Assembly (NCBI GenBank): GCA_025056455.1
Contig: JANWVY010000005.1
Span: 62,001-126,000 of the forward strand
DNA: 64,000 bases
Source: Bryobacteraceae bacterium
GTDB lineage: Bacteria > Acidobacteriota > Terriglobia > Bryobacterales > Bryobacteraceae
Reading direction: 5' to 3'
The notes under the pieces were generated by a model, which worked only from the letters and a program-made list of their open reading frames with translations, did no database searches and was not told the origin of the DNA. Shown here in pieces: positions 1 through 64,000 of this stretch (positions are counted from its first letter, which is position 1; each line of letters opens with the position of its first letter). Both the position numbers and the translations under genes were made by a program.

Positions 1-3000
1 TAAAGAGGTCTCCAGCTGGAGGTTGGGCGCGCTGAGGATTCGAAGGTCAAATTGCATGCCTCGGAGCAACGAGCTTGACGTCGGCGTTTGCATCGGTCTG
101 GATGTCGCGAAGATCAAGCTGCCGATATCGGTGCGTGGGGTGAATCCGGACCGCAAGATGGTGACCGTGCCGCCCACGAGACTTTGGTCCGCGGTCCCCG
201 TGAGTGACAGAGCGGCGCTAACCGTCGTGCTCGCGCCTTCGGGATAGCGGATGCGCACGCGTTCAAGCTGGCCGTTCACGCGGTAGGAGACGGGCTCGTT
301 GCTGGCTCCGAAGCTAATAAAACCGTTGAGCTTCAAGTCACCTCCCCCAGACTGTGCAGTGAAGTTTTGCAGCAAGGCGCGGTTGCGGTCGAAGGTTACC
401 ACTCCAGCGGCTTTGTCCAGGCCGTTGGGAATGTCACGGTGATAGAGGCTGGCGTCGCGAATTTCCATGCGTCCCCCCAGCTGGGGCTCGCTAAGGGGCC
501 CCCGCAGCGTGGCGTTCACAACGGCTTGACCAGTAGTCCGCAAACCAGGCACGTAGTTTTGAAAAAGACCTAAGTTCAGACCGCCCGATAAGTTCAGATT
601 CCAGACAGGCCGGCTCGCATAGCTCACGCCGCCGCTAATCTTCATATTCGTGTCCTTGCCCGTGAAGTTCGCCTCCATGAGCCGGATGCCTTGACGGTCG
701 AGTTCAATAGAAAATGGCGCCGTGTTACGAAGCGTAAGTTCTTGCACCACCGACGGGCTAAATTGGCCCTCTGGATTCGACGGTTGAAGCTGAAAGCGCG
801 AAAGCTGGATACGCGCGCGAAGAGATTGGGGATTTTGTAGGGATCCGGTGACGATAACACTGCCTTCGAGTGCTCCCTCGAAGGGAGGACGCTGTTGGAA
901 GCCGAAGACCGGCAGCAGGTCTCGCAGCTTGGCAAAGGAAACGGCGCCAAACTCAACTTCGCCGACACCAGAGGAGTCTGGGCGCAAGCTCCACTCGCCG
1001 CGTCCTTGAACGGGAGTTCCCAACACCCGGCCCGTCAAACTGACAACCAGCCTTTCGTCGTTGGTTAAGGTGCGAAGTTCAAGGTCTCCGACTGGCCTGC
1101 CGCCCAGGCTGGCCTCGCGGAGTTGGATGGCCAAGTTGAGCGAATCAAGCTGCAAGCCCTGTTCCAGCACTTGGGCCGAACCTCCGGCTTTGAGATCGGC
1201 CGAGGCGCGGAAGTCGTTGCGGTAACGGCGAAGGGTTTCGAAGCCAGCCAGTTGCAGAGCCTTGGCTTCCGCTTGCCATTCGAGCTTGCCCTGTTGCAGG
1301 TGACCTTCGTGGTGGGTGTAGCGACCCCGAAACGAAAGCCGCCCCGCAGGTCCCTCTGCGAAACCTTCTCCCACTTCGAGCGTCCGTTTGGCATAGGCGG
1401 CCTGGAGCCGCACCTGCGAAACTGGCTCCCCAGCGGCAACCATCTGACTCAACGTTAAGCGGGCGTGGACTTCCGGATCGGCCACAGTACCTTCCACCGT
1501 AATTTGACCGGAAACGAAGCCGTTGAGGTCTGGCCCCTGGGAGCTTTTGAGCAGTTCCGCCAACGATGCCTGGCGGAGGTTGATGTGTGCAATCACCTGA
1601 CTGTCATCGTTACGAATCACCCAATTCTGAAGCGAGATTTGAAGGTCGCCCTCAAAGACAGCGTTCTTTTGCTCCAGCCGGAGATTGTGCGCGACGACGT
1701 GAGTCGCGTCCCAATCTACGCTGGTCGACAAGTGGTCGATGCGACGTTTTTCGACCACAAAGGCTGTGACATCAAGCGAACCCCGAACCCGCGGGGCCTG
1801 AAGAGGGGAAACAATCATCCCATCAAATCGCAAACGTCCGCCATCAAGCTGGACTGGCAGTTGCGGCGGCGGCTGGTCAGACAAAAATACCAGTACTGGG
1901 AGGAAATCATTGAGGTCTGAGGAGTCCAGCTGCACACGGATGCGGTCAGACGCTTGGCCTTGAAAATCAATTCGCGTGTGGGGGGTGCGTAGAAAGGAGG
2001 GATCGATTCGCACCGAGTTGTCTCGCTCGGAATAACGGGAACGCAGCAGACCAGCGACAGGTACACGGCCCTGGCCAGGCTCGATCACGAGCTGACAACT
2101 GGCGCGCATCTGTTGAATTCCGTGGGGCGTGAGCGCACCAGCGAGTTCGACGGGGCCGGAAATCACGCCAGACCAGGCAAACGGGCGGGAGTTGGGTTGA
2201 ACGAGTCGCAACCCGTCAAGTGAAAGGCCAGAAACCACGCCGCGCAAAGAGACATTCTTCCAATCCTGGAGCTGGCCCGATCCTTGAAAGCCGCCGCCAA
2301 GGGCCGAGACGCGAAGCTTTGCCAGGGACACCAGCCGGGGTTGGATGTGGACATCAGTGGTCACAGCGATGTCAGAAACGGTCCACCCCTGGCGCTGGAT
2401 GCCGAGGCCACTGGCTTGAAGGAGACCCGAGAGCAGGTAGTCGTCGCCACTCCAGCGGAGCTGGCCAAGAAAACGTGCGACTCCCACCGGCAGGAGGGGC
2501 AGGCGCAAGGGCTGGGCGTACACAGAAAGTGGAAGCACCGCGTCTACGTCGAGACGAAGCGTGGGGTTTCGATAACCGACGAGCGCCCCGCGAGCGACGA
2601 GTGTCGAATCGTGATGGCGCAGCTCCGCCCGATCGACTCTTAGCCCCAGCTTGTCCATCTTGAGCCGTATGTCCGCCCTCCAGCTCAGAGGCTGGAGCGG
2701 AGGCCAGGCAATCCGAACCGCGGCCGCTGAGACCTCACCTTGATAGCTCGCTTCTGGTTTCAGCCAGGCGAAGTGAACGCGGAAATCTTCAGCTTGTAGG
2801 GAGAGAGCAAGCCGCTGGTGATCGTATTCGAAAACTCCATTTTGTAGTTCAAATTGGCGAGCCGAGAGGGCAACGAACTGCTCGAAGACGCTTTTCGAAT
2901 TCTTGGTAGCAGGGGGACCAGGTATGTTGGTTGTTCCATCAGGAAACGTGATAATGCGGATTCGCGGCTGGGTAACTCGAAGGGATTCCACGTAGACATC

Positions 3001-3315
3001 TCTGCGCAGCAAGGAAACGATCTTCAGCGACACTTCAATTCGCTCAATGCGGGCTAACGGCGGCTCACCGGACGGCTCTTTGCCACGGAGTACGAATTGC
3101 TCCACAGATACGCGCAAAGCCAAAGGATCGAAATCGAATTTTCGAAGCTCAACTTTGCCGCCGGTAGCTTTTTCGGCTTCTACGAGAATCCGAGCGCGGA
3201 GGTGTTCGCGTAGCCACTGGGAGCGAAGAACATAGAATCCGGCGAGGGCCATCAAAGGTATGAGGATGCTGGTCAGCAGCAGCAATCGCAAGGACCATCG
3301 CCGAAGGTTGCGCAT
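1..3315 (-). CDS. tamB: TamB-like translocation and assembly module protein (C-terminus off the left edge)
   Basis: The reading frame is open from an ATG at 3315 to the window edge, giving 1105 codons with no stop. The N-terminus has one signal-anchor helix (about residues 8-28, rich in Leu/Ile), followed by a very long stretch of amphipathic beta repeats with recurring GxLxxxG-like turns. This is the pattern of TamB/AsmA-like proteins, which form a periplasm-spanning groove and act with TamA-type barrels in outer-membrane protein insertion or lipid transport. The conserved C-terminal TamB domain lies outside the window. The start overlaps the stop of the upstream SurA-N-like gene as TAATG, so translation is probably coupled. 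Its place in an operon with a barrel protein of the Omp85 family supports the call. Confidence 0.85.
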   Translation of the reverse strand, partial: MRNLRRWSLRLLLLTSILIPLMALAGFYVLRSQWLREHLRARILVEAEKATGGKVELRKFDFDPLALRVSVEQFVLRGKEPSGEPPLARIERIEVSLKIVSLLRRDVYVESLRVTQPRIRIITFPDGTTNIPGPPATKNSKSVFEQFVALSARQFELQNGVFEYDHQRLALSLQAEDFRVHFAWLKPEASYQGEVSAAAVRIAWPPLQPLSWRADIRLKMDKLGLRVDRAELRHHDSTLVARGALVGYRNPTLRLDVDAVLPLSVYAQPLRLPLLPVGVARFLGQLRWSGDDYLLSGLLQASGLGIQRQGWTVSDIAVTTDVHIQPRLVSLAKLRVSALGGGFQGSGQLQDWKNVSLRGVVSGLSLDGLRLVQPNSRPFAWSGVISGPVELAGALTPHGIQQMRASCQLVIEPGQGRVPVAGLLRSRYSERDNSVRIDPSFLRTPHTRIDFQGQASDRIRVQLDSSDLNDFLPVLVFLSDQPPPQLPVQLDGGRLRFDGMIVSPLQAPRVRGSLDVTAFVVEKRRIDHLSTSVDWDATHVVAHNLRLEQKNAVFEGDLQISLQNWVIRNDDSQVIAHINLRQASLAELLKSSQGPDLNGFVSGQITVEGTVADPEVHARLTLSQMVAAGEPVSQVRLQAAYAKRTLEVGEGFAEGPAGRLSFRGRYTHHEGHLQQGKLEWQAEAKALQLAGFETLRRYRNDFRASADLKAGGSAQVLEQGLQLDSLNLAIQLREASLGGRPVGDLELRTLTNDERLVVSLTGRVLGTPVQGRGEWSLRPDSSGVGEVEFGAVSFAKLRDLLPVFGFQQRPPFEGALEGSVIVTGSLQNPQSLRARIQLSRFQLQPSNPEGQFSPSVVQELTLRNTAPFSIELDRQGIRLMEANFTGKDTNMKISGGVSYASRPVWNLNLSGGLNLGLFQNYVPGLRTTGQAVVNATLRGPLSEPQLGGRMEIRDASLYHRDIPNGLDKAAGVVTFDRNRALLQNFTAQSGGGDLKLNGFISFGASNEPVSYRVNGQLERVRIRYPEGASTTVSAALSLTGTADQSLVGGTVTILRSGFTPRTDIGSLIFATSRPMQTPTSSSLLRGMQFDLRILSAPNLQLETSL

Positions 3316-3968
3316 TAGCGAAATACCTCCTCGCGGAAGCGAATGCGGGCTAGCGACCGGGTCTGCTTGAGCCAGTCTTCCATGGCTTGGTCAACCCGCT
3401 GGTTGACCAGAATGCGTTCAATATCTACAGCCAAATCCTCGAGCGAGGGAACGGCCTGATTCTGGGCCAGCAACTTGGGTTTGATCTCCTGGTTGAAGTA
3501 GGAGGCAACTTCTTCAGAACTCACTTGAACACCGGTGCGAAACCGAACCTCGATAAATTGAAGCGCCCGGGTTTGCAACTGGAAGAACTCGCGCAGTTCG
3601 TTCTCGTCGATTCCGCGGCGGGCCAACTCCTGGCGAAAGGCATCTTCCGTGGGAAACCTAGATTTTCGGAACTGTGCAATCTGCTCCAAAATGTCGGCCA
3701 TGGGTGGGACCGGATAGCGGGCTTCGTCCATTTCTTGAACCAATAACATCCGGTCAACGAGACGTTCCGCCGCTTGACGTTTGGCGGCAGGTGAAAGATC
3801 CGGCTCGCGACCATCTTGAAAAGCCGACAGCTGGATCTCGGAAAGGATCATGCTCTCGGTGATGACATTCGATCCAACGGTCACTGCGATGCGGTCGATG
3901 ATTTCGGCGCGGCTGCTTGCACTTGAGCCCAGCGCGAAGAGCACGATCGTAAGGAATCGGCCGAACAT
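3315..3968 (-). CDS. SurA N-domain-like periplasmic chaperone without a PPIase domain
   Basis: This 217-residue protein starts with a hydrophobic signal peptide (about residues 1-21). The segment after it (IIDRIAVTVGSNVITESMI) matches the start of the SurA N-terminal domain, and helices up to about residue 150 fit that fold. A last helix near residues 175-205 resembles the C-terminal SurA helix. The two parvulin PPIase domains of classical SurA (about 430 residues) are missing, so this should be a pure holdase-type chaperone in the periplasm. It lies between the barrel gene and the tamB-like gene, with TAATG overlaps at both ends. It therefore probably serves that assembly machine. The family call is good; the chaperone role is inferred. 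Confidence 0.75.
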   Translation of the reverse strand: MFGRFLTIVLFALGSSASSRAEIIDRIAVTVGSNVITESMILSEIQLSAFQDGREPDLSPAAKRQAAERLVDRMLLVQEMDEARYPVPPMADILEQIAQFRKSRFPTEDAFRQELARRGIDENELREFFQLQTRALQFIEVRFRTGVQVSSEEVASYFNQEIKPKLLAQNQAVPSLEDLAVDIERILVNQRVDQAMEDWLKQTRSLARIRFREEVFR

Positions 3969-6889
3969 TAGAATGCTTGCCCCAAGCTGAAATGGACCTG
4001 GAAACGGTTGACGCGCTGGTCAACCGGACTTCCAAGATTGTTAATGAGATCATTGATCGAGCCCCGGTAGCCGCGGAAGGCGGGAGAATTGACGCCGTAG
4101 GCAAAGTCGACGCGCACAGGACCAAGCGGTGTGCGGTAGCGGACTCCAAAACCAAGCGCATGCACCATGTAGTCGAAGTCCTGGCGGTTTTTTTGGTTCA
4201 CGCGGAAAGATATTGATTGAAAGTTGGTGTACACGTTGCCAGCGTCGTGGAAGATGACGCCTCCGATGTTATTCCCAAGAAACGGGAAACGAAGCTCAGT
4301 TTGGTTGAACAGCAACGTACGACCGCCAAGGGGAAAACCCGTGACGTTATCGCGTGGCCCGGCCTGGTTCTCCGGAAAGCCACGGTGGGAGACGGCGCCT
4401 CCTGCAAAGAACCGTTCTGGCAAGGGGATGTCAACATTTGCGTAGTTGCCAATCCAGCCGAAGGTCGTGTTGCGAGACAGGATGAGGTCGCGCGCGACGC
4501 GATGGTAGCTAGAATTCCGCGCTAGGATTCGCCCAAAGGCAGCTTCGCTGGCGAAGGCTTTATTGGCGAGAGAAAGGTCGAGAGAGTAGTAGAGCCCGCG
4601 GGTTGCGTTTAAGGGATCGTCACGGCGGTCATTAATCAAGGTCGCCGACACAAGACCGACTCGGACGGGCTGGGAGAACAGCGGGATGAGCGAGGGCTCA
4701 ATTTTCACGTCAGCAACCGAAACCCGGCGGTAGACAAACCGAAACTGGCTAGAGACGGCCCGCGTGAAGCGCTGGCCAAATTGCAAGGCGCCTTCAGCGC
4801 GGCGGGAAGCGAACGTTCGAACGTTCCGGGAGTCGTCGTAAAGAGCGGTCAGGGTCAGGTTTAAATTTTCCCGTCCTTGAAACTGGGGCGCCAGGTAAGT
4901 GAAAAGAGCCCGGTTTTGGAGGGTGGAAAAGCGGGTCTGTACGCCCACCGTATGACCCACTCCGAAGACGTTGAGGCGGCTCAAGCCCAACGACACGCGA
5001 GGCGCGAAGGCCGCGCCTCCAGCCGGAGAGGCAAGGCTAGTTTGGCTGCCCCCGAGGCGCCCGAATTCCGCGCCCAGGCCGCTGTTAAATGAATAGCGGC
5101 TGGCTTCTTCCATCTGATAGAGCACCCGTTTTTCGCGTGTGTTGCCGGTTGGGTTCTCCAAGGCCATATCCACCTTGGCGAAAATCCCCAGATCATAGAG
5201 TCGGCGTTGGCTGAAGACCATTGAGCTGAGCGATAGGGGGGCTCCGGGCTCAAGGCTGATGCGGCTTCTCACGAGCGAGGGGCGCGTCGAGGCCAGTCCG
5301 CTTACCTGAACATCCTGCACGTAGAGCCGGCGCCCTTCCTGAACGACATATTTCAGGTTCATCGTGTGCGGGCGGTCGGCGGGCGTTGAAATAATCTCCA
5401 TCGTCGCGTCTGGATAGCCGTTGTCGTAATAGAAGTTCAGGATATTGTCGCGATCGGTGGCGACATTAAAGGCGCTGTAGGGCTGACCCGGGGTTGACTG
5501 AAGAATAGATTGAACGTAGGGATACAGGCGGAGGTCGACCCCAGAAATCTCTAGGTCGTTGACAAACCACTGATCGCCTTCGAGGATTTCCAAGAAAACG
5601 GCGACGCTGCGAGGATTGCCTTTATAGTTGCGCTCAACCCGCGATTTCACCACCACATCCCGGAAACCGTTGGACCGATACAGCTCCTCGATTGCGGCTT
5701 GGTCTCGCGCCAGTTGTTCTTCGCTAAAGCGGCCGTGACGGTTGCGAAGCGGATGGGCAGTGAGAATCCCCATGCGCTCCCGGATCGTCATCATATCGAA
5801 ATACCGGTTGCCGGTGACCTCAAGATGGTCGAGGCGGTATCGAGCTCCGCGATCGATTGTGAATTCGATGTTTCGCTCGTCGGCCGAAACTTGCTGCTGA
5901 GTAAAACCGACTTTGGCGTCGAAGTAGCCCTGCGCCTGAAAATGTTGCGTGATGTTACGCTGGCCTTCTACCAGCAGATCTTGATCAATGGATTGCTCCT
6001 GGTAGATGGGTACCAAGTCTTTGAGTTGGCCCCTTGACAATCTGGCGCCACTTGCTTTCACGGTCACCTTCGGACCAGCTTCGATGCGCAGTTCGGGCCG
6101 TACCTGGTTTTCATCAGGGTCGTAAACGGCAGAAGTGAGATCGACTTTAGCCAGCAGGAAATCATTTTTCAAGTAAGAGCGACGCACGCGGTCAATGCCT
6201 TGTTGCAGGCGCTGGTCGGAAAGTTGCTTCCAGCCCAACAAACCCCACCATCGCATCCAGCGGGTGGCGCGCAGCAGCTCAGACTCGTCGCGCTTTAAGG
6301 AGCCAGCAATGCGGGGCCGGGCGAAATAGGCGCGAGGGCCGGGGTTGATCAGGAACTGGATGTGCAGTTCGTATTGATCGGGAAAGCGTTCCACAAGAGG
6401 TTGGATCCGCGCCGAATAAAACCCGTTGGCGCGCAGCACTTGCTGCAAACCTTGAATTGCGCTCACCATCTGGTCATCGCTGTAGCGGGCGCCAAGCTCG
6501 AGTTTCGTCGCGCTTAACAGCTGTTCGCGGTTGGGAGGCTCAACAAATCCCTCCACCGTAACCCTCGTAATGAACCAGTTCTGACGAGTGAGAAAGGTGA
6601 GAACGACTTGCTGGTCCTGCAGCTGGGCGTCAACAGCAATTTCGTCATAGCGACCCGTCGCATAGAGCCGCTGGATCGCAGAGCGAACGCTGATGGCGCT
6701 AAGCCGCTGGCCGGGAGCAATTCCCACCAGCCGATTGAGTTCACTCGCAGGCAGGGGCTGAGCGGGTGGCACAAAGCGCACCTCCGCGACTTCTTTACCT
6801 TCGTAATCGGAAGGCGCACCGCTGGCCAGACCTGCCCAGAGAACTCCCAAAATGGCGATCGCGCTTGGCCAAGAAACGCGGGACCACAC
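3968..6889 (-). CDS. Omp85-family outer membrane protein (TamA/BamA-like) with POTRA repeats
   Basis: The 973-residue product has a signal peptide (about 1-24), several POTRA domains over roughly residues 30-590 and a C-terminal 16-strand-type barrel. Two POTRA-like segments are VEGFVEPPNREQLLSATK and VTGNRYFDMMTIRERM. The barrel holds the AGGAVSHRGFPEN segment with the RGF motif of barrel strand 6-loop 6. Omp85 proteins fold or insert outer-membrane proteins. A second, more typical BamA lies at 30290-33253, so this paralogue, next to a TamB-like gene, is best read as the TamA-side partner. The start is GTG, and no in-frame ATG lies just upstream. The gene is divergent from the ThiF-like gene with 53 bp between them. 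Confidence 0.85.
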   Translation of the reverse strand: MWSRVSWPSAIAILGVLWAGLASGAPSDYEGKEVAEVRFVPPAQPLPASELNRLVGIAPGQRLSAISVRSAIQRLYATGRYDEIAVDAQLQDQQVVLTFLTRQNWFITRVTVEGFVEPPNREQLLSATKLELGARYSDDQMVSAIQGLQQVLRANGFYSARIQPLVERFPDQYELHIQFLINPGPRAYFARPRIAGSLKRDESELLRATRWMRWWGLLGWKQLSDQRLQQGIDRVRRSYLKNDFLLAKVDLTSAVYDPDENQVRPELRIEAGPKVTVKASGARLSRGQLKDLVPIYQEQSIDQDLLVEGQRNITQHFQAQGYFDAKVGFTQQQVSADERNIEFTIDRGARYRLDHLEVTGNRYFDMMTIRERMGILTAHPLRNRHGRFSEEQLARDQAAIEELYRSNGFRDVVVKSRVERNYKGNPRSVAVFLEILEGDQWFVNDLEISGVDLRLYPYVQSILQSTPGQPYSAFNVATDRDNILNFYYDNGYPDATMEIISTPADRPHTMNLKYVVQEGRRLYVQDVQVSGLASTRPSLVRSRISLEPGAPLSLSSMVFSQRRLYDLGIFAKVDMALENPTGNTREKRVLYQMEEASRYSFNSGLGAEFGRLGGSQTSLASPAGGAAFAPRVSLGLSRLNVFGVGHTVGVQTRFSTLQNRALFTYLAPQFQGRENLNLTLTALYDDSRNVRTFASRRAEGALQFGQRFTRAVSSQFRFVYRRVSVADVKIEPSLIPLFSQPVRVGLVSATLINDRRDDPLNATRGLYYSLDLSLANKAFASEAAFGRILARNSSYHRVARDLILSRNTTFGWIGNYANVDIPLPERFFAGGAVSHRGFPENQAGPRDNVTGFPLGGRTLLFNQTELRFPFLGNNIGGVIFHDAGNVYTNFQSISFRVNQKNRQDFDYMVHALGFGVRYRTPLGPVRVDFAYGVNSPAFRGYRGSINDLINNLGSPVDQRVNRFQVHFSLGQAF

Positions 6890-6942
6890 TTGCCTTCATC
6901 ATACGACAGCCGGCTCTGTGGCCGATGCTACGCTGAAACTGA

Positions 6943-7968
6943 GTGGACACGCATCAATTTCCGGATCGCTACTCGCGCCAGGTCCAGTTTTCTGGGATTG
7001 GGCGCGAAGGGCAAGCAAAGCTAGCGGCCGCACACGTGGCGGTGGTTGGAGTCGGTGCGCTGGGCGCCTTCCACGCCGGCGCCCTGGCGCGAGCGGGCGT
7101 GGGTAGGCTTACGCTCATTGATCGCGACTACGTGGAGGCGAATAATTTACAGCGGCAATGGCTATTTGAGGAGTCAGACGCAGTCGAAGCGCTGCCCAAG
7201 GCCGAAGCGGCAGCGCGACACCTGGCGAAAATCAACTCCGAGGTTTCAGTTCAAGCCGTGGTTACTGATCTCACTCCAGGGAATGTGGAAGAGCTTTTAA
7301 GCGAAGCGGATTTGATCCTCGACGGAACGGACAACTTCGAAACCCGCTATTTGATGAATGATTTTGCTGTTTGGCGAAACGTTCCCTGGATCTACGGCGC
7401 CGCCGTTGGCAGCTACGGACTGGCGATGTTGGTGGAGCCTTCGGTGACCTGTTGCTTCAAATGTATTTACCCAGAACCGCCCTCTGGTGTCCAGCCAACA
7501 TGCGAGACGGCGGGTGTTGTAAACACGGTGACGGCTTTGGTCGCCTCGTGGCAGGTGAGTCTGGCCCTGCGTTTCTTCGTTGACGGATGGAAAGGCGCGC
7601 CTCGAAAGATTTTCACGGTGGATGTCTGGAAAGGGGAAACACGGCAGGTCCAGCAGCCCGGACCCCAGCCGGATTGCCCGGCGTGCGGTTTGCGCCAGTT
7701 GTTGCATTTGGAAGGAAAGAAACGCAGGCCAGTCAGCTTATGTGGGCGCAACGCGGTGCAAATTCATGAACGGGAGCGACCGCTTGATTTAGCCGAGCTC
7801 GAATCGCGACTCCGACCGCTCGGCGCTGTGCGGCGGAATGAGTTTGCACTGCGTTTTTTCCTTCCGTCCTACGAGCTGACGATCTTCGCCGACGGGAGAG
7901 CCATCATTAAAGGTACGCAAGACGTGGGGGTCGCTCGCAGCTTGTATGCGAAATACGTCGGAGCCTAG
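6943..7968 (+). CDS. ThiF/MoeB/HesA-family E1-like adenylyltransferase
   Basis: The 341-residue protein has the E1-like Rossmann fold. The nucleotide-binding glycine motif is VGVGALGAFHAG (about residues 35-46), followed by the acidic and arginine-containing segment RDYVEANNLQRQ and the DGTDNFETRYLMND stretch. Zinc-type cysteines appear as CCFKC and CPACG, and PTCETAGV holds a candidate catalytic cysteine. Such enzymes adenylate the C-terminal glycine of a ubiquitin-like sulfur carrier for thiamine, molybdopterin or other thio-cofactors. The last 80 residues form an extra domain (ELTIFADGRAIIKGT) found in stand-alone ThiF/MoeB homologues. No thiS, moaD or thiG lies nearby, so the carrier cannot be named. 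Translation starts at GTG. Confidence 0.85.
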   Translation: MDTHQFPDRYSRQVQFSGIGREGQAKLAAAHVAVVGVGALGAFHAGALARAGVGRLTLIDRDYVEANNLQRQWLFEESDAVEALPKAEAAARHLAKINSEVSVQAVVTDLTPGNVEELLSEADLILDGTDNFETRYLMNDFAVWRNVPWIYGAAVGSYGLAMLVEPSVTCCFKCIYPEPPSGVQPTCETAGVVNTVTALVASWQVSLALRFFVDGWKGAPRKIFTVDVWKGETRQVQQPGPQPDCPACGLRQLLHLEGKKRRPVSLCGRNAVQIHERERPLDLAELESRLRPLGAVRRNEFALRFFLPSYELTIFADGRAIIKGTQDVGVARSLYAKYVGA

Positions 7969-8064
7969 CCGCCTGAATGAGGGTCTGGGGGCAGCTCTGC
8001 GTAGGGCAAGCCCCGGGGACAGCCGGCGCCGCCGATCAGCCCCGCCAATCGCTTGCGAGAAGAG

Positions 8065-8700
8065 TTAAGCCCGGTGTCTTTCGACGTGCGTGTTCACCGA
8101 CCGCAGTTGGGCATCCTCCAAACGCTTGCTCTCCTGGTAGGTGTAGACCATGCGGTGAATGACAGTTAAGTTCCCCAACACAGCGATGACCCACAACACA
8201 GGAGCCATGCGCTCGAACAAGCATCCAATAATGAGCAGGACAATGCGCTCTGGGCGCTCCATGAAGCCTACTTTGCATTGAGGGATTGTATTTTCGGCGC
8301 GCGCTCGTGTGTAGCTGATCATGACCGACGCTGTCATCACAACGGCGGTCAGAACGACGTAAAAGTTGCGGCCGATGGAGGCGTAATAGACCAGCAAGCC
8401 CATCAGAAGGGCAAGGTCTGAATAGCGGTCCAAGACGGAGTCAAAAAACCCGCCAAACCGTGTCACCTGATTGGTTTCCCGGGCTACGCGGCCATCCACC
8501 ATGTCGAAGATGCCCGCACAGATGATGACCACTCCAGCCCAGCGAAAATGGCCGAAAGCGAGCAGGAAAGCAGCTGCAATGTTAATCAACAGGCCGATGA
8601 ACGTCAGAGCGTTCGGACTGATTTTGGTGAGCGCAAGACCGCGGACAATCCAGACAATTACTCGATTGCAGGCAGCGCCGATCGCCTGGGTGTAAGTCAT
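8065..8700 (-). CDS. CDP-alcohol phosphatidyltransferase family membrane enzyme
   Basis: I place the start at ATG 8700, 8 nt after an AAAGGA ribosome-binding site, giving 211 residues. A longer frame reaches 8826 but runs into greA and adds a Ser/Arg-rich, non-membrane N-terminus. The full family motif D-x2-DG-x2-AR-x8-G-x3-D-x3-D is present (D66, D69-G70, A73-R74, G83, D87, D91). These residues bind the CDP group and metal ions. Five or six hydrophobic helices predict an inner-membrane enzyme that joins a CDP-activated lipid to an alcohol acceptor, as in PgsA or phosphatidylinositol-phosphate synthase. The acceptor cannot be read from the sequence. The gene follows greA on the same strand. 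Confidence 0.85.
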   Translation of the reverse strand: MTYTQAIGAACNRVIVWIVRGLALTKISPNALTFIGLLINIAAAFLLAFGHFRWAGVVIICAGIFDMVDGRVARETNQVTRFGGFFDSVLDRYSDLALLMGLLVYYASIGRNFYVVLTAVVMTASVMISYTRARAENTIPQCKVGFMERPERIVLLIIGCLFERMAPVLWVIAVLGNLTVIHRMVYTYQESKRLEDAQLRSVNTHVERHRA

Positions 8701-8767
8701 CGCCAGCGTCCTTTCGGCCCTCCTGCGGCGAGTGTCTGGCTCAGCCTCGTGGGCCACAGAAACAACA

Positions 8768-9238
8768 CTACTCGGTCTGGTCGTGGATGGTGGTGAGCTC
8801 GAGGATCTCGACCTCACGCACGCCACCCGGTATGGGTATTTTCACCTCATCTCCTACCGCTTTGCCAATCAGCCCACGACCGATCGGCGACGACGTGGAG
8901 ATTAACCCTTTCGAGGCATCCGCTTCTTCACTGGTTACCAACTTGTACTCCAGCTTGACATCTCTCTGAAGGTCAAGCAGAACGACTCGGGAGCCTAAAC
9001 CCACGCGGTCTCTGGGGATCTTGCTGAAGTCGACCATGGAGAACTCGCGCAGGCGCGCTTTCAACTGGGCCAGTCGAGCGTCGACGTAAGACTGGCGCTC
9101 TTTGGCGGCATGGTACTCCGCGTTTTCGCTGAGATCGCCGTGCGCTCGCGCTTTCATGATCTCCTTAGGGAGTTCATTGCGCAGCTCGTACTCAAGAGCC
9201 GCGATTTCTTCCTGAAGCTTCTTCTTAAGATCTTCCAT
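8768..9238 (-). CDS. greA: Transcription elongation factor GreA
   Basis: At 156 residues the product has the usual GreA length. An N-terminal coiled coil (about 1-75) contains the conserved GDLSENAEYHAAKERQ stretch. Its acidic residues at the coiled-coil tip reach into the RNA polymerase secondary channel and stimulate cleavage of backtracked RNA. The C-terminal half carries the SPIGRGLIGKAVGDEV region of the FKBP-like domain that docks on polymerase. The leader contains a terminator-like hairpin (9249-9278) just upstream of the ATG and just downstream of a TATAAT box, which suggests attenuation. Confidence 0.96.
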   Translation of the reverse strand: MEDLKKKLQEEIAALEYELRNELPKEIMKARAHGDLSENAEYHAAKERQSYVDARLAQLKARLREFSMVDFSKIPRDRVGLGSRVVLLDLQRDVKLEYKLVTSEEADASKGLISTSSPIGRGLIGKAVGDEVKIPIPGGVREVEILELTTIHDQTE

Positions 9239-9248
9239 CGCCTACCGC

Positions 9249-9278
9249 AAAAAAGCAGAGGAGGCTAGGACAGCCTCC
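9249..9278 (-). terminator. Terminator-like hairpin in the greA leader
   Basis: Read on the minus strand, GGAGGCT and AGCCTCC form a perfect 7-bp stem (9260-9278) around a 5-nt loop. A short spacer and a run of six T (9249-9254) follow. This is a standard intrinsic terminator shape. It lies between the subtilase stop (9354) and the greA start (9238). It could end readthrough from the subtilase, or, because a TATAAT box lies upstream of it, attenuate greA itself. Confidence 0.65.
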
Positions 9279-9287
9279 ACCCGCCAT

Positions 9288-9293
9288 ATTATA
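9288..9293 (-). promoter_or_regulatory. Candidate -10 box for greA
   Basis: A perfect TATAAT reads on the minus strand upstream of greA. The matching -35 position, 17 bp further upstream, reads CTGATC and matches the consensus at only three of six bases. Transcription from here would start near 9280, only two or three bases before the terminator-like hairpin. Confidence 0.4.
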
Positions 9294-9353
9294 GCTTGCA
9301 AGTGGAGCAAGATCAGACCGCCTCGCGCGAATTGAAGCCGAGGGGCACCTGCT

Positions 9354-12300
9354 TTAGCGGACTGGCAAAGCAACGGGCTTGGCGGCGACGCCCTCCACCG
9401 TGAGGTTCACCGTTTGAATTCCGGCAGGAGCGTCCTCGGGTACGATGACGTTCATCTGATAGAGCCCGATGGCTCCTGGAGTGAGGCCTTGGAAAAGGAC
9501 TTGGGCAGGACGGCCTCCAATGGTCACTTGAACGGAAGCCAACACAGTCGCAAGCGGTGAGGCGGGCGTGGCCTCGCCGGTTGCTGGGGTGTGGCTCACC
9601 GGCCCAAGACCATTGCAGTAGATCTGGATGGGGCGGCCGCGACGCGCCGGGTTCGCGGAATCAATTTGTTGGAATGCTTCATCGCGAGCGGCTGCTAGCA
9701 ACCGCCCAGTGGCGGCTTCCGTGTATTCGAAAACGGCTGGTGAATAAGGGTTCAGCGGGACCGTGTAGAGAGCGCTTGAGTAATCGCCGTAGCTTACCTT
9801 CAACTGCACGCTGTTAAAGCCCTGTAGCTCCCAAGGGACCTGCACGTTGAGCTGGTTTTCGCTCGCAAAGTAAATCATGCCGGGTAAACTGAGGCGGCGG
9901 CCCGGAACGTCGAAACTCACGCTCACCCCGGCAAGCGAAAGCGGCAGATAGGGAGTTCGCGCAATCCGGCTAACCTCGGAAAAACCCCGGCCGAAAATGG
10001 TGATGTAGGACCCTGGCGCCACGCCATTTCCAAGCCTGAGGCTGGCGGCATTGACCACTCCGCTCGTTTCGATGGTAGGGCGCAAGCGCGCCGAGCCAGA
10101 GAAGTAAACTGTCAAGCCGCCGGCTTCGGCGGCAAATTCCTGATCTCCCAGTTGGGCTCCGAGAATGGCCCTCGATTCTGCGATTCCCAGCTCATCGGTA
10201 CGCTCCATAACCCGCTCCAGGCGGCCCCCGCCGACGATCGCGCGGAAGCGGACGGGCGCGCCAGCTACAGGTAGACCCAAACGGTCAATAAGTTTGAAGG
10301 TGAGCGGGGAGGGAAGGCGCTCGCCGACAATTCCGACGAAGTCAAATCCTCGCAGCGGGAAGATGTTGAAGGGTCGCCCGTCCGGCACGAAGTAGAGGAA
10401 CGGGACACGCATCATGATGGCCCCGCCGTGGACCTGGATCTCTCCTTCATAGGCGCCCGGCGCAGGGCGCGTACCACTCAGCCGCACGGTTACTTCCCGG
10501 CTCGAGTTGGGCGGGATGCCGAGGCGATCGGGAACTACGGTGAGATTTAGGCTGCGGTCTGGATCGCGCCGCCTCACTTCGAAGTTCAATGTGACCGGCG
10601 AGTTGGAAAGGTTGCTGATCTTGAGGGTCTGAGACGGGAGATTGCCCAACTGGATCACACCAAACGATAGCGAGCAGGGTTCGAAGCTCAAGTTGGCGCG
10701 CACAGCGTCGCGGACATTCAGCAGGCCGTTGCCGCCAGCCACCCACCGCGCGGGCACAAGCCGATCATCAAAATCGAAATCATCAAGGACGTCGGAAGCC
10801 GTATTAACAACCAGGGATTTCAGTTGTGCTGGCGTCAACGAAGGATTTCGTTGTTTGAGGATCGCAATGGCGCCGGCCACCATGGGTGCAGCGAAACTTG
10901 TACCTTGGGCCGCCGTATAACCCGCTGGGTCGTACAGCTCACCGTTGGGGTCATAGGATTGGGTCGCCACATAGAGATCCGCACCAACTGCCGTGAGGTC
11001 GGGCTTGAGCTCGAGGGTACGGATCGCAGGACCCTGCGAGGAGAAGTAGGCAACCAGATTCGGCTCGGCTGCCACAGGTTGCAAGTTCGGATCGAGCGTA
11101 ATGGTGCGGTTTGGCTGGCGCTCCACGAATTGCTTAAGAATCCTTGCGCTGTCAGAGCCAATGAAGACCGCTGGGATGCCCGTATCGGCTAAACCTTGCG
11201 GCGCGAACACGGCATTCGATCCAGACGGCTGATAGAGAATGACGCCGAGAGCGCCAGCACGCTGAGCGTGAATGACTTTCGTCGCCCAGGAGCAATCTCC
11301 CCGCTGGATCAGAGCGATCGCGCCACTCAACGAGCCGCGGGCTAGGGGAGAACAAGCCTTGCCGTTGTCCTCCAGCCGGGCAACATCCCGGACTGGTGCG
11401 CTCACCTCATAGCGAGGACCGTCACCGAAACGCGCGCGGAGCCGGCGTTGATTGGCCGGTACATCGTTCCCACTGATGTTGACTCCCGCATAGTAGGCTT
11501 GCCCGTTCGTGGATGCGCCCACAGTGACAGCGCTTGGGGCCGTACCTGGGGAATGAATCGAGTTGAGAGTAGGCAGGCGCAGGCCCAAGTCGCCGTCGTT
11601 GCCTGCCGCAGTCACAACCGTCAGGCCAAGCTTCGTCGCCGCTTGTACAGCATCAGCAAGAAGGTCGCAGGGACCTGAGCTTGATTCGTAACAAACGGAC
11701 CCACGATCGTTTGGGCCCCACAGCGCGGGTGAACCGAAAGACAGGCTGACGAGGTCCATGCCGTCGGCGACTGCGTCCTCTAAGGCGGCGATAACAACAT
11801 CATCGAAGGTGTAGTCGTTGACTCCCGGAGAACCGAAGATTTTGTAGTTCCCGAGCCATGCGCCAGGCGCTATACCTCGAATGGGCGCTGCGGGACCGTT
11901 CACCGGGCGGCCAGCAGCGACCGAGGCAGCAGCAGTACCGTGACCGACACGATCCCGAGGCGAAACATCGTCTGGGCGCGATAGAGCCGGCTCCCCAGCA
12001 AGAACGAGAAGATCGACGTAGCTGCGCGCCGCGATCACCTTACGGTTGGTAAAGTTACAATCGGCGCCGCGGCATTTGGGAAAACCTGGGGGAAGGGAAA
12101 AGCCGGCGTCGGCGAAGGCTGGATGGCGGTGGTCGATCCCTGAATCCAGAATGCCGATTTTCACTCCTTGACCTGCACGGTCGATCCCGCCTACAACTCC
12201 CCAGGCCGCTGGCGCAGCCACGAGCTCAGTGGCGCGATTCAGCGAGCGCCGGATCTTACGCACGGGCTCCACACGACGTACTCCAGGCAGCCGCGCTAGC

Positions 12301-12584
12301 TCCTGCGCCTGTTCGTCTGTGGCCAAAACAAAGATGGCATTCACTAAAAGCGTTGAGGATCCGAGCACTCGCACACCGCGGCGCTCCAGGGCGGAACGCA
12401 TCGATTGCTGGGCGGCGCGTAGCTGAGTCTCCTTACCTCGTTCGTTTTGTGCGGAGAGAGGCGGAGCCTCGAGAACTAAGGCGTAGCGCGAAAGCTGGCT
12501 ACGGTCCGCAATCTCAGCTGGCGGCTGCGCAGCGAAACGAGGCAGCAACCAGAGCAGGACAACCAGGATGGCGGCGGGTCTCAC
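9354..12584 (-). CDS. Secreted subtilisin-like serine protease with PA insert and TIGR03437-type C-terminal domain
   Basis: The 1076-residue product starts at GTG and has a signal peptide (1-20). An I9-like propeptide region covers about 30-110. The S8 catalytic domain has D147 (ILDSGID), H215 (GHGTAAAS), oxyanion N328 (AAGND) and S562 (GTSFAAPM), so the triad is complete. A protease-associated domain is inserted near residues 385-490. Ig-like or Big domains follow from about 640 to 840. The last 230 residues begin with VNAASLRLGNGVAPG and match the Solibacter-type TIGR03437 domain, common on secreted proteins of this phylum. It is probably an extracellular or surface protease; its substrate is unknown. 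No gene partner is evident, and a terminator-like hairpin follows. Confidence 0.9.
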   Translation of the reverse strand: MRPAAILVVLLWLLPRFAAQPPAEIADRSQLSRYALVLEAPPLSAQNERGKETQLRAAQQSMRSALERRGVRVLGSSTLLVNAIFVLATDEQAQELARLPGVRRVEPVRKIRRSLNRATELVAAPAAWGVVGGIDRAGQGVKIGILDSGIDHRHPAFADAGFSLPPGFPKCRGADCNFTNRKVIAARSYVDLLVLAGEPALSRPDDVSPRDRVGHGTAAASVAAGRPVNGPAAPIRGIAPGAWLGNYKIFGSPGVNDYTFDDVVIAALEDAVADGMDLVSLSFGSPALWGPNDRGSVCYESSSGPCDLLADAVQAATKLGLTVVTAAGNDGDLGLRLPTLNSIHSPGTAPSAVTVGASTNGQAYYAGVNISGNDVPANQRRLRARFGDGPRYEVSAPVRDVARLEDNGKACSPLARGSLSGAIALIQRGDCSWATKVIHAQRAGALGVILYQPSGSNAVFAPQGLADTGIPAVFIGSDSARILKQFVERQPNRTITLDPNLQPVAAEPNLVAYFSSQGPAIRTLELKPDLTAVGADLYVATQSYDPNGELYDPAGYTAAQGTSFAAPMVAGAIAILKQRNPSLTPAQLKSLVVNTASDVLDDFDFDDRLVPARWVAGGNGLLNVRDAVRANLSFEPCSLSFGVIQLGNLPSQTLKISNLSNSPVTLNFEVRRRDPDRSLNLTVVPDRLGIPPNSSREVTVRLSGTRPAPGAYEGEIQVHGGAIMMRVPFLYFVPDGRPFNIFPLRGFDFVGIVGERLPSPLTFKLIDRLGLPVAGAPVRFRAIVGGGRLERVMERTDELGIAESRAILGAQLGDQEFAAEAGGLTVYFSGSARLRPTIETSGVVNAASLRLGNGVAPGSYITIFGRGFSEVSRIARTPYLPLSLAGVSVSFDVPGRRLSLPGMIYFASENQLNVQVPWELQGFNSVQLKVSYGDYSSALYTVPLNPYSPAVFEYTEAATGRLLAAARDEAFQQIDSANPARRGRPIQIYCNGLGPVSHTPATGEATPASPLATVLASVQVTIGGRPAQVLFQGLTPGAIGLYQMNVIVPEDAPAGIQTVNLTVEGVAAKPVALPVR

Positions 12585-12676
12585 TACGCGCAGGGACGCG
12601 GCCTCGCGGTTAGCGGTTTCATTTCCGGAAGAAAGGAAATCGGCTTCCTCTGTTGCAAATCTAGCGCGAGAGTAAG

Positions 12677-13495
12677 ATGAGTGGCGGGAGGGACAGACCC
12701 TTGCATGTGAAGGACCAGGTTGTGGTGGTCACAGGCGGAGGAAATGGGATTGGAGAGGCCCTTTGCCGAAGGTTTCATCTTGAAGGAGCGCGCGCCGTGG
12801 TCGTGGCGGACCTGGATGCGGATGCTGCCCGTCGAGTCGCCGCCGCCGTAGACGGGATGAGCGTTGTTTGCGACGTGGCCCGAGAAGCCGACGTGCGCGC
12901 GCTTGCCACGGCGGCAACAAAAGCCTATGGAAAGATCGATTTGTTTTGTTCCAACGCAGGAATTTTTCTTGAAGGGGGCCTGGAGGCGCCCGATGCCGAC
13001 TGGGACCGGATCTTTGCCGTCAATTTTAAAGCTCATCTCTACGCAGCGCGTGCTGTTCTACCAGAGATGATCGCGCAAGGGGGCGGCTATCTGCTGCAAG
13101 TCGTCTCGGCGGCAGGTTTGTTAACTCAAATTGGGTCGGCCCTCTATGCGACGAGCAAGCACGCTGCGCTGGCCCTAGCAGAGTGGATTGCGATCGAATA
13201 CGGTGACCAGGGAATCAAGGTCTCGGCTGTTTGTCCGCAAGGCGTGCGAACGCGAATGCTGCTAGGAGAACAGAGCGAGCGGAACAGCTTTTTGAAAGCC
13301 GGGTCGGTGAGTCCCGAAGAGGTGGCTGAGGCGGTCATTGCGGGACTCGCGGCGGAGCAGTTTCTGATCCTCCCTCACCCCGAGGTGGCGATTTATTTTC
13401 AGCGCAAAGCAGCGGATTACGACCGCTGGCTGCGCGGGATGCGCCGCCTGCGAGCCAAAGTAGTGGGGTCCGCAGGAGTGGACGGCTCCGATTAA
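12677..13495 (+). CDS. Short-chain dehydrogenase/reductase (SDR)
   Basis: A classical SDR of 272 residues. The cofactor motif TGGGNGIG is at residues 19-26, SNAG follows in the expected place, and YATSK supplies the catalytic Tyr and Lys. An acidic residue after the second strand (VVADLDAD) favours NAD(H) over NADP(H). Substrate cannot be inferred; the family covers many alcohols, sugars and acyl groups. The gene is divergent from the subtilase and overlaps the convergent nucleotidyltransferase gene by 4 nt at its 3' end. Confidence 0.88.
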   Translation: MSGGRDRPLHVKDQVVVVTGGGNGIGEALCRRFHLEGARAVVVADLDADAARRVAAAVDGMSVVCDVAREADVRALATAATKAYGKIDLFCSNAGIFLEGGLEAPDADWDRIFAVNFKAHLYAARAVLPEMIAQGGGYLLQVVSAAGLLTQIGSALYATSKHAALALAEWIAIEYGDQGIKVSAVCPQGVRTRMLLGEQSERNSFLKAGSVSPEEVAEAVIAGLAAEQFLILPHPEVAIYFQRKAADYDRWLRGMRRLRAKVVGSAGVDGSD

Positions 13496-14571
13496 AGTAA
13501 ATCGTCTCGCTTTCGTTTTTCCAGGATCTTCACCAAATCGCCAACGCGCTGAGCGGCGTGACGGTTGGCGATCAAAAGCGCGTCGGCCGTGTCGACAATA
13601 ATGAGGTCCTTCACGCCGAGCAGAGCGACGAGTTTGCCCGAGGCGTCGATGTAATTGCCGGAACTCGATTCCAGTAAGGCCTCTGAGCGGGCGGCGTTGC
13701 CCTGAGCGTCGCGTTCCAGCAGTTCGTAGACCGCGTTCCAGCTACCCACATCGCTCCAACCGATATCATCAGCGGCGAGCCCGACGACATTGTGCGCCTT
13801 TTCCATCACGGCGTAGTCGATGGAGATGTTTTCCGAACGCGGAAAGACCTCAACCAGTTGTTGTTGAAACCGGCGGTGGCCAAACGAGGGTAAACCCGCC
13901 AGCAGTGTCGCGGTTTTGGGCAAATAAGTACGGAGCGACTCGATGAAAACCGAGGCACGGCCGAAAAACATCCCCGCGTTCCAACAGAAGTTGCCGGCAG
14001 CAACCATTTTTTTTGCTGTTGCGAGATCTGGCTTCTCGCGAAAGCTCAGCACTTTCGACGGTTTCGTGGATCCGAAGCGGAAATCGGGGCTGAATTCAAT
14101 GTATCCATACCCTGTTTCAGGCCAGCGCGGCCGAATGCCGAGCACGGCGAGATGGCCTTTTTCAGCCGCTTTGAGGGCGGGCCGGACAAGACGTAAGAAC
14201 CTTGCAGGTTTCGTGATGTAATGATCGGCAGGGAAAACGCCGAGGACCGAGTCCGGGTCGATTGAGTAGAGGATGTGGGACGCAAGACCAATGGCTGGGG
14301 CTGTATTGCGCTGAGCCGGCTCGGCGAGAATCTGTTTTTTGGGAACCTGCGGCAGCTGGCGGACGATTTCCTCCCGGAGATGGTGATTGGTCAGAATCCA
14401 CAGCCGCTCAGGGGGCAGAACAGCCTTAAGGCGCTCCACGGTTTGCTGAATTAACGTTCCTTGCCCGAAAAATTCGAGCACTTGTTTGGAGCGGGACTTC
14501 CGGCTCCGGGGCCAAAAGCGCGTGCCACGGCCGCCTGCAAGAATCAGGCCATAGTAGTGCGAGTTCGACAT
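13492..14571 (-). CDS. manC: Mannose-1-phosphate guanylyltransferase
   Basis: This 359-residue protein is a single nucleotidyltransferase domain. It opens with LILAGGRGTRFWPRSR (about residues 9-24), the GTP and Mg binding signature of GDP-mannose pyrophosphorylases. EPAQRNTAPAIGLA (about 83-96), FPADHYI and FREKPD segments are typical of the mannose-specific group. It makes GDP-mannose from mannose-1-phosphate and GTP for glycans. The C-terminal cupin isomerase domain of the bifunctional ManC/AlgA type is missing. A separate mannose-6-phosphate isomerase-like cupin at 39729-40943 could supply the step before it. Confidence 0.9.
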   Translation of the reverse strand: MSNSHYYGLILAGGRGTRFWPRSRKSRSKQVLEFFGQGTLIQQTVERLKAVLPPERLWILTNHHLREEIVRQLPQVPKKQILAEPAQRNTAPAIGLASHILYSIDPDSVLGVFPADHYITKPARFLRLVRPALKAAEKGHLAVLGIRPRWPETGYGYIEFSPDFRFGSTKPSKVLSFREKPDLATAKKMVAAGNFCWNAGMFFGRASVFIESLRTYLPKTATLLAGLPSFGHRRFQQQLVEVFPRSENISIDYAVMEKAHNVVGLAADDIGWSDVGSWNAVYELLERDAQGNAARSEALLESSSGNYIDASGKLVALLGVKDLIIVDTADALLIANRHAAQRVGDLVKILEKRKRDDLL

Positions 14572-14635
14572 GAGGCTTTTGCTCGTTCACCCAGGAGCGC
14601 AGACGCTCAGAGAAGGGAACCCTGAGCCTGGCTGA

Positions 14636-15424
14636 CTACTCGAGCTTGTATCCACGGATCAGTTTGAAAGTGCGCCGCCAGCGGGTTTTGGTGAAGAAAT
14701 TCTGCGCCAGATCGAGTACATGATCCAGTCCGATGGTGGGGCTAGCGAGCCGCTCCGTTGGGGCGTCGTAGCTCCAGTAGATAATCAACGGTTTGCCAAT
14801 GATGTTTTCGCGGGGCACAAAGCCCCAGTAACGGCTATCGAGCGAGGAGTCGCGGTTGTCGCCCATCGCGAAGTAGTGGTTAGGTGGCACGATCACCTCG
14901 CCGTTCTTCACATCCTTCTCGAGCATCTCTTCCGCTTTGCCGAGTAAGCGAACGTTCGGTGTTCCAGGAAAGTTATCGCGGTAGGAGTCGATGTATTCCG
15001 TCTTGTGATACTTGTAGGGCTCTACCAGCTTTTTCCCGTTCAGATAAACCTGCTTGTTCTCGATTCGAATCCGGTCGCCAGGGATGCCGATCACCCGTTT
15101 GACGAAGGTCTGGCGGATGTCCACCGGGTAACGGAATACGATGATATCGCCTCGCGAAACTTCGCGGTAGGGCAAGAGATACTTGCTAATCGGCCCAGGC
15201 GGTGAATAGGTCAACTTGTCGACCAGCAGGTGGTCGCCGATTAACAAGGTATCCTCCATGGACCCAGTTGGAATGACGAAAGCCTGAACGAGCGTCGTCG
15301 TACCGAACAGCAGCAGGAGGATGGTTACGGTCCACTCGGCGATAGCGCCTCGAGGGGTCTCTTTCTTGGACTTTCGAGCGGGCGCCTTAGCTTCGCTCGC
15401 GCTGACGTCAACAGGATTGGCCAC
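14636..15424 (-). CDS. lepB: Signal peptidase I
   Basis: Signal peptidase I removes signal peptides from exported proteins on the outer face of the inner membrane. With the start at GTG 15424 the protein has 262 residues. This start is preferred because GGAG lies 5 nt upstream; an in-frame TTG at 15484 would add 20 residues. A basic N-terminus and one transmembrane helix (about 29-50) precede the catalytic Ser55 in PTGSMEDTL. Lys109, in FVKRVIGIPGD, is the general base. The MGDNRDSSLDSR box follows. It is likely the main enzyme, given the many exported proteins in this window. Confidence 0.95.
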   Translation of the reverse strand: MANPVDVSASEAKAPARKSKKETPRGAIAEWTVTILLLLFGTTTLVQAFVIPTGSMEDTLLIGDHLLVDKLTYSPPGPISKYLLPYREVSRGDIIVFRYPVDIRQTFVKRVIGIPGDRIRIENKQVYLNGKKLVEPYKYHKTEYIDSYRDNFPGTPNVRLLGKAEEMLEKDVKNGEVIVPPNHYFAMGDNRDSSLDSRYWGFVPRENIIGKPLIIYWSYDAPTERLASPTIGLDHVLDLAQNFFTKTRWRRTFKLIRGYKLE

Positions 15425-15628
15425 AGTAGCTCCGAAGACGCTATTGTACCTCGAGCGCTCGGGCAGCAAAAACTTAGCGGGCAATCACTTCTCGGCGAGT
15501 TCGAAACTGGGCAACCGCTTCTGGCGCTGCCGGCAAGGGTGGAGCGATAAGCGGCCGCAGGTGAGGAGCTGAAACGGAATTCGCGGAGGAGAGAGCCTCG
15601 GGGGTCAAGCCCGAGATCCCTTGCTTGT

Positions 15629-16846
15629 TCAGGCCAGCAGGGCTCGACTCATGTTGTGCAGGGAGATCTGAAGGGGCGAAGCATCGGGCCATTCCGGCGG
15701 CGCGACTAGGCCTGGTTTGGGAACGCTGGCGCGGTTGCAGAGCTCGTCAAAAAGTTCCACTAGGGCAGGATCCCGCCAGCCGCGGGCGACTTCGGCTTTG
15801 AGCGTCGCCATGGCTTCCTCGTGGGAGTAGGCTTTTTTATAGGGCCGTTCACTGGTCAGCGCGTCGTAGACGTCAGCCACTTGAAGGATCCGCGCCAGAA
15901 GCGGGATTTGCTCCCCCGCCAAGCCGTCCGGATACCCCGTGCCGTCCCACTTTTCGTGATGGCTGCGGATGATGGGCAGCACGGGGGCTAGGCTTTTCAT
16001 TGGCTTACAGATTTCCTCTCCGCGTACGGTGTGAGATTTCATGATCTCCCATTCCGAGTCGGTAAGAGGTCCGGGCTTGAAGAGGATGGCGTCTGGCACA
16101 GCAACCTTTCCGATGTCGTGGAGATATCCGCCGCGGTATAGCGCGATGAGCTCGACTTTTGGGAGACCCAGCGCCATCCCCAGCGCGACGCTGTAGGTGG
16201 CCAGACGCTGGCAGTGATCGCCGGTGTGCTTATCTCGCTGTTCAACAGCTTGCGCCAGTGCAAAGAGGATGGTCTCAGCTTCTTCGAGTGAATCCACTGC
16301 CGCTTTGTTCCGCAAGAGACTTTTCACCCGCGTGCGGACCACAGCCGGAGAAAGGGGTTTGATGAGAAACTCATCGGCACCGGCATTCAGACCAGCAATC
16401 TCGTTTTCGACGCCCTGTACGCTCGTCATGATCAGGATGGGAATGAGCTGCGTACGGCGATTTGCTTTGCACCAGCGACAAAAGTCCATGCCGCTGACCT
16501 CGGGGAGCATGAGGTCGAGGATAATGAGATCGACCTGTTGCTGCTCGAGAGCCTGTACGGCTTCAGAGACTTTCCGCGCCTCAAGGATGCGATACGGTTC
16601 CGACCGAAGCATGGCCTTAAGCAGGCGACGGTTCACCTCTTCGCTGTCCACCACGAGAATCGTAGGAGTGTGCGTGGAACTCCAAAAGCTGCTGTCACCC
16701 TTCAGGACAGTGGGGTTCAGCATTTCCGAGCTAGGTGATCCTTGATTCCGAAGGGTTGAAAAGGTCAGCCCAGCTTCCCCCTTTCCCTGGTCCGCACCGA
16801 GTGCAGCTTGGTCAGTCTTAAGGGTTTTGTCGCTGATAGTGGTCAC
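15629..16846 (-). CDS. Response regulator with HD-GYP domain (probable cyclic di-GMP phosphodiesterase)
   Basis: The 405-residue protein has a 60-residue Ser/Gly-rich N-terminal tail, a receiver domain (about 62-180) and an HD-GYP domain (about 190-390). The phospho-acceptor is D111 in ILDLMLP, with K163 in LIKPL. The metal and active-site motifs HDIGK (243-247) and HHEKWDGTGYP (296-306) are complete, so it should hydrolyse cyclic di-GMP in response to phosphorylation. No histidine kinase gene is adjacent. The gene stands alone after a 700-bp gap, so it probably has its own promoter. Confidence 0.92.
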   Translation of the reverse strand: MTTISDKTLKTDQAALGADQGKGEAGLTFSTLRNQGSPSSEMLNPTVLKGDSSFWSSTHTPTILVVDSEEVNRRLLKAMLRSEPYRILEARKVSEAVQALEQQQVDLIILDLMLPEVSGMDFCRWCKANRRTQLIPILIMTSVQGVENEIAGLNAGADEFLIKPLSPAVVRTRVKSLLRNKAAVDSLEEAETILFALAQAVEQRDKHTGDHCQRLATYSVALGMALGLPKVELIALYRGGYLHDIGKVAVPDAILFKPGPLTDSEWEIMKSHTVRGEEICKPMKSLAPVLPIIRSHHEKWDGTGYPDGLAGEQIPLLARILQVADVYDALTSERPYKKAYSHEEAMATLKAEVARGWRDPALVELFDELCNRASVPKPGLVAPPEWPDASPLQISLHNMSRALLA

Positions 16847-17549
16847 GGTGACGTCCTAGACAGGGTCATTGTTTAAATACAGCCCAATTCATCGCGGCCT
16901 GAGCTCAACTCCCGGGGCCATGGTTCCCGTCGAACCGACCCAGCCAAGTTCATCGGAGTCGGTGATTGAGCCCTGAACCACCCCGGTGACGCGAAGCAAA
17001 GTGGGGACACCATCGTAAACCTGGCCGGTGATTCGTGCCGTCACCCCCCGGGATAGATCGGTAGGGGGAGAAAAAAGGTTTAGTGGTTATGCCTGTAGCC
17101 GGGCGTGGAACCGAAGTGAGGTTGTAAAAACGGAATGCAGGACAAGCGAGAAGGTGGGTGGGCCGGTCGCAGCGGACGAAGATCAAGCTTGGGTTTCGCG
17201 CATTGAGAGGGGACTTCGCCGATCGTCACGTCCGCTGCGATCCGGAGCGTTTCCCTTTCTGGAGGTTAGTTGCCTTTATCTTAAAAAACGTCAACAAATC
17301 CGTCTATTAGATATTTCAGTTTTGGTTGTTCGATAGAACCGATGAATGGGAGGGGCCTGCACGCGCCTGGCAAGAACCTTGTTTTCATCGTGCAAAGGCA
17401 GATTCAACGGCCTTGTGCCAAGCTCCGAGGGAGCGGAGGGACCGAGTCGGAAACCTGAGTCGTCCCCGCTGCTTTAACCTGCACACGGGGAACCCGTGTT
17501 CCGGTTTCCGGCGCGTGTTCCGCCTAGCCGTTTCAAAGTTACTTCGGGC
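16847..17549. other. Intergenic region, 703 bp, no convincing gene
   Basis: The stretch lies between the HD-GYP gene and the flavin reductase-like gene, both on the minus strand. Short open frames here show no recognisable protein. An AT-rich part (about 17278-17335) is followed by a block of nested inverted repeats (17331-17505), listed separately as a possible structured RNA. The promoter of the HD-GYP gene should also lie in the left part, but I see no clear box. Confidence 0.6.
17331..17505 (+). ncRNA. Possible structured RNA (consecutive hairpins)
   Basis: Five stems can be drawn. CGATGAA (17340-17346) pairs with TTCATCG (17384-17390). AAGGC (17395-17399) pairs with GCCTT (17410-17414). 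GCTCC (17422-17426) pairs with GGAGC (17430-17434). GGGAC (17438-17442) pairs with GTCCC (17462-17466), enclosing TCGG/CTGA. ACACGGG (17483-17489) pairs with CCCGTGT (17493-17499). The TCGG/CTGA stem has a G-U pair only if the plus strand is transcribed. I do not recognise a known riboswitch or sRNA family. Confidence 0.3.
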
Positions 17550-18182
17550 TTATTTCGGGCTCGGTGTTGGCGACACATTAGGTCTGGCAAGTTCGAAGCG
17601 ATCGCGCGTTCGGGTGTAGCTGTTGCCGCCCATGCGGCCGATCGCCAGGAGCTGGTCTGGATCAATTCGAAATTGCTCGATGATGCGGTCATCGACGTGG
17701 AAACATACCACTTCGCCAATCACGAGAGCGCCGCCCGAGGGTCGGTTGCTCACCACCACAATCTGTTGAAGGCGGCACTCCATCTGAATCAGGCTTTCCG
17801 CCACTCGGGGAGGTCGGACGAACACCGAGGCAACTGGAGTGAGGCCGCTCACCACAAATTCATCGACCTCGGCGGGATAGTCGCCGGATGTCAGGTTCAT
17901 GGCTTCAGCCATCGATTCGCTCACCGTATTCACGACGAATTCGCCCGTGGCGCGGACGTTCTCATACGTGTCTTTTGCTTGCCCGCTACCGGGCCGGAAG
18001 CCCGTGGAAAAACAAAGACAGGGTGGATTCGAGCAGATGGCGTTGAAAAAGCTGAAGGGAGCAAGATTGCGAATCCCCTCCGGACTCAGGCTAGACACCA
18101 AAGCGATCGGTCTTGGAACAACGCTTCCAATCAGCAGCTTGTAGATGTCTCGGGGGTCGTGTGCGCTGGGGTGGATGGTCAT
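17550..18182 (-). CDS. Flavin reductase-like FMN-binding protein
   Basis: A 210-residue protein of the flavin reductase-like / DIM6-NTAB family. Its core begins with IGSVVPRPIALVSSLSPEG and NLAPFSFFNAICSNPPCLCF, the usual FMN-binding split-barrel signature. A second signature, YPAEVDEF, sits near the middle. Such proteins bind FMN and either reduce free flavin with NAD(P)H or work as small flavoenzymes; the partner is unknown. ATG 18182 is chosen over GTG 18194 because AAGG then lies at a normal distance. The gene is divergent from phenylalanine hydroxylase with an 86-bp gap, so the two may share control. Confidence 0.85.
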   Translation of the reverse strand: MTIHPSAHDPRDIYKLLIGSVVPRPIALVSSLSPEGIRNLAPFSFFNAICSNPPCLCFSTGFRPGSGQAKDTYENVRATGEFVVNTVSESMAEAMNLTSGDYPAEVDEFVVSGLTPVASVFVRPPRVAESLIQMECRLQQIVVVSNRPSGGALVIGEVVCFHVDDRIIEQFRIDPDQLLAIGRMGGNSYTRTRDRFELARPNVSPTPSPK

Positions 18183-18268
18183 GGGAATGGTCACCTTCTA
18201 AAGACACCACTTTTTAGTGGATCTATGATGCTTTCGGAGTTACACTGAAGCTACGGGGGTGCACCTGC

Positions 18269-19165
18269 ATGCTTGGACTGACGACCACTCAGGCTCCCTG
18301 GATCGAGGATGCCCGCAAGGCAGGGCAAATCTATATCTCCCAACCCTACGAATTGTACTCCGAAGAAAACCACCAGGCGTGGAAACTGCTTTATGAGCGA
18401 ATGACGCCACGGTGGGAACGCTACGCCAATCCGGTATTCTTAGACGGTCTGAGCAAGCTCGGACTCACTTCCGAACGAATCCCAAAGCTCGATGAGATCA
18501 ACCGTGCGCTGGCGCCCTTGACCGGGTTTCGCGCCCGGGCGGTAAGCGGCTACATTCCGGCCTTTCGCTTTTTTGAAAGCTTGCGACAGAGGGAGTTTCC
18601 CACAACCATTACGATTCGACCGCCAGACCGGCTTGACTACCTTCCAGAGCCCGATATTTTTCACGACGTAGCCGGTCATGTTCCGATGCACACGGACCGT
18701 CGCTTCGCCGACACACTGGTTCGTTTTGGCCAATGCGCGCACCGTGCGGCGGAGGCGGCTGAAGCCATCCGGGATTCGCAGCGCAAGCGGGCGCGACTTG
18801 AGTCTATCACCCGCGCGATGGCTCGTTTCTTCTGGTTTACTATCGAGTTCGGCCTCATCCGCACGCGGGCCGGCTTGCGGGCCTATGGAAGCGGTTTATT
18901 GAGCTCGTACGGAGAACTCGCGCACGCCCTGGAATCCACCGACGTTCACCGACCAAACCTTCAACTGGATTGGGTCATCCACCAGAGTTTTGAAATTGAT
19001 CGATACCAGCCGCTGTTGTTTGTCATCGACAACTTTGACCAACTTTATGAGGCGATCGAGCAGCTGGAACGGATGATTCTAGACAACCGGCTCGGAGAAG
19101 TCGCCCCCGGCAAACCGGAGGTGGACACCGAGGAAGTGATGCAACTGGTGGCCGGCCACAACTAG
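18269..19165 (+). CDS. phhA: Phenylalanine 4-monooxygenase
   Basis: At 298 residues this has the length of bacterial phenylalanine hydroxylases. The iron site is complete: H132 and H137 in PDIFHDVAGHVPMH and E193 in FFWFTIEFGLI. Pterin and substrate segments such as SGYIPAFRFFESL and SYGELAHALES are present. It converts phenylalanine to tyrosine with tetrahydropterin and oxygen in the cytoplasm. The usual pterin-carbinolamine dehydratase (phhB) is not next to it. The next gene is a LysR-type regulator, but the strong operator lies after phhA, so control of phhA by that regulator is not shown. Confidence 0.95.
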   Translation: MLGLTTTQAPWIEDARKAGQIYISQPYELYSEENHQAWKLLYERMTPRWERYANPVFLDGLSKLGLTSERIPKLDEINRALAPLTGFRARAVSGYIPAFRFFESLRQREFPTTITIRPPDRLDYLPEPDIFHDVAGHVPMHTDRRFADTLVRFGQCAHRAAEAAEAIRDSQRKRARLESITRAMARFFWFTIEFGLIRTRAGLRAYGSGLLSSYGELAHALESTDVHRPNLQLDWVIHQSFEIDRYQPLLFVIDNFDQLYEAIEQLERMILDNRLGEVAPGKPEVDTEEVMQLVAGHN

Positions 19166-19290
19166 GCCCAAACGCGCCGCGAGCTTCACGAGAGAGCTGA
19201 CTCGGTGCGGGACGGGAGCGCGAATCCCGTACCAGCGGCATCTTCAAGTCAGATCAGCCTCCAGCGCTTTCCCAAAACGCGGCATACATC

Positions 19291-19330
19291 GACAATTAAA
19301 AACAATAGATCTGCATTGTTAGAGATTGTC
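19291..19330. promoter_or_regulatory. Four-part symmetric operator upstream of the NhaR-like gene
   Basis: The pattern is GACAAT-N4-AACAAT-N8-ATTGTT-N4-ATTGTC. The two left half-sites (ACAAT at 19292 and 19302) and the two right ones (ATTGT at 19315 and 19325) are each 10 bp apart, and all four are symmetric about 19310.5. One helical turn between half-sites suits a tetrameric LysR-type regulator. The right end lies at the -35 distance from a TATAAT at 19352-19357. Confidence 0.65.
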
Positions 19331-19351
19331 AAAGTAAGCAGAGGCGCGAGG

Positions 19352-19357
19352 TATAAT
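19352..19357 (+). promoter_or_regulatory. Candidate -10 box of the NhaR-like gene
   Basis: A perfect TATAAT lies 11 bp before the ATG at 19369. The start of transcription would be near 19364, leaving a leader of about five bases, so the mRNA would be almost leaderless. TTGTCA (19326-19331) resembles a -35 box but is 20 bp away, longer than the usual 17. Confidence 0.45.
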
Positions 19358-19368
19358 GCGTCCAGCGA

Positions 19369-20298
19369 ATGGAATGGCTGAACTATCATCATTTGCTTTA
19401 CTTCTACGTGGTCGCCCGAGAAGGGAGCATCGCCAAAGCCAGTGAGCAGCTTTTGCTCGCGCAGCCGACGATTAGCGGCCAGATTCATGCCCTTGAGGAA
19501 AACATCGGCGAAAAGCTCTTTCAGCGCAGCGGGCGGCGCTTAGTATTGACCGAGTTTGGGCGTACGGTTTACCAGTATGCAGAAGAAATTTTCAGTTTGG
19601 GCCGGGAGCTACAGGATTTCATCCGCGGCCGCCCGACCGGAAAACCGCTTCGCCTCGTGGTGGGCGTGGCCGACACGCTTCCAAAAACGTTAGTTCACCG
19701 GCTTCTATCACCCGTATTTCAAATCCGCGAAGCGGTGCACCTGATTTGCCACGAGGATCACCCCGAAAACTTGCTCGTCAGTCTCTCTCTGCACAAGCTG
19801 GACGTCATGCTTACGGACACGCTCGTGACGTCGTCTGCGCGGATCCGTTCTTATCATCATCTGGTTGGATCGAGCGGGGTTTCGTTTTTCGCAACGGGCG
19901 AGCTGGTAAAGAGGTACAGTGAGGGGTTTCCAAAGAGCTTGGACGGCGCACCGTTTTTGTTGCCTCTGGAGAACACAGGCTTGCGCCGCATGATCGAACA
20001 CTGGTTCAACGCCCAAGGAATTCGGCCGCGGCTCGTGGCTGAATTTCAGGACACTGCACTGGCAAAAGCCTTCGGTCAAGGGGGTCTGGGGATTTTCTGC
20101 GCGCCAACCGTGGTTTCGCGTGAAGTCGAAAGCGCTTACCGGGTGGTCAAGCTCGGCGATGTTCCAGACCTACAATTCAAGGTCTATGCGGTGTCCATCG
20201 AGCGGAAGTTCAAACACCCGGCGGTGCTGGCGATCCTGGAGGCGGCTCGGTTTTCTTTGTTTGGCGAAGGACGGGACTCGAAAAACGGCGAGAGTTAA
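19369..20298 (+). CDS. LysR-type regulator of the NhaR group
   Basis: The 309-residue protein begins WLNYHHLLYFYVVAREGSI, the typical opening of NhaR, followed by a winged helix-turn-helix (SEQLLLAQPTISGQI) within residues 1-65. A LysR substrate-binding domain fills the rest. NhaR of enterobacteria activates the Na+/H+ antiporter gene nhaA in response to sodium, but no antiporter gene is nearby, so the target here is open. No Shine-Dalgarno sequence is seen before the ATG, which fits a near-leaderless mRNA. The four-part operator just upstream suggests autoregulation. The next gene starts 124 bp after the stop. Confidence 0.85.
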   Translation: MEWLNYHHLLYFYVVAREGSIAKASEQLLLAQPTISGQIHALEENIGEKLFQRSGRRLVLTEFGRTVYQYAEEIFSLGRELQDFIRGRPTGKPLRLVVGVADTLPKTLVHRLLSPVFQIREAVHLICHEDHPENLLVSLSLHKLDVMLTDTLVTSSARIRSYHHLVGSSGVSFFATGELVKRYSEGFPKSLDGAPFLLPLENTGLRRMIEHWFNAQGIRPRLVAEFQDTALAKAFGQGGLGIFCAPTVVSREVESAYRVVKLGDVPDLQFKVYAVSIERKFKHPAVLAILEAARFSLFGEGRDSKNGES

Positions 20299-20422
20299 GG
20301 GTTGCTGCAAGTCGTTCGCGGGCTGCACGACAAGCGGCTCGGGCCGTGCGGTCGATTTTCGGCAGGATGGAAGCGCAGACACATCTCAACAACGCCAGGA
20401 TGGAAGAGAAAGGATCACCGCC

Positions 20423-21223
20423 TTGGAGACGAGGGCCATTACAAGCGCGCGCAACACGCTGCTCAAAGAGCTTCGCCGAGCGCTCGCAAGAGGCGGCCTA
20501 ACCAGCGATGGCTACGCTCTCGCCGAGGGCTTTCACCTGCTTGAGGAGGCCTTGCAAAGCCGCTGCGAGCTTGGCGGGATTTTGGCCGCTCAATCGGCTC
20601 TCCCAAAACTCGAGCAGCGAGTGGAGCCGTTGCAGGGCCTGCGCGTGACCGTCGTAGAAGACAAGCTTTTCCAAAGCGTCGCAACGACGGAAACCAGCCA
20701 AGGGGTGATCGCTCTGGTGAAGCCTAAACCGTGGGCCGTCGAAGATCTTTTCAACGCCGAGAGCCTGGTCGTTGTGCTGGACGGTGTCCAGGATCCGGGT
20801 AACGCTGGGACCATCGTTCGCGCCGCAGAAGCTTTTGGCGCCAGCGGAGCCGTGTTTGTGAAAGGCTCAGTGCATCCCTATCACCCCAAGACTCTTCGCG
20901 CCTCGGCAGGCTCTCTCTTCCGTCTCCCCATCCTGTATGGGATCGGCGCAGATGAAGTGCTGCGCGTCTTGCGGCAGAAAGGGCTCGAGAGGTTCGCGGC
21001 GATGCCGGCGGCGCAGCTCCGCCCAGACGAGGTGGATTTCCGGCGGAAGTGCGCCATCATGATTGGGAGCGAGGCTCACGGGGTAAGCAGCTGCTTGAGA
21101 GAGGGTGCCCGGCAACTGTCCATTCCGACCTCGGGAGTCGAATCGCTAAACGCCGCGATGGCGGCGGCAGTGCTTCTTTATGAGGCAAGCCGGCAGCGAC
21201 GGCGTCCGGGAGGCGCAGCATGA
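20423..21223 (+). CDS. TrmH/SpoU-family RNA 2'-O-methyltransferase
   Basis: I place the start at TTG 20423, 8 nt after an AGGA ribosome-binding site, giving 266 residues. A longer frame reaching back to 20120 would overlap the LysR gene by 179 bp with a Ser/Arg-rich, unlikely sequence. An N-terminal SpoU substrate-binding region (about 1-110) precedes the trefoil-knot SPOUT domain. The three SAM-knot motifs are LDGVQDPGNAGTIVRAAEAFG-like (motif 1), MIGSEAHGVS (motif 2) and SIPTSGVESLNAAMA (motif 3). It methylates a ribose in rRNA or tRNA; the site is unknown. Its stop overlaps the rarA start by 4 nt. Confidence 0.9.
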   Translation: METRAITSARNTLLKELRRALARGGLTSDGYALAEGFHLLEEALQSRCELGGILAAQSALPKLEQRVEPLQGLRVTVVEDKLFQSVATTETSQGVIALVKPKPWAVEDLFNAESLVVVLDGVQDPGNAGTIVRAAEAFGASGAVFVKGSVHPYHPKTLRASAGSLFRLPILYGIGADEVLRVLRQKGLERFAAMPAAQLRPDEVDFRRKCAIMIGSEAHGVSSCLREGARQLSIPTSGVESLNAAMAAAVLLYEASRQRRRPGGAA

Positions 21224-22560
21224 ATTTATTTGAGCCGGAAACGCAGGCCGCGGGAAATGATTTTTCTCGGCCATTAGCTGAACGCATGCGTCCGCGGTCG
21301 CTTGACGAATACGTTGGCCAGGAACACATTTTAGGACCCGGCAAGCCGCTGCGGATACAAATCGAGCAGGATCAACTCAGCTCCATGATCCTGTGGGGTC
21401 CGCCGGGAGTCGGAAAAACTTCGCTTGCCCGCCTCATTGCGCGCCATAGCAAGTGTGATTTCGTTCCTTTTAGCGCCGTGACAAGCGGCATCAAGGAAGT
21501 GAAGCTGGTTCTGAACGAGGCCGAACGCAACCGCAAGATGGGGCGCCGCACGATCTTGTTTGTGGACGAAATCCACCGCTTCAATAAGTCGCAGCAAGAC
21601 GCCTTTCTCCCCTATGTGGAAGCCGGCGACGTGATTCTGATCGGCGCTACAACCGAAAATCCCTCCTTCGAAGTGATTTCGGCCTTGCTTTCGCGATCCC
21701 GGGTCTACACGCTTCGCGCCCTCACCATGGCAGAAGTGATTCAGTTGTTGCGCCGCGCGCTGGAGGATGGCGAACGAGGGCTCGGTCGGAGCCAGCTTCA
21801 AGTCAGTGAGGCGCAACTCGAGCAGATTGCAATTTACTCCAACGGGGATGCCCGTACGGCCTATACAGCGCTTGAGCTTGTGGCGGCAGCCGCTACCGGC
21901 GGCCGCGTGACTGGGCAAATCCTCGAGGACGTGCTCCAACGAAAGGTGCTGCTCTATGACAAATCCGGGGAGGAGCATTTTAATCTCATCTCGGCGCTTC
22001 ATAAATCGGTGCGCTCGAGCGACGCCGACGCCGCCCTCTACTGGTTGGCGAGAATGCTGGAAGCCGGTGAGGACCGTTTATATCTTGCCCGGCGCCTTGT
22101 ACGGATGGCCATTGAGGACATTGGCCTGGCGGATCCGCGAGCGCTGGAGCAGGCTATCGCCGCCATGCAGGCGGTACACTTTCTCGGCATTCCCGAAGGC
22201 GACCAAGCGCTAGCGCAAGCAGCCATCTACTTGTCCGTCGCACCAAAATCGGATGCAGCTTATCGGGCTCTCGAGGCAGCTCGCCAGCAAGCGCGCACGG
22301 CCCTGGCGGAGCCGGTACCTTTCCACTTGCGCAACGCGCCGACGAAACTGATGAAAGAGATTGGTTACGGCGCAGGCTACCAGCATGCCCATCTGCAAGA
22401 GAACGCGCTGACGGACATGGAGTGTTTGCCGCCCTCGCAAGCTGGCGCACGTTTTTACTTTCCGTCTGATCGCGGGTTGGAAAAACGAATTCAAGAGCGT
22501 CTGGAGGAGATCCGGCGCTGGAAGGCCGAACAACGCGGCCAGAAGCGTGTTGAGCTTTGA
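21220..22560 (+). CDS. rarA: Replication-associated recombination protein A (RarA/MgsA AAA ATPase)
   Basis: The 446-residue AAA+ protein has Walker A GPPGVGKT (60-67), Walker B with FVDEIHRFNKSQQDAFLPYVE-like sequence (DEIHR at 116-120) and sensor and arginine-finger regions as in RarA/MgsA/WRNIP1. The start has the conserved LAERMRPRSLDEYVGQEH segment. The C-terminal part (about 260-440) is the tetramerisation domain, with IGYGAGYQHAH. RarA acts at stalled replication forks and binds SSB. It overlaps the methyltransferase gene by ATGA, so the two are translated together. Confidence 0.95.
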   Translation: MNLFEPETQAAGNDFSRPLAERMRPRSLDEYVGQEHILGPGKPLRIQIEQDQLSSMILWGPPGVGKTSLARLIARHSKCDFVPFSAVTSGIKEVKLVLNEAERNRKMGRRTILFVDEIHRFNKSQQDAFLPYVEAGDVILIGATTENPSFEVISALLSRSRVYTLRALTMAEVIQLLRRALEDGERGLGRSQLQVSEAQLEQIAIYSNGDARTAYTALELVAAAATGGRVTGQILEDVLQRKVLLYDKSGEEHFNLISALHKSVRSSDADAALYWLARMLEAGEDRLYLARRLVRMAIEDIGLADPRALEQAIAAMQAVHFLGIPEGDQALAQAAIYLSVAPKSDAAYRALEAARQQARTALAEPVPFHLRNAPTKLMKEIGYGAGYQHAHLQENALTDMECLPPSQAGARFYFPSDRGLEKRIQERLEEIRRWKAEQRGQKRVEL

Positions 22561-22663
22561 CCTTTCAAGCCAGAGCTTGAACCCTTCGCTGGGGCCGCTA
22601 CGCCTGAGTTGCGAGAGCAGAACAGCTGGTGAAAGGGCGGAGTTTCACCCCGCAAGCAAACCC

Positions 22664-23041
22664 TTACTTCGGTACCTCCCGACCCATCGACTTATAAATC
22701 CCTTCAATCGTAGCGATGTGATCTTTCGCCTTTTTGTTGGAGGGGTCGTATTCGAGGGTTTTTCGGAACTGGCGAAGCGCGGAGGGGTATTTGCGGAAAG
22801 GAGGCATCTGGTCATTGAACATAAAATACTCACCGTGGGCAAAGTGAGCTTCGGCGAGGGCCGACTTCAGTTTGTCGTCCTTGGGATTCTTTTTGAGCTC
22901 CGCCTCAAGCGCGGCAATCGCCTCTTCGTGTTTCCCTTCTTTGGATTTTTTCCGGGCGGCTTCGATGACGCTCTGGGAAAATCCGCTAAGAGCCAGGAAC
23001 AACCAGGAAAAACCAATCACGAGAAAAGGCCGTCGAGTCAT
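22664..23041 (-). CDS. Small exported TPR protein
   Basis: A 125-residue protein with a clear signal peptide (FLVIGFSWLFLALSGFSQ, about 5-22). Two or three TPR-like helix pairs follow: EAIAALEAELKKNPKDDKL and a second repeat ending LEYDPSNKKAK. TPRs mediate protein-protein contacts. It is probably periplasmic and its partner is unknown. The gene is convergent with rarA and divergent from cmk. Its short length and lone position give no hint of a pathway. Confidence 0.7.
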   Translation of the reverse strand: MTRRPFLVIGFSWLFLALSGFSQSVIEAARKKSKEGKHEEAIAALEAELKKNPKDDKLKSALAEAHFAHGEYFMFNDQMPPFRKYPSALRQFRKTLEYDPSNKKAKDHIATIEGIYKSMGREVPK

Positions 23042-23179
23042 AGTTTTATTCTAGCTTTCGGCGAGGTCCTACCGGACAAAGGCAGCAGCTGCCCGATCCT
23101 ACCCTTTCCAGGAGCAGCGACTCTCAAGGAGCGCGCTGTTCAGCGGGCGCCTGCTAGCCAGCGCGGTAAACTGAAAGGT

Positions 23180-23212
23180 CCGCGGCTTCCCCGAGCTAAA
23201 GGCTCGCCGCGG
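23180..23212 (+). promoter_or_regulatory. Strong two-part hairpin in the cmk leader
   Basis: CCGCGG (23180-23185) pairs with CCGCGG (23207-23212), and inside it CGAGC (23192-23196) pairs with GCTCG (23202-23206) around the loop TAAAG. A CTTCCC bulge sits on the 5' side. The hairpin ends 10 nt before the cmk ATG, where the ribosome-binding site would be, and no Shine-Dalgarno is visible, so it could affect translation. Confidence 0.4.
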
Positions 23213-23222
23213 CGATTATTGC

Positions 23223-23912
23223 ATGTCGAAGAAGATCGTGGTCGCTATCGATGGGCCGGCCGGCGCAGGCAAGAGCACCGTTGCCCGGCGACTGGCACAG
23301 AGATTGGGTTTTCTTTACATTGACACAGGCGCGATGTACCGCGCGGTCGCCCTGTGGGCCTTGCGAAACGGAACGGATTTCGATGACGTGCACCGGCTGG
23401 AGCAACTTGCTTGTGCGGCCCAAGTCAGCTTGGAAAACGGAGGCCGGCGGGTGTTGCTAAACGGCGAGGATGTTAGCTCGGCGATTCGAACACAGGAGAT
23501 TTCTGACGGCGCCTCAAAAGTCTCTACGGTAGCTGGCGTGCGGCGCGCGCTGGTGGAAAAGCAGCGTCAAATGGCGGCCGAACAAAGCGTGGTCATGGAA
23601 GGCCGCGACATTGGCACCATCGTTTTTCCGAACGCGGACATCAAGGTTTACCTAGACGCCAGTGTAGCCGTGCGTGCCGAAAGGCGATTGAAAGAGCTTT
23701 TTTCTCGAGGCATTGAAACAACGCGCGAAGAAGTTGAGAAAGAAATCCGCGAGCGCGATGAGCGCGACCGCACACGGGCCGCCTCCCCCCTCATGCAAGC
23801 CCCCGACGCAGTCTATCTCGATTCCAGCGGGCTGAGCATTGAAGAAGTGGAGGAAGCGATCCTCAAGCTCATCCGAGAACGCACAGCGAATGGAAAGGAA
23901 TTTTCCCGTTGA
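23223..23912 (+). CDS. cmk: Cytidylate kinase
   Basis: The 229-residue enzyme starts with the P-loop IDGPAGAGKSTVARRLA (about residues 9-25). The GAMYRAVALWAL segment and MEGRDIGTIVFPNADIKVYLDA are diagnostic for bacterial Cmk, and RDERDRTRAASPL is the usual late arginine-rich segment. It phosphorylates CMP and dCMP in nucleotide salvage and DNA precursor supply. The gene overlaps the aspartokinase start as TTGA. A strong hairpin lies just before its start codon. Confidence 0.96.
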   Translation: MSKKIVVAIDGPAGAGKSTVARRLAQRLGFLYIDTGAMYRAVALWALRNGTDFDDVHRLEQLACAAQVSLENGGRRVLLNGEDVSSAIRTQEISDGASKVSTVAGVRRALVEKQRQMAAEQSVVMEGRDIGTIVFPNADIKVYLDASVAVRAERRLKELFSRGIETTREEVEKEIRERDERDRTRAASPLMQAPDAVYLDSSGLSIEEVEEAILKLIRERTANGKEFSR

Positions 23913-25339
23913 GCCAGTTGTTAGTAATGAAATTTGGCGGGACCAGCATGGGTTCAGCCGAACGCATGAAGGTTGCGGCCTCGATTTGCGCGGAACAGAT
24001 CCGGCAACGACCCGTGGTGACGGTTGTTTCCGCCATGTCGAAGGTGACCGATTTGCTGCTGGATACGTTGCGCAAGGCGGAGGGTGATGACCAGGCGGCC
24101 TTGGAGGCGAATCTCAAACAGTTGGAAGATCGCCATGTGATCACCTGTGCGGAACTGCTGCCCGCAGACCGCCAGCCCGCCGTACTCGAGCAAGTGCACG
24201 CCATCATTGACGATTTTCGCCGGATTGCACAAGGAATCATGATGTTGGGCGAGCGGCCGCCGCGCTCGGTAGACGAAGCCGTGGCTGTGGGGGAAAGGCT
24301 TTCGGCTTGCCTAGTGGCAGCGTATTTAGAGTCGGTGGGCATCCCCGCCCAAGCCGTTAACGCGGCCCAGGTAGTGGTGACAGACGCTGTTTTTGGGAAC
24401 GCGACGCCCCTCATGGAGGCCACCCGGCAGAAGGCGAACAACGTCTTGCGGCCGCTGATTGACTCTGGTGTGCTGCCGGTGGTGACGGGTTTTAACGGGG
24501 CAACGCCCGACGGCCGACCGACCACCCTGGGACGAGGAGGATCGGATTTTTCGGCCTCGATCTTGGCCGCCGCCCTCGACGCCTCCGAGCTGTGGATTTG
24601 GACCGACGTGGATGGAATTATGACCGCGGATCCGCGCTTGGTGCCGAACGCGGTCGTCCTGCCGGAGGTGACTTACGCGGAAGCAGCAGAGCTGGCCTAC
24701 AACGGCGCAAAGGTCTTACATCCCCGGACACTGGCCCCGTTGATTGAGAAGGGAATTCCAGTTTGGAGCAAGAACAGTTTTGCCCTCGACAAGCCTGGCA
24801 CCAAAATCCTGCCATCCGTGAACGCCCCGAGCGGGCCCCGGGCGGTCACTTCGATGGCGAACGTCGCGCTGGTGTCGATCGAACCCGACAGTGCAGAGCT
24901 CAGCGCGACCCTGATCATGTCACGGGCGCTTGCGGCGTTGGCCCAGGCCAATGCCGAGTTGCTGGCCCTAACCAGTTCGAGCTACCGGCAATCGTTTTGT
25001 TTTTTGATCCGCCGCGACGAGCTGCCGCACGCCATGGCGGCGCTTGAGACAGCGTTTGCGCTCGAGCTTGCCCACGGCTACATGAAACCGTTCGATGTGG
25101 ACGAGAATGTGGGGCTGCTGGCGGTCGTAGGCGAAGGCATGCGCGGCACTCCGGGCCTAGCGGGTCGAATTTTTACGGCAATCTCCCGCGAACGAGTGAA
25201 CATTATCGCCATTGCCCAGGGCTCAAGCGAACTGACCATTGCCATTGTGGTTCGGCGGGAAGGGCTGGAAAAGGCTGTGCGAGCGGTTCACGATGAGTGC
25301 GGGCTCGGTAAAACGCCGGCTGCTTCAAGCAAGCTTTAG
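23909..25339 (+). CDS. Aspartate kinase
   Basis: The 476-residue enzyme has the amino-acid kinase domain (about 1-290) with KFGGTSMGS at its start, GRGGSDFSA in the middle and the WTDVDGIMTADPR box. Two ACT domains follow (about 310-470), the sites for feedback control by lysine or threonine. It is monofunctional, with no homoserine dehydrogenase part. It phosphorylates aspartate in the first step to lysine, threonine, methionine and diaminopimelate. The start is TTG 23909, overlapping the cmk stop, with AAAGGA about 9 nt upstream; an ATG lies six codons later. The 3' end overlaps the convergent MocA gene by 15 nt. Confidence 0.94.
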   Translation: MSQLLVMKFGGTSMGSAERMKVAASICAEQIRQRPVVTVVSAMSKVTDLLLDTLRKAEGDDQAALEANLKQLEDRHVITCAELLPADRQPAVLEQVHAIIDDFRRIAQGIMMLGERPPRSVDEAVAVGERLSACLVAAYLESVGIPAQAVNAAQVVVTDAVFGNATPLMEATRQKANNVLRPLIDSGVLPVVTGFNGATPDGRPTTLGRGGSDFSASILAAALDASELWIWTDVDGIMTADPRLVPNAVVLPEVTYAEAAELAYNGAKVLHPRTLAPLIEKGIPVWSKNSFALDKPGTKILPSVNAPSGPRAVTSMANVALVSIEPDSAELSATLIMSRALAALAQANAELLALTSSSYRQSFCFLIRRDELPHAMAALETAFALELAHGYMKPFDVDENVGLLAVVGEGMRGTPGLAGRIFTAISRERVNIIAIAQGSSELTIAIVVRREGLEKAVRAVHDECGLGKTPAASSKL

Positions 25340-26677
25340 TTCTTCAAGGACACGATCCCACGGCTTTCTGTAAGGCCGCCGCATCATCGCCGCTGCTTCA
25401 CGGTCGCCCAAGATTTGCTCTTTCTCCGGGTCCCATCGAATGCTCCGGCCGCCTAAACGCAGCGAGATGTTGGCCAGATGGCAAGCCGTGGTCACCTGAT
25501 GACCCTCCTCGACATCTGCGATGGGCCGCTGGCGAGTTTTTACGCAGTCGAGAAAATTGCGAACGTGAAGGTCGAACTGCTGGTCGCTTGAACCCTTTTC
25601 TTTGATCGGTGCGGTCCAGGGCTCAGCCTTGATTTGCGACCGGGTTACGCCGCCCGAGCTGTGCCCCCTGAATTGAGGCACGGCGTTGTTGGGATCGATT
25701 TTCATTTCCGGAGTAATTTCAAATCCACCCCGTCCAATAGAAAGGCTAGCCTTGTGGCCGAAGAATTCCAACCCACCACCGCTTCCAGGACGGCCCTGTG
25801 CCGCTTCGCGCACCGAACACACAGCAGTGCAATCGCCATATTGGAAGATCGCCTCTTGGGTGTCAGGAGTCTCCCCGTCGCCCTCCAGGACGTAGCGGCC
25901 ACCAATTGACGCCACGAGCGTTGGGCCCTTCGTGGCGAGAAACCACTGAACAATGTCGATGTGATGCGCGCCGAGATTGGTCATTTGCCCGCCGGAATAA
26001 TCCCAAAACCAGCGAAAGTGGTAAAGCGAGCGGAGCTGATGGTAGGGCCGTTTTGGAGCAGGGCCCAGCCACATTTCGTAGTCGAGCTCGGAGGGAGGCT
26101 GGCTTTCCGGGAACTTTCCAAAACCTGGAGTAATATTACGAAAAGCACTCATGCGGATGTTCGTGATCTTGCCGAGATAGCCTTCGCGCACGAGTTGGCG
26201 GGCTTTTTGGTAGTGGAGGCCGCTGCGCTGCTGGGTACCGGTTTGCACGATTCGCTGGAAGCGCCGCGCGGCTCTCACCATCCATTTGCCTTCATCGATG
26301 AACAACGAGAGGGGTTTTTCTACGTAGACGTCCTTGCCGGCTGCACAAGCAAGGATGGTCATTAAACCGTGCCAGTGGTCTGGGGTGGAGATGACCACAG
26401 CTTGGACGTCGTTGCTTTCGAGGAGCTTGCGAAAATCGCGGTAGCCCTTGGCACGCGGGCCACAGTCTTGCAAGCCCTCTTCAAGCCGCGGCTGATGAAC
26501 CTCAGCCAGCGCTGTAATTTCAACGTCCTTCTGATTCTTGAAATCGAAAACATGCTGGCGGCCGATGAGGCCATAGCCGATAAAACCGACTTGGATGCGG
26601 TCGTTGGCGCCCAGAATTTTTCGGTAGGAGGCTGCGGTCATGACAGCCGAAACAAAACCTCGTCGTGTTGCCGACAT
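25325..26677 (-). CDS. Gfo/Idh/MocA-family oxidoreductase with Tat-type leader
   Basis: I set the start at ATG 26677 ([12 protein letters not shown]), giving 450 residues; ATG 26689 is an in-frame alternative. A further upstream frame to 26857 would overlap the opposite gene and is unlikely. The TRRGF sequence near the start fits a twin-arginine leader. A Rossmann domain with [13 protein letters not shown] (about 33-45) and the family motif [10 protein letters not shown] near 125 follow, then the GFO_IDH_MocA C-terminal alpha/beta domain. These enzymes oxidise sugars or cyclitols with a tightly held NAD(P). The gene is head-to-head with a sugar-acid dehydratase, with 15 bp or less between starts. 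The substrate is unknown. Confidence 0.87.
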
Positions 26678-26692
26678 GGCCGGAATCATATC

Positions 26693-28726
26693 ATGAAAAC
26701 TGTTATGACTCAGGATTCGCTCAGCCAAATTCTGGATTCCGGGGACCCGACGCTGTTTGAAGTCAGCAGTTACGGCAAGCCGCCGCAAGGCCGGTTGCCC
26801 TTCACCGCGGAGATGCTGCTCACCAAACCCTCGGGCGATCTGTTTGGCTGGACGCAAAACGTGGCCATGGGGTGGGAGCCGGCTCAGTTAGGTGGGGCGG
26901 AAATTCTCATTCTCAGCACGCACGGAGGACTCCGCCAACCAGATGGCCGCCCGCTTGCACTCGGCTACCACACGGGGCACTGGGAAGTGAACTTGCTAGT
27001 AGAGGCGGCAGCCCAAGAGTTGCGCCGCGCAGGGGCGATCCCTTTTGCAGGCTACTGCACAGACCCTTGTGACGGGAGAACGCAAGGCACGCCTGGTATG
27101 TTTGACAGCTTGCCCTACCGCAATGATGCGTCCATGGTGTTGAGGCGGCTGATTCGCTCCCTACCTACGCGGCGCGGGGTGATTGGAGTAGCGACGTGCG
27201 ATAAAGGTCTGCCCGCCATGATGATGGCGCTCGCCGGTTCGCGTGATCTGCCCTGCGTCCTCATTCCAGGCGGGGTAATGTTGCTTTCCGAAGGGGCAGA
27301 AGACACAGCCAAAGTGCAGAGCCTTGGCGCGCGTTTTGCGCATGGCGTCATCACCCTCGAACACGCCCAGGAGATGGGATGCCGCGCCTGCGGCTCAGCC
27401 GGAGGCGGGTGTCAGTTTCTGGGCACGGCGGCCAGTTCCCAGGTCGTTGGCGAGGCTTTGGGGATGTCACTCCCGCATTCGGCTTTGGCGCCCAGTGGCC
27501 ATCCGATTTGGCGAGATATGGCGACGCGTTCCGCTCGCGCCGTGTTAGCGCTCCAAGCGAAGGGTCTCACCATGCGCGACATCCTGACCGAAGACGCTTT
27601 GCACAACGCCATGGTCGTGCACGCGGCTTTTGGTGGTTCCACCAACTTGATTTTACATTTACCGGCCATTGCCCACCAGGCCGGCCTGCGGCGTCCAACT
27701 GTTGAAGATTGGACAGCGGTAAACAAGCGGGTTCCCCGCATCGTTGACGCTTTGCCGAACGGTCCACGTTCATTCCCGACGATCCAGGTATTCCTCGCTG
27801 GAGGCGTGCCCGAAGTGATGCTTCACCTCCGTGAGGCTGGTCTGCTGCGATTGAATGCCCTGACCGTAACCGGTCAGACCCTAGAAAAAAACCTGGAGTG
27901 GTGGGAGAAGTCCGAGCGCAGGCAAGCTCTACGCCGGATGCTGGCCGAAGGAGATCGTGTGGATCCACAAGAGGTGATTCACTCCTTGGAAAGCGCCAAG
28001 CGGGCTGGATTGACCTCAACCGTCTGTTTTCCCAAGGGCAATCTGGCCCCAGAAGGCTCGGTAATCAAGAGCACAGCGATTGACCCGAGTGTGGTGGGAG
28101 CGGATGGAGTGTATCGCATGCGGGGTCCAGCTCGAGTCTTCCGGAGCGAGCCGGATGCCATTGGCGCGATCAAACGCGGCGAGGTCCAACCGGGCGATGT
28201 CCTGGTGCTGATTTGCAGGGGCCCCATGGGAGCTGGAATGGAGGAAACTTACCAGCTCACTTCCGCCTTAAAACACTTAGAGTTTGGCAAACATGTAGCC
28301 TTGGTCACCGATGCGCGGTTTAGCGGCGTATCAACGGGCGCCTGCATTGGCCATGTTTCTCCTGAAGCTCTGGCAGGTGGTCCTTTGGGCAAGCTGCGAG
28401 ACGGTGATCTGGTGGAGATTGTCATCGACCGAAACAACTTGGAAGGAAGTGTAAATTTGATTGTCGACGGGAGTGTGGAACGGGGCAGCCAGGAATTAGA
28501 GAAACGGAGCATGCGAGCCGATCTTGCCCCTGATCCGCAACTTCCACTCGACACCCGCATCTGGGCGGCGCTGCAAGAGATCAGTGGAGGTACGTGGGGA
28601 GGAAGCGTTTATGACGCCGACTCCATCCTTCGCGTGATTGAAGCGGGCAAACGCGCCCTGCGCGAAGAGAACCATCAGCCAGTAGCTTCCTCGTGTTTGG
28701 CAGCCGTGGAGAAGCGGCTCGTTTGA
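26693..28726 (+). CDS. YjhG/YagF-type IlvD/Edd-family dehydratase (probable sugar-acid dehydratase)
   Basis: The start at ATG 26693 gives 677 residues, close to E. coli YjhG (655). An earlier frame start at 26369 would overlap the MocA gene by 300 bp. The alignment to YjhG is strong from [18 protein letters not shown] onward. It includes the three cysteine sites [34 protein letters not shown] and [14 protein letters not shown], expected to hold an iron-sulfur cluster, and [17 protein letters not shown] near the C-terminus. YjhG and YagF dehydrate D-xylonate. Next to a Gfo/Idh/MocA oxidoreductase, a role in sugar-acid catabolism is likely, but the exact substrate is inferred. Confidence 0.9.
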
Positions 28727-28808
28727 GGAGCACTGGGCCTCGAACGCCCCCGAGCAACTCCCGGCTTGGCCCGAAGTTCTGGAGGGACGGGCCGCCGGGG
28801 TGGTTTGC

Positions 28809-29858
28809 CTATGCGGCGAGAGCCTCCTCTCCGGACTGAACCATAAAGCTCAACTGATCATCGCCCGGTTTATGGTCGATGAGGATGCTTGCGCCGGCAT
28901 CAACTCGCCCGCGGGCCACCAAGGACGCCAAGGGTTGAGTCAGTTGACGCAGAACGACGCGCTTCATTTCACGCGCGCCATATTCGGCGCTAGCGCCTTG
29001 TTCGAGAAGGAAGAGCCTCGCGCTTTCGGTAACCTCGAAGCTAAAAGCGCGCGCCCCGAGGCGGTTGCTAATGTGGCGGCGCAGTCCCTCAATCTGGTGA
29101 TCGAGGATCTGAAAAAGTGCCTCTTGGGAAAGGGGATAATAGGTGCTGATGACATCAATCCGGTTGACGAACTCCGGCGAGAACCGCTTGCGTACGGCCG
29201 TTAACGCGATACTTTCTAGTTTCCGGCGTACAGTTTGGCGGGGCATGCCGGCTAGGGCCTGAAAGCCAAAGTTGGGGCGCATTTCACGGCTCATTCCCCG
29301 GGCACCGAGATTGCTTGTCATAAAGATCAGGGACCGCTCAAAGTTAACCGTGGTATTGTCCCCGAGACGGAGAACCGCTTTGTCGAGCACGCCGAGCAAC
29401 AACCGCTGTAGCGAAGCAGCCGCCTTTTCAATTTCGTCGAAGAGCACGATGGAAAGGTTGGAGCGTTCGCTGGTGACCGCGTTTAACTTTTGCTGGTTGA
29501 GCATCGGTACGGTCTCGCGATGGCCCAGGTAGCCGGGCGGGGCGCCAATGAGTTTTGCCACTTCATGCTCCATTTGAAATTCCCCGCAATCAATCCGGAG
29601 GACATGCTTTTCGGAGCCGTGGAGAGCCTCAGCCAGCGCCTCCACGGTCCGAGTCTTGCCAGTCCCGGTAGGCCCCAGCAATAGAAAGACGCCCACAGGA
29701 CGGCCCTCCGGTGAGAGCCCAGCTTGGTGCATGAGGATGTAGGGCACAATCGCCTCCAGCGCCGCAGGCTGGCCCACAATTCTTTCGCTCAGCTGACTAA
29801 GCAGATCCGGCGTTACTTCTGTCCCGGACCGCCGGGAGCGTGTCGTTGCGCTGCGCAT
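28809..29858 (-). CDS. Solo Clp-type AAA+ ATPase (ClpA/ClpB D2-like module)
   Basis: With ATG 29858 (AAAGG 7 nt upstream) the protein has 349 residues; a GTG at 29888 would add ten. It is a single AAA+ module of the ClpA/ClpB second-ring type. Walker A is GPTGTGKT (62-69), pore loop GYLGH (109-113), Walker B VLFDEIEK (D141, E142). MTSNLG is sensor 1, the arginine finger is in SPEFVNRID and YGAREMKR is sensor 2, followed by the small D2 domain. The N-domain and first ring of ClpA/B/C are missing, as are a ClpX zinc domain and an IGF/IGL-type loop that I could identify. It is either a small unfoldase or a specialised remodeller. No protease gene is near. Confidence 0.85.
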   Translation of the reverse strand: MRSATTRSRRSGTEVTPDLLSQLSERIVGQPAALEAIVPYILMHQAGLSPEGRPVGVFLLLGPTGTGKTRTVEALAEALHGSEKHVLRIDCGEFQMEHEVAKLIGAPPGYLGHRETVPMLNQQKLNAVTSERSNLSIVLFDEIEKAAASLQRLLLGVLDKAVLRLGDNTTVNFERSLIFMTSNLGARGMSREMRPNFGFQALAGMPRQTVRRKLESIALTAVRKRFSPEFVNRIDVISTYYPLSQEALFQILDHQIEGLRRHISNRLGARAFSFEVTESARLFLLEQGASAEYGAREMKRVVLRQLTQPLASLVARGRVDAGASILIDHKPGDDQLSFMVQSGEEALAA

Positions 29859-30289
29859 TGGTTCGCCTTTCACTTCGTGTCTTAGCACTGGCGCCTAGGA
29901 AGAAGAGGGGTTTCGCCAGCCAGAAGAAGTCCGCAAGCCATAGATAATACGGAGCGAAACGGTTCGTATAAAAGTCCAGCCGGAAGGTGACCGTTTGAGT
30001 CTGAACAGCGGATCCTCGGTGGCGGATGACGGAGGTCGTGGAAGCGGCCCGGGTGGTTCGGGCCAAGTTGGGCGGGATCGCGGAGGGGTTGTTGTGATCG
30101 GAGAGGATTCCGGGAATCGCTAGGTTTCTCGGAATGAAGCGGCGAAACGCCCAATCCAGGGTGTGGGATCGGTCCTTGGGGGTCTGCTAGAATGGTGGAT
30201 TCGCAAGGTTTCGTCTTTACCAGTATGAAACCCTAAGTATCCATGGGACGTCTTCAAGAAGGCGCAGAGAGGAAAGGATCGTTGTATCG
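29859..30289. other. Divergent intergenic region upstream of bamA, 431 bp
   Basis: The stretch separates the solo AAA gene (minus) and bamA (plus). One minus-strand frame without a usable start codon contains a hydrophobic segment but has no recognisable family. Near bamA an inverted repeat GGTTTC (30207-30212) / GAAACC (30227-30232) and a ribosome-binding site AAAGGA about 11 nt before the ATG are visible. No consensus -35/-10 pair is clear. Confidence 0.5.
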
Positions 30290-33253
30290 ATGACGTTTCT
30301 CAGGCTTGGGGGCCTGTCTCTCCTCTTCGTCTCGCATTTGTTGTTCGTTCTTGGATGGAGTAACGCGCTGGGGACTTTGTGGGCGCAGCAACAGCCGCCT
30401 GCTGAGCCCCCGAAACCGGCCCAATCGCCCCCTCAGCAGAAAAAGGCGAATCCTTTCGAGGCAGTCCCGCTGAGTACGGAGCCGGCGCAACCGGCCAAGC
30501 CAAAGATCGAGCTCGAGACGCCAAAGCCCGCCGAACCGGCCAAACCAGCCCAAACCCAAATTGAAGATGTGATCGAGGCCATTGAGTTCCGCGGCTCACG
30601 CCGGGTGCCCCAGGACACGCTGCGGGCGCTCATCTTTAGCCGCAAGGGCGACAAGTTGGATGTGGACGCCTTACACCGGGATTTCATGGCCCTCTGGAAC
30701 TCTGGCCGCTTCGATGACATCACGCTTCAGAAGGAGCCGGGCGTGAGCGGTTGGATTATCCGTTTCAACCTCGTCGAACGTAGAATCGTGCGGTCCATCA
30801 AATATGAGGGAAACAAATCCATCACCATCTCCGAAATCCTAGACCGATTTAAGGACCGCCGTGTCGGACTCTCGGTAGAAACACAGTACGACCCCAACAA
30901 GGTCCAGCGCGCCACCAACGTGTTGAAAGAATTTCTCGCCGAGCGCGGGCGGCAGTTTGCAAAGGTGGAACCGGAGATCCGGCAAATCCCTCCCTCATCG
31001 CTTGAGGTGCTGTTTAAGATTGTCGAAGGTCCGAAGGTCAAGGTGGGAAAGATTGACATCCAGGGCAACAAGGTTTTCAGTGACCGGGTAGTCATCCGCG
31101 CCATGAAAAACCTCAAGCCGATTGGCATCCCGCGGTCCATCTTGTTTGAGAATATTTTCGCCAAATCGTTCGATTCCACTAAGTTAGAAGAAGATAAGGA
31201 CCGTACTCGAGTTTTTTACCAAGAGAAAGGCTACTTCACGGCACGCGTGCTCGAGCACGAGACCTCGATCCGAGATGTGGGAGGGGGGAAATTTCGTGTG
31301 CCCTTGTTCTACATGAACCGGCCTGGGAAGCGTGCCGACTTGAAGCTTTTCGTCGAAGAAGGGCGTCAGTACCGCTTGAACAAAATCAACTTCGTGGGCA
31401 TGAAGCTATTCCGGACCCCAGAGTCGCTGACCCGCCCGCTCTTTCAAATGGCCGAGGGAGACGTATTTTCGACGGCAAAGTTGCGCAAAGGCCTAGAGCA
31501 GATGCGTAAACTTTACGGGCAATTCGGCTACATCGATTTTGTTCCGGAGCCAAGCTTTGACGTGATCCCAAACAGCGACAAGCTTGACTTGACGCTGACC
31601 GTGGATGAAGGCAAGCAGTTCTTCGTCCGGCGCATCGATTTCTCCGGCAATACCACCACCCGGGATAAAGTGATTCGCCGCGAGCTCCTCATCGATGAAG
31701 GCGATATCTACAACACCCAGCTGTGGGAAGTTTCGATCCTCCGCCTCAACCAGTTGGGCTACTTCGAAGTACTAAAAGAAAACGAAGCTGCGACCATCAC
31801 CCGCGACACGAAAAACAACACTGTGGACATCACGCTGAAGGTCAAGGAGCGGGGGCGGAACTCGGTGCAGCTCAATGGTGGCGTTTCGGGTATTGCCGGT
31901 AGTTTTGTCGGCTTCGGCTATTCGACCAACAATTTTCTGGGCCTCGGCGAGACCTTATCCATCAACTCCCAGCTTGGCGACCGGGTGCGTGACGTGACCT
32001 TTGGATTTACAGAGCCCTATCTCTTCGACCGGCCGATTCAAGCCGGGTTCACGGTTTTCCTCCAGCGCTTCAACTACGATCAGGCGCGGGAAGTATCCCT
32101 GCTTTCGGGAAGGAACTTTATCCCGCTGTTTGAGTCCTTGGGCCGCGATAACTTGTTGAACTATGTTTCCAACGGGGCTGGTTTTAATGTGTTCGCCAGC
32201 TATCAGTTGCGCCGTAGTTTCTGGCGGACGGGCTTGAGCTTCGGCTACAACCGGTCCAATATCCGCACTCTGAGCACGGCGTCGCAGAATTATTTTGAGT
32301 TCATCAACTTTCAAGGTTTGAGTGGTCCCAACACGCTGAGTGGCATCCGGACGGTGCAGGTGGTGCCTTCGCTTTCCTACAACACCGTCGATCACCCCAT
32401 CACGCCCAGCCGGGGCCGGAGCATTTATTTGACGACCAATCTGGCCTTCAGCGCTTTTGGCGGCAACGTCAACATGGTGGAGCCGACCTTTGACTTCAAG
32501 TACTTCCGCAGCGGGTTTAAGAAGGGGCACGTCATCGGAATGCATTTCCTGGGTCGGTTCGTTTCCGGCTATGGCGGACGCGTAGCTCCTCCCTTTAACC
32601 GGTTTTATATGGGAGGAGAGAACGACATTCGCGGCTTCGACATCTGGGGCATTAGCCCGATCGCCTACATTCCAAGCCGGGCTTCCGTTCCGCTGCTCAA
32701 TGCCGATGGCTCCGCGCGACAGCAAAAGGTAATCGTGAATGGTGTGGAATCCTTTGTCACGGTGACCAAGGACATTCCCATCTACCAGCTCATTTTTCCG
32801 GGAGGCGACACCCAAGGGGTGGGCAACTTCGAGTACCGCATTCCGATCGTGGGGCCAGTGGTGCTTGCAGCGTTTTTTGATGCGGGCTTGAACAAGATCA
32901 GCCGTCCAGGGCAGCTGGCTTTGAATCCGGGACGCCTGGCCGAGTTAAACAGCGCGTTTCCTCAGGCGAACTTCGACGCCAACGCCGTGATCAATCGCGC
33001 GACGACGAAGATGCGTACTTCGACGGGTCTGGAGCTGCAGATCATGATGCCGGTCGTGAATGCCCCGTTCCGTTTGTACTGGGCGTATAACCCGACCCTA
33101 TTCCAAGATTTTCTTGTGCCGCCGGTGGTGGTGGACCGGTCCTATTTTCCAAACAATGCGTCGTTTGTGAATTCCGTGTCTATCATCGGCCAGCCCTCGC
33201 CGTTCTTTGAGCGGCGGAGGACGTTCCGCTTCACCATCAGCCGTACATTTTGA
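30290..33253 (+). CDS. bamA: Outer membrane protein assembly factor BamA
   Basis: This 987-residue protein has a signal peptide (about 1-32) and then a Pro/Ala-rich linker (about 35-95), which is unusual for BamA. Five POTRA domains follow to about 515, seen from repeats such as YEGNKSITISEILDRF, IQGNKVFSDRVVIRAM and FSGNTTTRDKVIRREL. The C-terminal barrel contains GGENDIRGFDIWGISP, with the RGF motif essential in Omp85 proteins, and ends in a terminal Phe (FTISRTF), as outer-membrane barrels do. It is the core of the BAM complex. The skp gene follows after 75 bp, a classical order (bamA-skp). It is a second Omp85 protein besides the TamA-like one at 3968-6889. Confidence 0.95.
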   Translation: MTFLRLGGLSLLFVSHLLFVLGWSNALGTLWAQQQPPAEPPKPAQSPPQQKKANPFEAVPLSTEPAQPAKPKIELETPKPAEPAKPAQTQIEDVIEAIEFRGSRRVPQDTLRALIFSRKGDKLDVDALHRDFMALWNSGRFDDITLQKEPGVSGWIIRFNLVERRIVRSIKYEGNKSITISEILDRFKDRRVGLSVETQYDPNKVQRATNVLKEFLAERGRQFAKVEPEIRQIPPSSLEVLFKIVEGPKVKVGKIDIQGNKVFSDRVVIRAMKNLKPIGIPRSILFENIFAKSFDSTKLEEDKDRTRVFYQEKGYFTARVLEHETSIRDVGGGKFRVPLFYMNRPGKRADLKLFVEEGRQYRLNKINFVGMKLFRTPESLTRPLFQMAEGDVFSTAKLRKGLEQMRKLYGQFGYIDFVPEPSFDVIPNSDKLDLTLTVDEGKQFFVRRIDFSGNTTTRDKVIRRELLIDEGDIYNTQLWEVSILRLNQLGYFEVLKENEAATITRDTKNNTVDITLKVKERGRNSVQLNGGVSGIAGSFVGFGYSTNNFLGLGETLSINSQLGDRVRDVTFGFTEPYLFDRPIQAGFTVFLQRFNYDQAREVSLLSGRNFIPLFESLGRDNLLNYVSNGAGFNVFASYQLRRSFWRTGLSFGYNRSNIRTLSTASQNYFEFINFQGLSGPNTLSGIRTVQVVPSLSYNTVDHPITPSRGRSIYLTTNLAFSAFGGNVNMVEPTFDFKYFRSGFKKGHVIGMHFLGRFVSGYGGRVAPPFNRFYMGGENDIRGFDIWGISPIAYIPSRASVPLLNADGSARQQKVIVNGVESFVTVTKDIPIYQLIFPGGDTQGVGNFEYRIPIVGPVVLAAFFDAGLNKISRPGQLALNPGRLAELNSAFPQANFDANAVINRATTKMRTSTGLELQIMMPVVNAPFRLYWAYNPTLFQDFLVPPVVVDRSYFPNNASFVNSVSIIGQPSPFFERRRTFRFTISRTF

Positions 33254-33328
33254 GAGGTTCACGGGGAAGGCGATCCCGCCATGGAGTTCGGGGAACCTGC
33301 TACATTGAATAAATTGAGGAGTTTCGCA

Positions 33329-33982
33329 ATGGAAAAAAAGGTGCAATGGCTGCTCGTGCCTCTGCTGGCAACACAACTTGCTGGGATTGCAGCCGGTCAA
33401 GCTCCACCGCCAACAAAAGTTGGGATCATCAGTGTGCAACAAGCTCTCGTAGCGACGAAGGACGGACAGAAGGCCGTTCAAGAGCTCGAGCAACAGTTTG
33501 CGCCCAAGCGAAAGGAGCTCGAAAAGAGACAACAGGCCGTTCAGCAAATGCAGGCGCAACTCCAGAAGGGAAGCGCCGTTCTGAGCGAAGAACAGCGCCG
33601 CAAGCTCATGGCCGATATTGACCAGCAGACGAAAGCGTTCAATCGCGACCAGGAAGACTATAGCGCCGAATTGGAACAAGCTCAGGGAAAGATTCTCCAG
33701 GAACTGGGCCAAAAAATGATGGCTGTGCTCGACAAATACGCCAAGGAGAAGGGCTTTGCGATCATCTTGGATGTGAGCAACCAGCAAACGCCAGTCCTTT
33801 ATGCGGCCAACGAAGTGGATGTGACCAAGGACATTATCGAGTTGTACGATAAAACGATCAGCTCCTCATCCACGAGTTCGGCTGCGCCTGCTTCCAGTCC
33901 AGCTCCGGCGGCGTCAGCCCCGAAGCCAGCTGCCGCAGCGCCCGCGCCAGCGCCTGCTTCCCCGGCGGCCAAGAAAAAATAG
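33329..33982 (+). CDS. skp: Skp/OmpH-family periplasmic chaperone
   Basis: I use ATG 33329 with GAGGAG 7 nt upstream; an in-frame start at 33281 has no such site and would place 16 polar residues before the signal peptide. The 217-residue product has a signal peptide (about 1-22), the short beta core VGIISVQQAL, long coiled-coil arms (about 55-130) rich in Gln, Lys and Glu, and AIILDVSNQQ closing the core. This is the jellyfish-like Skp fold that holds unfolded outer-membrane proteins. The last 45 residues are a Ser/Ala/Pro-rich tail not found in E. coli Skp. Its place after bamA supports the role. Confidence 0.9.
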   Translation: MEKKVQWLLVPLLATQLAGIAAGQAPPPTKVGIISVQQALVATKDGQKAVQELEQQFAPKRKELEKRQQAVQQMQAQLQKGSAVLSEEQRRKLMADIDQQTKAFNRDQEDYSAELEQAQGKILQELGQKMMAVLDKYAKEKGFAIILDVSNQQTPVLYAANEVDVTKDIIELYDKTISSSSTSSAAPASSPAPAASAPKPAAAAPAPAPASPAAKKK

Positions 33983-34029
33983 CGAACGACAGCCTCCGAA
34001 GAAGGACTTTTCAAATTTTGATCTCACGA

Positions 34030-34064
34030 ACTTGGGCGCCGGTTTCAAACACTGGCGCCCAAGT
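34030..34064 (+). terminator. Perfect 11-bp stem hairpin between skp and proS
   Basis: ACTTGGGCGCC (34030-34040) pairs fully with GGCGCCCAAGT (34054-34064) around a 13-nt loop. No T-run follows, so it is not a clean intrinsic terminator. It may protect the skp mRNA 3' end or modulate proS, whose ATG lies 21 nt downstream. Confidence 0.45.
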
Positions 34065-34084
34065 CATATAGAAACGGTTTTTGC

Positions 34085-35788
34085 ATGCGTTGGAGCAAGC
34101 TTTTTATTCCCACATTACGGGAGAACCCGGCCGAGGCGGAAGTGGCCAGCCATCAGCTGCTGTTGCGTGCCGGCTACGTGCGACAGCTGGCAGCAGGCAT
34201 TTACAACTATCTGTTTCTCGCACAGCGCTCCTTACAGCGGATCATCCACATTGTCCGCGAGGAAATGGACGCCATTGGCGGCCAGGAGATGCTATTGCCT
34301 GGTCTAAATCCGGCGGAAGTTTGGCAGGAGTCCGGCCGGTGGACCGTCATGGGCGACAATATGTTTCGCTTGAAGGATCGCTGGGGCCGCGACCTGTGCC
34401 TCGGAATGACGCACGAAGAGGTCATGACGGTGATCGCCCGCGGCGAGCTGCGCAGCTACAAACAACTGCCGCAAATCTGGTATCAGATCCAAACCAAATT
34501 CCGCGACGAGCCCCGTCCAAAGTCGGGCCTACTGCGAGTGCGACAGTTCTTGATGAAAGACTCCTACAGTTTCGATCTCGATGCGACCGGACTCGACATC
34601 TCCTACCAGAAGCATTACGAGGCCTACTGTCGCATCTTTGATCGTTGCGGTCTGCGCTACACCGTGGTCGAGGCGCACTCCGGAGCGATGGGGGGCAGCC
34701 AGTCTCACGAATTTATGGTGGCCTCCGACGCTGGCGAAGATTTGATCGTCGTCTGTCCGAAGACCGGATACGCGGCGAACCTCGAGAAAGCTGTCTCGCG
34801 CCCCGTACCCCCCTTGATGGCCGATCCTGAGGGTGATCTGACGCCAGAGGAGTTCCACACGCCGGGGCGAAAGACAATCGCCGAGGTCGCCGAGTTCACT
34901 GGGTTACCGGAAACCTCACAAATGAAGAGCTTGGTGATGGTTGCTGACGGCCAGCCAGTGCTTGCCCTGTTGCGAGGAGATCATCAGTTAAGTGAAACCA
35001 AGCTGGCGACGGCCTTAGCCGCCACGGCCATCCGACCCGCCCATCCAGCCGAAATTCGCGAATGGTTCGGCGCCGATGCTGGCTCTCTTGGCCCGGTAGG
35101 CGTCAAAAACATGCGCATTCTGGCGGACCTCGCCTTACAGGGCCGCAAGAACATGATCGCTGGCGCCAACCGCGACGATTACCATCTGCGGCATGTTACG
35201 CCTGGCGAGGATTTTCAGGCCGAGTTCTTCGATCTACGTCAAGTCGCTCCAGGCGATACGGAAATTCACACTGGCGAGCCGCTTGAAATCTTTAAGGCCA
35301 TGGAAGTGGGCCATATTTTCAAGCTTGGCTACAAGTACTCCGAATCCATGGGTTTGCGCGTGCTTGACGAGAACGGAAAAGAAGTCACGCCCATTATGGG
35401 CTCCTATGGGATCGGCATCGAACGCATCCTCTGCGCCGCGATTGAGCTTTATCACGACGCGGATGGAATGGTGCTGCCCGCCTCCATTGCGCCTTTTCAT
35501 GTCGTCATTACACCCGTCAACTACAATGATTCGGCGCAGCGTGAGGGCGCGGAAAAACTCTATAGCGAGTGCAAAGACTTAGGCCTCGATGCCCTGCTCG
35601 ACGACCGGGATGAGCGGCCGGGCGTAAAATTCAAAGATGCTGACTTGATTGGCGTGCCTTTCCGGATCACCGTTGGCAAAAAGCTTTCTCAAGGCACGGT
35701 AGAACTTTTCGTGCGGCACGGCAAACAATCCACCGATGTGCCCGCGATTGAAGCGCCCCAGCGCGTGAAGCAGCTGATTGCCGGATGA
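34085..35788 (+). CDS. proS: Prolyl-tRNA synthetase
   Basis: The 567-residue length and the insertion between motifs 2 and 3 mark the bacterial-type ProRS. The start [19 protein letters not shown] is typical. Class II motif 2 appears in the [17 protein letters not shown] region and motif 3 in [14 protein letters not shown]. Residues of about 240-390 form the editing (INS) domain that clears mis-acylated Ala-tRNA. The C-terminal anticodon-binding domain follows. It charges tRNA-Pro in the cytoplasm. The stop overlaps the aminotransferase start by 4 nt. Confidence 0.97.
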
Positions 35789-36882
35789 TCAACTGGGCGG
35801 CTATTCGTGAGGAATTTCCCGCCCTACGTCGCTGGACGTATCTAAACACGGCCACCTACGGCCAGCTGCCCAGGCGCGCTCAAGATGCGGTGGCGCGCCA
35901 TTTCGCACGCCGGGAGGAATACGCTTGCAGCGATTTTCTGGAATGGTTTGACGAAGCAGATCGAGTGCGCGCTCTCGCGGCGCGATTAGTCAACTGCCAG
36001 CCAGAAGACATTGCTTTCTTCCCCAACGCCTGCTCCGCGCTCGCTCAAGTCACCTCGGGCATCGACTGGCGTCCTGGAGACCGCGCGCTGACCCTCGACT
36101 ACGAATTTCCCAATCTGCTCTACGCCGGCGCGATGCTCTCCGAGCGGGGCGTGGTCTTCGATCAAGCCTCCTGGGACGATTTCGAGAAATGTCTCACCCC
36201 GCGCACCCGGTTGGTGATGGCTTCCACGGTCAACTACATTACGGGGTTCCGCTTGCCCGTGGAACGCCTAGTGAAGTTAAGCCGGCAAGCGGGCGCTTTT
36301 GTCTACGTGGATGGGACGCAAAGCGTTGGTGCGTTATGTTTCGACTGTGAAGCAATACAACCCGATATGCTTTCCGTCGATGGCTACAAGTGGCTACTCT
36401 GTCCCAATGGCGCAGGCTTTGCCTATATCCGCCCGGAAGTACGCCGCTGGTTGCCGCCTTTGACCATTGGCTGGCGTAGTGACCGGCGGTGGCGCGAGGT
36501 CAATTCTCTCCACCATGGCAAGCCAGAATTCACGGACGCTGCGGAACGTTACGAAGGCGGAATGTTGCCCTTTCCCGCAATCCTGGCCATGGGTGAATCG
36601 ATCCAGCTGATGCTCGAAATCGGCCCAGAAGTGATTGAGCGCCGGGTGTTAGATCTCGCCGCCTACGTAGCACAGCGGCTAGCAGGGGTTGGGGGCAAAA
36701 TCCTGTATTCGGAGACTCCGATTGTTGCCGTTCACTTGGAAGCTGTAGATGTAGAGAACCTGGTGGCCCAGTTGCGCACGCGCCGAATTTTGGTTTCCGC
36801 GCGCCATGGCCGGTTGCGAGTCTCCCCACACTTCTACAATACTCTGGCTGACATCGACCAGCTCGTTGACAATCTGTCTTGA
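35785..36882 (+). CDS. Class V aminotransferase / cysteine desulfurase-like PLP enzyme
   Basis: A fold-type I PLP enzyme of 365 residues. [17 protein letters not shown] near the start, D176 in VYVDGTQS (contacts the PLP ring nitrogen) and K202 in SVDGYKWLL (Schiff-base lysine) are the key positions. The active-site loop cysteine typical of SufS/NifS is not evident, so a desulfurase role is not supported; isopenicillin-epimerase-like or other class V functions fit better. It is translationally coupled to proS by ATGA, but no link to proline is known. The substrate cannot be read from sequence. Confidence 0.85.
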
Positions 36883-36977
36883 GGCTGGCATTCCGGGAAG
36901 TCGCGGCCTCAAAAAGCCGCGCAGCCAACACATCGCTGGCCGAGAGGTCCAACAGGCCCTGGTGTGATCCCATTCAG

Positions 36978-39008
36978 CTATTTTTTCTGGCCGTTCTCTT
37001 TCGCTAGTCGGACTTTCGCACTATCGAGCTTTTTTTGAATCTTGGCAATTTCGGTCGCGTCCTGCTCGCTGACGGGCGTCGCCTCCCATTCTTGGAGCGA
37101 GCGCTGCCACATCAGAATGGCTTCCTTGATTTTTCCTTGTTTGGCGTAGACGTCTCCCAGATGGTCGTGAATGGTTGGATCTTTCGGAGTTCTTTCGAGG
37201 GCGCGTTTCAGATACGTCTCCGCCTCCTCCAAACGGTTTAAGCGAAAGAGCGCCCAGCCTAGGCTGTCAAGGTAAGCGCCATTGTTCGGCTCCTGATCGA
37301 CCGCCTTCTTGATCATCTCGTAGGCCTCGTTCACCTTCATGTTACGGTCTACCAGCATGTAGCCGAGGTAGTTGAGCGCCGAGCTGTGGTTGGGATTCAG
37401 CTCAAGCAGTTTCCGGAACTCAGCCTCCGCCAGGTCGATCTTTTTCATCTTTTCGTACATGGCGCCGCGCATGAAGTGAATGCCCTCTTTTTCTTCCTTC
37501 TCCTCAGAGAGTTTTTCCGCCTCATCGAGGGCTTTGCCCATTTCTGTGTAGTTTTTCGTGCGTTCGTAGATCTGCGCGACGGAAATCCAGGTTTCGCGAT
37601 CTTTCTTGGCGGAAATGAGTTCTTTGGCGAGTTTTTCGGCTTCGTCGCGCTTGCCGGAGTCCGCGGCAATAAATGCGTACATCGACAGGACCGCGCGGTC
37701 CTTGGGGAACTTTTCGCGAGCGGCCCGGGCCTCTTCGAAGGCTTTCGGAATGTCGCGCGCCTGGCGGTAAGTCTCAATGATATGGACCCACGCGCGGGCC
37801 GCTTGATCTTCGTCGAGCTGCTGGATTTGCTTGAATGCTTCAACAGCCTGCGGATACTGCTCAATGGTGCGGTGCAGGTAGCCTAGGCGCTCGAGCAAAA
37901 TGATGCGATTGTTGCGTTCACCTGGATTGTAGTTGCGCTTAGAGGTGGTGGCTAGAATTAGCCGGAGCGCCTCAATGGCTTCAGAAGTCTTGCCTTCGGC
38001 CTCAAGCAAATTCACTTCGTTGTAGCGGATCTCGAGGCTGTTGGGGTCAAGCTCAGCGGCTTTTTTGGCGGCCGCATGGGCTTTTTCAAAGTCCCGCTTC
38101 TGGCGGTAGATCTGCGACATGCGAAGGTGAGGAAGCGGATCACGCGGTTCTTCGGCCGCAAGTTGCTGGAAGAGCTCGAGGGATTCGTCGAGCTTGTCCG
38201 CTAGCAACAGATTCTGCGCAAGACCGCGCTTGATTTCCTGATTGTTGGGCGAAAGCTCTAAAGCTTTGCGCAAGGTGGAAGCGGCGCTTTGATAGTCCCG
38301 CAGTTGTTCATAGGCGGCGGCCAGCGCAACGAACACGCGGACGGAGGGGCTTTTTTCACTTACCTTCTTCAGGAGTTCGGCGGCGGATTTCGTATCGCCG
38401 ACATCAGCGTACACCATGGCCAGCCCAGTCAGCGCTTCCTCATTGTTGCCATCAAGTTCAAGGGCCTTCTTATAAGCTCTTTCCGACTCCGGGGAATTTT
38501 GCGCGACTTTAAAAAGGCGACCCAGCAGCAACCAAGCGCCGAGATCTTTGGGGTTCTTTTCCGTAATCCGCTGGTACTGCTCAATGGCTTTTTTGAGCAT
38601 CTCCTCGTTGATGCGGTTTTGCTGCGCGTCGCCAATCAGACGCGTGTAGATGAAACCCAGCAGCCGCCGCAGATTAAGATCATCGGGGTTTTGCTTAAGG
38701 CCCTCTTCGGCCTCCAGCACAGCCTCGCGGATCCGGCCAGAACGCATTTGCAGTTCCGCCAGCTCTTCCACAATGAATGTCGCCGAGGGGTCAGCTTTGA
38801 GCGCGGCGCGGTAATGGTCGATGGCCTTGTTCAGGTACTCCGCCCGGTTGTTGAACTGGCCGGCGAGCTCGCTGTAGAGGTGGCCCATGGAAAAGTTGTA
38901 GTAAGCCGCCGCCTTGTCTACCTTTTTTTCCGCAGTTGCTGGCTGGCCAAAGGCCGCCGTCAACGCGCCGAGGAAAGAGACCGTTGCTGTGAAGAGTTTG
39001 AGATTCAT
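36978..39008 (-). CDS. Exported TPR-repeat protein
   Basis: ATG 39008 gives 676 residues with a signal peptide (LFTATVSFLGALTAAFG, about 4-20); an in-frame TTG at 39038 would spoil it. The rest is about sixteen tandem TPR units, seen from repeats ending in NP(K/N)D or DPN and from A-x-x-x-L patterns. The last units (ELNPNHSSALNYLGYMLVD) are the most canonical. Such solenoids scaffold envelope or secretion complexes. The protein is probably periplasmic or lipid-side. No partner is encoded next to it, and the tail is Lys/Glu-rich. Confidence 0.85.
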   Translation of the reverse strand: MNLKLFTATVSFLGALTAAFGQPATAEKKVDKAAAYYNFSMGHLYSELAGQFNNRAEYLNKAIDHYRAALKADPSATFIVEELAELQMRSGRIREAVLEAEEGLKQNPDDLNLRRLLGFIYTRLIGDAQQNRINEEMLKKAIEQYQRITEKNPKDLGAWLLLGRLFKVAQNSPESERAYKKALELDGNNEEALTGLAMVYADVGDTKSAAELLKKVSEKSPSVRVFVALAAAYEQLRDYQSAASTLRKALELSPNNQEIKRGLAQNLLLADKLDESLELFQQLAAEEPRDPLPHLRMSQIYRQKRDFEKAHAAAKKAAELDPNSLEIRYNEVNLLEAEGKTSEAIEALRLILATTSKRNYNPGERNNRIILLERLGYLHRTIEQYPQAVEAFKQIQQLDEDQAARAWVHIIETYRQARDIPKAFEEARAAREKFPKDRAVLSMYAFIAADSGKRDEAEKLAKELISAKKDRETWISVAQIYERTKNYTEMGKALDEAEKLSEEKEEKEGIHFMRGAMYEKMKKIDLAEAEFRKLLELNPNHSSALNYLGYMLVDRNMKVNEAYEMIKKAVDQEPNNGAYLDSLGWALFRLNRLEEAETYLKRALERTPKDPTIHDHLGDVYAKQGKIKEAILMWQRSLQEWEATPVSEQDATEIAKIQKKLDSAKVRLAKENGQKK

Positions 39009-39167
39009 TACGAACCGACTTTCTGTGCGCTCGCTCAAGGATCGACCAAAGACAGCGAGACTTCTTCAGTTTGAGTATAGCTCTAAGCAGATAGGACGCA
39101 GCAGCGCGGCCCTTGCGTTGCCACGGATCGAGGCTTGCTAGCGAGGAGGCGCAGCCCCGGACTGCAT

Positions 39168-39719
39168 TTATCGCCTTAGCTCGAAGAAAGACCAGACGTG
39201 ATCGCCGGTGTTCACCTGCTTGCGCAAGGTCCAATGGTTCTGTTCAGCGAAAAAGCGAATCGAGCGAGCATTCCGGACAGGACCCACAACCACGGTGGCG
39301 GTAATCCGAGGGGCCGGGCAATCGGCGAGAAGCTGGTCGAGCAAGGCTTGGCCCACGCCGCGTCCCTGGTAAGAGGGCAATACGCCAAGCTGATCGATTA
39401 AAAGGGGGAACTCACCGTGCTCAAGAAAGATGTCGCGATATTTGCTGGGCTTCATGGCGCGCAGCTGGTCGGGTTCGCGAGTGGTGAGAAAGCCGATGCA
39501 GGTTGGAGAGTCGCGGGCGACATAGCAGTAGCGGGAGCAGCGAATCATCTGCGCATAAAACTCCTCACGGCCGGCGAAGAGAAAGAAACCCCGCTCCTGC
39601 GCCACATTCAGGTCGCGTCCTTCGAGAAGCAAGCTCCGGGCGATGCGAGCCATGGCTGCAGCGTCTTCAACGCGAGCCCGTTCAATTTCGACCACAGCCC
39701 TGGCCCGAATCCTTGGCAA
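39168..39719 (-). CDS. GNAT-family N-acetyltransferase
   Basis: The 183-residue product has the GNAT fold: VEIERARVEDAAAMARIARS at the start, then the acetyl-CoA loop QGRGVGQALLDQLL (about residues 117-130) after IDQLGVLPSY. The late NARSIRFFAEQNHW segment is typical of strand-helix closing. It transfers an acetyl group from acetyl-CoA to an amine, but the acceptor is unknown. The frame starts at TTG 39719; a GTG at 39695 is possible. It lies 9 bp after the cupin gene on the same strand, so the two are probably cotranscribed. Confidence 0.8.
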   Translation of the reverse strand: MPRIRARAVVEIERARVEDAAAMARIARSLLLEGRDLNVAQERGFFLFAGREEFYAQMIRCSRYCYVARDSPTCIGFLTTREPDQLRAMKPSKYRDIFLEHGEFPLLIDQLGVLPSYQGRGVGQALLDQLLADCPAPRITATVVVGPVRNARSIRFFAEQNHWTLRKQVNTGDHVWSFFELRR

Positions 39720-39728
39720 CTGCCGAAC

Positions 39729-40943
39729 TTAGACAATCAACGCCGCGGCATCCGGGTTGCCGGGACCAAAGTGCTTGAGCAAAACCAAGTTTTCTGTGTC
39801 GCTGCGGTTGGTGACAACAACCCCGCGGCGCGCCGCTTCGTAACTAACAAACAGTTCATCCTTGGTCATCTGGCCGTAGCGAATCAGCGTGGGCGTTTCA
39901 ACCTCAAGCTTTCCCACCGAGCCCCAACCTTGAACCACAATCAAGCCGTAGGCCGCAGCGTCTTGGATTTGGACCGAGCGCCGCGGGAAAACGGTGAGCT
40001 CTTTCGCCGAGTAGTGTTTGGTCGAGTAGACGACCCATTTTTCCGAGTAGCCTTCGGCATTCATCTGGGCCTCATCACGCACCGGTTTCGGATGAAAGAG
40101 GCGATGCTTGGCGAACTCGGGATCGACATTCGCCTCCCAATCCAACATGCCCACAATGTAGTCCAAATCGTGATGGTGTTCGGGCGGGACATCCTTGACC
40201 AGCAGATCCCAGGGGACAGTGCGGCCTTCCACGAGCGACTGGAACATGGCAAACACATCGGAGTTGACTTGAGGCTCGTAGGTAACGAGCGAGCCGGGTG
40301 CATGGAGAATGCCCGCGTCAATTTGCCAGCCGGTGCCCGGCTTCAGACGATAGGCCCGGGAGTGATAAAGAATGCCGTTGTCGCCTTCGTTCCATCGCTG
40401 CAAGCAACGGTAAATGTCATCTTTGGTTGTGCCGGGCTCCAGGCCCATGAAGGTGTAAGGAAAATGATTCTCTTTGAAATTGTATTGGGGCGGGAAGTAA
40501 TAGGCCTCAGGTTTACCTTTCTGGTTCACTTTTTTGGCGTGCTCATCCATCTGGTGCATGTGATGGGGGATGGGGCCGAGGTTATCAAAGAACTTGCAGA
40601 GAACGTTCCAGCCGCCCTGTTCGCGCATGACTTCCGCGCCGAGGATTTCATCGCCAATGGTTTCAATCGCGAGCTTCAACAGTACGCGTTTTCCATCGAT
40701 GTCGATATAGCTTAAACCCTCATCCTCAGGCGTACCCGGTCCGTTTGCGGCGTTGGTGGTCGAGGAAAACCAGCGTTCGTCGATGCCTCCGCGATGGGCG
40801 CCCAGAGCGTAGAGATCGCGCGGGTCGAGTTTCAGGCGTCCGCCTGGCATCAGAAAGGATCGCGGCACCCAACAGGGGGCAAGTCGCAGCAAGCCTTCGT
40901 TTCTGGCAAGAGCTTCGCGGAGCAGAGCGGTCGTTTGAGACAT
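39729..40943 (-). CDS. Cupin protein resembling class I mannose-6-phosphate isomerase
   Basis: The 404-residue protein has two cupin-type beta barrels. The first carries the metal-site pattern PIPHHMHQMDEHAKK with AYYFPPQY, and the second GWQIDAGILHAPGSL. The order resembles class I phosphomannose isomerases, which interconvert fructose-6-phosphate and mannose-6-phosphate with zinc. Similarity is partial, so it may act on another sugar phosphate. With the GDP-mannose pyrophosphorylase at 13.5 kb it could feed a GDP-mannose pathway, but that is inference. A GNAT gene follows directly. Confidence 0.65.
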   Translation of the reverse strand: MSQTTALLREALARNEGLLRLAPCWVPRSFLMPGGRLKLDPRDLYALGAHRGGIDERWFSSTTNAANGPGTPEDEGLSYIDIDGKRVLLKLAIETIGDEILGAEVMREQGGWNVLCKFFDNLGPIPHHMHQMDEHAKKVNQKGKPEAYYFPPQYNFKENHFPYTFMGLEPGTTKDDIYRCLQRWNEGDNGILYHSRAYRLKPGTGWQIDAGILHAPGSLVTYEPQVNSDVFAMFQSLVEGRTVPWDLLVKDVPPEHHHDLDYIVGMLDWEANVDPEFAKHRLFHPKPVRDEAQMNAEGYSEKWVVYSTKHYSAKELTVFPRRSVQIQDAAAYGLIVVQGWGSVGKLEVETPTLIRYGQMTKDELFVSYEAARRGVVVTNRSDTENLVLLKHFGPGNPDAAALIV

Positions 40944-41045
40944 GGCAACGCTATTGTAACGCGGCGAGACCCTTGGAGCTGACGGCGCGTAGCGGACTCC
41001 TTCGGTGGGTTACTCCGGCGCCGGGCTCGCGCGGCGCAGGTTACG

Positions 41046-41051
41046 TATAAT
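41046..41051 (+). promoter_or_regulatory. Candidate -10 box for the MocA/DUF6807 pair
   Basis: A perfect TATAAT lies 41 bp before the ATG at 41092. The base run 17 bp further upstream (GGGCTC) is a poor -35 match, so an activator may be needed. Confidence 0.4.
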
Positions 41052-41091
41052 TGCCGTGAGCACTTCGGGCAAGTGAGGCTCCGTTCAAACC

Positions 41092-42374
41092 ATGAACCGG
41101 CGAATGTTTTTTCTTCAAGCGGGAAACGCAGCGACGGCGGCCGTGACGATAGGCGCGGTCGCAGCAAGCGACACAGTCCGTGTCGCCATCCTCGGCGTGA
41201 GAGGCAGAGGACGATCGATTGGTCTGACACTAGCCTCCCTTTCTGGAGTCCAACTGGCAGCTCTTTGTGACGTTGACGATGCCTGCTACGCCCTGGCTGC
41301 CAACGCAATTGAGGCAACGCTCGGGCGACGCCCGCCCCATGTAAAGGATCTACGCCGCTGTTTGGACGATCGCTCGGTGGACGCCGTCGTGATTGCCACG
41401 CCGGACCACTGGCATGTGCCGGCCGCCTTGCTCGCTCTCAAAGCGGGCAAGGACGTCTATGTGGAAAAGCCGCTTTCGCATAACTTGCGGGAAGGCCGGA
41501 TGCTGGTTGAGGCCACCCGCAAGTCGAAGCGCATGGTGCAGGTCGGCATGCAATCGCGCAGCCGGCCCTCTACGCAGCGCGCCGTCGAGGTTGCCCGGTC
41601 GGGCAAGATTGGAAGAGTGTTGATGGCAAAAGCCTGGAACGTGCAACTTCGCAAGAACATCGGACGCAAGCCGGATTCGCCACCGCCGCCTGGCGTCGAT
41701 TTCGACACTTGGACAGGACCCGCGCTGCTGCTGCCCTTCAACGAGAATCGTTATCACTATAACTGGCACTGGCATTGGAACTACGGCACGGGCGACATGG
41801 GCAACGATGGCGTGCACCAGTTAGATATCGCGCGATGGGCCTTGGGGGTCGAGCATCCGCAGCGCGTTACAGGCGTTGGTCGAAAGCTCTTTTTTGATGA
41901 CGACCAGCAGACCCCGGACACAATGAACATCAATTTCGAGTTCCAGGACAAGATGCTCCTTTTTGAGATGCGCATCTGGAATCCCTACGGCCTCGAGGGA
42001 CAGGAAAACGGGGTGGCGATTTATGGCACCGATGGAGTGGTGCAGATTGGCCGCTGGACGGGTCCCTGGGGCTATCGTGTTTATGATGCAAAGGGGAAGC
42101 TGGTGGAGGATCACACCCAGGGTGGCGATGGTCCGGACGACCACCACCTGCGAAACTTCCTGAACTGCGTGCGGAGGCGCGAACAGCCGAACGCAAGCGT
42201 CGAGACAGGCCACCTGTCGGCCTCACTGTGTCATTTGGGGAATATTGTTGCTCGCACCGGGCGCCCCGTGCGGTTTGATCCAGCCACGGAAACCATTTTG
42301 GGCGACGCCGAGGCCCACTCGCTGCTCGGGCGACAATACCGAGCGCACTGGTCCACACCCGTCGCGGAGGGTGT

Positions 42375-42378
<4 letters not shown>
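41092..42378 (+). CDS. Tat-exported Gfo/Idh/MocA-family oxidoreductase
   Basis: The 428-residue protein starts MNRRMFFLQAGNAATAA, a twin-arginine leader with a short hydrophobic core and a probable cleavage near residue 26. A Rossmann domain (VRVAILGVRGRGRSIG), PDHWHVPAALLALKAGKDV and VEKPLSHNLREG are the standard family motifs. The C-terminal domain carries GDMGNDGVHQLDIARWALG. Such enzymes hold NAD(P) tightly, so a folded, cofactor-loaded enzyme could be exported as in glucose-fructose oxidoreductase. It overlaps the next Tat gene by 4 nt. The substrate is unknown. Confidence 0.9.
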
Positions 42379-46911
<4,533 letters not shown>

Positions 46912-47154
46912 GTTGGTGTGTCTCCGTTCCTGCTCGATGTGAATTCGTCGCTCTTAAGAAAGTTCTATAAGGCCGTAATCGTCGGAGCTGTGGAAATGTG
47001 AATATCTTTCTAAATTATACAAAAGAAAATGTTTTGATGTGATTCGTAGATGTGGAAAGAAGCGCTCGAGCGGTGCAGAAAAAGGGGGTTTAAGGGATAT
47101 CCGAAAGTGGAAACAGGGCATTGTTCTTCCTCGCTGTGGAAAGCTGTTCTAAAG
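46912..47154. other. oriC: Part of the probable chromosome origin (dnaA-dnaN gap)
   Basis: The 243-bp gap holds four DnaA-box-like sites in the same orientation: TGTGGAAAT (46989-46997), TGTGGAAAG (47051-47059), AGTGGAAAC (47106-47114) and TGTGGAAAG (47135-47143). An AT-rich stretch (about 47001-47045) lies between the first two. This combination fits an origin with a DNA-unwinding element. The consensus box is TGTGGATAA, so these match seven of nine bases or fewer. Confidence 0.7.
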
Positions 47155-48504
47155 CTAATGGAGTGAATCGGCTAGCTTGTGAAGAATGTTGTTTAATTCA
47201 GGATCTTTGTGACGCAGAGACTCGATCTTTTGGATGGAGTGGAGCACGGTCGTGTGATGCTTGCCACCAAAGGCGCGGCCAATTTCAGGAAGCGAGGCCT
47301 GTGTGAGATCTTTTGCGAGATACATGGCAATCTGGCGCGGGAAAGAGATGTGGTGGGCGTTCGTGCGATGCTTGATTTGAGAGGGCTGAAGGCCGTAGTG
47401 CTCGGCAACGGCACGGATGATACTGTCCATGGTGACTTTCCTTTCGCCGCCTTGAATCAAATGTTTGAGCATCTGCTGAGCCATGCTCAGGGTGATGGGC
47501 GAACCGGTCATCGAAGAGTAGGCGATGAGTTTGATAAGCGCGCCCTCGAGTTCGCGAACATTGGACTTCGTCTTGGTGGCAATAAAGATCCGGACGTCTT
47601 CAGGAAGGTGAACGCCTTCGGCTTCTGCTTTTTTGTCGAGAATAGCCATTTTGGTTTCGAGGTCGGGAGGTTGGACGTCCACCATAAGGCCCCACTCGAA
47701 GCGGGAGCGGAGGCGCTCGACGAGGCCGGGAATCTGTTTTGGCGAGGAATCGCTCGAAATCACAATTTGTTTTTGGTGGTCGTAGAGTTCGTTGAAGGTA
47801 TGAAAGAATTCTTCCTGAGTTCGTTCTTTACCAGCGAGGACGTGAATGTCGTCGATGAGGAGGATATCAGCCGTGCGGTAGTACTGCTGAAACTGCGTCA
47901 TGCGCTCGGTCTTAATGCAAGTGATCATTTCGTTCATGAAACGCTCGCTTGACGTGTAAACGACGCGCATGTTTTGGTGTTGTTGCAGCAGATGTAGGCC
48001 AATGGCGTGCATCAGGTGGGTCTTCCCCATTCCGACACCACCGTAAATGAACAGGGGGTTGTAGCTGCCAGAGGGCTTGTTGGCGACTGCCTTTGCGGCT
48101 GCATGCGCAAACTGATTGCAAGAGCCGACGACAAAGGTGTCAAAGGTGAACTTCGAGTTGAGCTGGTTGGCGCCAAGGGGGCCAAGCAGTGGGGAAGGAA
48201 GCTGCGGAGGAGAGGAGCTGGGCTGGAAGCCGGCAGGGGGGATGGGGACGCTCGTTCTTCCGAGGCGCGACGGCGCAACGACGTAGAAAACCTCGCGGAT
48301 GGGCAACTTCAGTTGGGCGATGGCGCTCCGGACGAGATCGCGATACTCCGATTCCATCCACTCTTTGCAAAAGTCGTAGGGGACACGGACAAAAAGGCAG
48401 TCGTTTTCCAAGCGGTCATACTCTGTGTCGCGAACCCAGTTCTCGAAGGCCTCGGTGCTTATCCCAGAGGCAAGCTGTAGCTTGATTTGTTCCCAGAAAT
48501 TCAT
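47155..48504 (-). CDS. dnaA: Chromosomal replication initiator DnaA
   Basis: ATG 48504, with AGGAAG about 9 nt upstream, gives 449 residues. Domain I opens FWEQIKLQLASGIS. A Pro/Ser-rich linker (about 85-115) follows, then the AAA+ domain with Walker A GGVGMGKTHLMHAIG and Walker B LLIDDIHVLAGKE. The C-terminal DNA-binding domain has LAKDLTQASLPEIGRAFGG and the signature HHTTVLHS, where most DnaA proteins have DHTTVLH. DnaA binds the DnaA boxes flanking this gene and unwinds the origin. Confidence 0.97.
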   Translation of the reverse strand: MNFWEQIKLQLASGISTEAFENWVRDTEYDRLENDCLFVRVPYDFCKEWMESEYRDLVRSAIAQLKLPIREVFYVVAPSRLGRTSVPIPPAGFQPSSSPPQLPSPLLGPLGANQLNSKFTFDTFVVGSCNQFAHAAAKAVANKPSGSYNPLFIYGGVGMGKTHLMHAIGLHLLQQHQNMRVVYTSSERFMNEMITCIKTERMTQFQQYYRTADILLIDDIHVLAGKERTQEEFFHTFNELYDHQKQIVISSDSSPKQIPGLVERLRSRFEWGLMVDVQPPDLETKMAILDKKAEAEGVHLPEDVRIFIATKTKSNVRELEGALIKLIAYSSMTGSPITLSMAQQMLKHLIQGGERKVTMDSIIRAVAEHYGLQPSQIKHRTNAHHISFPRQIAMYLAKDLTQASLPEIGRAFGGKHHTTVLHSIQKIESLRHKDPELNNILHKLADSLH

Positions 48505-48840
48505 CTTCAACCGCTTCCTGAGATGGGGAGTCGCGCACGATTCCCACAAGTTTTCCACATGTTGTGGAAATTTAATTCAATCTCTTCGTCACTGGAGTTG
48601 GTGCGGATGCTTGCCGGTCCGGTAAGGATCACAACACCGGTCTGCAACAGATCTGCGGAAGCTTAGTCTAGCACACAACGCGTGGGGATTCCGCAACAGA
48701 AATCTCACATTTATATCTTTCTTATTTTCATATATTTAATGTTTTTTGGGTTTTTGACAACGGTAGGACGATGAGGGGTTCAGCGGGAGGGTAGGAAGGG
48801 GCTGCGCAATCAAGGGAATTCAAAGCAAGGGAGGGAGTGG
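48505..48840. other. oriC: Second origin-like region upstream of dnaA
   Basis: An inverted pair of DnaA-box-like sites, TTTTCCACA (48551-48559) and TGTGGAAAT (48563-48571), faces each other across 3 bp. A clearly AT-rich stretch (about 48700-48756) follows. The dnaA promoter should also lie here, so the box pair could serve DnaA autoregulation. Together with the dnaA-dnaN gap it would make a bipartite origin. Confidence 0.6.
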
Positions 48841-48869
48841 TTGACATGAAGATGGAATCGGGCCACAAT
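48841..48869 (+). promoter_or_regulatory. Promoter of the tRNA-Gly gene
   Basis: TTGACA (48841-48846), a perfect -35 box, is followed after exactly 17 bp by CACAAT (48864-48869), a four-of-six -10 box. The tRNA begins 19 bp later, which fits a short processed leader. Confidence 0.75.
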
Positions 48870-48887
48870 GAAGGTTCCGCTTTTCGG

Positions 48888-48963
<76 letters not shown>

Positions 48964-50823
48964 AATCCCTCAAACCGCCCGCGGTAAACACCTAATCACC
49001 TGCACGGTACCATTCGGTGTAGGTCATGCTGGGTCAGCCTTCTGAGGATGCTTGACGTAGATATGACCATGACCGGGATTCGAAAGGTGTTCGAACCCAG
49101 GAAAAGGAAGGCTTCTCGGCTGATGCGTTCAATCTGAGTGCGAAACACTCGCGCTCGTCCCGGTGTGGCTGGTGAAGCGTCCTGTGAGGTTGGTTTCGTT
49201 TGTCCAGTTGTACCGCGCGTTTCCAGTTACCAGCGTTAGGCGAGTGTCAACGCGTAAGGCAGAGCGAGCTGTGAGGGCGAACAAGCGCTGCGGGTGACTT
49301 TCGAAGTTGCGAAGGTTGGGGCGCGCTAGCCGAGAATCCCATTGAGGTTGCGAAAGCCATGGTCGATGCTTTTGGAATGCCGAAGTGCCAAAGGACGTCG
49401 AGGGTAAAAGGTAGAGTGGTGCAGGTTGGCGGAGAGTTGGAGCGGCGGTCGTTGAGTTGGGTACAGAGGTGTTCGATCCAGCCGACGGTGCGGGAAGAAC
49501 AGGCGGGTGGCCGTCGGCCAGGCGAGGAATCGCGCCGACGGGCCGAGGGGGTCCGGAGGTTGCGTAGTGGCGGAGACAGAGGGAGGTTGCCGATCGCTTG
49601 AAACAGATCTTACCAAGAATGTTTTGACGGTAGCGATGCCATACGCTGCCGAATGGGAAGGAAAACCTTTGAAGCGACCACCATCGGCGTCGCGAGAAAA
49701 CGGCGGGGAAGAGAAGGAGAAACGGCGGCCGCAGTCGTGAAGCTGGTGAAGTTCTCGCGCGGGTGTTAAGAAGGGCCGTGACAAGAATCAAACAAAAAAG
49801 AATAAAAGTGTTTTGATTCTGCGACATCGACAAATGAAAAGGCTGGCTCGGCTGAGGGCGGCAAGGATCGCTATTCAGGGCGGCGGGCGAAACGAAGCGC
49901 GTTAACCAGCGAACAAATAATCGCGGACCAGTAGAAACAATAAAGACCAGGGTGTGGGTGTGCCGGTTGAAAGCCGTCTACGGCGCTCATCTGTGAGCGA
50001 TGCTTGGCGAGGCCGAAGGCGGTGTGAGTGATTGCTTTGCGGAACAGTTCGCAGAGTGCAGTGGCACGGCGCTCCGGCCAGCCAAGCTGGATAGGATCGC
50101 TACAGAAGATTTTATCGATGTCAACTTCATCAGGTGATTTTGCGATTCGCTCTGCGAAACGGGCTTTTGCACGAGCGCGGCCGATTCGGGTGAGGATTCT
50201 TTTCGTAACGGAATCGATCGCGGTACAGCACGGGCCGCTGGCTGCGGAAGGAGCGGGGCGGAAGCGCTTTGATGGATCGAGGAAAACGAGTTTCGACGCC
50301 TTGTCAACGTCTTCAGGCCCTCCTCGAGGAAGAAACGCCCAAGTGTCGGGCTCCGGCGGATCGCGGTTGGAGGACTCGGAAGAAAGAGACCAGCCGGCAA
50401 GCCGAAACGGAGAGTCAAGGCCTGCGGATAAACTTCGGGAGAGCCGAGCGACAGTTGTCAAGTAGGGTGAAACGGAATTTGTGTGGAGGGTCCGGACCGG
50501 GAAGACGGCGGTACTAGGCTCGAAACCGGTATGCCCTGATCCTCGTCCCGATAGAACATCCGTACTTTTGGTCAACGGGGTTGGAGAAACATGGTGGCGC
50601 TTTCCCAGCTTTGTTGAATCACGTTCAGAGAGATTGGGTTCGGGAGGGGATGCGCGAGATCGGACCTAGCGATCAGGGTAAAGAAGTATCCGCAGAAGTG
50701 ATGCAACAGGCAACACAGGACCCACGATCTTACATTCAGCCTATATTTAGCGAACTGGAGGACGAGGGTGTCGGCGGGGAGCTGCCGCGGCAATAGGAGG
50801 CTGAAAAGGGCGTTGGGGGATGG
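48964..50823. other. 1.86-kb region without a recognisable gene between tRNA-Gly and parB
   Basis: Two minus-strand open frames of 234 codons each (49129-49833 and 49871-50575) fill most of it, but both start at TTG, lack ribosome-binding sites, have biased composition and match no family I know. Overlapping frames on the plus strand are equally long, as in random GC-rich sequence. An AT-rich inverted repeat sits at 49784-49820 (AGAATCAAA / TTTGATTCT). I see no rpmH, rnpA, yidC, mnmE, RNase P RNA or tmRNA signature. Confidence 0.5.
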
Positions 50824-51726
50824 CTACTTTCTTGGCTCGATGAGGTAGTTGTAGATGCGGTCGAGTTCCTCCAGGCTAAAGTAATCAATCTCGATGCGGC
50901 CACGTTTCGGACTTTTTTCGATGATCCTGACGCGGGTGCCGAGAACCCGCTCTAATTCCGCGACGGCTGCCTTCACGTTGGGATCTTGCGGTTTTGGGGG
51001 CTCACTCTCGGCACGGTCTGAGGTCATCTGCCGAACGAGACGCTCGACTTGTCGAACAGACAGACCCTGTGCTGCGGCCTTCTCCGCGAGCAGCCTTTGA
51101 TGCTCTTCGTTCTGAAGGGATAAGAGGGCGCGGGCGTGCCCCATGGAAATTCGGTTCTCCGCCAAAAGGAGCTGCACATCCGGGGGAAGCTTCAAAAGGC
51201 GCAGCATGTTGGTCACTGTCGTGCGGTCCTTCCCAGTGCGGCGGGCGATTTCTTCGTGGCTCAAATAGTGCTCGCGATGGAGGCGGTCAAGCGCTTGGGC
51301 GACCTCGATCGGGTTAAGGTCCTCCCGCTGAAGGTTCTCAATGAGACTGAGTTCGAGAACGCGCTCGGGAGCAGTGTTCTGAATAACGACTGGTACGTGA
51401 GTAAGACCAGCAAGGCGTGCTGCCCGCCAACGGCGTTCACCAGCGACGAGCTCATATCTCTCCCCGACCTGGCGCACAATCAAGGGCTGGATGATGCCGT
51501 TGGACTCGATCGACTGGGCGAGTTCACGAAGGCGGTCTGCCTGGAAAATAGAGCGGGGTTGGAGGGGGTTGGGGTCGATCCGGTCAATGGGCAGAACGAC
51601 GGGACCAGCGGAGGCGCCGGGTTGAGCGGGTGGAGACGGGACGGACGCCTCGAAGGGAGGCCGCTGCGGTAGAAGGGCAGACAGGCCTTTACCTAACACG
51701 CGTTTGGAATCCGGTACCTTGGACAT
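50824..51726 (-). CDS. parB: Chromosome partitioning protein ParB
   Basis: The 300-residue protein opens LGKGLSALLPQ, as is typical. The N-terminal CTPase/ParB domain has DPNPLQPRSIF and GERRWRAA (the GxxRxxA box). The helix-turn-helix region (LSHEEIARRTGKDRTTVTNML) recognises parS, and LNPIEVAQAL is standard. The C-terminal dimer domain is present. It loads on parS and slides as a CTP clamp to position the origin. The start of parB lies 5 bp after the parA stop on the same strand, so they form an operon. A parS palindrome lies upstream of parA. Confidence 0.96.
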   Translation of the reverse strand: MSKVPDSKRVLGKGLSALLPQRPPFEASVPSPPAQPGASAGPVVLPIDRIDPNPLQPRSIFQADRLRELAQSIESNGIIQPLIVRQVGERYELVAGERRWRAARLAGLTHVPVVIQNTAPERVLELSLIENLQREDLNPIEVAQALDRLHREHYLSHEEIARRTGKDRTTVTNMLRLLKLPPDVQLLLAENRISMGHARALLSLQNEEHQRLLAEKAAAQGLSVRQVERLVRQMTSDRAESEPPKPQDPNVKAAVAELERVLGTRVRIIEKSPKRGRIEIDYFSLEELDRIYNYLIEPRK

Positions 51727-51731
51727 GGTCT

Positions 51732-52535
51732 CTAAACATTGTTTGTGGAGAGCGTTTGAGGTTTCAGTAATACGCGCTCGCGGGTCAAAAATTCTTTCGC
51801 CAGTCGGATATAGGCTTCCGCAGCCTTCGAACGCGGGTCGTAAAGGAGGATCGGGAGGCCATGGCTGGGAGCTTCTGCGAGGCGAATCGATCGCGGAATA
51901 ACGGTTTCGAAGACTTGTTTTTGGAAAAAGTCACGCAAATCGTCAGCGACTTGGCGCGTAAGATTCGTTCGATCGTCGTACATGGTGAGAAGGACGCCAA
52001 GGATAGGGAGGTCGTGGCTGAAGGAGTCGCGGACGCGGGCGATCGTGTCAAGGAGTTGCGAGATTCCCTCAAGGGCAAAGAACTCGCATTGAATGGGGAT
52101 GAGGATGGCGTCAGCGGCGACCAGGGCGTTTAATGTCAGCAGGTCGAGTGCAGGCGGGCAATCGATAAGGATGTAATCATAACTGCCGTGGATGGAGGCA
52201 ATTTTTTGGCGCAGGCGGCTTTCCCGATCGGGAGCGTCTACGAGCTCAAGATTCGCAGCGACAAGGTTGCGATCTGAGGGAATCAGGATTAATCCCTCGC
52301 AGGGGGTACGCTGAGCCAACGATTCGAGGGAGACATCCGAAATGAGGGCGTCATAGATCGATTGCTCTCGGCCGAGTTTATCAACGCCGAGACCGGTGGT
52401 GGCGTTACCCTGGGGGTCGAGGTCGATGAGGAGAATGCGGAGCTCGTTGGCTGCTAACGAGGCTGCGAGGTTGATGGCCGTCGTTGTCTTACCGACTCCC
52501 CCTTTTTGATTCGCGACTGCGATGACCTTGCCCAT
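51732..52535 (-). CDS. parA: Chromosome partitioning ATPase ParA (Soj)
   Basis: The 267-residue ATPase starts IAVANQKGGVGKTTTAINLAA, the deviant Walker A with its signature lysine. DLDPQGNATTGLG is the A-prime box and IDCPPALDLLTLNAL the Walker B. It has no N-terminal DNA-binding extension, as expected for a chromosomal Soj-type protein. It moves ParB-parS complexes over the nucleoid. It sits upstream of parB, and mnmG lies further upstream; rsmG, often between mnmG and parA, is not present. Confidence 0.96.
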   Translation of the reverse strand: MGKVIAVANQKGGVGKTTTAINLAASLAANELRILLIDLDPQGNATTGLGVDKLGREQSIYDALISDVSLESLAQRTPCEGLILIPSDRNLVAANLELVDAPDRESRLRQKIASIHGSYDYILIDCPPALDLLTLNALVAADAILIPIQCEFFALEGISQLLDTIARVRDSFSHDLPILGVLLTMYDDRTNLTRQVADDLRDFFQKQVFETVIPRSIRLAEAPSHGLPILLYDPRSKAAEAYIRLAKEFLTRERVLLKPQTLSTNNV

Positions 52536-52604
52536 GGGCGGTGGTTAGAAAGCCCAGTGTAGCACGATGGGGCGCTACAGAAAGGGAGTCGCGACGGAAG
52601 ATGA

Positions 52605-52622
52605 ACGTTCCACGTGGAACGT
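52605..52622. promoter_or_regulatory. parS: parS centromere-like site
   Basis: ACGTTCCACGTGGAACGT is a perfect 18-bp palindrome. Its core GTTCCACGTGGAAC matches the bacterial parS consensus TGTTTCACGTGAAACA apart from the symmetric C/G change within each arm and the outermost base pair. It lies between parA and mnmG, where origin-near parS sites are often found. Confidence 0.85.
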
Positions 52623-52727
52623 CAGCTAGAAATGGAACGCCAAAAAAGAAATCCTACCTTAGAAAACCTAGCGGTCATCGTTGGGAGAGCGGCCGCAGGC
52701 GACGATTTGAAGTCTCTCCAACCATCC

Positions 52728-54617
52728 TTAAGAAACAGTCGGCTCCCGAATCTCGGAGAGACTTAGGTACACATCCAGAATCGCAATCGCTGCCGGAGTT
52801 ACACCAGGGATCCGACTGGCTTGACCCAGGGTTTCCGGACGAACCCGCGACAATTTCTCAGCGATTTCGCGACTGATGCCAGGAATTGCACTAAACTCAA
52901 CGTTAGTGGGAATCCGGCGAGATTCCGAGCTCCGCAACCTCGCAACCTGACGCTCCTGCTGGCTCAAGTAACCCGCATATTTGTACTCAACTTCTAGCGA
53001 AGCGAGCAACCCCTCCACGGGGGGCTCTCCTAAGACGGCCCTTAATCTCTGTTCGAGCCGCCATATTGTAGCCTCGGGGCGCCGCAGCCATAAAGCGTAG
53101 GTCGGCCGGTCATCTAGAGCCAGCCCCAACTCGTTACAATCCACGCGCGTCGAATCGAGCCATCGCCTGAGCTGCTGCTTCTGAGCCATTTTCCGCTCAA
53201 ACAGTTCCTTGCGCTTGGCACAACACAATCCAAGCCGGATCGCCAATGGGGTAAGCCTTTCGTCCGCGTTATCGATTCGCAGCTGCAACCGGAACTCGGC
53301 TCGAGAAGTAAACATCCGATAAGGTTCGTCGGCGCCTTTTGTGACCAGGTCGTCAATCAGAATGCCTGCGTAGCCCTCGCACCGTTCGAGTACCACAGGG
53401 TCGGCTCCGCCGACAAATTGCGCCGCGTTAATCCCCGCCATGAGGCCCTGGCAGCCCGCCTCTTCGTAACCTGAGGTTCCGTTGATCTGTCCGGCGAAGA
53501 ATAGTCCACGAACCGTCTTTACCATAAGCCCATGAGTCAATTGCCGCGGGTCGATCGCGTCGTATTCAATCGCATATCCAGGACGTATCATCTCGGCGTC
53601 TTCCAAACCTGGCACAGAAGCAAGCATCTTCACTTGCACGTCGATCGGCATGCTAGTCGACATCCCGTTCACGTAAACCTCATACGTGTCAAGCCCTTCC
53701 GGCTCCAGGAAGATCTGGTGACGCAATTTGTCGGGGAATTTAACGACCTTGTCCTCGATCGAGGGGCAATATCGAGGCCCGAGCCCCTCGATCTGCCCGC
53801 TGTAAAGCGGCGAACGGTGAATGTTCTCTCGCAGAATTCGATGTGTCTCCTCGGTTGTATAGGCGATGTAGCATTTAATCTGCTCGCGTGTGATCTCCGA
53901 AGTGAGGAACGAAAAAGGGGTTGGTCGCTGGTCACCGCATTGGGGCTCAAACCGTGACCAATCGATGGTTCTCCCATCGAGACGAGGCGGAGTGCCGGTC
54001 TTTAGCCGCGTCCAGCGCAACCCCAGCCGGCGAACTTGCTGGCCCAGCAGCTCGGATGCCGGCTCCCCATTGCGGCCACAGGTATACGTACTCTCTCCGA
54101 CGTGCGCAAGACCATTCAAAAAGGTCCCGGTTGTTACGACAACCGTCGAGCTGCAAACACTCCGGCCATCTCGAAGATGAACTCCAACAACGCGCCGCTG
54201 GTTGCCCTCACCCTCAATCCAAAGGTCGGCCACTTCTGCTTGGATGATTCGAAGATTTGGCTCCTTTTCAAGCAGCTCGCGCATATAAACGCGATATCTC
54301 TTCTTATCGCATTGCGCACGGGGAGACCAAACTGCAGGTCCTCTGCTCGTGTTTAACAGGCGAAATTGAATGCCAACGGCGTCCGCCACCTCCCCCATGA
54401 CACCACCCAGGGCGTCTATCTCCCTCACAAGATGACCCTTAGCGATACCACCGATGGCGGGATTGCAGGACATCTGCGCGATCAGATCGAGATTCATTGT
54501 GATCAAGGCAGTCCGCAGCCCGAGCCGCGCGCAGGCGCGCGCCGCCTCACATCCGGCATGGCCGGCGCCCACCACAAGAACGTCATATTTCGTCGAACGG
54601 CCCAAATTTGGCATCAT
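52728..54617 (-). CDS. mnmG: tRNA uridine-5-carboxymethylaminomethyl modification enzyme MnmG
   Basis: ATG 54617 gives 629 residues, the usual MnmG size, with GGGGA about 9 nt upstream. A longer frame to 54920 would overlap purD. The FAD-binding GxGxxG is [12 protein letters not shown] near the start, and [22 protein letters not shown] is the family signature. Two conserved cysteines are visible in the [13 protein letters not shown] and CNP regions. The C-terminal helical domain binds MnmE. Together with MnmE it modifies the wobble uridine of several tRNAs; mnmE is not in this window. It is divergent from purD with 42 bp between. Confidence 0.95.
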
Positions 54618-54659
54618 GCCTACTTGTCCCCATTTTAATGATTCAAGATTGGAGTTCAC

Positions 54660-55913
54660 GTGAGGATACTCGTCCTGGGTAGTGGAGGCCGGGAACATGC
54701 CCTCGTCTGGCGGCTTCACCAAGAAAAGCGTGCAGAAATATATGCTTGTCCGGGAAATCCTGGGATGGCCCGTCTCGCAACTTGTATTCCCCTCTCTGGC
54801 GGCTCCCCGGAAGACTACCTCTCTGTGGCGAAATCGATTGGCGCGGACCTCACAATCGCCGGTCCCGAAGCTCCCCTGGTGGCAGGTGTTGCAGACCTTT
54901 TCCACCAACACAGTCTTCATCTGTTCGGACCTTCACGCGCTGCGGCCCGTCTTGAAGGGAGCAAAATCTTCGCCAAGCGGGTCATGTCCGCTGCCCGAAT
55001 ACCTACCGCACGGTACGTGGAAGCAGATACAGTGGACCAGGCCCTCGAAGCGCTGCCGCGATTTGAGTACCCGATCGTCATCAAAGCCGATGGCCTCGCG
55101 GCTGGCAAAGGAGTGATCCTGGCCGGGGATCTGCACGAGGCAAGGGCGGCGATTGAACTACTAACGACGCAGTTTGGACCGCGCCTGATCCTCGAGGAAT
55201 TTTTAGAAGGGGAAGAAGCAAGCTTTATTGTCCTCTGTGATGGGCGCCATGCTCTACCCCTAGCCCCCGCCCAGGATCACAAGCGGGTTTTCGACGGTGA
55301 CCAGGGTCCTAACACTGGCGGGATGGGCTCCTACTCCGACGACCGGATTCTAGATCCGAATCAAATCCAGGAGGTGATGGACTTGATCATTCATCCGTTG
55401 CTGGACTATCTCGCCTCCTCGGGAACGCCATTTCTCGGATTTTTATACGCCGGACTCATGCTCACGAGCGCCGGCCCTAAAGTTCTCGAATTCAATGTCC
55501 GCCTTGGTGACCCAGAAGCCCAGAGCCTACTTCACCGCCTCCGCGGGGGGTTGCTGGAAGCAGTAACTGCGGCTGTGAGGGGAAGCATGCAAGGCTACAG
55601 TCTGGATTGGGACTCGCGTCCATCGGTGTGCGTCGTGCTCGCTGCGGAGGGATACCCGTCTGCGGTCCGGAGTGGCGATACCATTGAAGGGATCGCAGCC
55701 GCCGAAGCGACAGGCGCCACGGTGTTTCACGCTGGGACACGCCTTGTAGATGCCCGTCTTGTGACTGCTGGTGGAAGGGTACTTGGTGTCACGCATACCG
55801 GAGGGGATCTTGCGGCCGCCATCCAAAATACCTACCGCGCGGTCAGCTGCATACATTTCCCAGGGATGCATTTTCGGAAAGATATCGGCAAAAAAGGCCT
55901 CCGCCGCTGGTAG
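54660..55913 (+). CDS. purD: Phosphoribosylamine-glycine ligase
   Basis: The 417-residue ATP-grasp enzyme starts at GTG with the phosphoribosylamine-binding segment [18 protein letters not shown]-type opening. [21 protein letters not shown] and [11 protein letters not shown] are the ATP-grasp core, and [13 protein letters not shown] is the metal-binding box. It joins glycine to phosphoribosylamine, the second step of purine synthesis. A basic tail (GKKGLRRW) ends the protein. tRNA-Arg begins 13 bp after its stop, and no terminator separates them. Confidence 0.95.
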
Positions 55914-55926
55914 AATGAAGGGCGTC

Positions 55927-56003
55927 GGGGACGTAGCTCAGATGGATAGAGCGGTCGCCTCCTAAGCGACAGGCCGGCAGTTCGAATCTGCCCGTCCCTA
56001 CCA
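55927..56003 (+). tRNA. tRNA-Arg (anticodon CCT), CCA encoded
   Basis: The acceptor stem GGGGACG (55927-55933) pairs with CGTCCCT (55993-55999), including one G-U pair. The D-arm has GCTCAGATGGATAGAGC. The anticodon arm GTCGC-CTCCTAA-GCGAC gives anticodon CCT, reading AGG. The T-arm contains the GTTCGAATC core. The discriminator is A, followed by an encoded CCA. Confidence 0.96.
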
Positions 56004-56031
56004 TACCCTTTGGGGTCGGCTGTTGCCACGT

Positions 56032-56037
56032 TATAAT
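56032..56037 (+). promoter_or_regulatory. Candidate -10 box of the ECF sigma gene
   Basis: A perfect TATAAT lies 29 bp after the tRNA-Arg. Transcription would begin near 56044, downstream of the TTG at 56023. This supports the GTG at 56089 as the true start of the sigma gene. Confidence 0.5.
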
Positions 56038-56088
56038 AGGGCGGATTGTTTCGACCTTCTCTCAAAAACGCACCGTGAGGCCACAAAC

Positions 56089-56694
56089 GTGCCTGACCAC
56101 GTAGACAAACATGCCGTCACACAGTTGCTTTGCGACCTTCAGGGTGGCCGCTCGGGCGCAGCGGACGAGCTCCTTCCCCTCGTTTACCAAGAATTACGGC
56201 GCATCGCGGCAGCGTACATGCGTCGTGAGCGTCCCAATCACACGCTTCAGGCCACTGCGCTCGTCCATGAAGCCTTCCTTCAGTTAGTCGACCAAACCCG
56301 CGTTGACTGGAAGAACCGCGCCCACTTTTTTGGGGTAGCCGCTCAGCTCATGCGTCGCATCCTCGTCGAGCACGCCCGCAGCCGCGGGGCGCAAAAGCGT
56401 GGAGGGGCTGTCGCAAAACTGTCACTCGAAGAAGCAATCAACTACTTTCCCCAAAAAGACCTGACTCTGCTTGCTTTAGATGACTGTCTCAAAGAACTCG
56501 AAAAGCTCGATCCCCGACAGAGTCGAATTGTGGAACTTCGCTTTTTTGGCGGACTCACCACCGAGGAAACGTCTGAAGTTATGGGGCTCTCCACGGCGAC
56601 GATCGAACGCGAGTGGCGCTCGGCCAAGGCTTGGCTTCACTCTCAGCTTTCTGATCTCAAGGGGCGGTCCACTCCTTCCTCCCCAGCATCATAG
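56089..56694 (+). CDS. ECF-type RNA polymerase sigma factor (TIGR02999-like)
   Basis: GTG 56089, with GAGG 8 nt upstream, gives 201 residues. Region 2 is seen in ELLPLVYQELRRIAAAYMRRE and HTLQATALVHEAFLQLVD, the signature of the TIGR02999 group, common in Acidobacteria and Planctomycetes. Region 4 has LDPRQSRIVELRFFGG followed by a helix-turn-helix, LTTEETSEVMGLSTATIER. It should direct RNA polymerase to a small regulon. A membrane Ser/Thr kinase with TPRs follows 203 bp downstream, the usual partner of this sigma group. No anti-sigma gene is adjacent. Confidence 0.9.
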   Translation: MPDHVDKHAVTQLLCDLQGGRSGAADELLPLVYQELRRIAAAYMRRERPNHTLQATALVHEAFLQLVDQTRVDWKNRAHFFGVAAQLMRRILVEHARSRGAQKRGGAVAKLSLEEAINYFPQKDLTLLALDDCLKELEKLDPRQSRIVELRFFGGLTTEETSEVMGLSTATIEREWRSAKAWLHSQLSDLKGRSTPSSPAS

Positions 56695-56897
56695 AGCGGC
56701 AATGTTGATGCGAATCGCCGGGTTGGGTGGGCGCAGTCGTTGTGACCTATGGCGAGAAACGGTTTTCGGCTTCTCGTTTAACGGCTACAAAGGAAAATTG
56801 GCTTTCTAGCCATGCCCGCGTTCCCAACTTTTGACGGCCCGATAAACTAGGAAAAGAAGGGCGCCAATCGCCGTTCTTCGCAAAGCGTCCCACCGTC

Positions 56898-59726
56898 ATG
56901 ACCCCAGAGCAATACCGTAAGACCTCGCGAATCTTCCAGCAAGCTCTCGAACTGCCCCCTCATCATCGCCTTTCCTATATCCAAAGTGCCTGCGCGGGGG
57001 ATGAAGAGATTCGCCGTCAAGTGGAAGCGATGCTGCGCTCAGATACCGAGCCAGAAGGCGTTCTTGACCGCCCGCCCGCCGAGTCGGTCGCGAAGCTGTT
57101 CGAAGCAGAAGCCCCCAAAATACCAAAACGCATCGGCCAATATGTGATCGAGCGCGAACTTGGACGTGGCGGCATGGGCGTTGTCTACCTCGCCTCCCGA
57201 GCCGACGAACAGTACCACAAGCACGTTGCCATCAAAATCCTTCTTGCCGACCAAGAAAATGCAAAGCTGGTTGCACGCTTCCGCCGCGAGCGTCAGATTC
57301 TCGCCAACCTTGACCACCCCAACATCGCCCTGTTGCTGGACGGCGGCGCAACGCCTGATGGCCTCCCTTACCTGGTCATGGAATATGTAGAGGGCGTACC
57401 GATTGACGAATATTGCGACAATCACCGACTACCAATTTCCGCCCGGCTTGACTTATTCCTTACGGTGTGTAGCGCCGTTCATCATGCTCATCAAAACCTG
57501 GTCGTTCACCGGGATTTAAAACCAGGCAACATCTTGGTGAGAAAAGATGGCACAGTGAAGCTACTCGACTTTGGCATTGCCAAGTTATTGCAGCCTCAGC
57601 CCGGCTTCGCCATGGAAAAGACTGCCACGGGCATGCGACTGCTCACTCCCGAATTCGCCAGCCCAGAGCAGGTGCGGGGTGATCCCATTACCACTGCCAC
57701 CGACGTTTACCAACTCGGCATCGTCCTCTTCCAGCTGCTCACCGGCCACCATCCCTTCCACTACACCAACCGCGCAGCGCTGATCACCATGCTGGCCAAT
57801 GACAACCCCGATCCGCCTAGCGTGGCCATCGATCGGGTAGTTGAAGAAGAGGGACCTGGGGGAGAGAAGATCGTCATTCGTTCTCCGGAAAAAGTTGCCG
57901 AAACCCGCGAAGGCACGCCGGTCAAACTCAAGGCTCGGCTACGCGGTGAGCTGGACGCGATTCTCTTGAAAGCCTTAGCACGCAACCCCGCGGAGCGATA
58001 TCCCTCGGTGGAGCAGTTCGCGGAAGACATTCGCCGGCACCTGAGCGGTCTTCCGATTAGTCTCTTCGCGAACAACTCGGGTTATCAACTCCGCAAATTT
58101 CTTCATCGCAACCGCACCAGTGTGCTCCTTGGGGCAACCGCCGTCCTCGCCTTAGCCGGCGTCTTGACCACCACATTTTGGCAAGCAAATATCGCTAGCA
58201 GAGAAGGGCGGAAGGCAGAGCGCCGCTTTCAGCAAGTCCGCACACTGGCCAACTCTCTCCTCTTTGAAGTCCACGACGCGCTCGCCACGCAACCCGGAAC
58301 CACTATGGCGCGCCAAGTCCTGGTGGAAAAAGCCCAGCAATATCTGGATGCTCTTTCTGCAGAATCTAAAGGTGATGTTCAACTGGAACGCGAGCTAGCA
58401 ACCGCTTTTCACCGCCTCGGCGACCTCCAGGGCAACCCTAGCTTCGCCAATCTTGGCCAGACAAGCGCCGCTCTACGCTCCTACCAGAAGGCAGCCGAAA
58501 TCCGACGCCGCCTGATCGAAGCGAATCCCTCCCAGGCTGAACTTCAAGTCGATCTCTCCTCGACCCTAGATGCTCTCGGAGATCTCTACCTCACGCTCGG
58601 CAACACACGCTCTGCACTCGAATCCTACCAGCGCGCCCGCAGCATCTTAGAGGCTCTTCGCTCGACTCGGCCGCAAGACCGCACTCTTAAAGTTCAGCTG
58701 GCTCAGAACTACCAGAGCCTGGTCGACGCCTATCTGAACCTTGGGAAGACCCTAGAGGCCATCGATTTCAACAATAAAGCTCTGTCTCTGGGCCAGCAGC
58801 TGGCCGACGCTGATCCGGGGAATCCAGTTTCCCAGCGCAACCTCGCTGTTGCCTACAACCGCGCGGGTGCACTTTACGAACGACTCGGAGACCATGAAAA
58901 GGCAGCCGAATGGCTCGATCGGGCGCTCCGCATTCAGCAACAGGCGCAGCAAGAAACAGCTCAAGATCCGCGAGCTCGCCGCGAAATCGCGCAAACTTAT
59001 CTTGACCTTGGCCGGAATGCCCTTGCTCGCCGGTCCACCGCGGCCGCTTCCTGGTTTCAAAAAGCTCTCGTAATTTTCCGAGACCTTGCATCGACCGATC
59101 CGCGCAATGCACAAGCCGCTCGAGATCTTGCTTACGCCGAGATGCGGGTGGGCGACGCCTTCCTCCAAGCGAACCAGCCCGCCCAAAGCCTACAGCATTA
59201 CCGGCAAGCACATGAAATTTTTCACCGGCTATTGTCCCAAGATCAGTTCAATATCCTTGCCCGCCGCGACGTCGGCTTAGCTTTTGAAAAGATCGGAAAC
59301 CTCCACCTCACAACTGGAAATCTCCAAGTGGCGCTCGATAGCTACCGCCGCTTTCAGGATGCAGCTCGCAGTTGGATCCAAACGGACCCTCGAAGCAGCA
59401 CGGCGAAGCACACCCTCGGAATCGCAAGCCTCAAAGTGAGTGAACTGGCGGCGAAATCTGGTGACCTTGTGAACGCAAAACGCAATAGCCAGGAAGCGGT
59501 CGAAATCTTTGAAGCTTTGTATGCCAGCGATCCGAATCCGGAGAACGGTCGGGCCTTAGCGCTAGCCCTGTTCCAACAGGCCAGTCTAGTCGACTCCCGT
59601 TCGGAGCGCAAAGCCTTTCTTGGCCGCTGTCTCACACTACTCGATCAGCTCGAGAAAGTTGGGCTGGCTGTGACGGATCAGCGGATACGCCACGCGGCCC
59701 AGCAGGCACTAGCCGCCCTACACTAG
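56898..59726 (+). CDS. Membrane Ser/Thr protein kinase with C-terminal TPR domain
   Basis: The 942-residue protein has a short helical N-terminal region, then a complete Hanks-type kinase (about 80-385). The glycine loop is LGRGGMGVVY (89-98), K113 in VAIK, HRDLKPGN with D206, and DFG at 224-226; all catalytic residues are present. One transmembrane helix (about 408-426) follows. The C-terminal 500 residues, outside the membrane, hold about ten TPR units. Such PknB-type kinases sense envelope signals and phosphorylate cytoplasmic targets, possibly the ECF sigma factor encoded upstream. That link is inferred from gene order. Confidence 0.93.
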   Translation: MTPEQYRKTSRIFQQALELPPHHRLSYIQSACAGDEEIRRQVEAMLRSDTEPEGVLDRPPAESVAKLFEAEAPKIPKRIGQYVIERELGRGGMGVVYLASRADEQYHKHVAIKILLADQENAKLVARFRRERQILANLDHPNIALLLDGGATPDGLPYLVMEYVEGVPIDEYCDNHRLPISARLDLFLTVCSAVHHAHQNLVVHRDLKPGNILVRKDGTVKLLDFGIAKLLQPQPGFAMEKTATGMRLLTPEFASPEQVRGDPITTATDVYQLGIVLFQLLTGHHPFHYTNRAALITMLANDNPDPPSVAIDRVVEEEGPGGEKIVIRSPEKVAETREGTPVKLKARLRGELDAILLKALARNPAERYPSVEQFAEDIRRHLSGLPISLFANNSGYQLRKFLHRNRTSVLLGATAVLALAGVLTTTFWQANIASREGRKAERRFQQVRTLANSLLFEVHDALATQPGTTMARQVLVEKAQQYLDALSAESKGDVQLERELATAFHRLGDLQGNPSFANLGQTSAALRSYQKAAEIRRRLIEANPSQAELQVDLSSTLDALGDLYLTLGNTRSALESYQRARSILEALRSTRPQDRTLKVQLAQNYQSLVDAYLNLGKTLEAIDFNNKALSLGQQLADADPGNPVSQRNLAVAYNRAGALYERLGDHEKAAEWLDRALRIQQQAQQETAQDPRARREIAQTYLDLGRNALARRSTAAASWFQKALVIFRDLASTDPRNAQAARDLAYAEMRVGDAFLQANQPAQSLQHYRQAHEIFHRLLSQDQFNILARRDVGLAFEKIGNLHLTTGNLQVALDSYRRFQDAARSWIQTDPRSSTAKHTLGIASLKVSELAAKSGDLVNAKRNSQEAVEIFEALYASDPNPENGRALALALFQQASLVDSRSERKAFLGRCLTLLDQLEKVGLAVTDQRIRHAAQQALAALH

Positions 59727-59933
59727 CTTTCCCGATCTGCATTCCGCCGCAACCTTCGTTGCACTTGATGCTGGCAAACTCTTGCCGCACTCCATTAGGC
59801 CTGCCGATCGCTTCAATCCTTTCCTTAGAATCCTCTGACGTTGCAGGGGGACTTTGAGCTAAGGTCGATCAGCCAGCAGTACAGAACTCGAGAGTGAGCC
59901 TCTGATCGCGTTTGATCGGGCTTTTACCAAGAT

Positions 59934-60191
59934 TTAACCTTTGGCCCCGGCAATGAGCCGTAGGGCAAGCCCGGACTTTACGTCGCCACCGAGTTCAGCA
60001 ACTGATTTCCCTTGCACCCGTAACTCTAGACTTACACCGACCGAGGACAACGCATTGTGAAGGAGTTCCGTCACCTCAACACGCCGCATGCAATCACCCC
60101 ACGGCTTCCAAAATCGGAGGGCATCGGCTAACGTCTCGAAGTCTAGAATGATGCGGTTGCCTTCGCCGAAAACTTTTGTTGGGGAGCCCAT
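59934..60191 (-). CDS. Small hypothetical protein
   Basis: An 85-residue frame from ATG 60191; AAGGAG lies 13 nt upstream, a little far. The first half holds ILDFETLADALRFWKPWG, the second a compact alpha/beta-like SSVGVSLELRVQGKSVAEL. I do not recognise a family and it has no signal peptide or membrane segment. It lies 85 bp after the monooxygenase start region's downstream neighbour on no shared operon that I can show. Composition and the LELRV strand look protein-like, but it could be chance. Confidence 0.5.
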   Translation of the reverse strand: MGSPTKVFGEGNRIILDFETLADALRFWKPWGDCMRRVEVTELLHNALSSVGVSLELRVQGKSVAELGGDVKSGLALRLIAGAKG

Positions 60192-60276
60192 GACCGTCGC
60201 TGCACTCCTTATCGGTAGAACGGCTCGTAAAAATTACTCTCTTAAACCGCCTTGATCACTTGCTGGAGTCTACGGC

Positions 60277-61554
60277 CTAACGCTGACTGCCTGAAAATGG
60301 CAGAAGATTCTCGCGATCAAAGGTGACGCCAAGAAACGCTAAGCACATTTCGTCTTCCGTACCTTCACCCCAACCCACGTTCCGGACGGGATTTGACGGG
60401 TTTCGGGGATTGTTGGCCGAATTGTCAAAGACGCACCGCAGGCGAATGTCCGTGAAGGCCGGCACAGCGATTGCTTCCTTATAGGTGTAGAAGCCCTGCC
60501 AATTGAAATCCCAGTCGTCGATCAAAATGCCCGGTCTGGTATTTCTCCGTAGATCAACGTAGTCGAGCTGGATCTTTTTTCCCAAAAGATGCATGTGAGG
60601 GAAGACTTGAATCACCTTCGCATCCAGCAAAGGGGGGACCATAAAGTTCGCCCGCACCTCGTAGTTTGAGTTGCCGGCGGGGATCTCAAAGCGCGTGTTC
60701 ACCACAGGGATGTAGAATAAACGCCGCTCCACCGGACCTTTCGTGAGGTAGAGCCCAACCTTTGTTTGATCCTCTGATGTCCTGCCCGCCGCGTAATAGT
60801 GAACTTGCATGATGAGCCTGCCGCCCCGTGGGATCTGAATCCCGATCCCCTCAGGTAGACGTCGCGCGATCGTACCAGGAGCCCAGCCGCCAAGCATGCT
60901 GCTGAATGACAGTTCGAAGCCGGGTCCGCCGAAACAGTTATATCCCGGTCCTTCATCCCGCTGGTCGAGCCGCTCCGCGAGGCCCTTTTCATCGATGTAG
61001 AGAATCACATGATGGACAATCTGGCGATCCCCCGGACGCACGTCAAACGCGTTTACATACAAAGTCTCTTGGCTCGGATTGGACACGATGAAGCAGCGGT
61101 AAGTGTCCTTGCCCCGGGGTGGCGTGTAAGGCTCCTTCATTTCTACCACCAGGTCGGGTTCGCCAAGTTGCCACTCCCCGCTACTCACCACCGGCTCGGG
61201 AAGATCGCCGGGGTCCCCTTCCGGCGCCCCAGCGTGGACCCAAGACAAAATCGTCTGCCGTTCCTCTTCTGTCAAACCATAGGAATCCCGGAATTCGCCG
61301 TATCCTGGCACCGGTTTCCAGGGTGGCATCCGCCGCTCGGCAACCGCGCGCTGGATGTCTTCGGCCCAAGTACTCGCATCCTGGTAGGACATGAGCGGGA
61401 ATGGGGCGATATCATTGGGCCGGTGGCAAATCTGACATTTGCTCTGGATAATCCGCGACACTTCCCGGGAGTAGGTTGGCTGTCCCAATAAGCTCGGTAC
61501 ACTCCACAGCAACACTAGTGCCAGCGCATTTCGTTGTACCATCTTGCTCAACAT
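60277..61554 (-). CDS. Cytochrome c / copper type II ascorbate-dependent monooxygenase fusion
   Basis: From ATG 61554 the protein has 425 residues with a signal peptide (about 7-25). A short cytochrome c domain comes first: CQICH (C40, C43, H44) with a possible axial Met in MPPW (M75). The rest resembles the peptidylglycine alpha-hydroxylating monooxygenase (PHM) fold. Copper ligands line up: H180-H181 in VHHVILY, H251 in MQVHYY, H319 and H321 in PHMHLLGK, and M402 in DEMC. Both copper sites are therefore complete. It is periplasmic; the heme may deliver electrons to copper. The substrate is unknown. An ATG at 61542 or a TTG at 61599 are other starts. Confidence 0.85.
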   Translation of the reverse strand: MLSKMVQRNALALVLLWSVPSLLGQPTYSREVSRIIQSKCQICHRPNDIAPFPLMSYQDASTWAEDIQRAVAERRMPPWKPVPGYGEFRDSYGLTEEERQTILSWVHAGAPEGDPGDLPEPVVSSGEWQLGEPDLVVEMKEPYTPPRGKDTYRCFIVSNPSQETLYVNAFDVRPGDRQIVHHVILYIDEKGLAERLDQRDEGPGYNCFGGPGFELSFSSMLGGWAPGTIARRLPEGIGIQIPRGGRLIMQVHYYAAGRTSEDQTKVGLYLTKGPVERRLFYIPVVNTRFEIPAGNSNYEVRANFMVPPLLDAKVIQVFPHMHLLGKKIQLDYVDLRRNTRPGILIDDWDFNWQGFYTYKEAIAVPAFTDIRLRCVFDNSANNPRNPSNPVRNVGWGEGTEDEMCLAFLGVTFDRENLLPFSGSQR

Positions 61555-61733
61555 TCTGCGAACCGCCCCCCCAACCACACTATACACGGACGAAAGCAAG
61601 GTTTGCTGTGATGCAAAAATGTCTGGTGAACCGCGCAGGAGGCACTCGCAGCTTCGACCGCGCTGACAAATCCGCGGGCTGGCTTCGACTTTTGCTCCCT
61701 CCCTCGCGTCTATTCACCAGGAGCCCGACAAAT

Positions 61734-62291
61734 TTGATTTTTCGGGAAGTCGAGGACCGAGACCTTATTCTGAAGGCGCGGCGCCAAAACGTCGACGCCT
61801 ACAACCTCCTCGTCTCCCGCTGGGAAAAACGGATCTATAACTATTTGCTGCGCTTAGTAAACAACCGCGACGACGCGATGGACCTCAGCCAGGAGGTGTT
61901 TCTCAAGGCCTACCAGAACCTCCACCGCTTGGATGATCCTGGGCGGTTTGGACCGTGGTTGTTTCGGATCGCTCATAACGAAGCCTACTCCTGGTTACGA
62001 AAGCCGCGTCCTGGGGATGAACCGGCGCCAGAACACTTGACGACTTTTTCCTCGAGTCGTCTGCTCCCGCTTGAGACGTCGCTAGCCATCGAGCGGGCCC
62101 TGGAGCGCCTCACGTTGGATCAGCGCGAGGCCGTACTGCTGAAAACCCACCATGGCTTTAAATTCGAAGAGATCGCCGAAATTCTGGAAACGCCTGTGTC
62201 CACCATCAAATCCCGGGTTTATACCGGGCTTGAACGGTTAAAGGAGTATCTCGCCCCAGCCCCCCTGGGAAGAAGTGGAAGGGAAGAATGA
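61734..62291 (+). CDS. ECF-type RNA polymerase sigma factor
   Basis: TTG 61734 with AGGAG 10 nt upstream gives 185 residues, a normal ECF size. A longer frame from 61476 would run over the start of the opposite gene and has no homology there; an in-frame ATG at 61611 is possible. Region 2 contains LLRLVNNRDDAMDLSQEVFLKAYQN-type sequence (region 2.4: AMDLSQEVFLKAY). Region 4 has LERLTLDQREAVLLKTHHG and FEEIAEILETPVSTIKSRVY. Its stop overlaps the anti-sigma gene by 4 nt, so they form a regulatory pair. Confidence 0.9.
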   Translation: MIFREVEDRDLILKARRQNVDAYNLLVSRWEKRIYNYLLRLVNNRDDAMDLSQEVFLKAYQNLHRLDDPGRFGPWLFRIAHNEAYSWLRKPRPGDEPAPEHLTTFSSSRLLPLETSLAIERALERLTLDQREAVLLKTHHGFKFEEIAEILETPVSTIKSRVYTGLERLKEYLAPAPLGRSGREE

Positions 62292-62926
62292 CCAATCAGC
62301 CAGACTCTTCTCCAGCCGAACTCTACGGCTACATTCTTGGCGAGCTGTCGCCTGCCGAGCGGCTCGAAGTGGAACAGAGGATCGCCTCGGATCCTGATTT
62401 GGCCTTGCACGTGGAACGGCTAGCGCTCACGCACCAGCTCCTTCGGCGGCTGCCGGAAGAGGAGCCGCCGCGGCGGATCGCCTTTGTTTCCGACCAGGTT
62501 TTCGAGCCAAACTGGTTTCGGCGATGGTGGGGCTCACCTGCCCGGACGGTGTTCGCGGGGTTGGCCATGCTCTCGCTGGCGATTCTGGCGCACGCCTGGT
62601 TCACTCGCTCCGCCGCGGTTGCACCTCAACCTCCTGCCTCAGTAGCCGGCGCCCGGCCTGCGGATCTTGAGGCCATCGTCCAGGCGCGGGTGGAACAGGA
62701 AGTGGCCCGGCGTCTGGAACCGGCGCTTGCTCGAGCAGTGGCGGCAGTTGAATCCAAGCAACAGCAGATCACAGCCTTGCGAATCGCCGCCGCGATGAGA
62801 GAGGCGGAAAAAAAATACGCCCTCGAACGCCAGGCGCTGTTGGTCTCGGTGGAGGAAAATCTCACTCAGTTGCGCAAGCAGCTGAACCGTTTCTACATCG
62901 CTAGCGCGGAAAGAGGTTTGCAATGA
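62288..62926 (+). CDS. Putative membrane anti-sigma factor
   Basis: The 212-residue protein starts with a helical segment, LYGYILGELSPAERLEVEQR, the anti-sigma-domain type that holds sigma factors. The family's zinc His-x3-C-x2-C motif is not present. One transmembrane helix (about 88-106) follows, then an Ala/Pro linker and a coiled coil (about 125-200) in the periplasm. Position and overlap with the sigma gene (4 nt) and with the next gene (4 nt) support the role. The signal sensed is unknown. Confidence 0.75.
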   Translation: MTNQPDSSPAELYGYILGELSPAERLEVEQRIASDPDLALHVERLALTHQLLRRLPEEEPPRRIAFVSDQVFEPNWFRRWWGSPARTVFAGLAMLSLAILAHAWFTRSAAVAPQPPASVAGARPADLEAIVQARVEQEVARRLEPALARAVAAVESKQQQITALRIAAAMREAEKKYALERQALLVSVEENLTQLRKQLNRFYIASAERGLQ

Positions 62927-63459
62927 GATTTGCCATTCTCTTTTTCGCCCTTCACTGGTTGACGATCGCCGCGCCGCGATTAAATCTCGCAGCAGTGACG
63001 GCCATGGAGAAAAGTTTTAATCGCCGCCTGGAGCGCGAAGTGCTCGATGGCGATCCGTTTCTGCTGCTTGGGCTCACCCGGGGAATTTATATCGAAGGCT
63101 TTGGCATCGTCTATTCGGCCGAGGTGAACCTGGCTCAAGGGCCAGGCATTAGCCCCTTCCATCCTGAGGTGACGAAAGACGATGTGGCGCGCCTCCGGCA
63201 GAAGAAAATGGCTCGCCTACCTTTGCTTCGCAATGCTATGAAGCAGCAATTGCTCGATATGGCGGGCTCGCTTGACGGTCTGCCAGCGGAACAACAAATC
63301 GTGCTTGGCGTCACCCTGTTCCGGCATTCCTGGGAAGACACTACGGGTTTGCCTCACCAGGTCGTCATGCAGGCCCAAAAGCGCCAGCTCCTCGAAATTC
63401 AAACGGGACGCCGCGACCGCGCCCAACTTGACGCCGTGGTTCGTGTGCAGGAATTCTAG
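62923..63459 (+). CDS. Exported protein of unknown function
   Basis: The 178-residue product has a signal peptide (about 1-16). The mature part holds FLLLGLTRGIYIEGFGIVYSAEVNL, a likely beta hairpin region here cited by its ends only (residues 46-70), and an alpha-helical part with KKMARLPLLRNAMKQQLLDM. I do not recognise the family. It overlaps the anti-sigma gene by 4 nt, and its stop is directly followed by the ATG of the GspE-like gene, so it is part of the same operon. It may be the periplasmic partner of the anti-sigma factor or a secretion component. Confidence 0.7.
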   Translation: MRFAILFFALHWLTIAAPRLNLAAVTAMEKSFNRRLEREVLDGDPFLLLGLTRGIYIEGFGIVYSAEVNLAQGPGISPFHPEVTKDDVARLRQKKMARLPLLRNAMKQQLLDMAGSLDGLPAEQQIVLGVTLFRHSWEDTTGLPHQVVMQAQKRQLLEIQTGRRDRAQLDAVVRVQEF

Positions 63460-64000
63460 ATGCGTTTGGGCGAAATGCTGATCGAGCGCCGCTTGATCAC
63501 TCCAGATGAACTGGAGCGCGCCCTAGAGCTGCAGAAAGAACGGGGAGAAAAACTGGGCAAGATCCTAGTCGACCTAGGCTTCGTGAGTCAAAAAGATGTC
63601 CTGTCTACGCTAGCAGAGCAACTGCGCCTGCCACTGGTCACCGTCGATGGCCCGCCCTTCGTTTCACCCGAAACGGAAGCCCTCGCTCCCCGCTTCCTTC
63701 GCCAGTTCCGAGCCCTGCCCGTCGGTATGCAGGATTCCTCCTTGCGCCTTGCCATGGCTGATCCTCTCGATGTGGAGACCATCCGTGTGGTGGAATCTGT
63801 CACTGGGCTGCGCGTCATCCCGCTTCTCGCGCCAGAGCAAGAGATTGTAGACGCAATCGACAAATATCTCGGGGAGCGAACGCGCGCCGAGGTTGACGTG
63901 GACACTCCAGTTCCAGATGACGACCTGGAACATCTGCGTGACATGGCCAGCGAGGCACCCGTGATTCGGCTCGTGAACGCCTTAATCGCTCAAGCGGTGG
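63460..64000 (+). CDS. Type II secretion / type IV pilus assembly ATPase GspE/PilB-like (N-terminal part, cut by right edge)
   Basis: 180 codons are visible. The N-terminal MshEN/GSPII_E_N domain is clear: GEMLIERRLITPDELERAL, then KLGKILVDLGFVSQKDVL and AMADPLDVETIRVVE. The visible end, APVIRLVNALIAQAV, is the conserved start of the ATPase core. GspE/PilB proteins power type II secretion or pilus extension from the cytoplasmic face. Walker motifs lie outside the window, so the subtype cannot be set. The ATG directly follows the TAG of the upstream gene, so it belongs to the sigma/anti-sigma operon. Confidence 0.88.
   Translation, partial: MRLGEMLIERRLITPDELERALELQKERGEKLGKILVDLGFVSQKDVLSTLAEQLRLPLVTVDGPPFVSPETEALAPRFLRQFRALPVGMQDSSLRLAMADPLDVETIRVVESVTGLRVIPLLAPEQEIVDAIDKYLGERTRAEVDVDTPVPDDDLEHLRDMASEAPVIRLVNALIAQAV

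Follow-up and report, generated by a model that had tools for sequence, protein, structure and literature searches.

What binds the symmetric array that lies directly upstream of a gene for a LysR-type regulator in this genome, and what does it do to that gene? In the window, by which we mean the whole 64-kb stretch of DNA that was analysed, GACAAT-N4-AACAAT-N8-ATTGTT-N4-ATTGTC occupies positions 19291-19330 and lies 38 bp upstream of the regulator ATG (Table 1). A preliminary description, made from the sequence alone, had read the array as the tetramer site of an autoregulated, NhaR-like regulator with a nearly leaderless mRNA. The question is which parts of the array are conserved in related organisms, which protein would recognize them, and whether their position relative to the promoter suits repression or activation.

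Table 1. Coordinates of the features discussed, numbered from the first letter of the window
Feature	Coordinates	Strand	Basis or remark
NhaR-type LysR regulator, 309 aa (P0001)	19369..20298	+	NF008284, HTH_1, LysR_substrate
Phenylalanine 4-monooxygenase-type gene (phenylalanine hydroxylase)	18269-19165	same as regulator	upstream of regulator
Half-site GACAAT	19291..19296	+	sequence
Half-site AACAAT	19301..19306	+	sequence
Half-site ATTGTT	19315..19320	+	sequence
Half-site ATTGTC	19325..19330	+	sequence
Whole imperfect dyad	19282..19339	.	18/25 bases per arm, 8-base centre
Distal NhaR box CATCGACAATTAAAAACAA, aligned with the conserved ATCGACAAATAGATA of orthologs	19287..19305	+	family matrix
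Proximal T-N11-A box TAGAGATTGTCAA	19320..19332	+	family matrix; offset 29 from distal box
Predicted -10 element TATAAT	19352..19357	+	61 bp from distal box start
Predicted 5-nt leader	19364..19368	+	start site inferred 7 nt after -10
Possible second, weaker NhaR-type site	17298..17342	+	17.7 bits, ~2 kb upstream of nhaR

The array and its surroundings

The gene downstream of the array was called NhaR-like at the outset, and its product passes the NCBIfam model for NhaR (NF008284) with 242.4 bits against a cut-off of 219. Its downstream neighbour in the window is a SpoU methyltransferase-type gene. The nearest named relatives of the genome are metagenome genomes of Bryobacterales/Bryobacteraceae (Acidobacteriota). 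No divergent target gene is recognisable in the window; the upstream neighbour is co-directional, and the only divergent ORF picked mechanically at this locus (74 aa) has no Pfam match. Control of an NhaA antiporter, the feature from which NhaR takes its name, appears unlikely here because the genome, which is 98.94% complete, contains no match to PF06965, and there is none beside the regulator.

The four half-sites lie where they were first described and their 24 bases are exactly symmetric, while the extension of the dyad into the flanks is imperfect. The one-turn spacing attributed to them holds within each pair (10 and 10 bp) and fails between the pairs (14 bp). The dyad region has a G+C content of 33%, compared with 58% for the window.

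The regularity of the array, which had been called rare, is rare within the 203-bp intergenic region, where a double-hexamer palindrome appeared in none of 1000 first-order Markov copies. Across the window the symmetry is not very rare. When any words are allowed there is one such palindrome in the window and six in ten Markov windows of 64 kb, and for one five-letter word repeated four-fold the counts are one in the window and one in 30 Markov windows. Because the palindrome form recurs in simulated windows, symmetry alone is unconvincing at this scale. Chance symmetry in an A-T-rich intergenic stretch would fit this rate of 0.6 palindromes per simulated 64-kb window, but it is very improbable in view of the 1000 intergenic copies and of an independent family matrix, described below, that picks the same bases.

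The array might also be a DNA or RNA hairpin, for example the terminator of the phenylalanine hydroxylase gene, and not a protein site. The nested stem does fold (DNA, -6.2 kcal/mol, z -2.0), with a stability equalled or exceeded by 9 of 200 shuffles. However, the stems are A-T-rich with internal loops, no T-run stands behind them, a terminator scan was negative at the array, and the array begins 125 bp past the stop of the upstream gene. We consider a hairpin function highly unlikely. A repeat family or the end of a mobile element was rejected as well, since neither pattern nor similarity searches turned up the array anywhere else in the genome.

A two-box site in orthologs

Orthologs were collected from 150 genomes of the family, 12 genomes of the genus, and a scan of named genomes; they show 51-68% identity and come from several phyla, as taken from the record titles. 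The family genomes supplied loci for 30 of their best matches (14 further matches of at least 48% identity are without loci there, and some of these reappear in a family-wide search for the site), and a further scan contributed the best 80 of 457 matches. Merging 15 duplicates reduced the 113 loci to 98 distinct ones, the window included. Of the 97 other loci, 52 carry, 54-58 bp ahead of the start codon, a sequence that agrees with GACAAATAGATAATTT in 10 or more of 16 bases. The column counts over these 52, which were selected by the consensus that they then define, read GACAAATAGATA, followed by T[CA]G at 28-30, CGA at 38-40, and a TATRRT-like element at 43. If the match may lie anywhere in 110 bp, 69 of the 98 loci reach 10 of 16 bases, compared with 20 of 98 when shuffled, and it is the fixed position that is the rare part. 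The proximal box is T-N11-A, usually TCG-N7-CGA. Scored with leave-one-out matrices, the best second box lies at offset 28 in 48 of the 52 loci and reaches at least 5 bits in 45.

The 45 loci outside this group had no part in the matrices. In thirteen of them the distal matrix reaches 11 bits or more within 130 bp; the second box then lies at 28 in ten and at 29 in one (L034), and is absent in two. The other 32 contain no distal match of 11 bits in that interval.

The symmetric array itself was found in only 1 of 237 family genomes with up to three mismatches allowed, and the 130 bp preceding nhaR in the closest ortholog found (L032, 68% identical) are without a site (distal score -6.8 bits). 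The comparison does not support the four-fold symmetry as the feature that matters. The preliminary description had made its reading depend on conservation of the half-sites in orthologous upstream regions; they are not conserved as an array, while the boxes that underlie them are. What the relatives conserve is a two-box site of lower symmetry and constant spacing, from which the window array looks derived. In L032 a site of 21.3 bits stands directly before the start codon of the next gene (ORF 3367-4161), which is 49% identical to the methyltransferase gene downstream of the window nhaR. Because this site precedes the methyltransferase gene and not nhaR, NhaR-type sites seem to move in the lineage of the window.

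Matrices built from the 52 relatives, with the window excluded, recognize both boxes of the array. The distal box ranks first of 127,964 positions (14.46 bits, p 2.6e-6 per position); its 14.5 bits compare with a median of 23.6 and a tenth percentile of 10.8 for the relatives, each scored with itself left out. The 13-base proximal matrix gives the window box 9.79 bits (rank 33 of 127,976, p 1.7e-4 per position), the best score within 19165-19380, and the median of the relatives is 11.4 bits. None of 60 simulated 64-kb windows reached the pair score of 24.2. A whole-site model, R1, was built from 51 of the 52 rows (L111 was omitted from R1 and kept in the matrices). Applied unfiltered to the window, it places 19286-19338 first of 12 matches (E 0.02, 11.5 bits). 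With 150 of 221 candidates scored in the genome that contains the window, R1 does not list the window site and ranks two other places higher (15.2 and 14.4 bits), both of which are inside ORFs and look like chance; a family-wide run with stricter filters gave no match in this genome at E <= 0.01. The full R1 model fits the window site poorly where the array has changed.

That change can be followed in the letters. T-N11-A boxes are present at both sites, TCGACAATTAAAA (19289-19301) and TAGAGATTGTCAA, with centres 31 bp apart or about three helical turns. They read TCGACAAT-TAAA-A and, on the opposite strand, TTGACAAT-CTCT-A, with ACAAT next in each. Judged by these sequences, each window box has become nearly a mirror-image copy of the other. 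Palindromes of this kind are bound by several regulator families, and the array could be the operator of another protein that controls nhaR, for example a response regulator or a GntR/TetR-type repressor, as the perfect inverted words are not conserved in relatives. That the NhaR-linked matrix ranks the array first in the window, with a second box at nearly the conserved spacing, makes another regulator an improbable owner.

The 17.7-bit score of the possible second site in the window was reached by one of 60 simulated windows, and the second-best R1 match in the window (17307-17344, E 0.28) falls in the same place. This site is similar to the TTTGTCTAATAGATGTTT sites that follow nhaR in L028, L042, L063, and L100. 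There is no fitting target ORF nearby, and it is perhaps a relic.

Genes beside the site in relatives

We identified 48 R1 sites in 32 of the 150 family genomes. Among them 25 are nhaR promoter sites, 9 others are no more than 3 kb from nhaR, and 4 share its contig at a greater distance; 9 more are in other parts of nhaR-containing genomes, and 1 is in a genome that lacks nhaR. The 25 promoter sites are partly circular because such sites built R1; the other 23 are not. Of these, 22 are in genomes with an nhaR ortholog, which only 41 of the 150 genomes have (the window's own genome not counted). The ortholog list for this tally comprises 44 matches of at least 48% identity and leaves out an 85-residue fragment (G088:C27:71185). 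Three of the 22 sites (L152, L167, and L173, at ~1501) are located just before Peptidase_M48 ORFs, and one of these three sites is in G028, whose own nhaR promoter (L056) is without a box. An R1 match before a dehydrogenase-like ORF in the genome of the closest relative (E 0.0019) was set aside as probable chance.

A total of 87 divergent ORFs were picked mechanically, some in wrong frames (e.g. L013), and the Pfam counts for them are rough. Among the 48 beside a box there are 18 Ribosomal_S30AE, 6 Peptidase_M48, 3 zf-dskA_traR, and 2 Zn_ribbon_TFIIB matches, with one each for TerC, carbonic anhydrase, and others; a single ORF may count in more than one family. The 39 outside the group of 52, the window's included, contain 3 S30AE, 2 M48, and one Na+/H+ antiporter family match. 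Thirteen of the 52 loci have a divergent -10 element (at least 5 of 6 bases) around -25 to -20 relative to the box, where 2.5 were expected and control intervals gave 0 and 1. Measured from a visible divergent -10, the boxes are at about -36 and -66.

In the genome of the window, neither the five M48 genes nor the one S30AE gene has a good site in the flanks that were fetched (best pair score 10.1). GACAAT-N4-AACAAT with one mismatch occurs at 8 other places in the genome, compared with 1 for the reversed-pattern control, and the family distal core with one mismatch occurs at 13, compared with 23 for the reversed control. The search for a regulon of the array elsewhere in this genome, which had been proposed with the first description, found none.

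Several observations link the conserved site to NhaR. In the 3.1 kb around nhaAR of E. coli K-12, the best match to the proximal matrix on both strands is TCGTAAAAAACGA, approximately 90 bp before nhaA; this match is a perfect TCG-N7-CGA palindrome (L179 487-499). The two-box scan in E. coli is not clear, with a best score of 12.0 bits and the second box at offset 30; the single-box scan is clear. One study gives an in silico consensus for E. coli NhaR, TCgaAAAAatCtA, and calls the NhaR DNA motif not well characterized (PMC6307784). The proximal boxes of the relatives match this consensus at a mean of 7.2 of 13 positions, compared with 3.7 for shuffled boxes. For the window boxes the count ranges from 6 to 9 of 13 and varies with the box and the strand. 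The recognition helix of the window protein, QPTISGQI, carries at each position the commonest or near-commonest residue among relatives with the box; position 40 is H in the window and R in 42 and H in 6 of the 52 relatives. Based on the co-occurrence of non-circular R1 sites with nhaR, the match before E. coli nhaA, the consensus, and the recognition helix, the conserved two-box site is most likely the predicted pair of binding sites of NhaR itself.

Promoter position and the likely sign of control

The leader of about five bases suggested for the window nhaR agrees with a predicted start near 19364 and an ORF start at 19369. None of four SD-like 4-mers tried is present in the 20 nt before the start codon. 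The nearly leaderless start is strengthened by the relatives with the box: in 43 of 52 a -10-like hexamer, matching in four or more of 6 bases with A2 and T6 among them, ends 5-8 nt before the start codon, compared with 6.5 in shuffles, and an SD-like word is found in 4 of 52. Because the -10 element is close to the start codon and SD-like words are few, we infer that the nhaR mRNA of these relatives is leaderless. Upstream of nhaR in L030 there are two boxes at the usual spacing and a -10 at 41, and the start codon is approximately 12 bp farther away and preceded by GGAGG. This locus may represent a switch from a leaderless nhaR mRNA to one with a leader.

Placement of the array at the -35 position is roughly correct. 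A 17-bp spacer would put the -35 hexamer at 19329-19334 (TCAAAG), and the outer right half-site overlaps it by two bases; a strict sigma-70 scan finds no promoter at the array, its two hits being at 18201 and 18633. In 30 of 52 relatives a -10 element (at least 5 of 6 bases) stands 42-44 from the start of the distal box, mostly at 43. The window -10 is 18 bp farther from the boxes than in relatives, which places the window boxes at about -69 and -38 relative to the predicted start of nhaR.

These positions suggest how the site could work. The two boxes fit the proposal of two dyads bound by a LysR tetramer, and an NhaR-type tetramer would bridge the two T-N11-A boxes. Autoregulation, also proposed for the window gene, is supported as a likely role by the matching two-box site before nhaR in relatives. 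Roughly half of the orthologs examined show a putative ancestral arrangement in which the proximal TCG-N7-CGA occupies the spacer between the -35 and -10 elements of a leaderless nhaR promoter, a position in which binding would repress nhaR. Viewed from the divergent gene, commonly S30AE or M48/HtpX-like, the same boxes at about -66 and -36 would occupy the recognition and activation positions. The window operator would have lost its divergent partner and now serve nhaR alone, and its boxes at about -69 and -38 suggest, by their geometry, activation of nhaR instead of a block.

We have here two questions of unequal strength, the identity of the site and the sign of its effect. It is quite probable that the array is an NhaR-type operator of its own gene in which the former target has been lost, the boxes have been mirrored, and the geometry would activate nhaR. 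The weakest step is activation of nhaR in the window, which the geometry makes the more likely outcome. LysR regulators often repress their own genes, and the array could be an NhaR operator that still represses nhaR by blocking polymerase at -35, a reading that differs in sign only. The outer right half-site touches the -35 and the ancestral site overlaps the nhaR promoter. However, the window boxes at about -69 and -38 are not over the -35/-10 elements, and the lack of a sigma-70 promoter by the strict scan suits an activated promoter better. We regard continued self-repression as a real possibility that falls somewhat short of an even chance.

More tentatively, the relatives may carry a rigid switch characteristic of an NhaR clade, in which one protein would shut off its own leaderless mRNA and activate a divergent gene for a ribosome-hibernation factor or membrane protease, and which in the window would have been rebuilt for possible self-activation. 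Such a clade would be old; by record title it spans Acidobacteriota, Planctomycetota, Myxococcales, and other groups. If this is true, the ionic or alkaline signal known for E. coli NhaR would feed into ribosome hibernation and membrane quality control rather than into an antiporter. The window variant represents a natural case of an operator shifted relative to its promoter, in which the position of the boxes alone may set self-repression or self-activation.

Comparison with known systems

The comparison of orthologs gives a concrete candidate NhaR site with fixed spacing that is common to several phyla, and it links an NhaR-type regulator to ribosome-hibernation and M48 genes. Among titles in the literature, with subscription papers mostly outside the scope of the search, we found no work joining NhaR with HtpX, ribosome hibernation, or leaderless mRNA. 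The link fits a reported E. coli finding that deletion of nhaR leads to more RMF and 100S ribosomes (PMC10003395); this effect parallels the S30AE genes beside nhaR in relatives. As in E. coli, where NhaR is known from nhaAR, osmC, and pgaA, the protein passes the NhaR model, and a TCG-N7-CGA box precedes E. coli nhaA. The arrangement of the genes differs. In E. coli, nhaR comes second in an operon and has nhaA beside it, whereas the window nhaR stands behind its own predicted promoter with almost no leader, in a genome where no NhaA-family gene was found.

LysR systems, according to one account, have sites near -65 and -35 that serve as recognition and activation positions (PMC11602165). The site described here shares with divergent-target systems two boxes approximately three turns apart, which in relatives are at about -66 and -36 of the divergent gene where its -10 is visible. 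The window differs from such systems in that it has no divergent target, its boxes are at about -69 and -38 of the predicted start of the regulator gene itself, and their mirror symmetry is nearly perfect.

The cI mRNA of phage lambda transcribed from PRM is a leaderless mRNA for an autoregulated repressor. The nhaR transcript is similar in that it is predicted to start at the start codon or a few bases from it. Unlike cI, the regulator is of the LysR type, its starts are predicted, and the geometry is found in many orthologs of several phyla.
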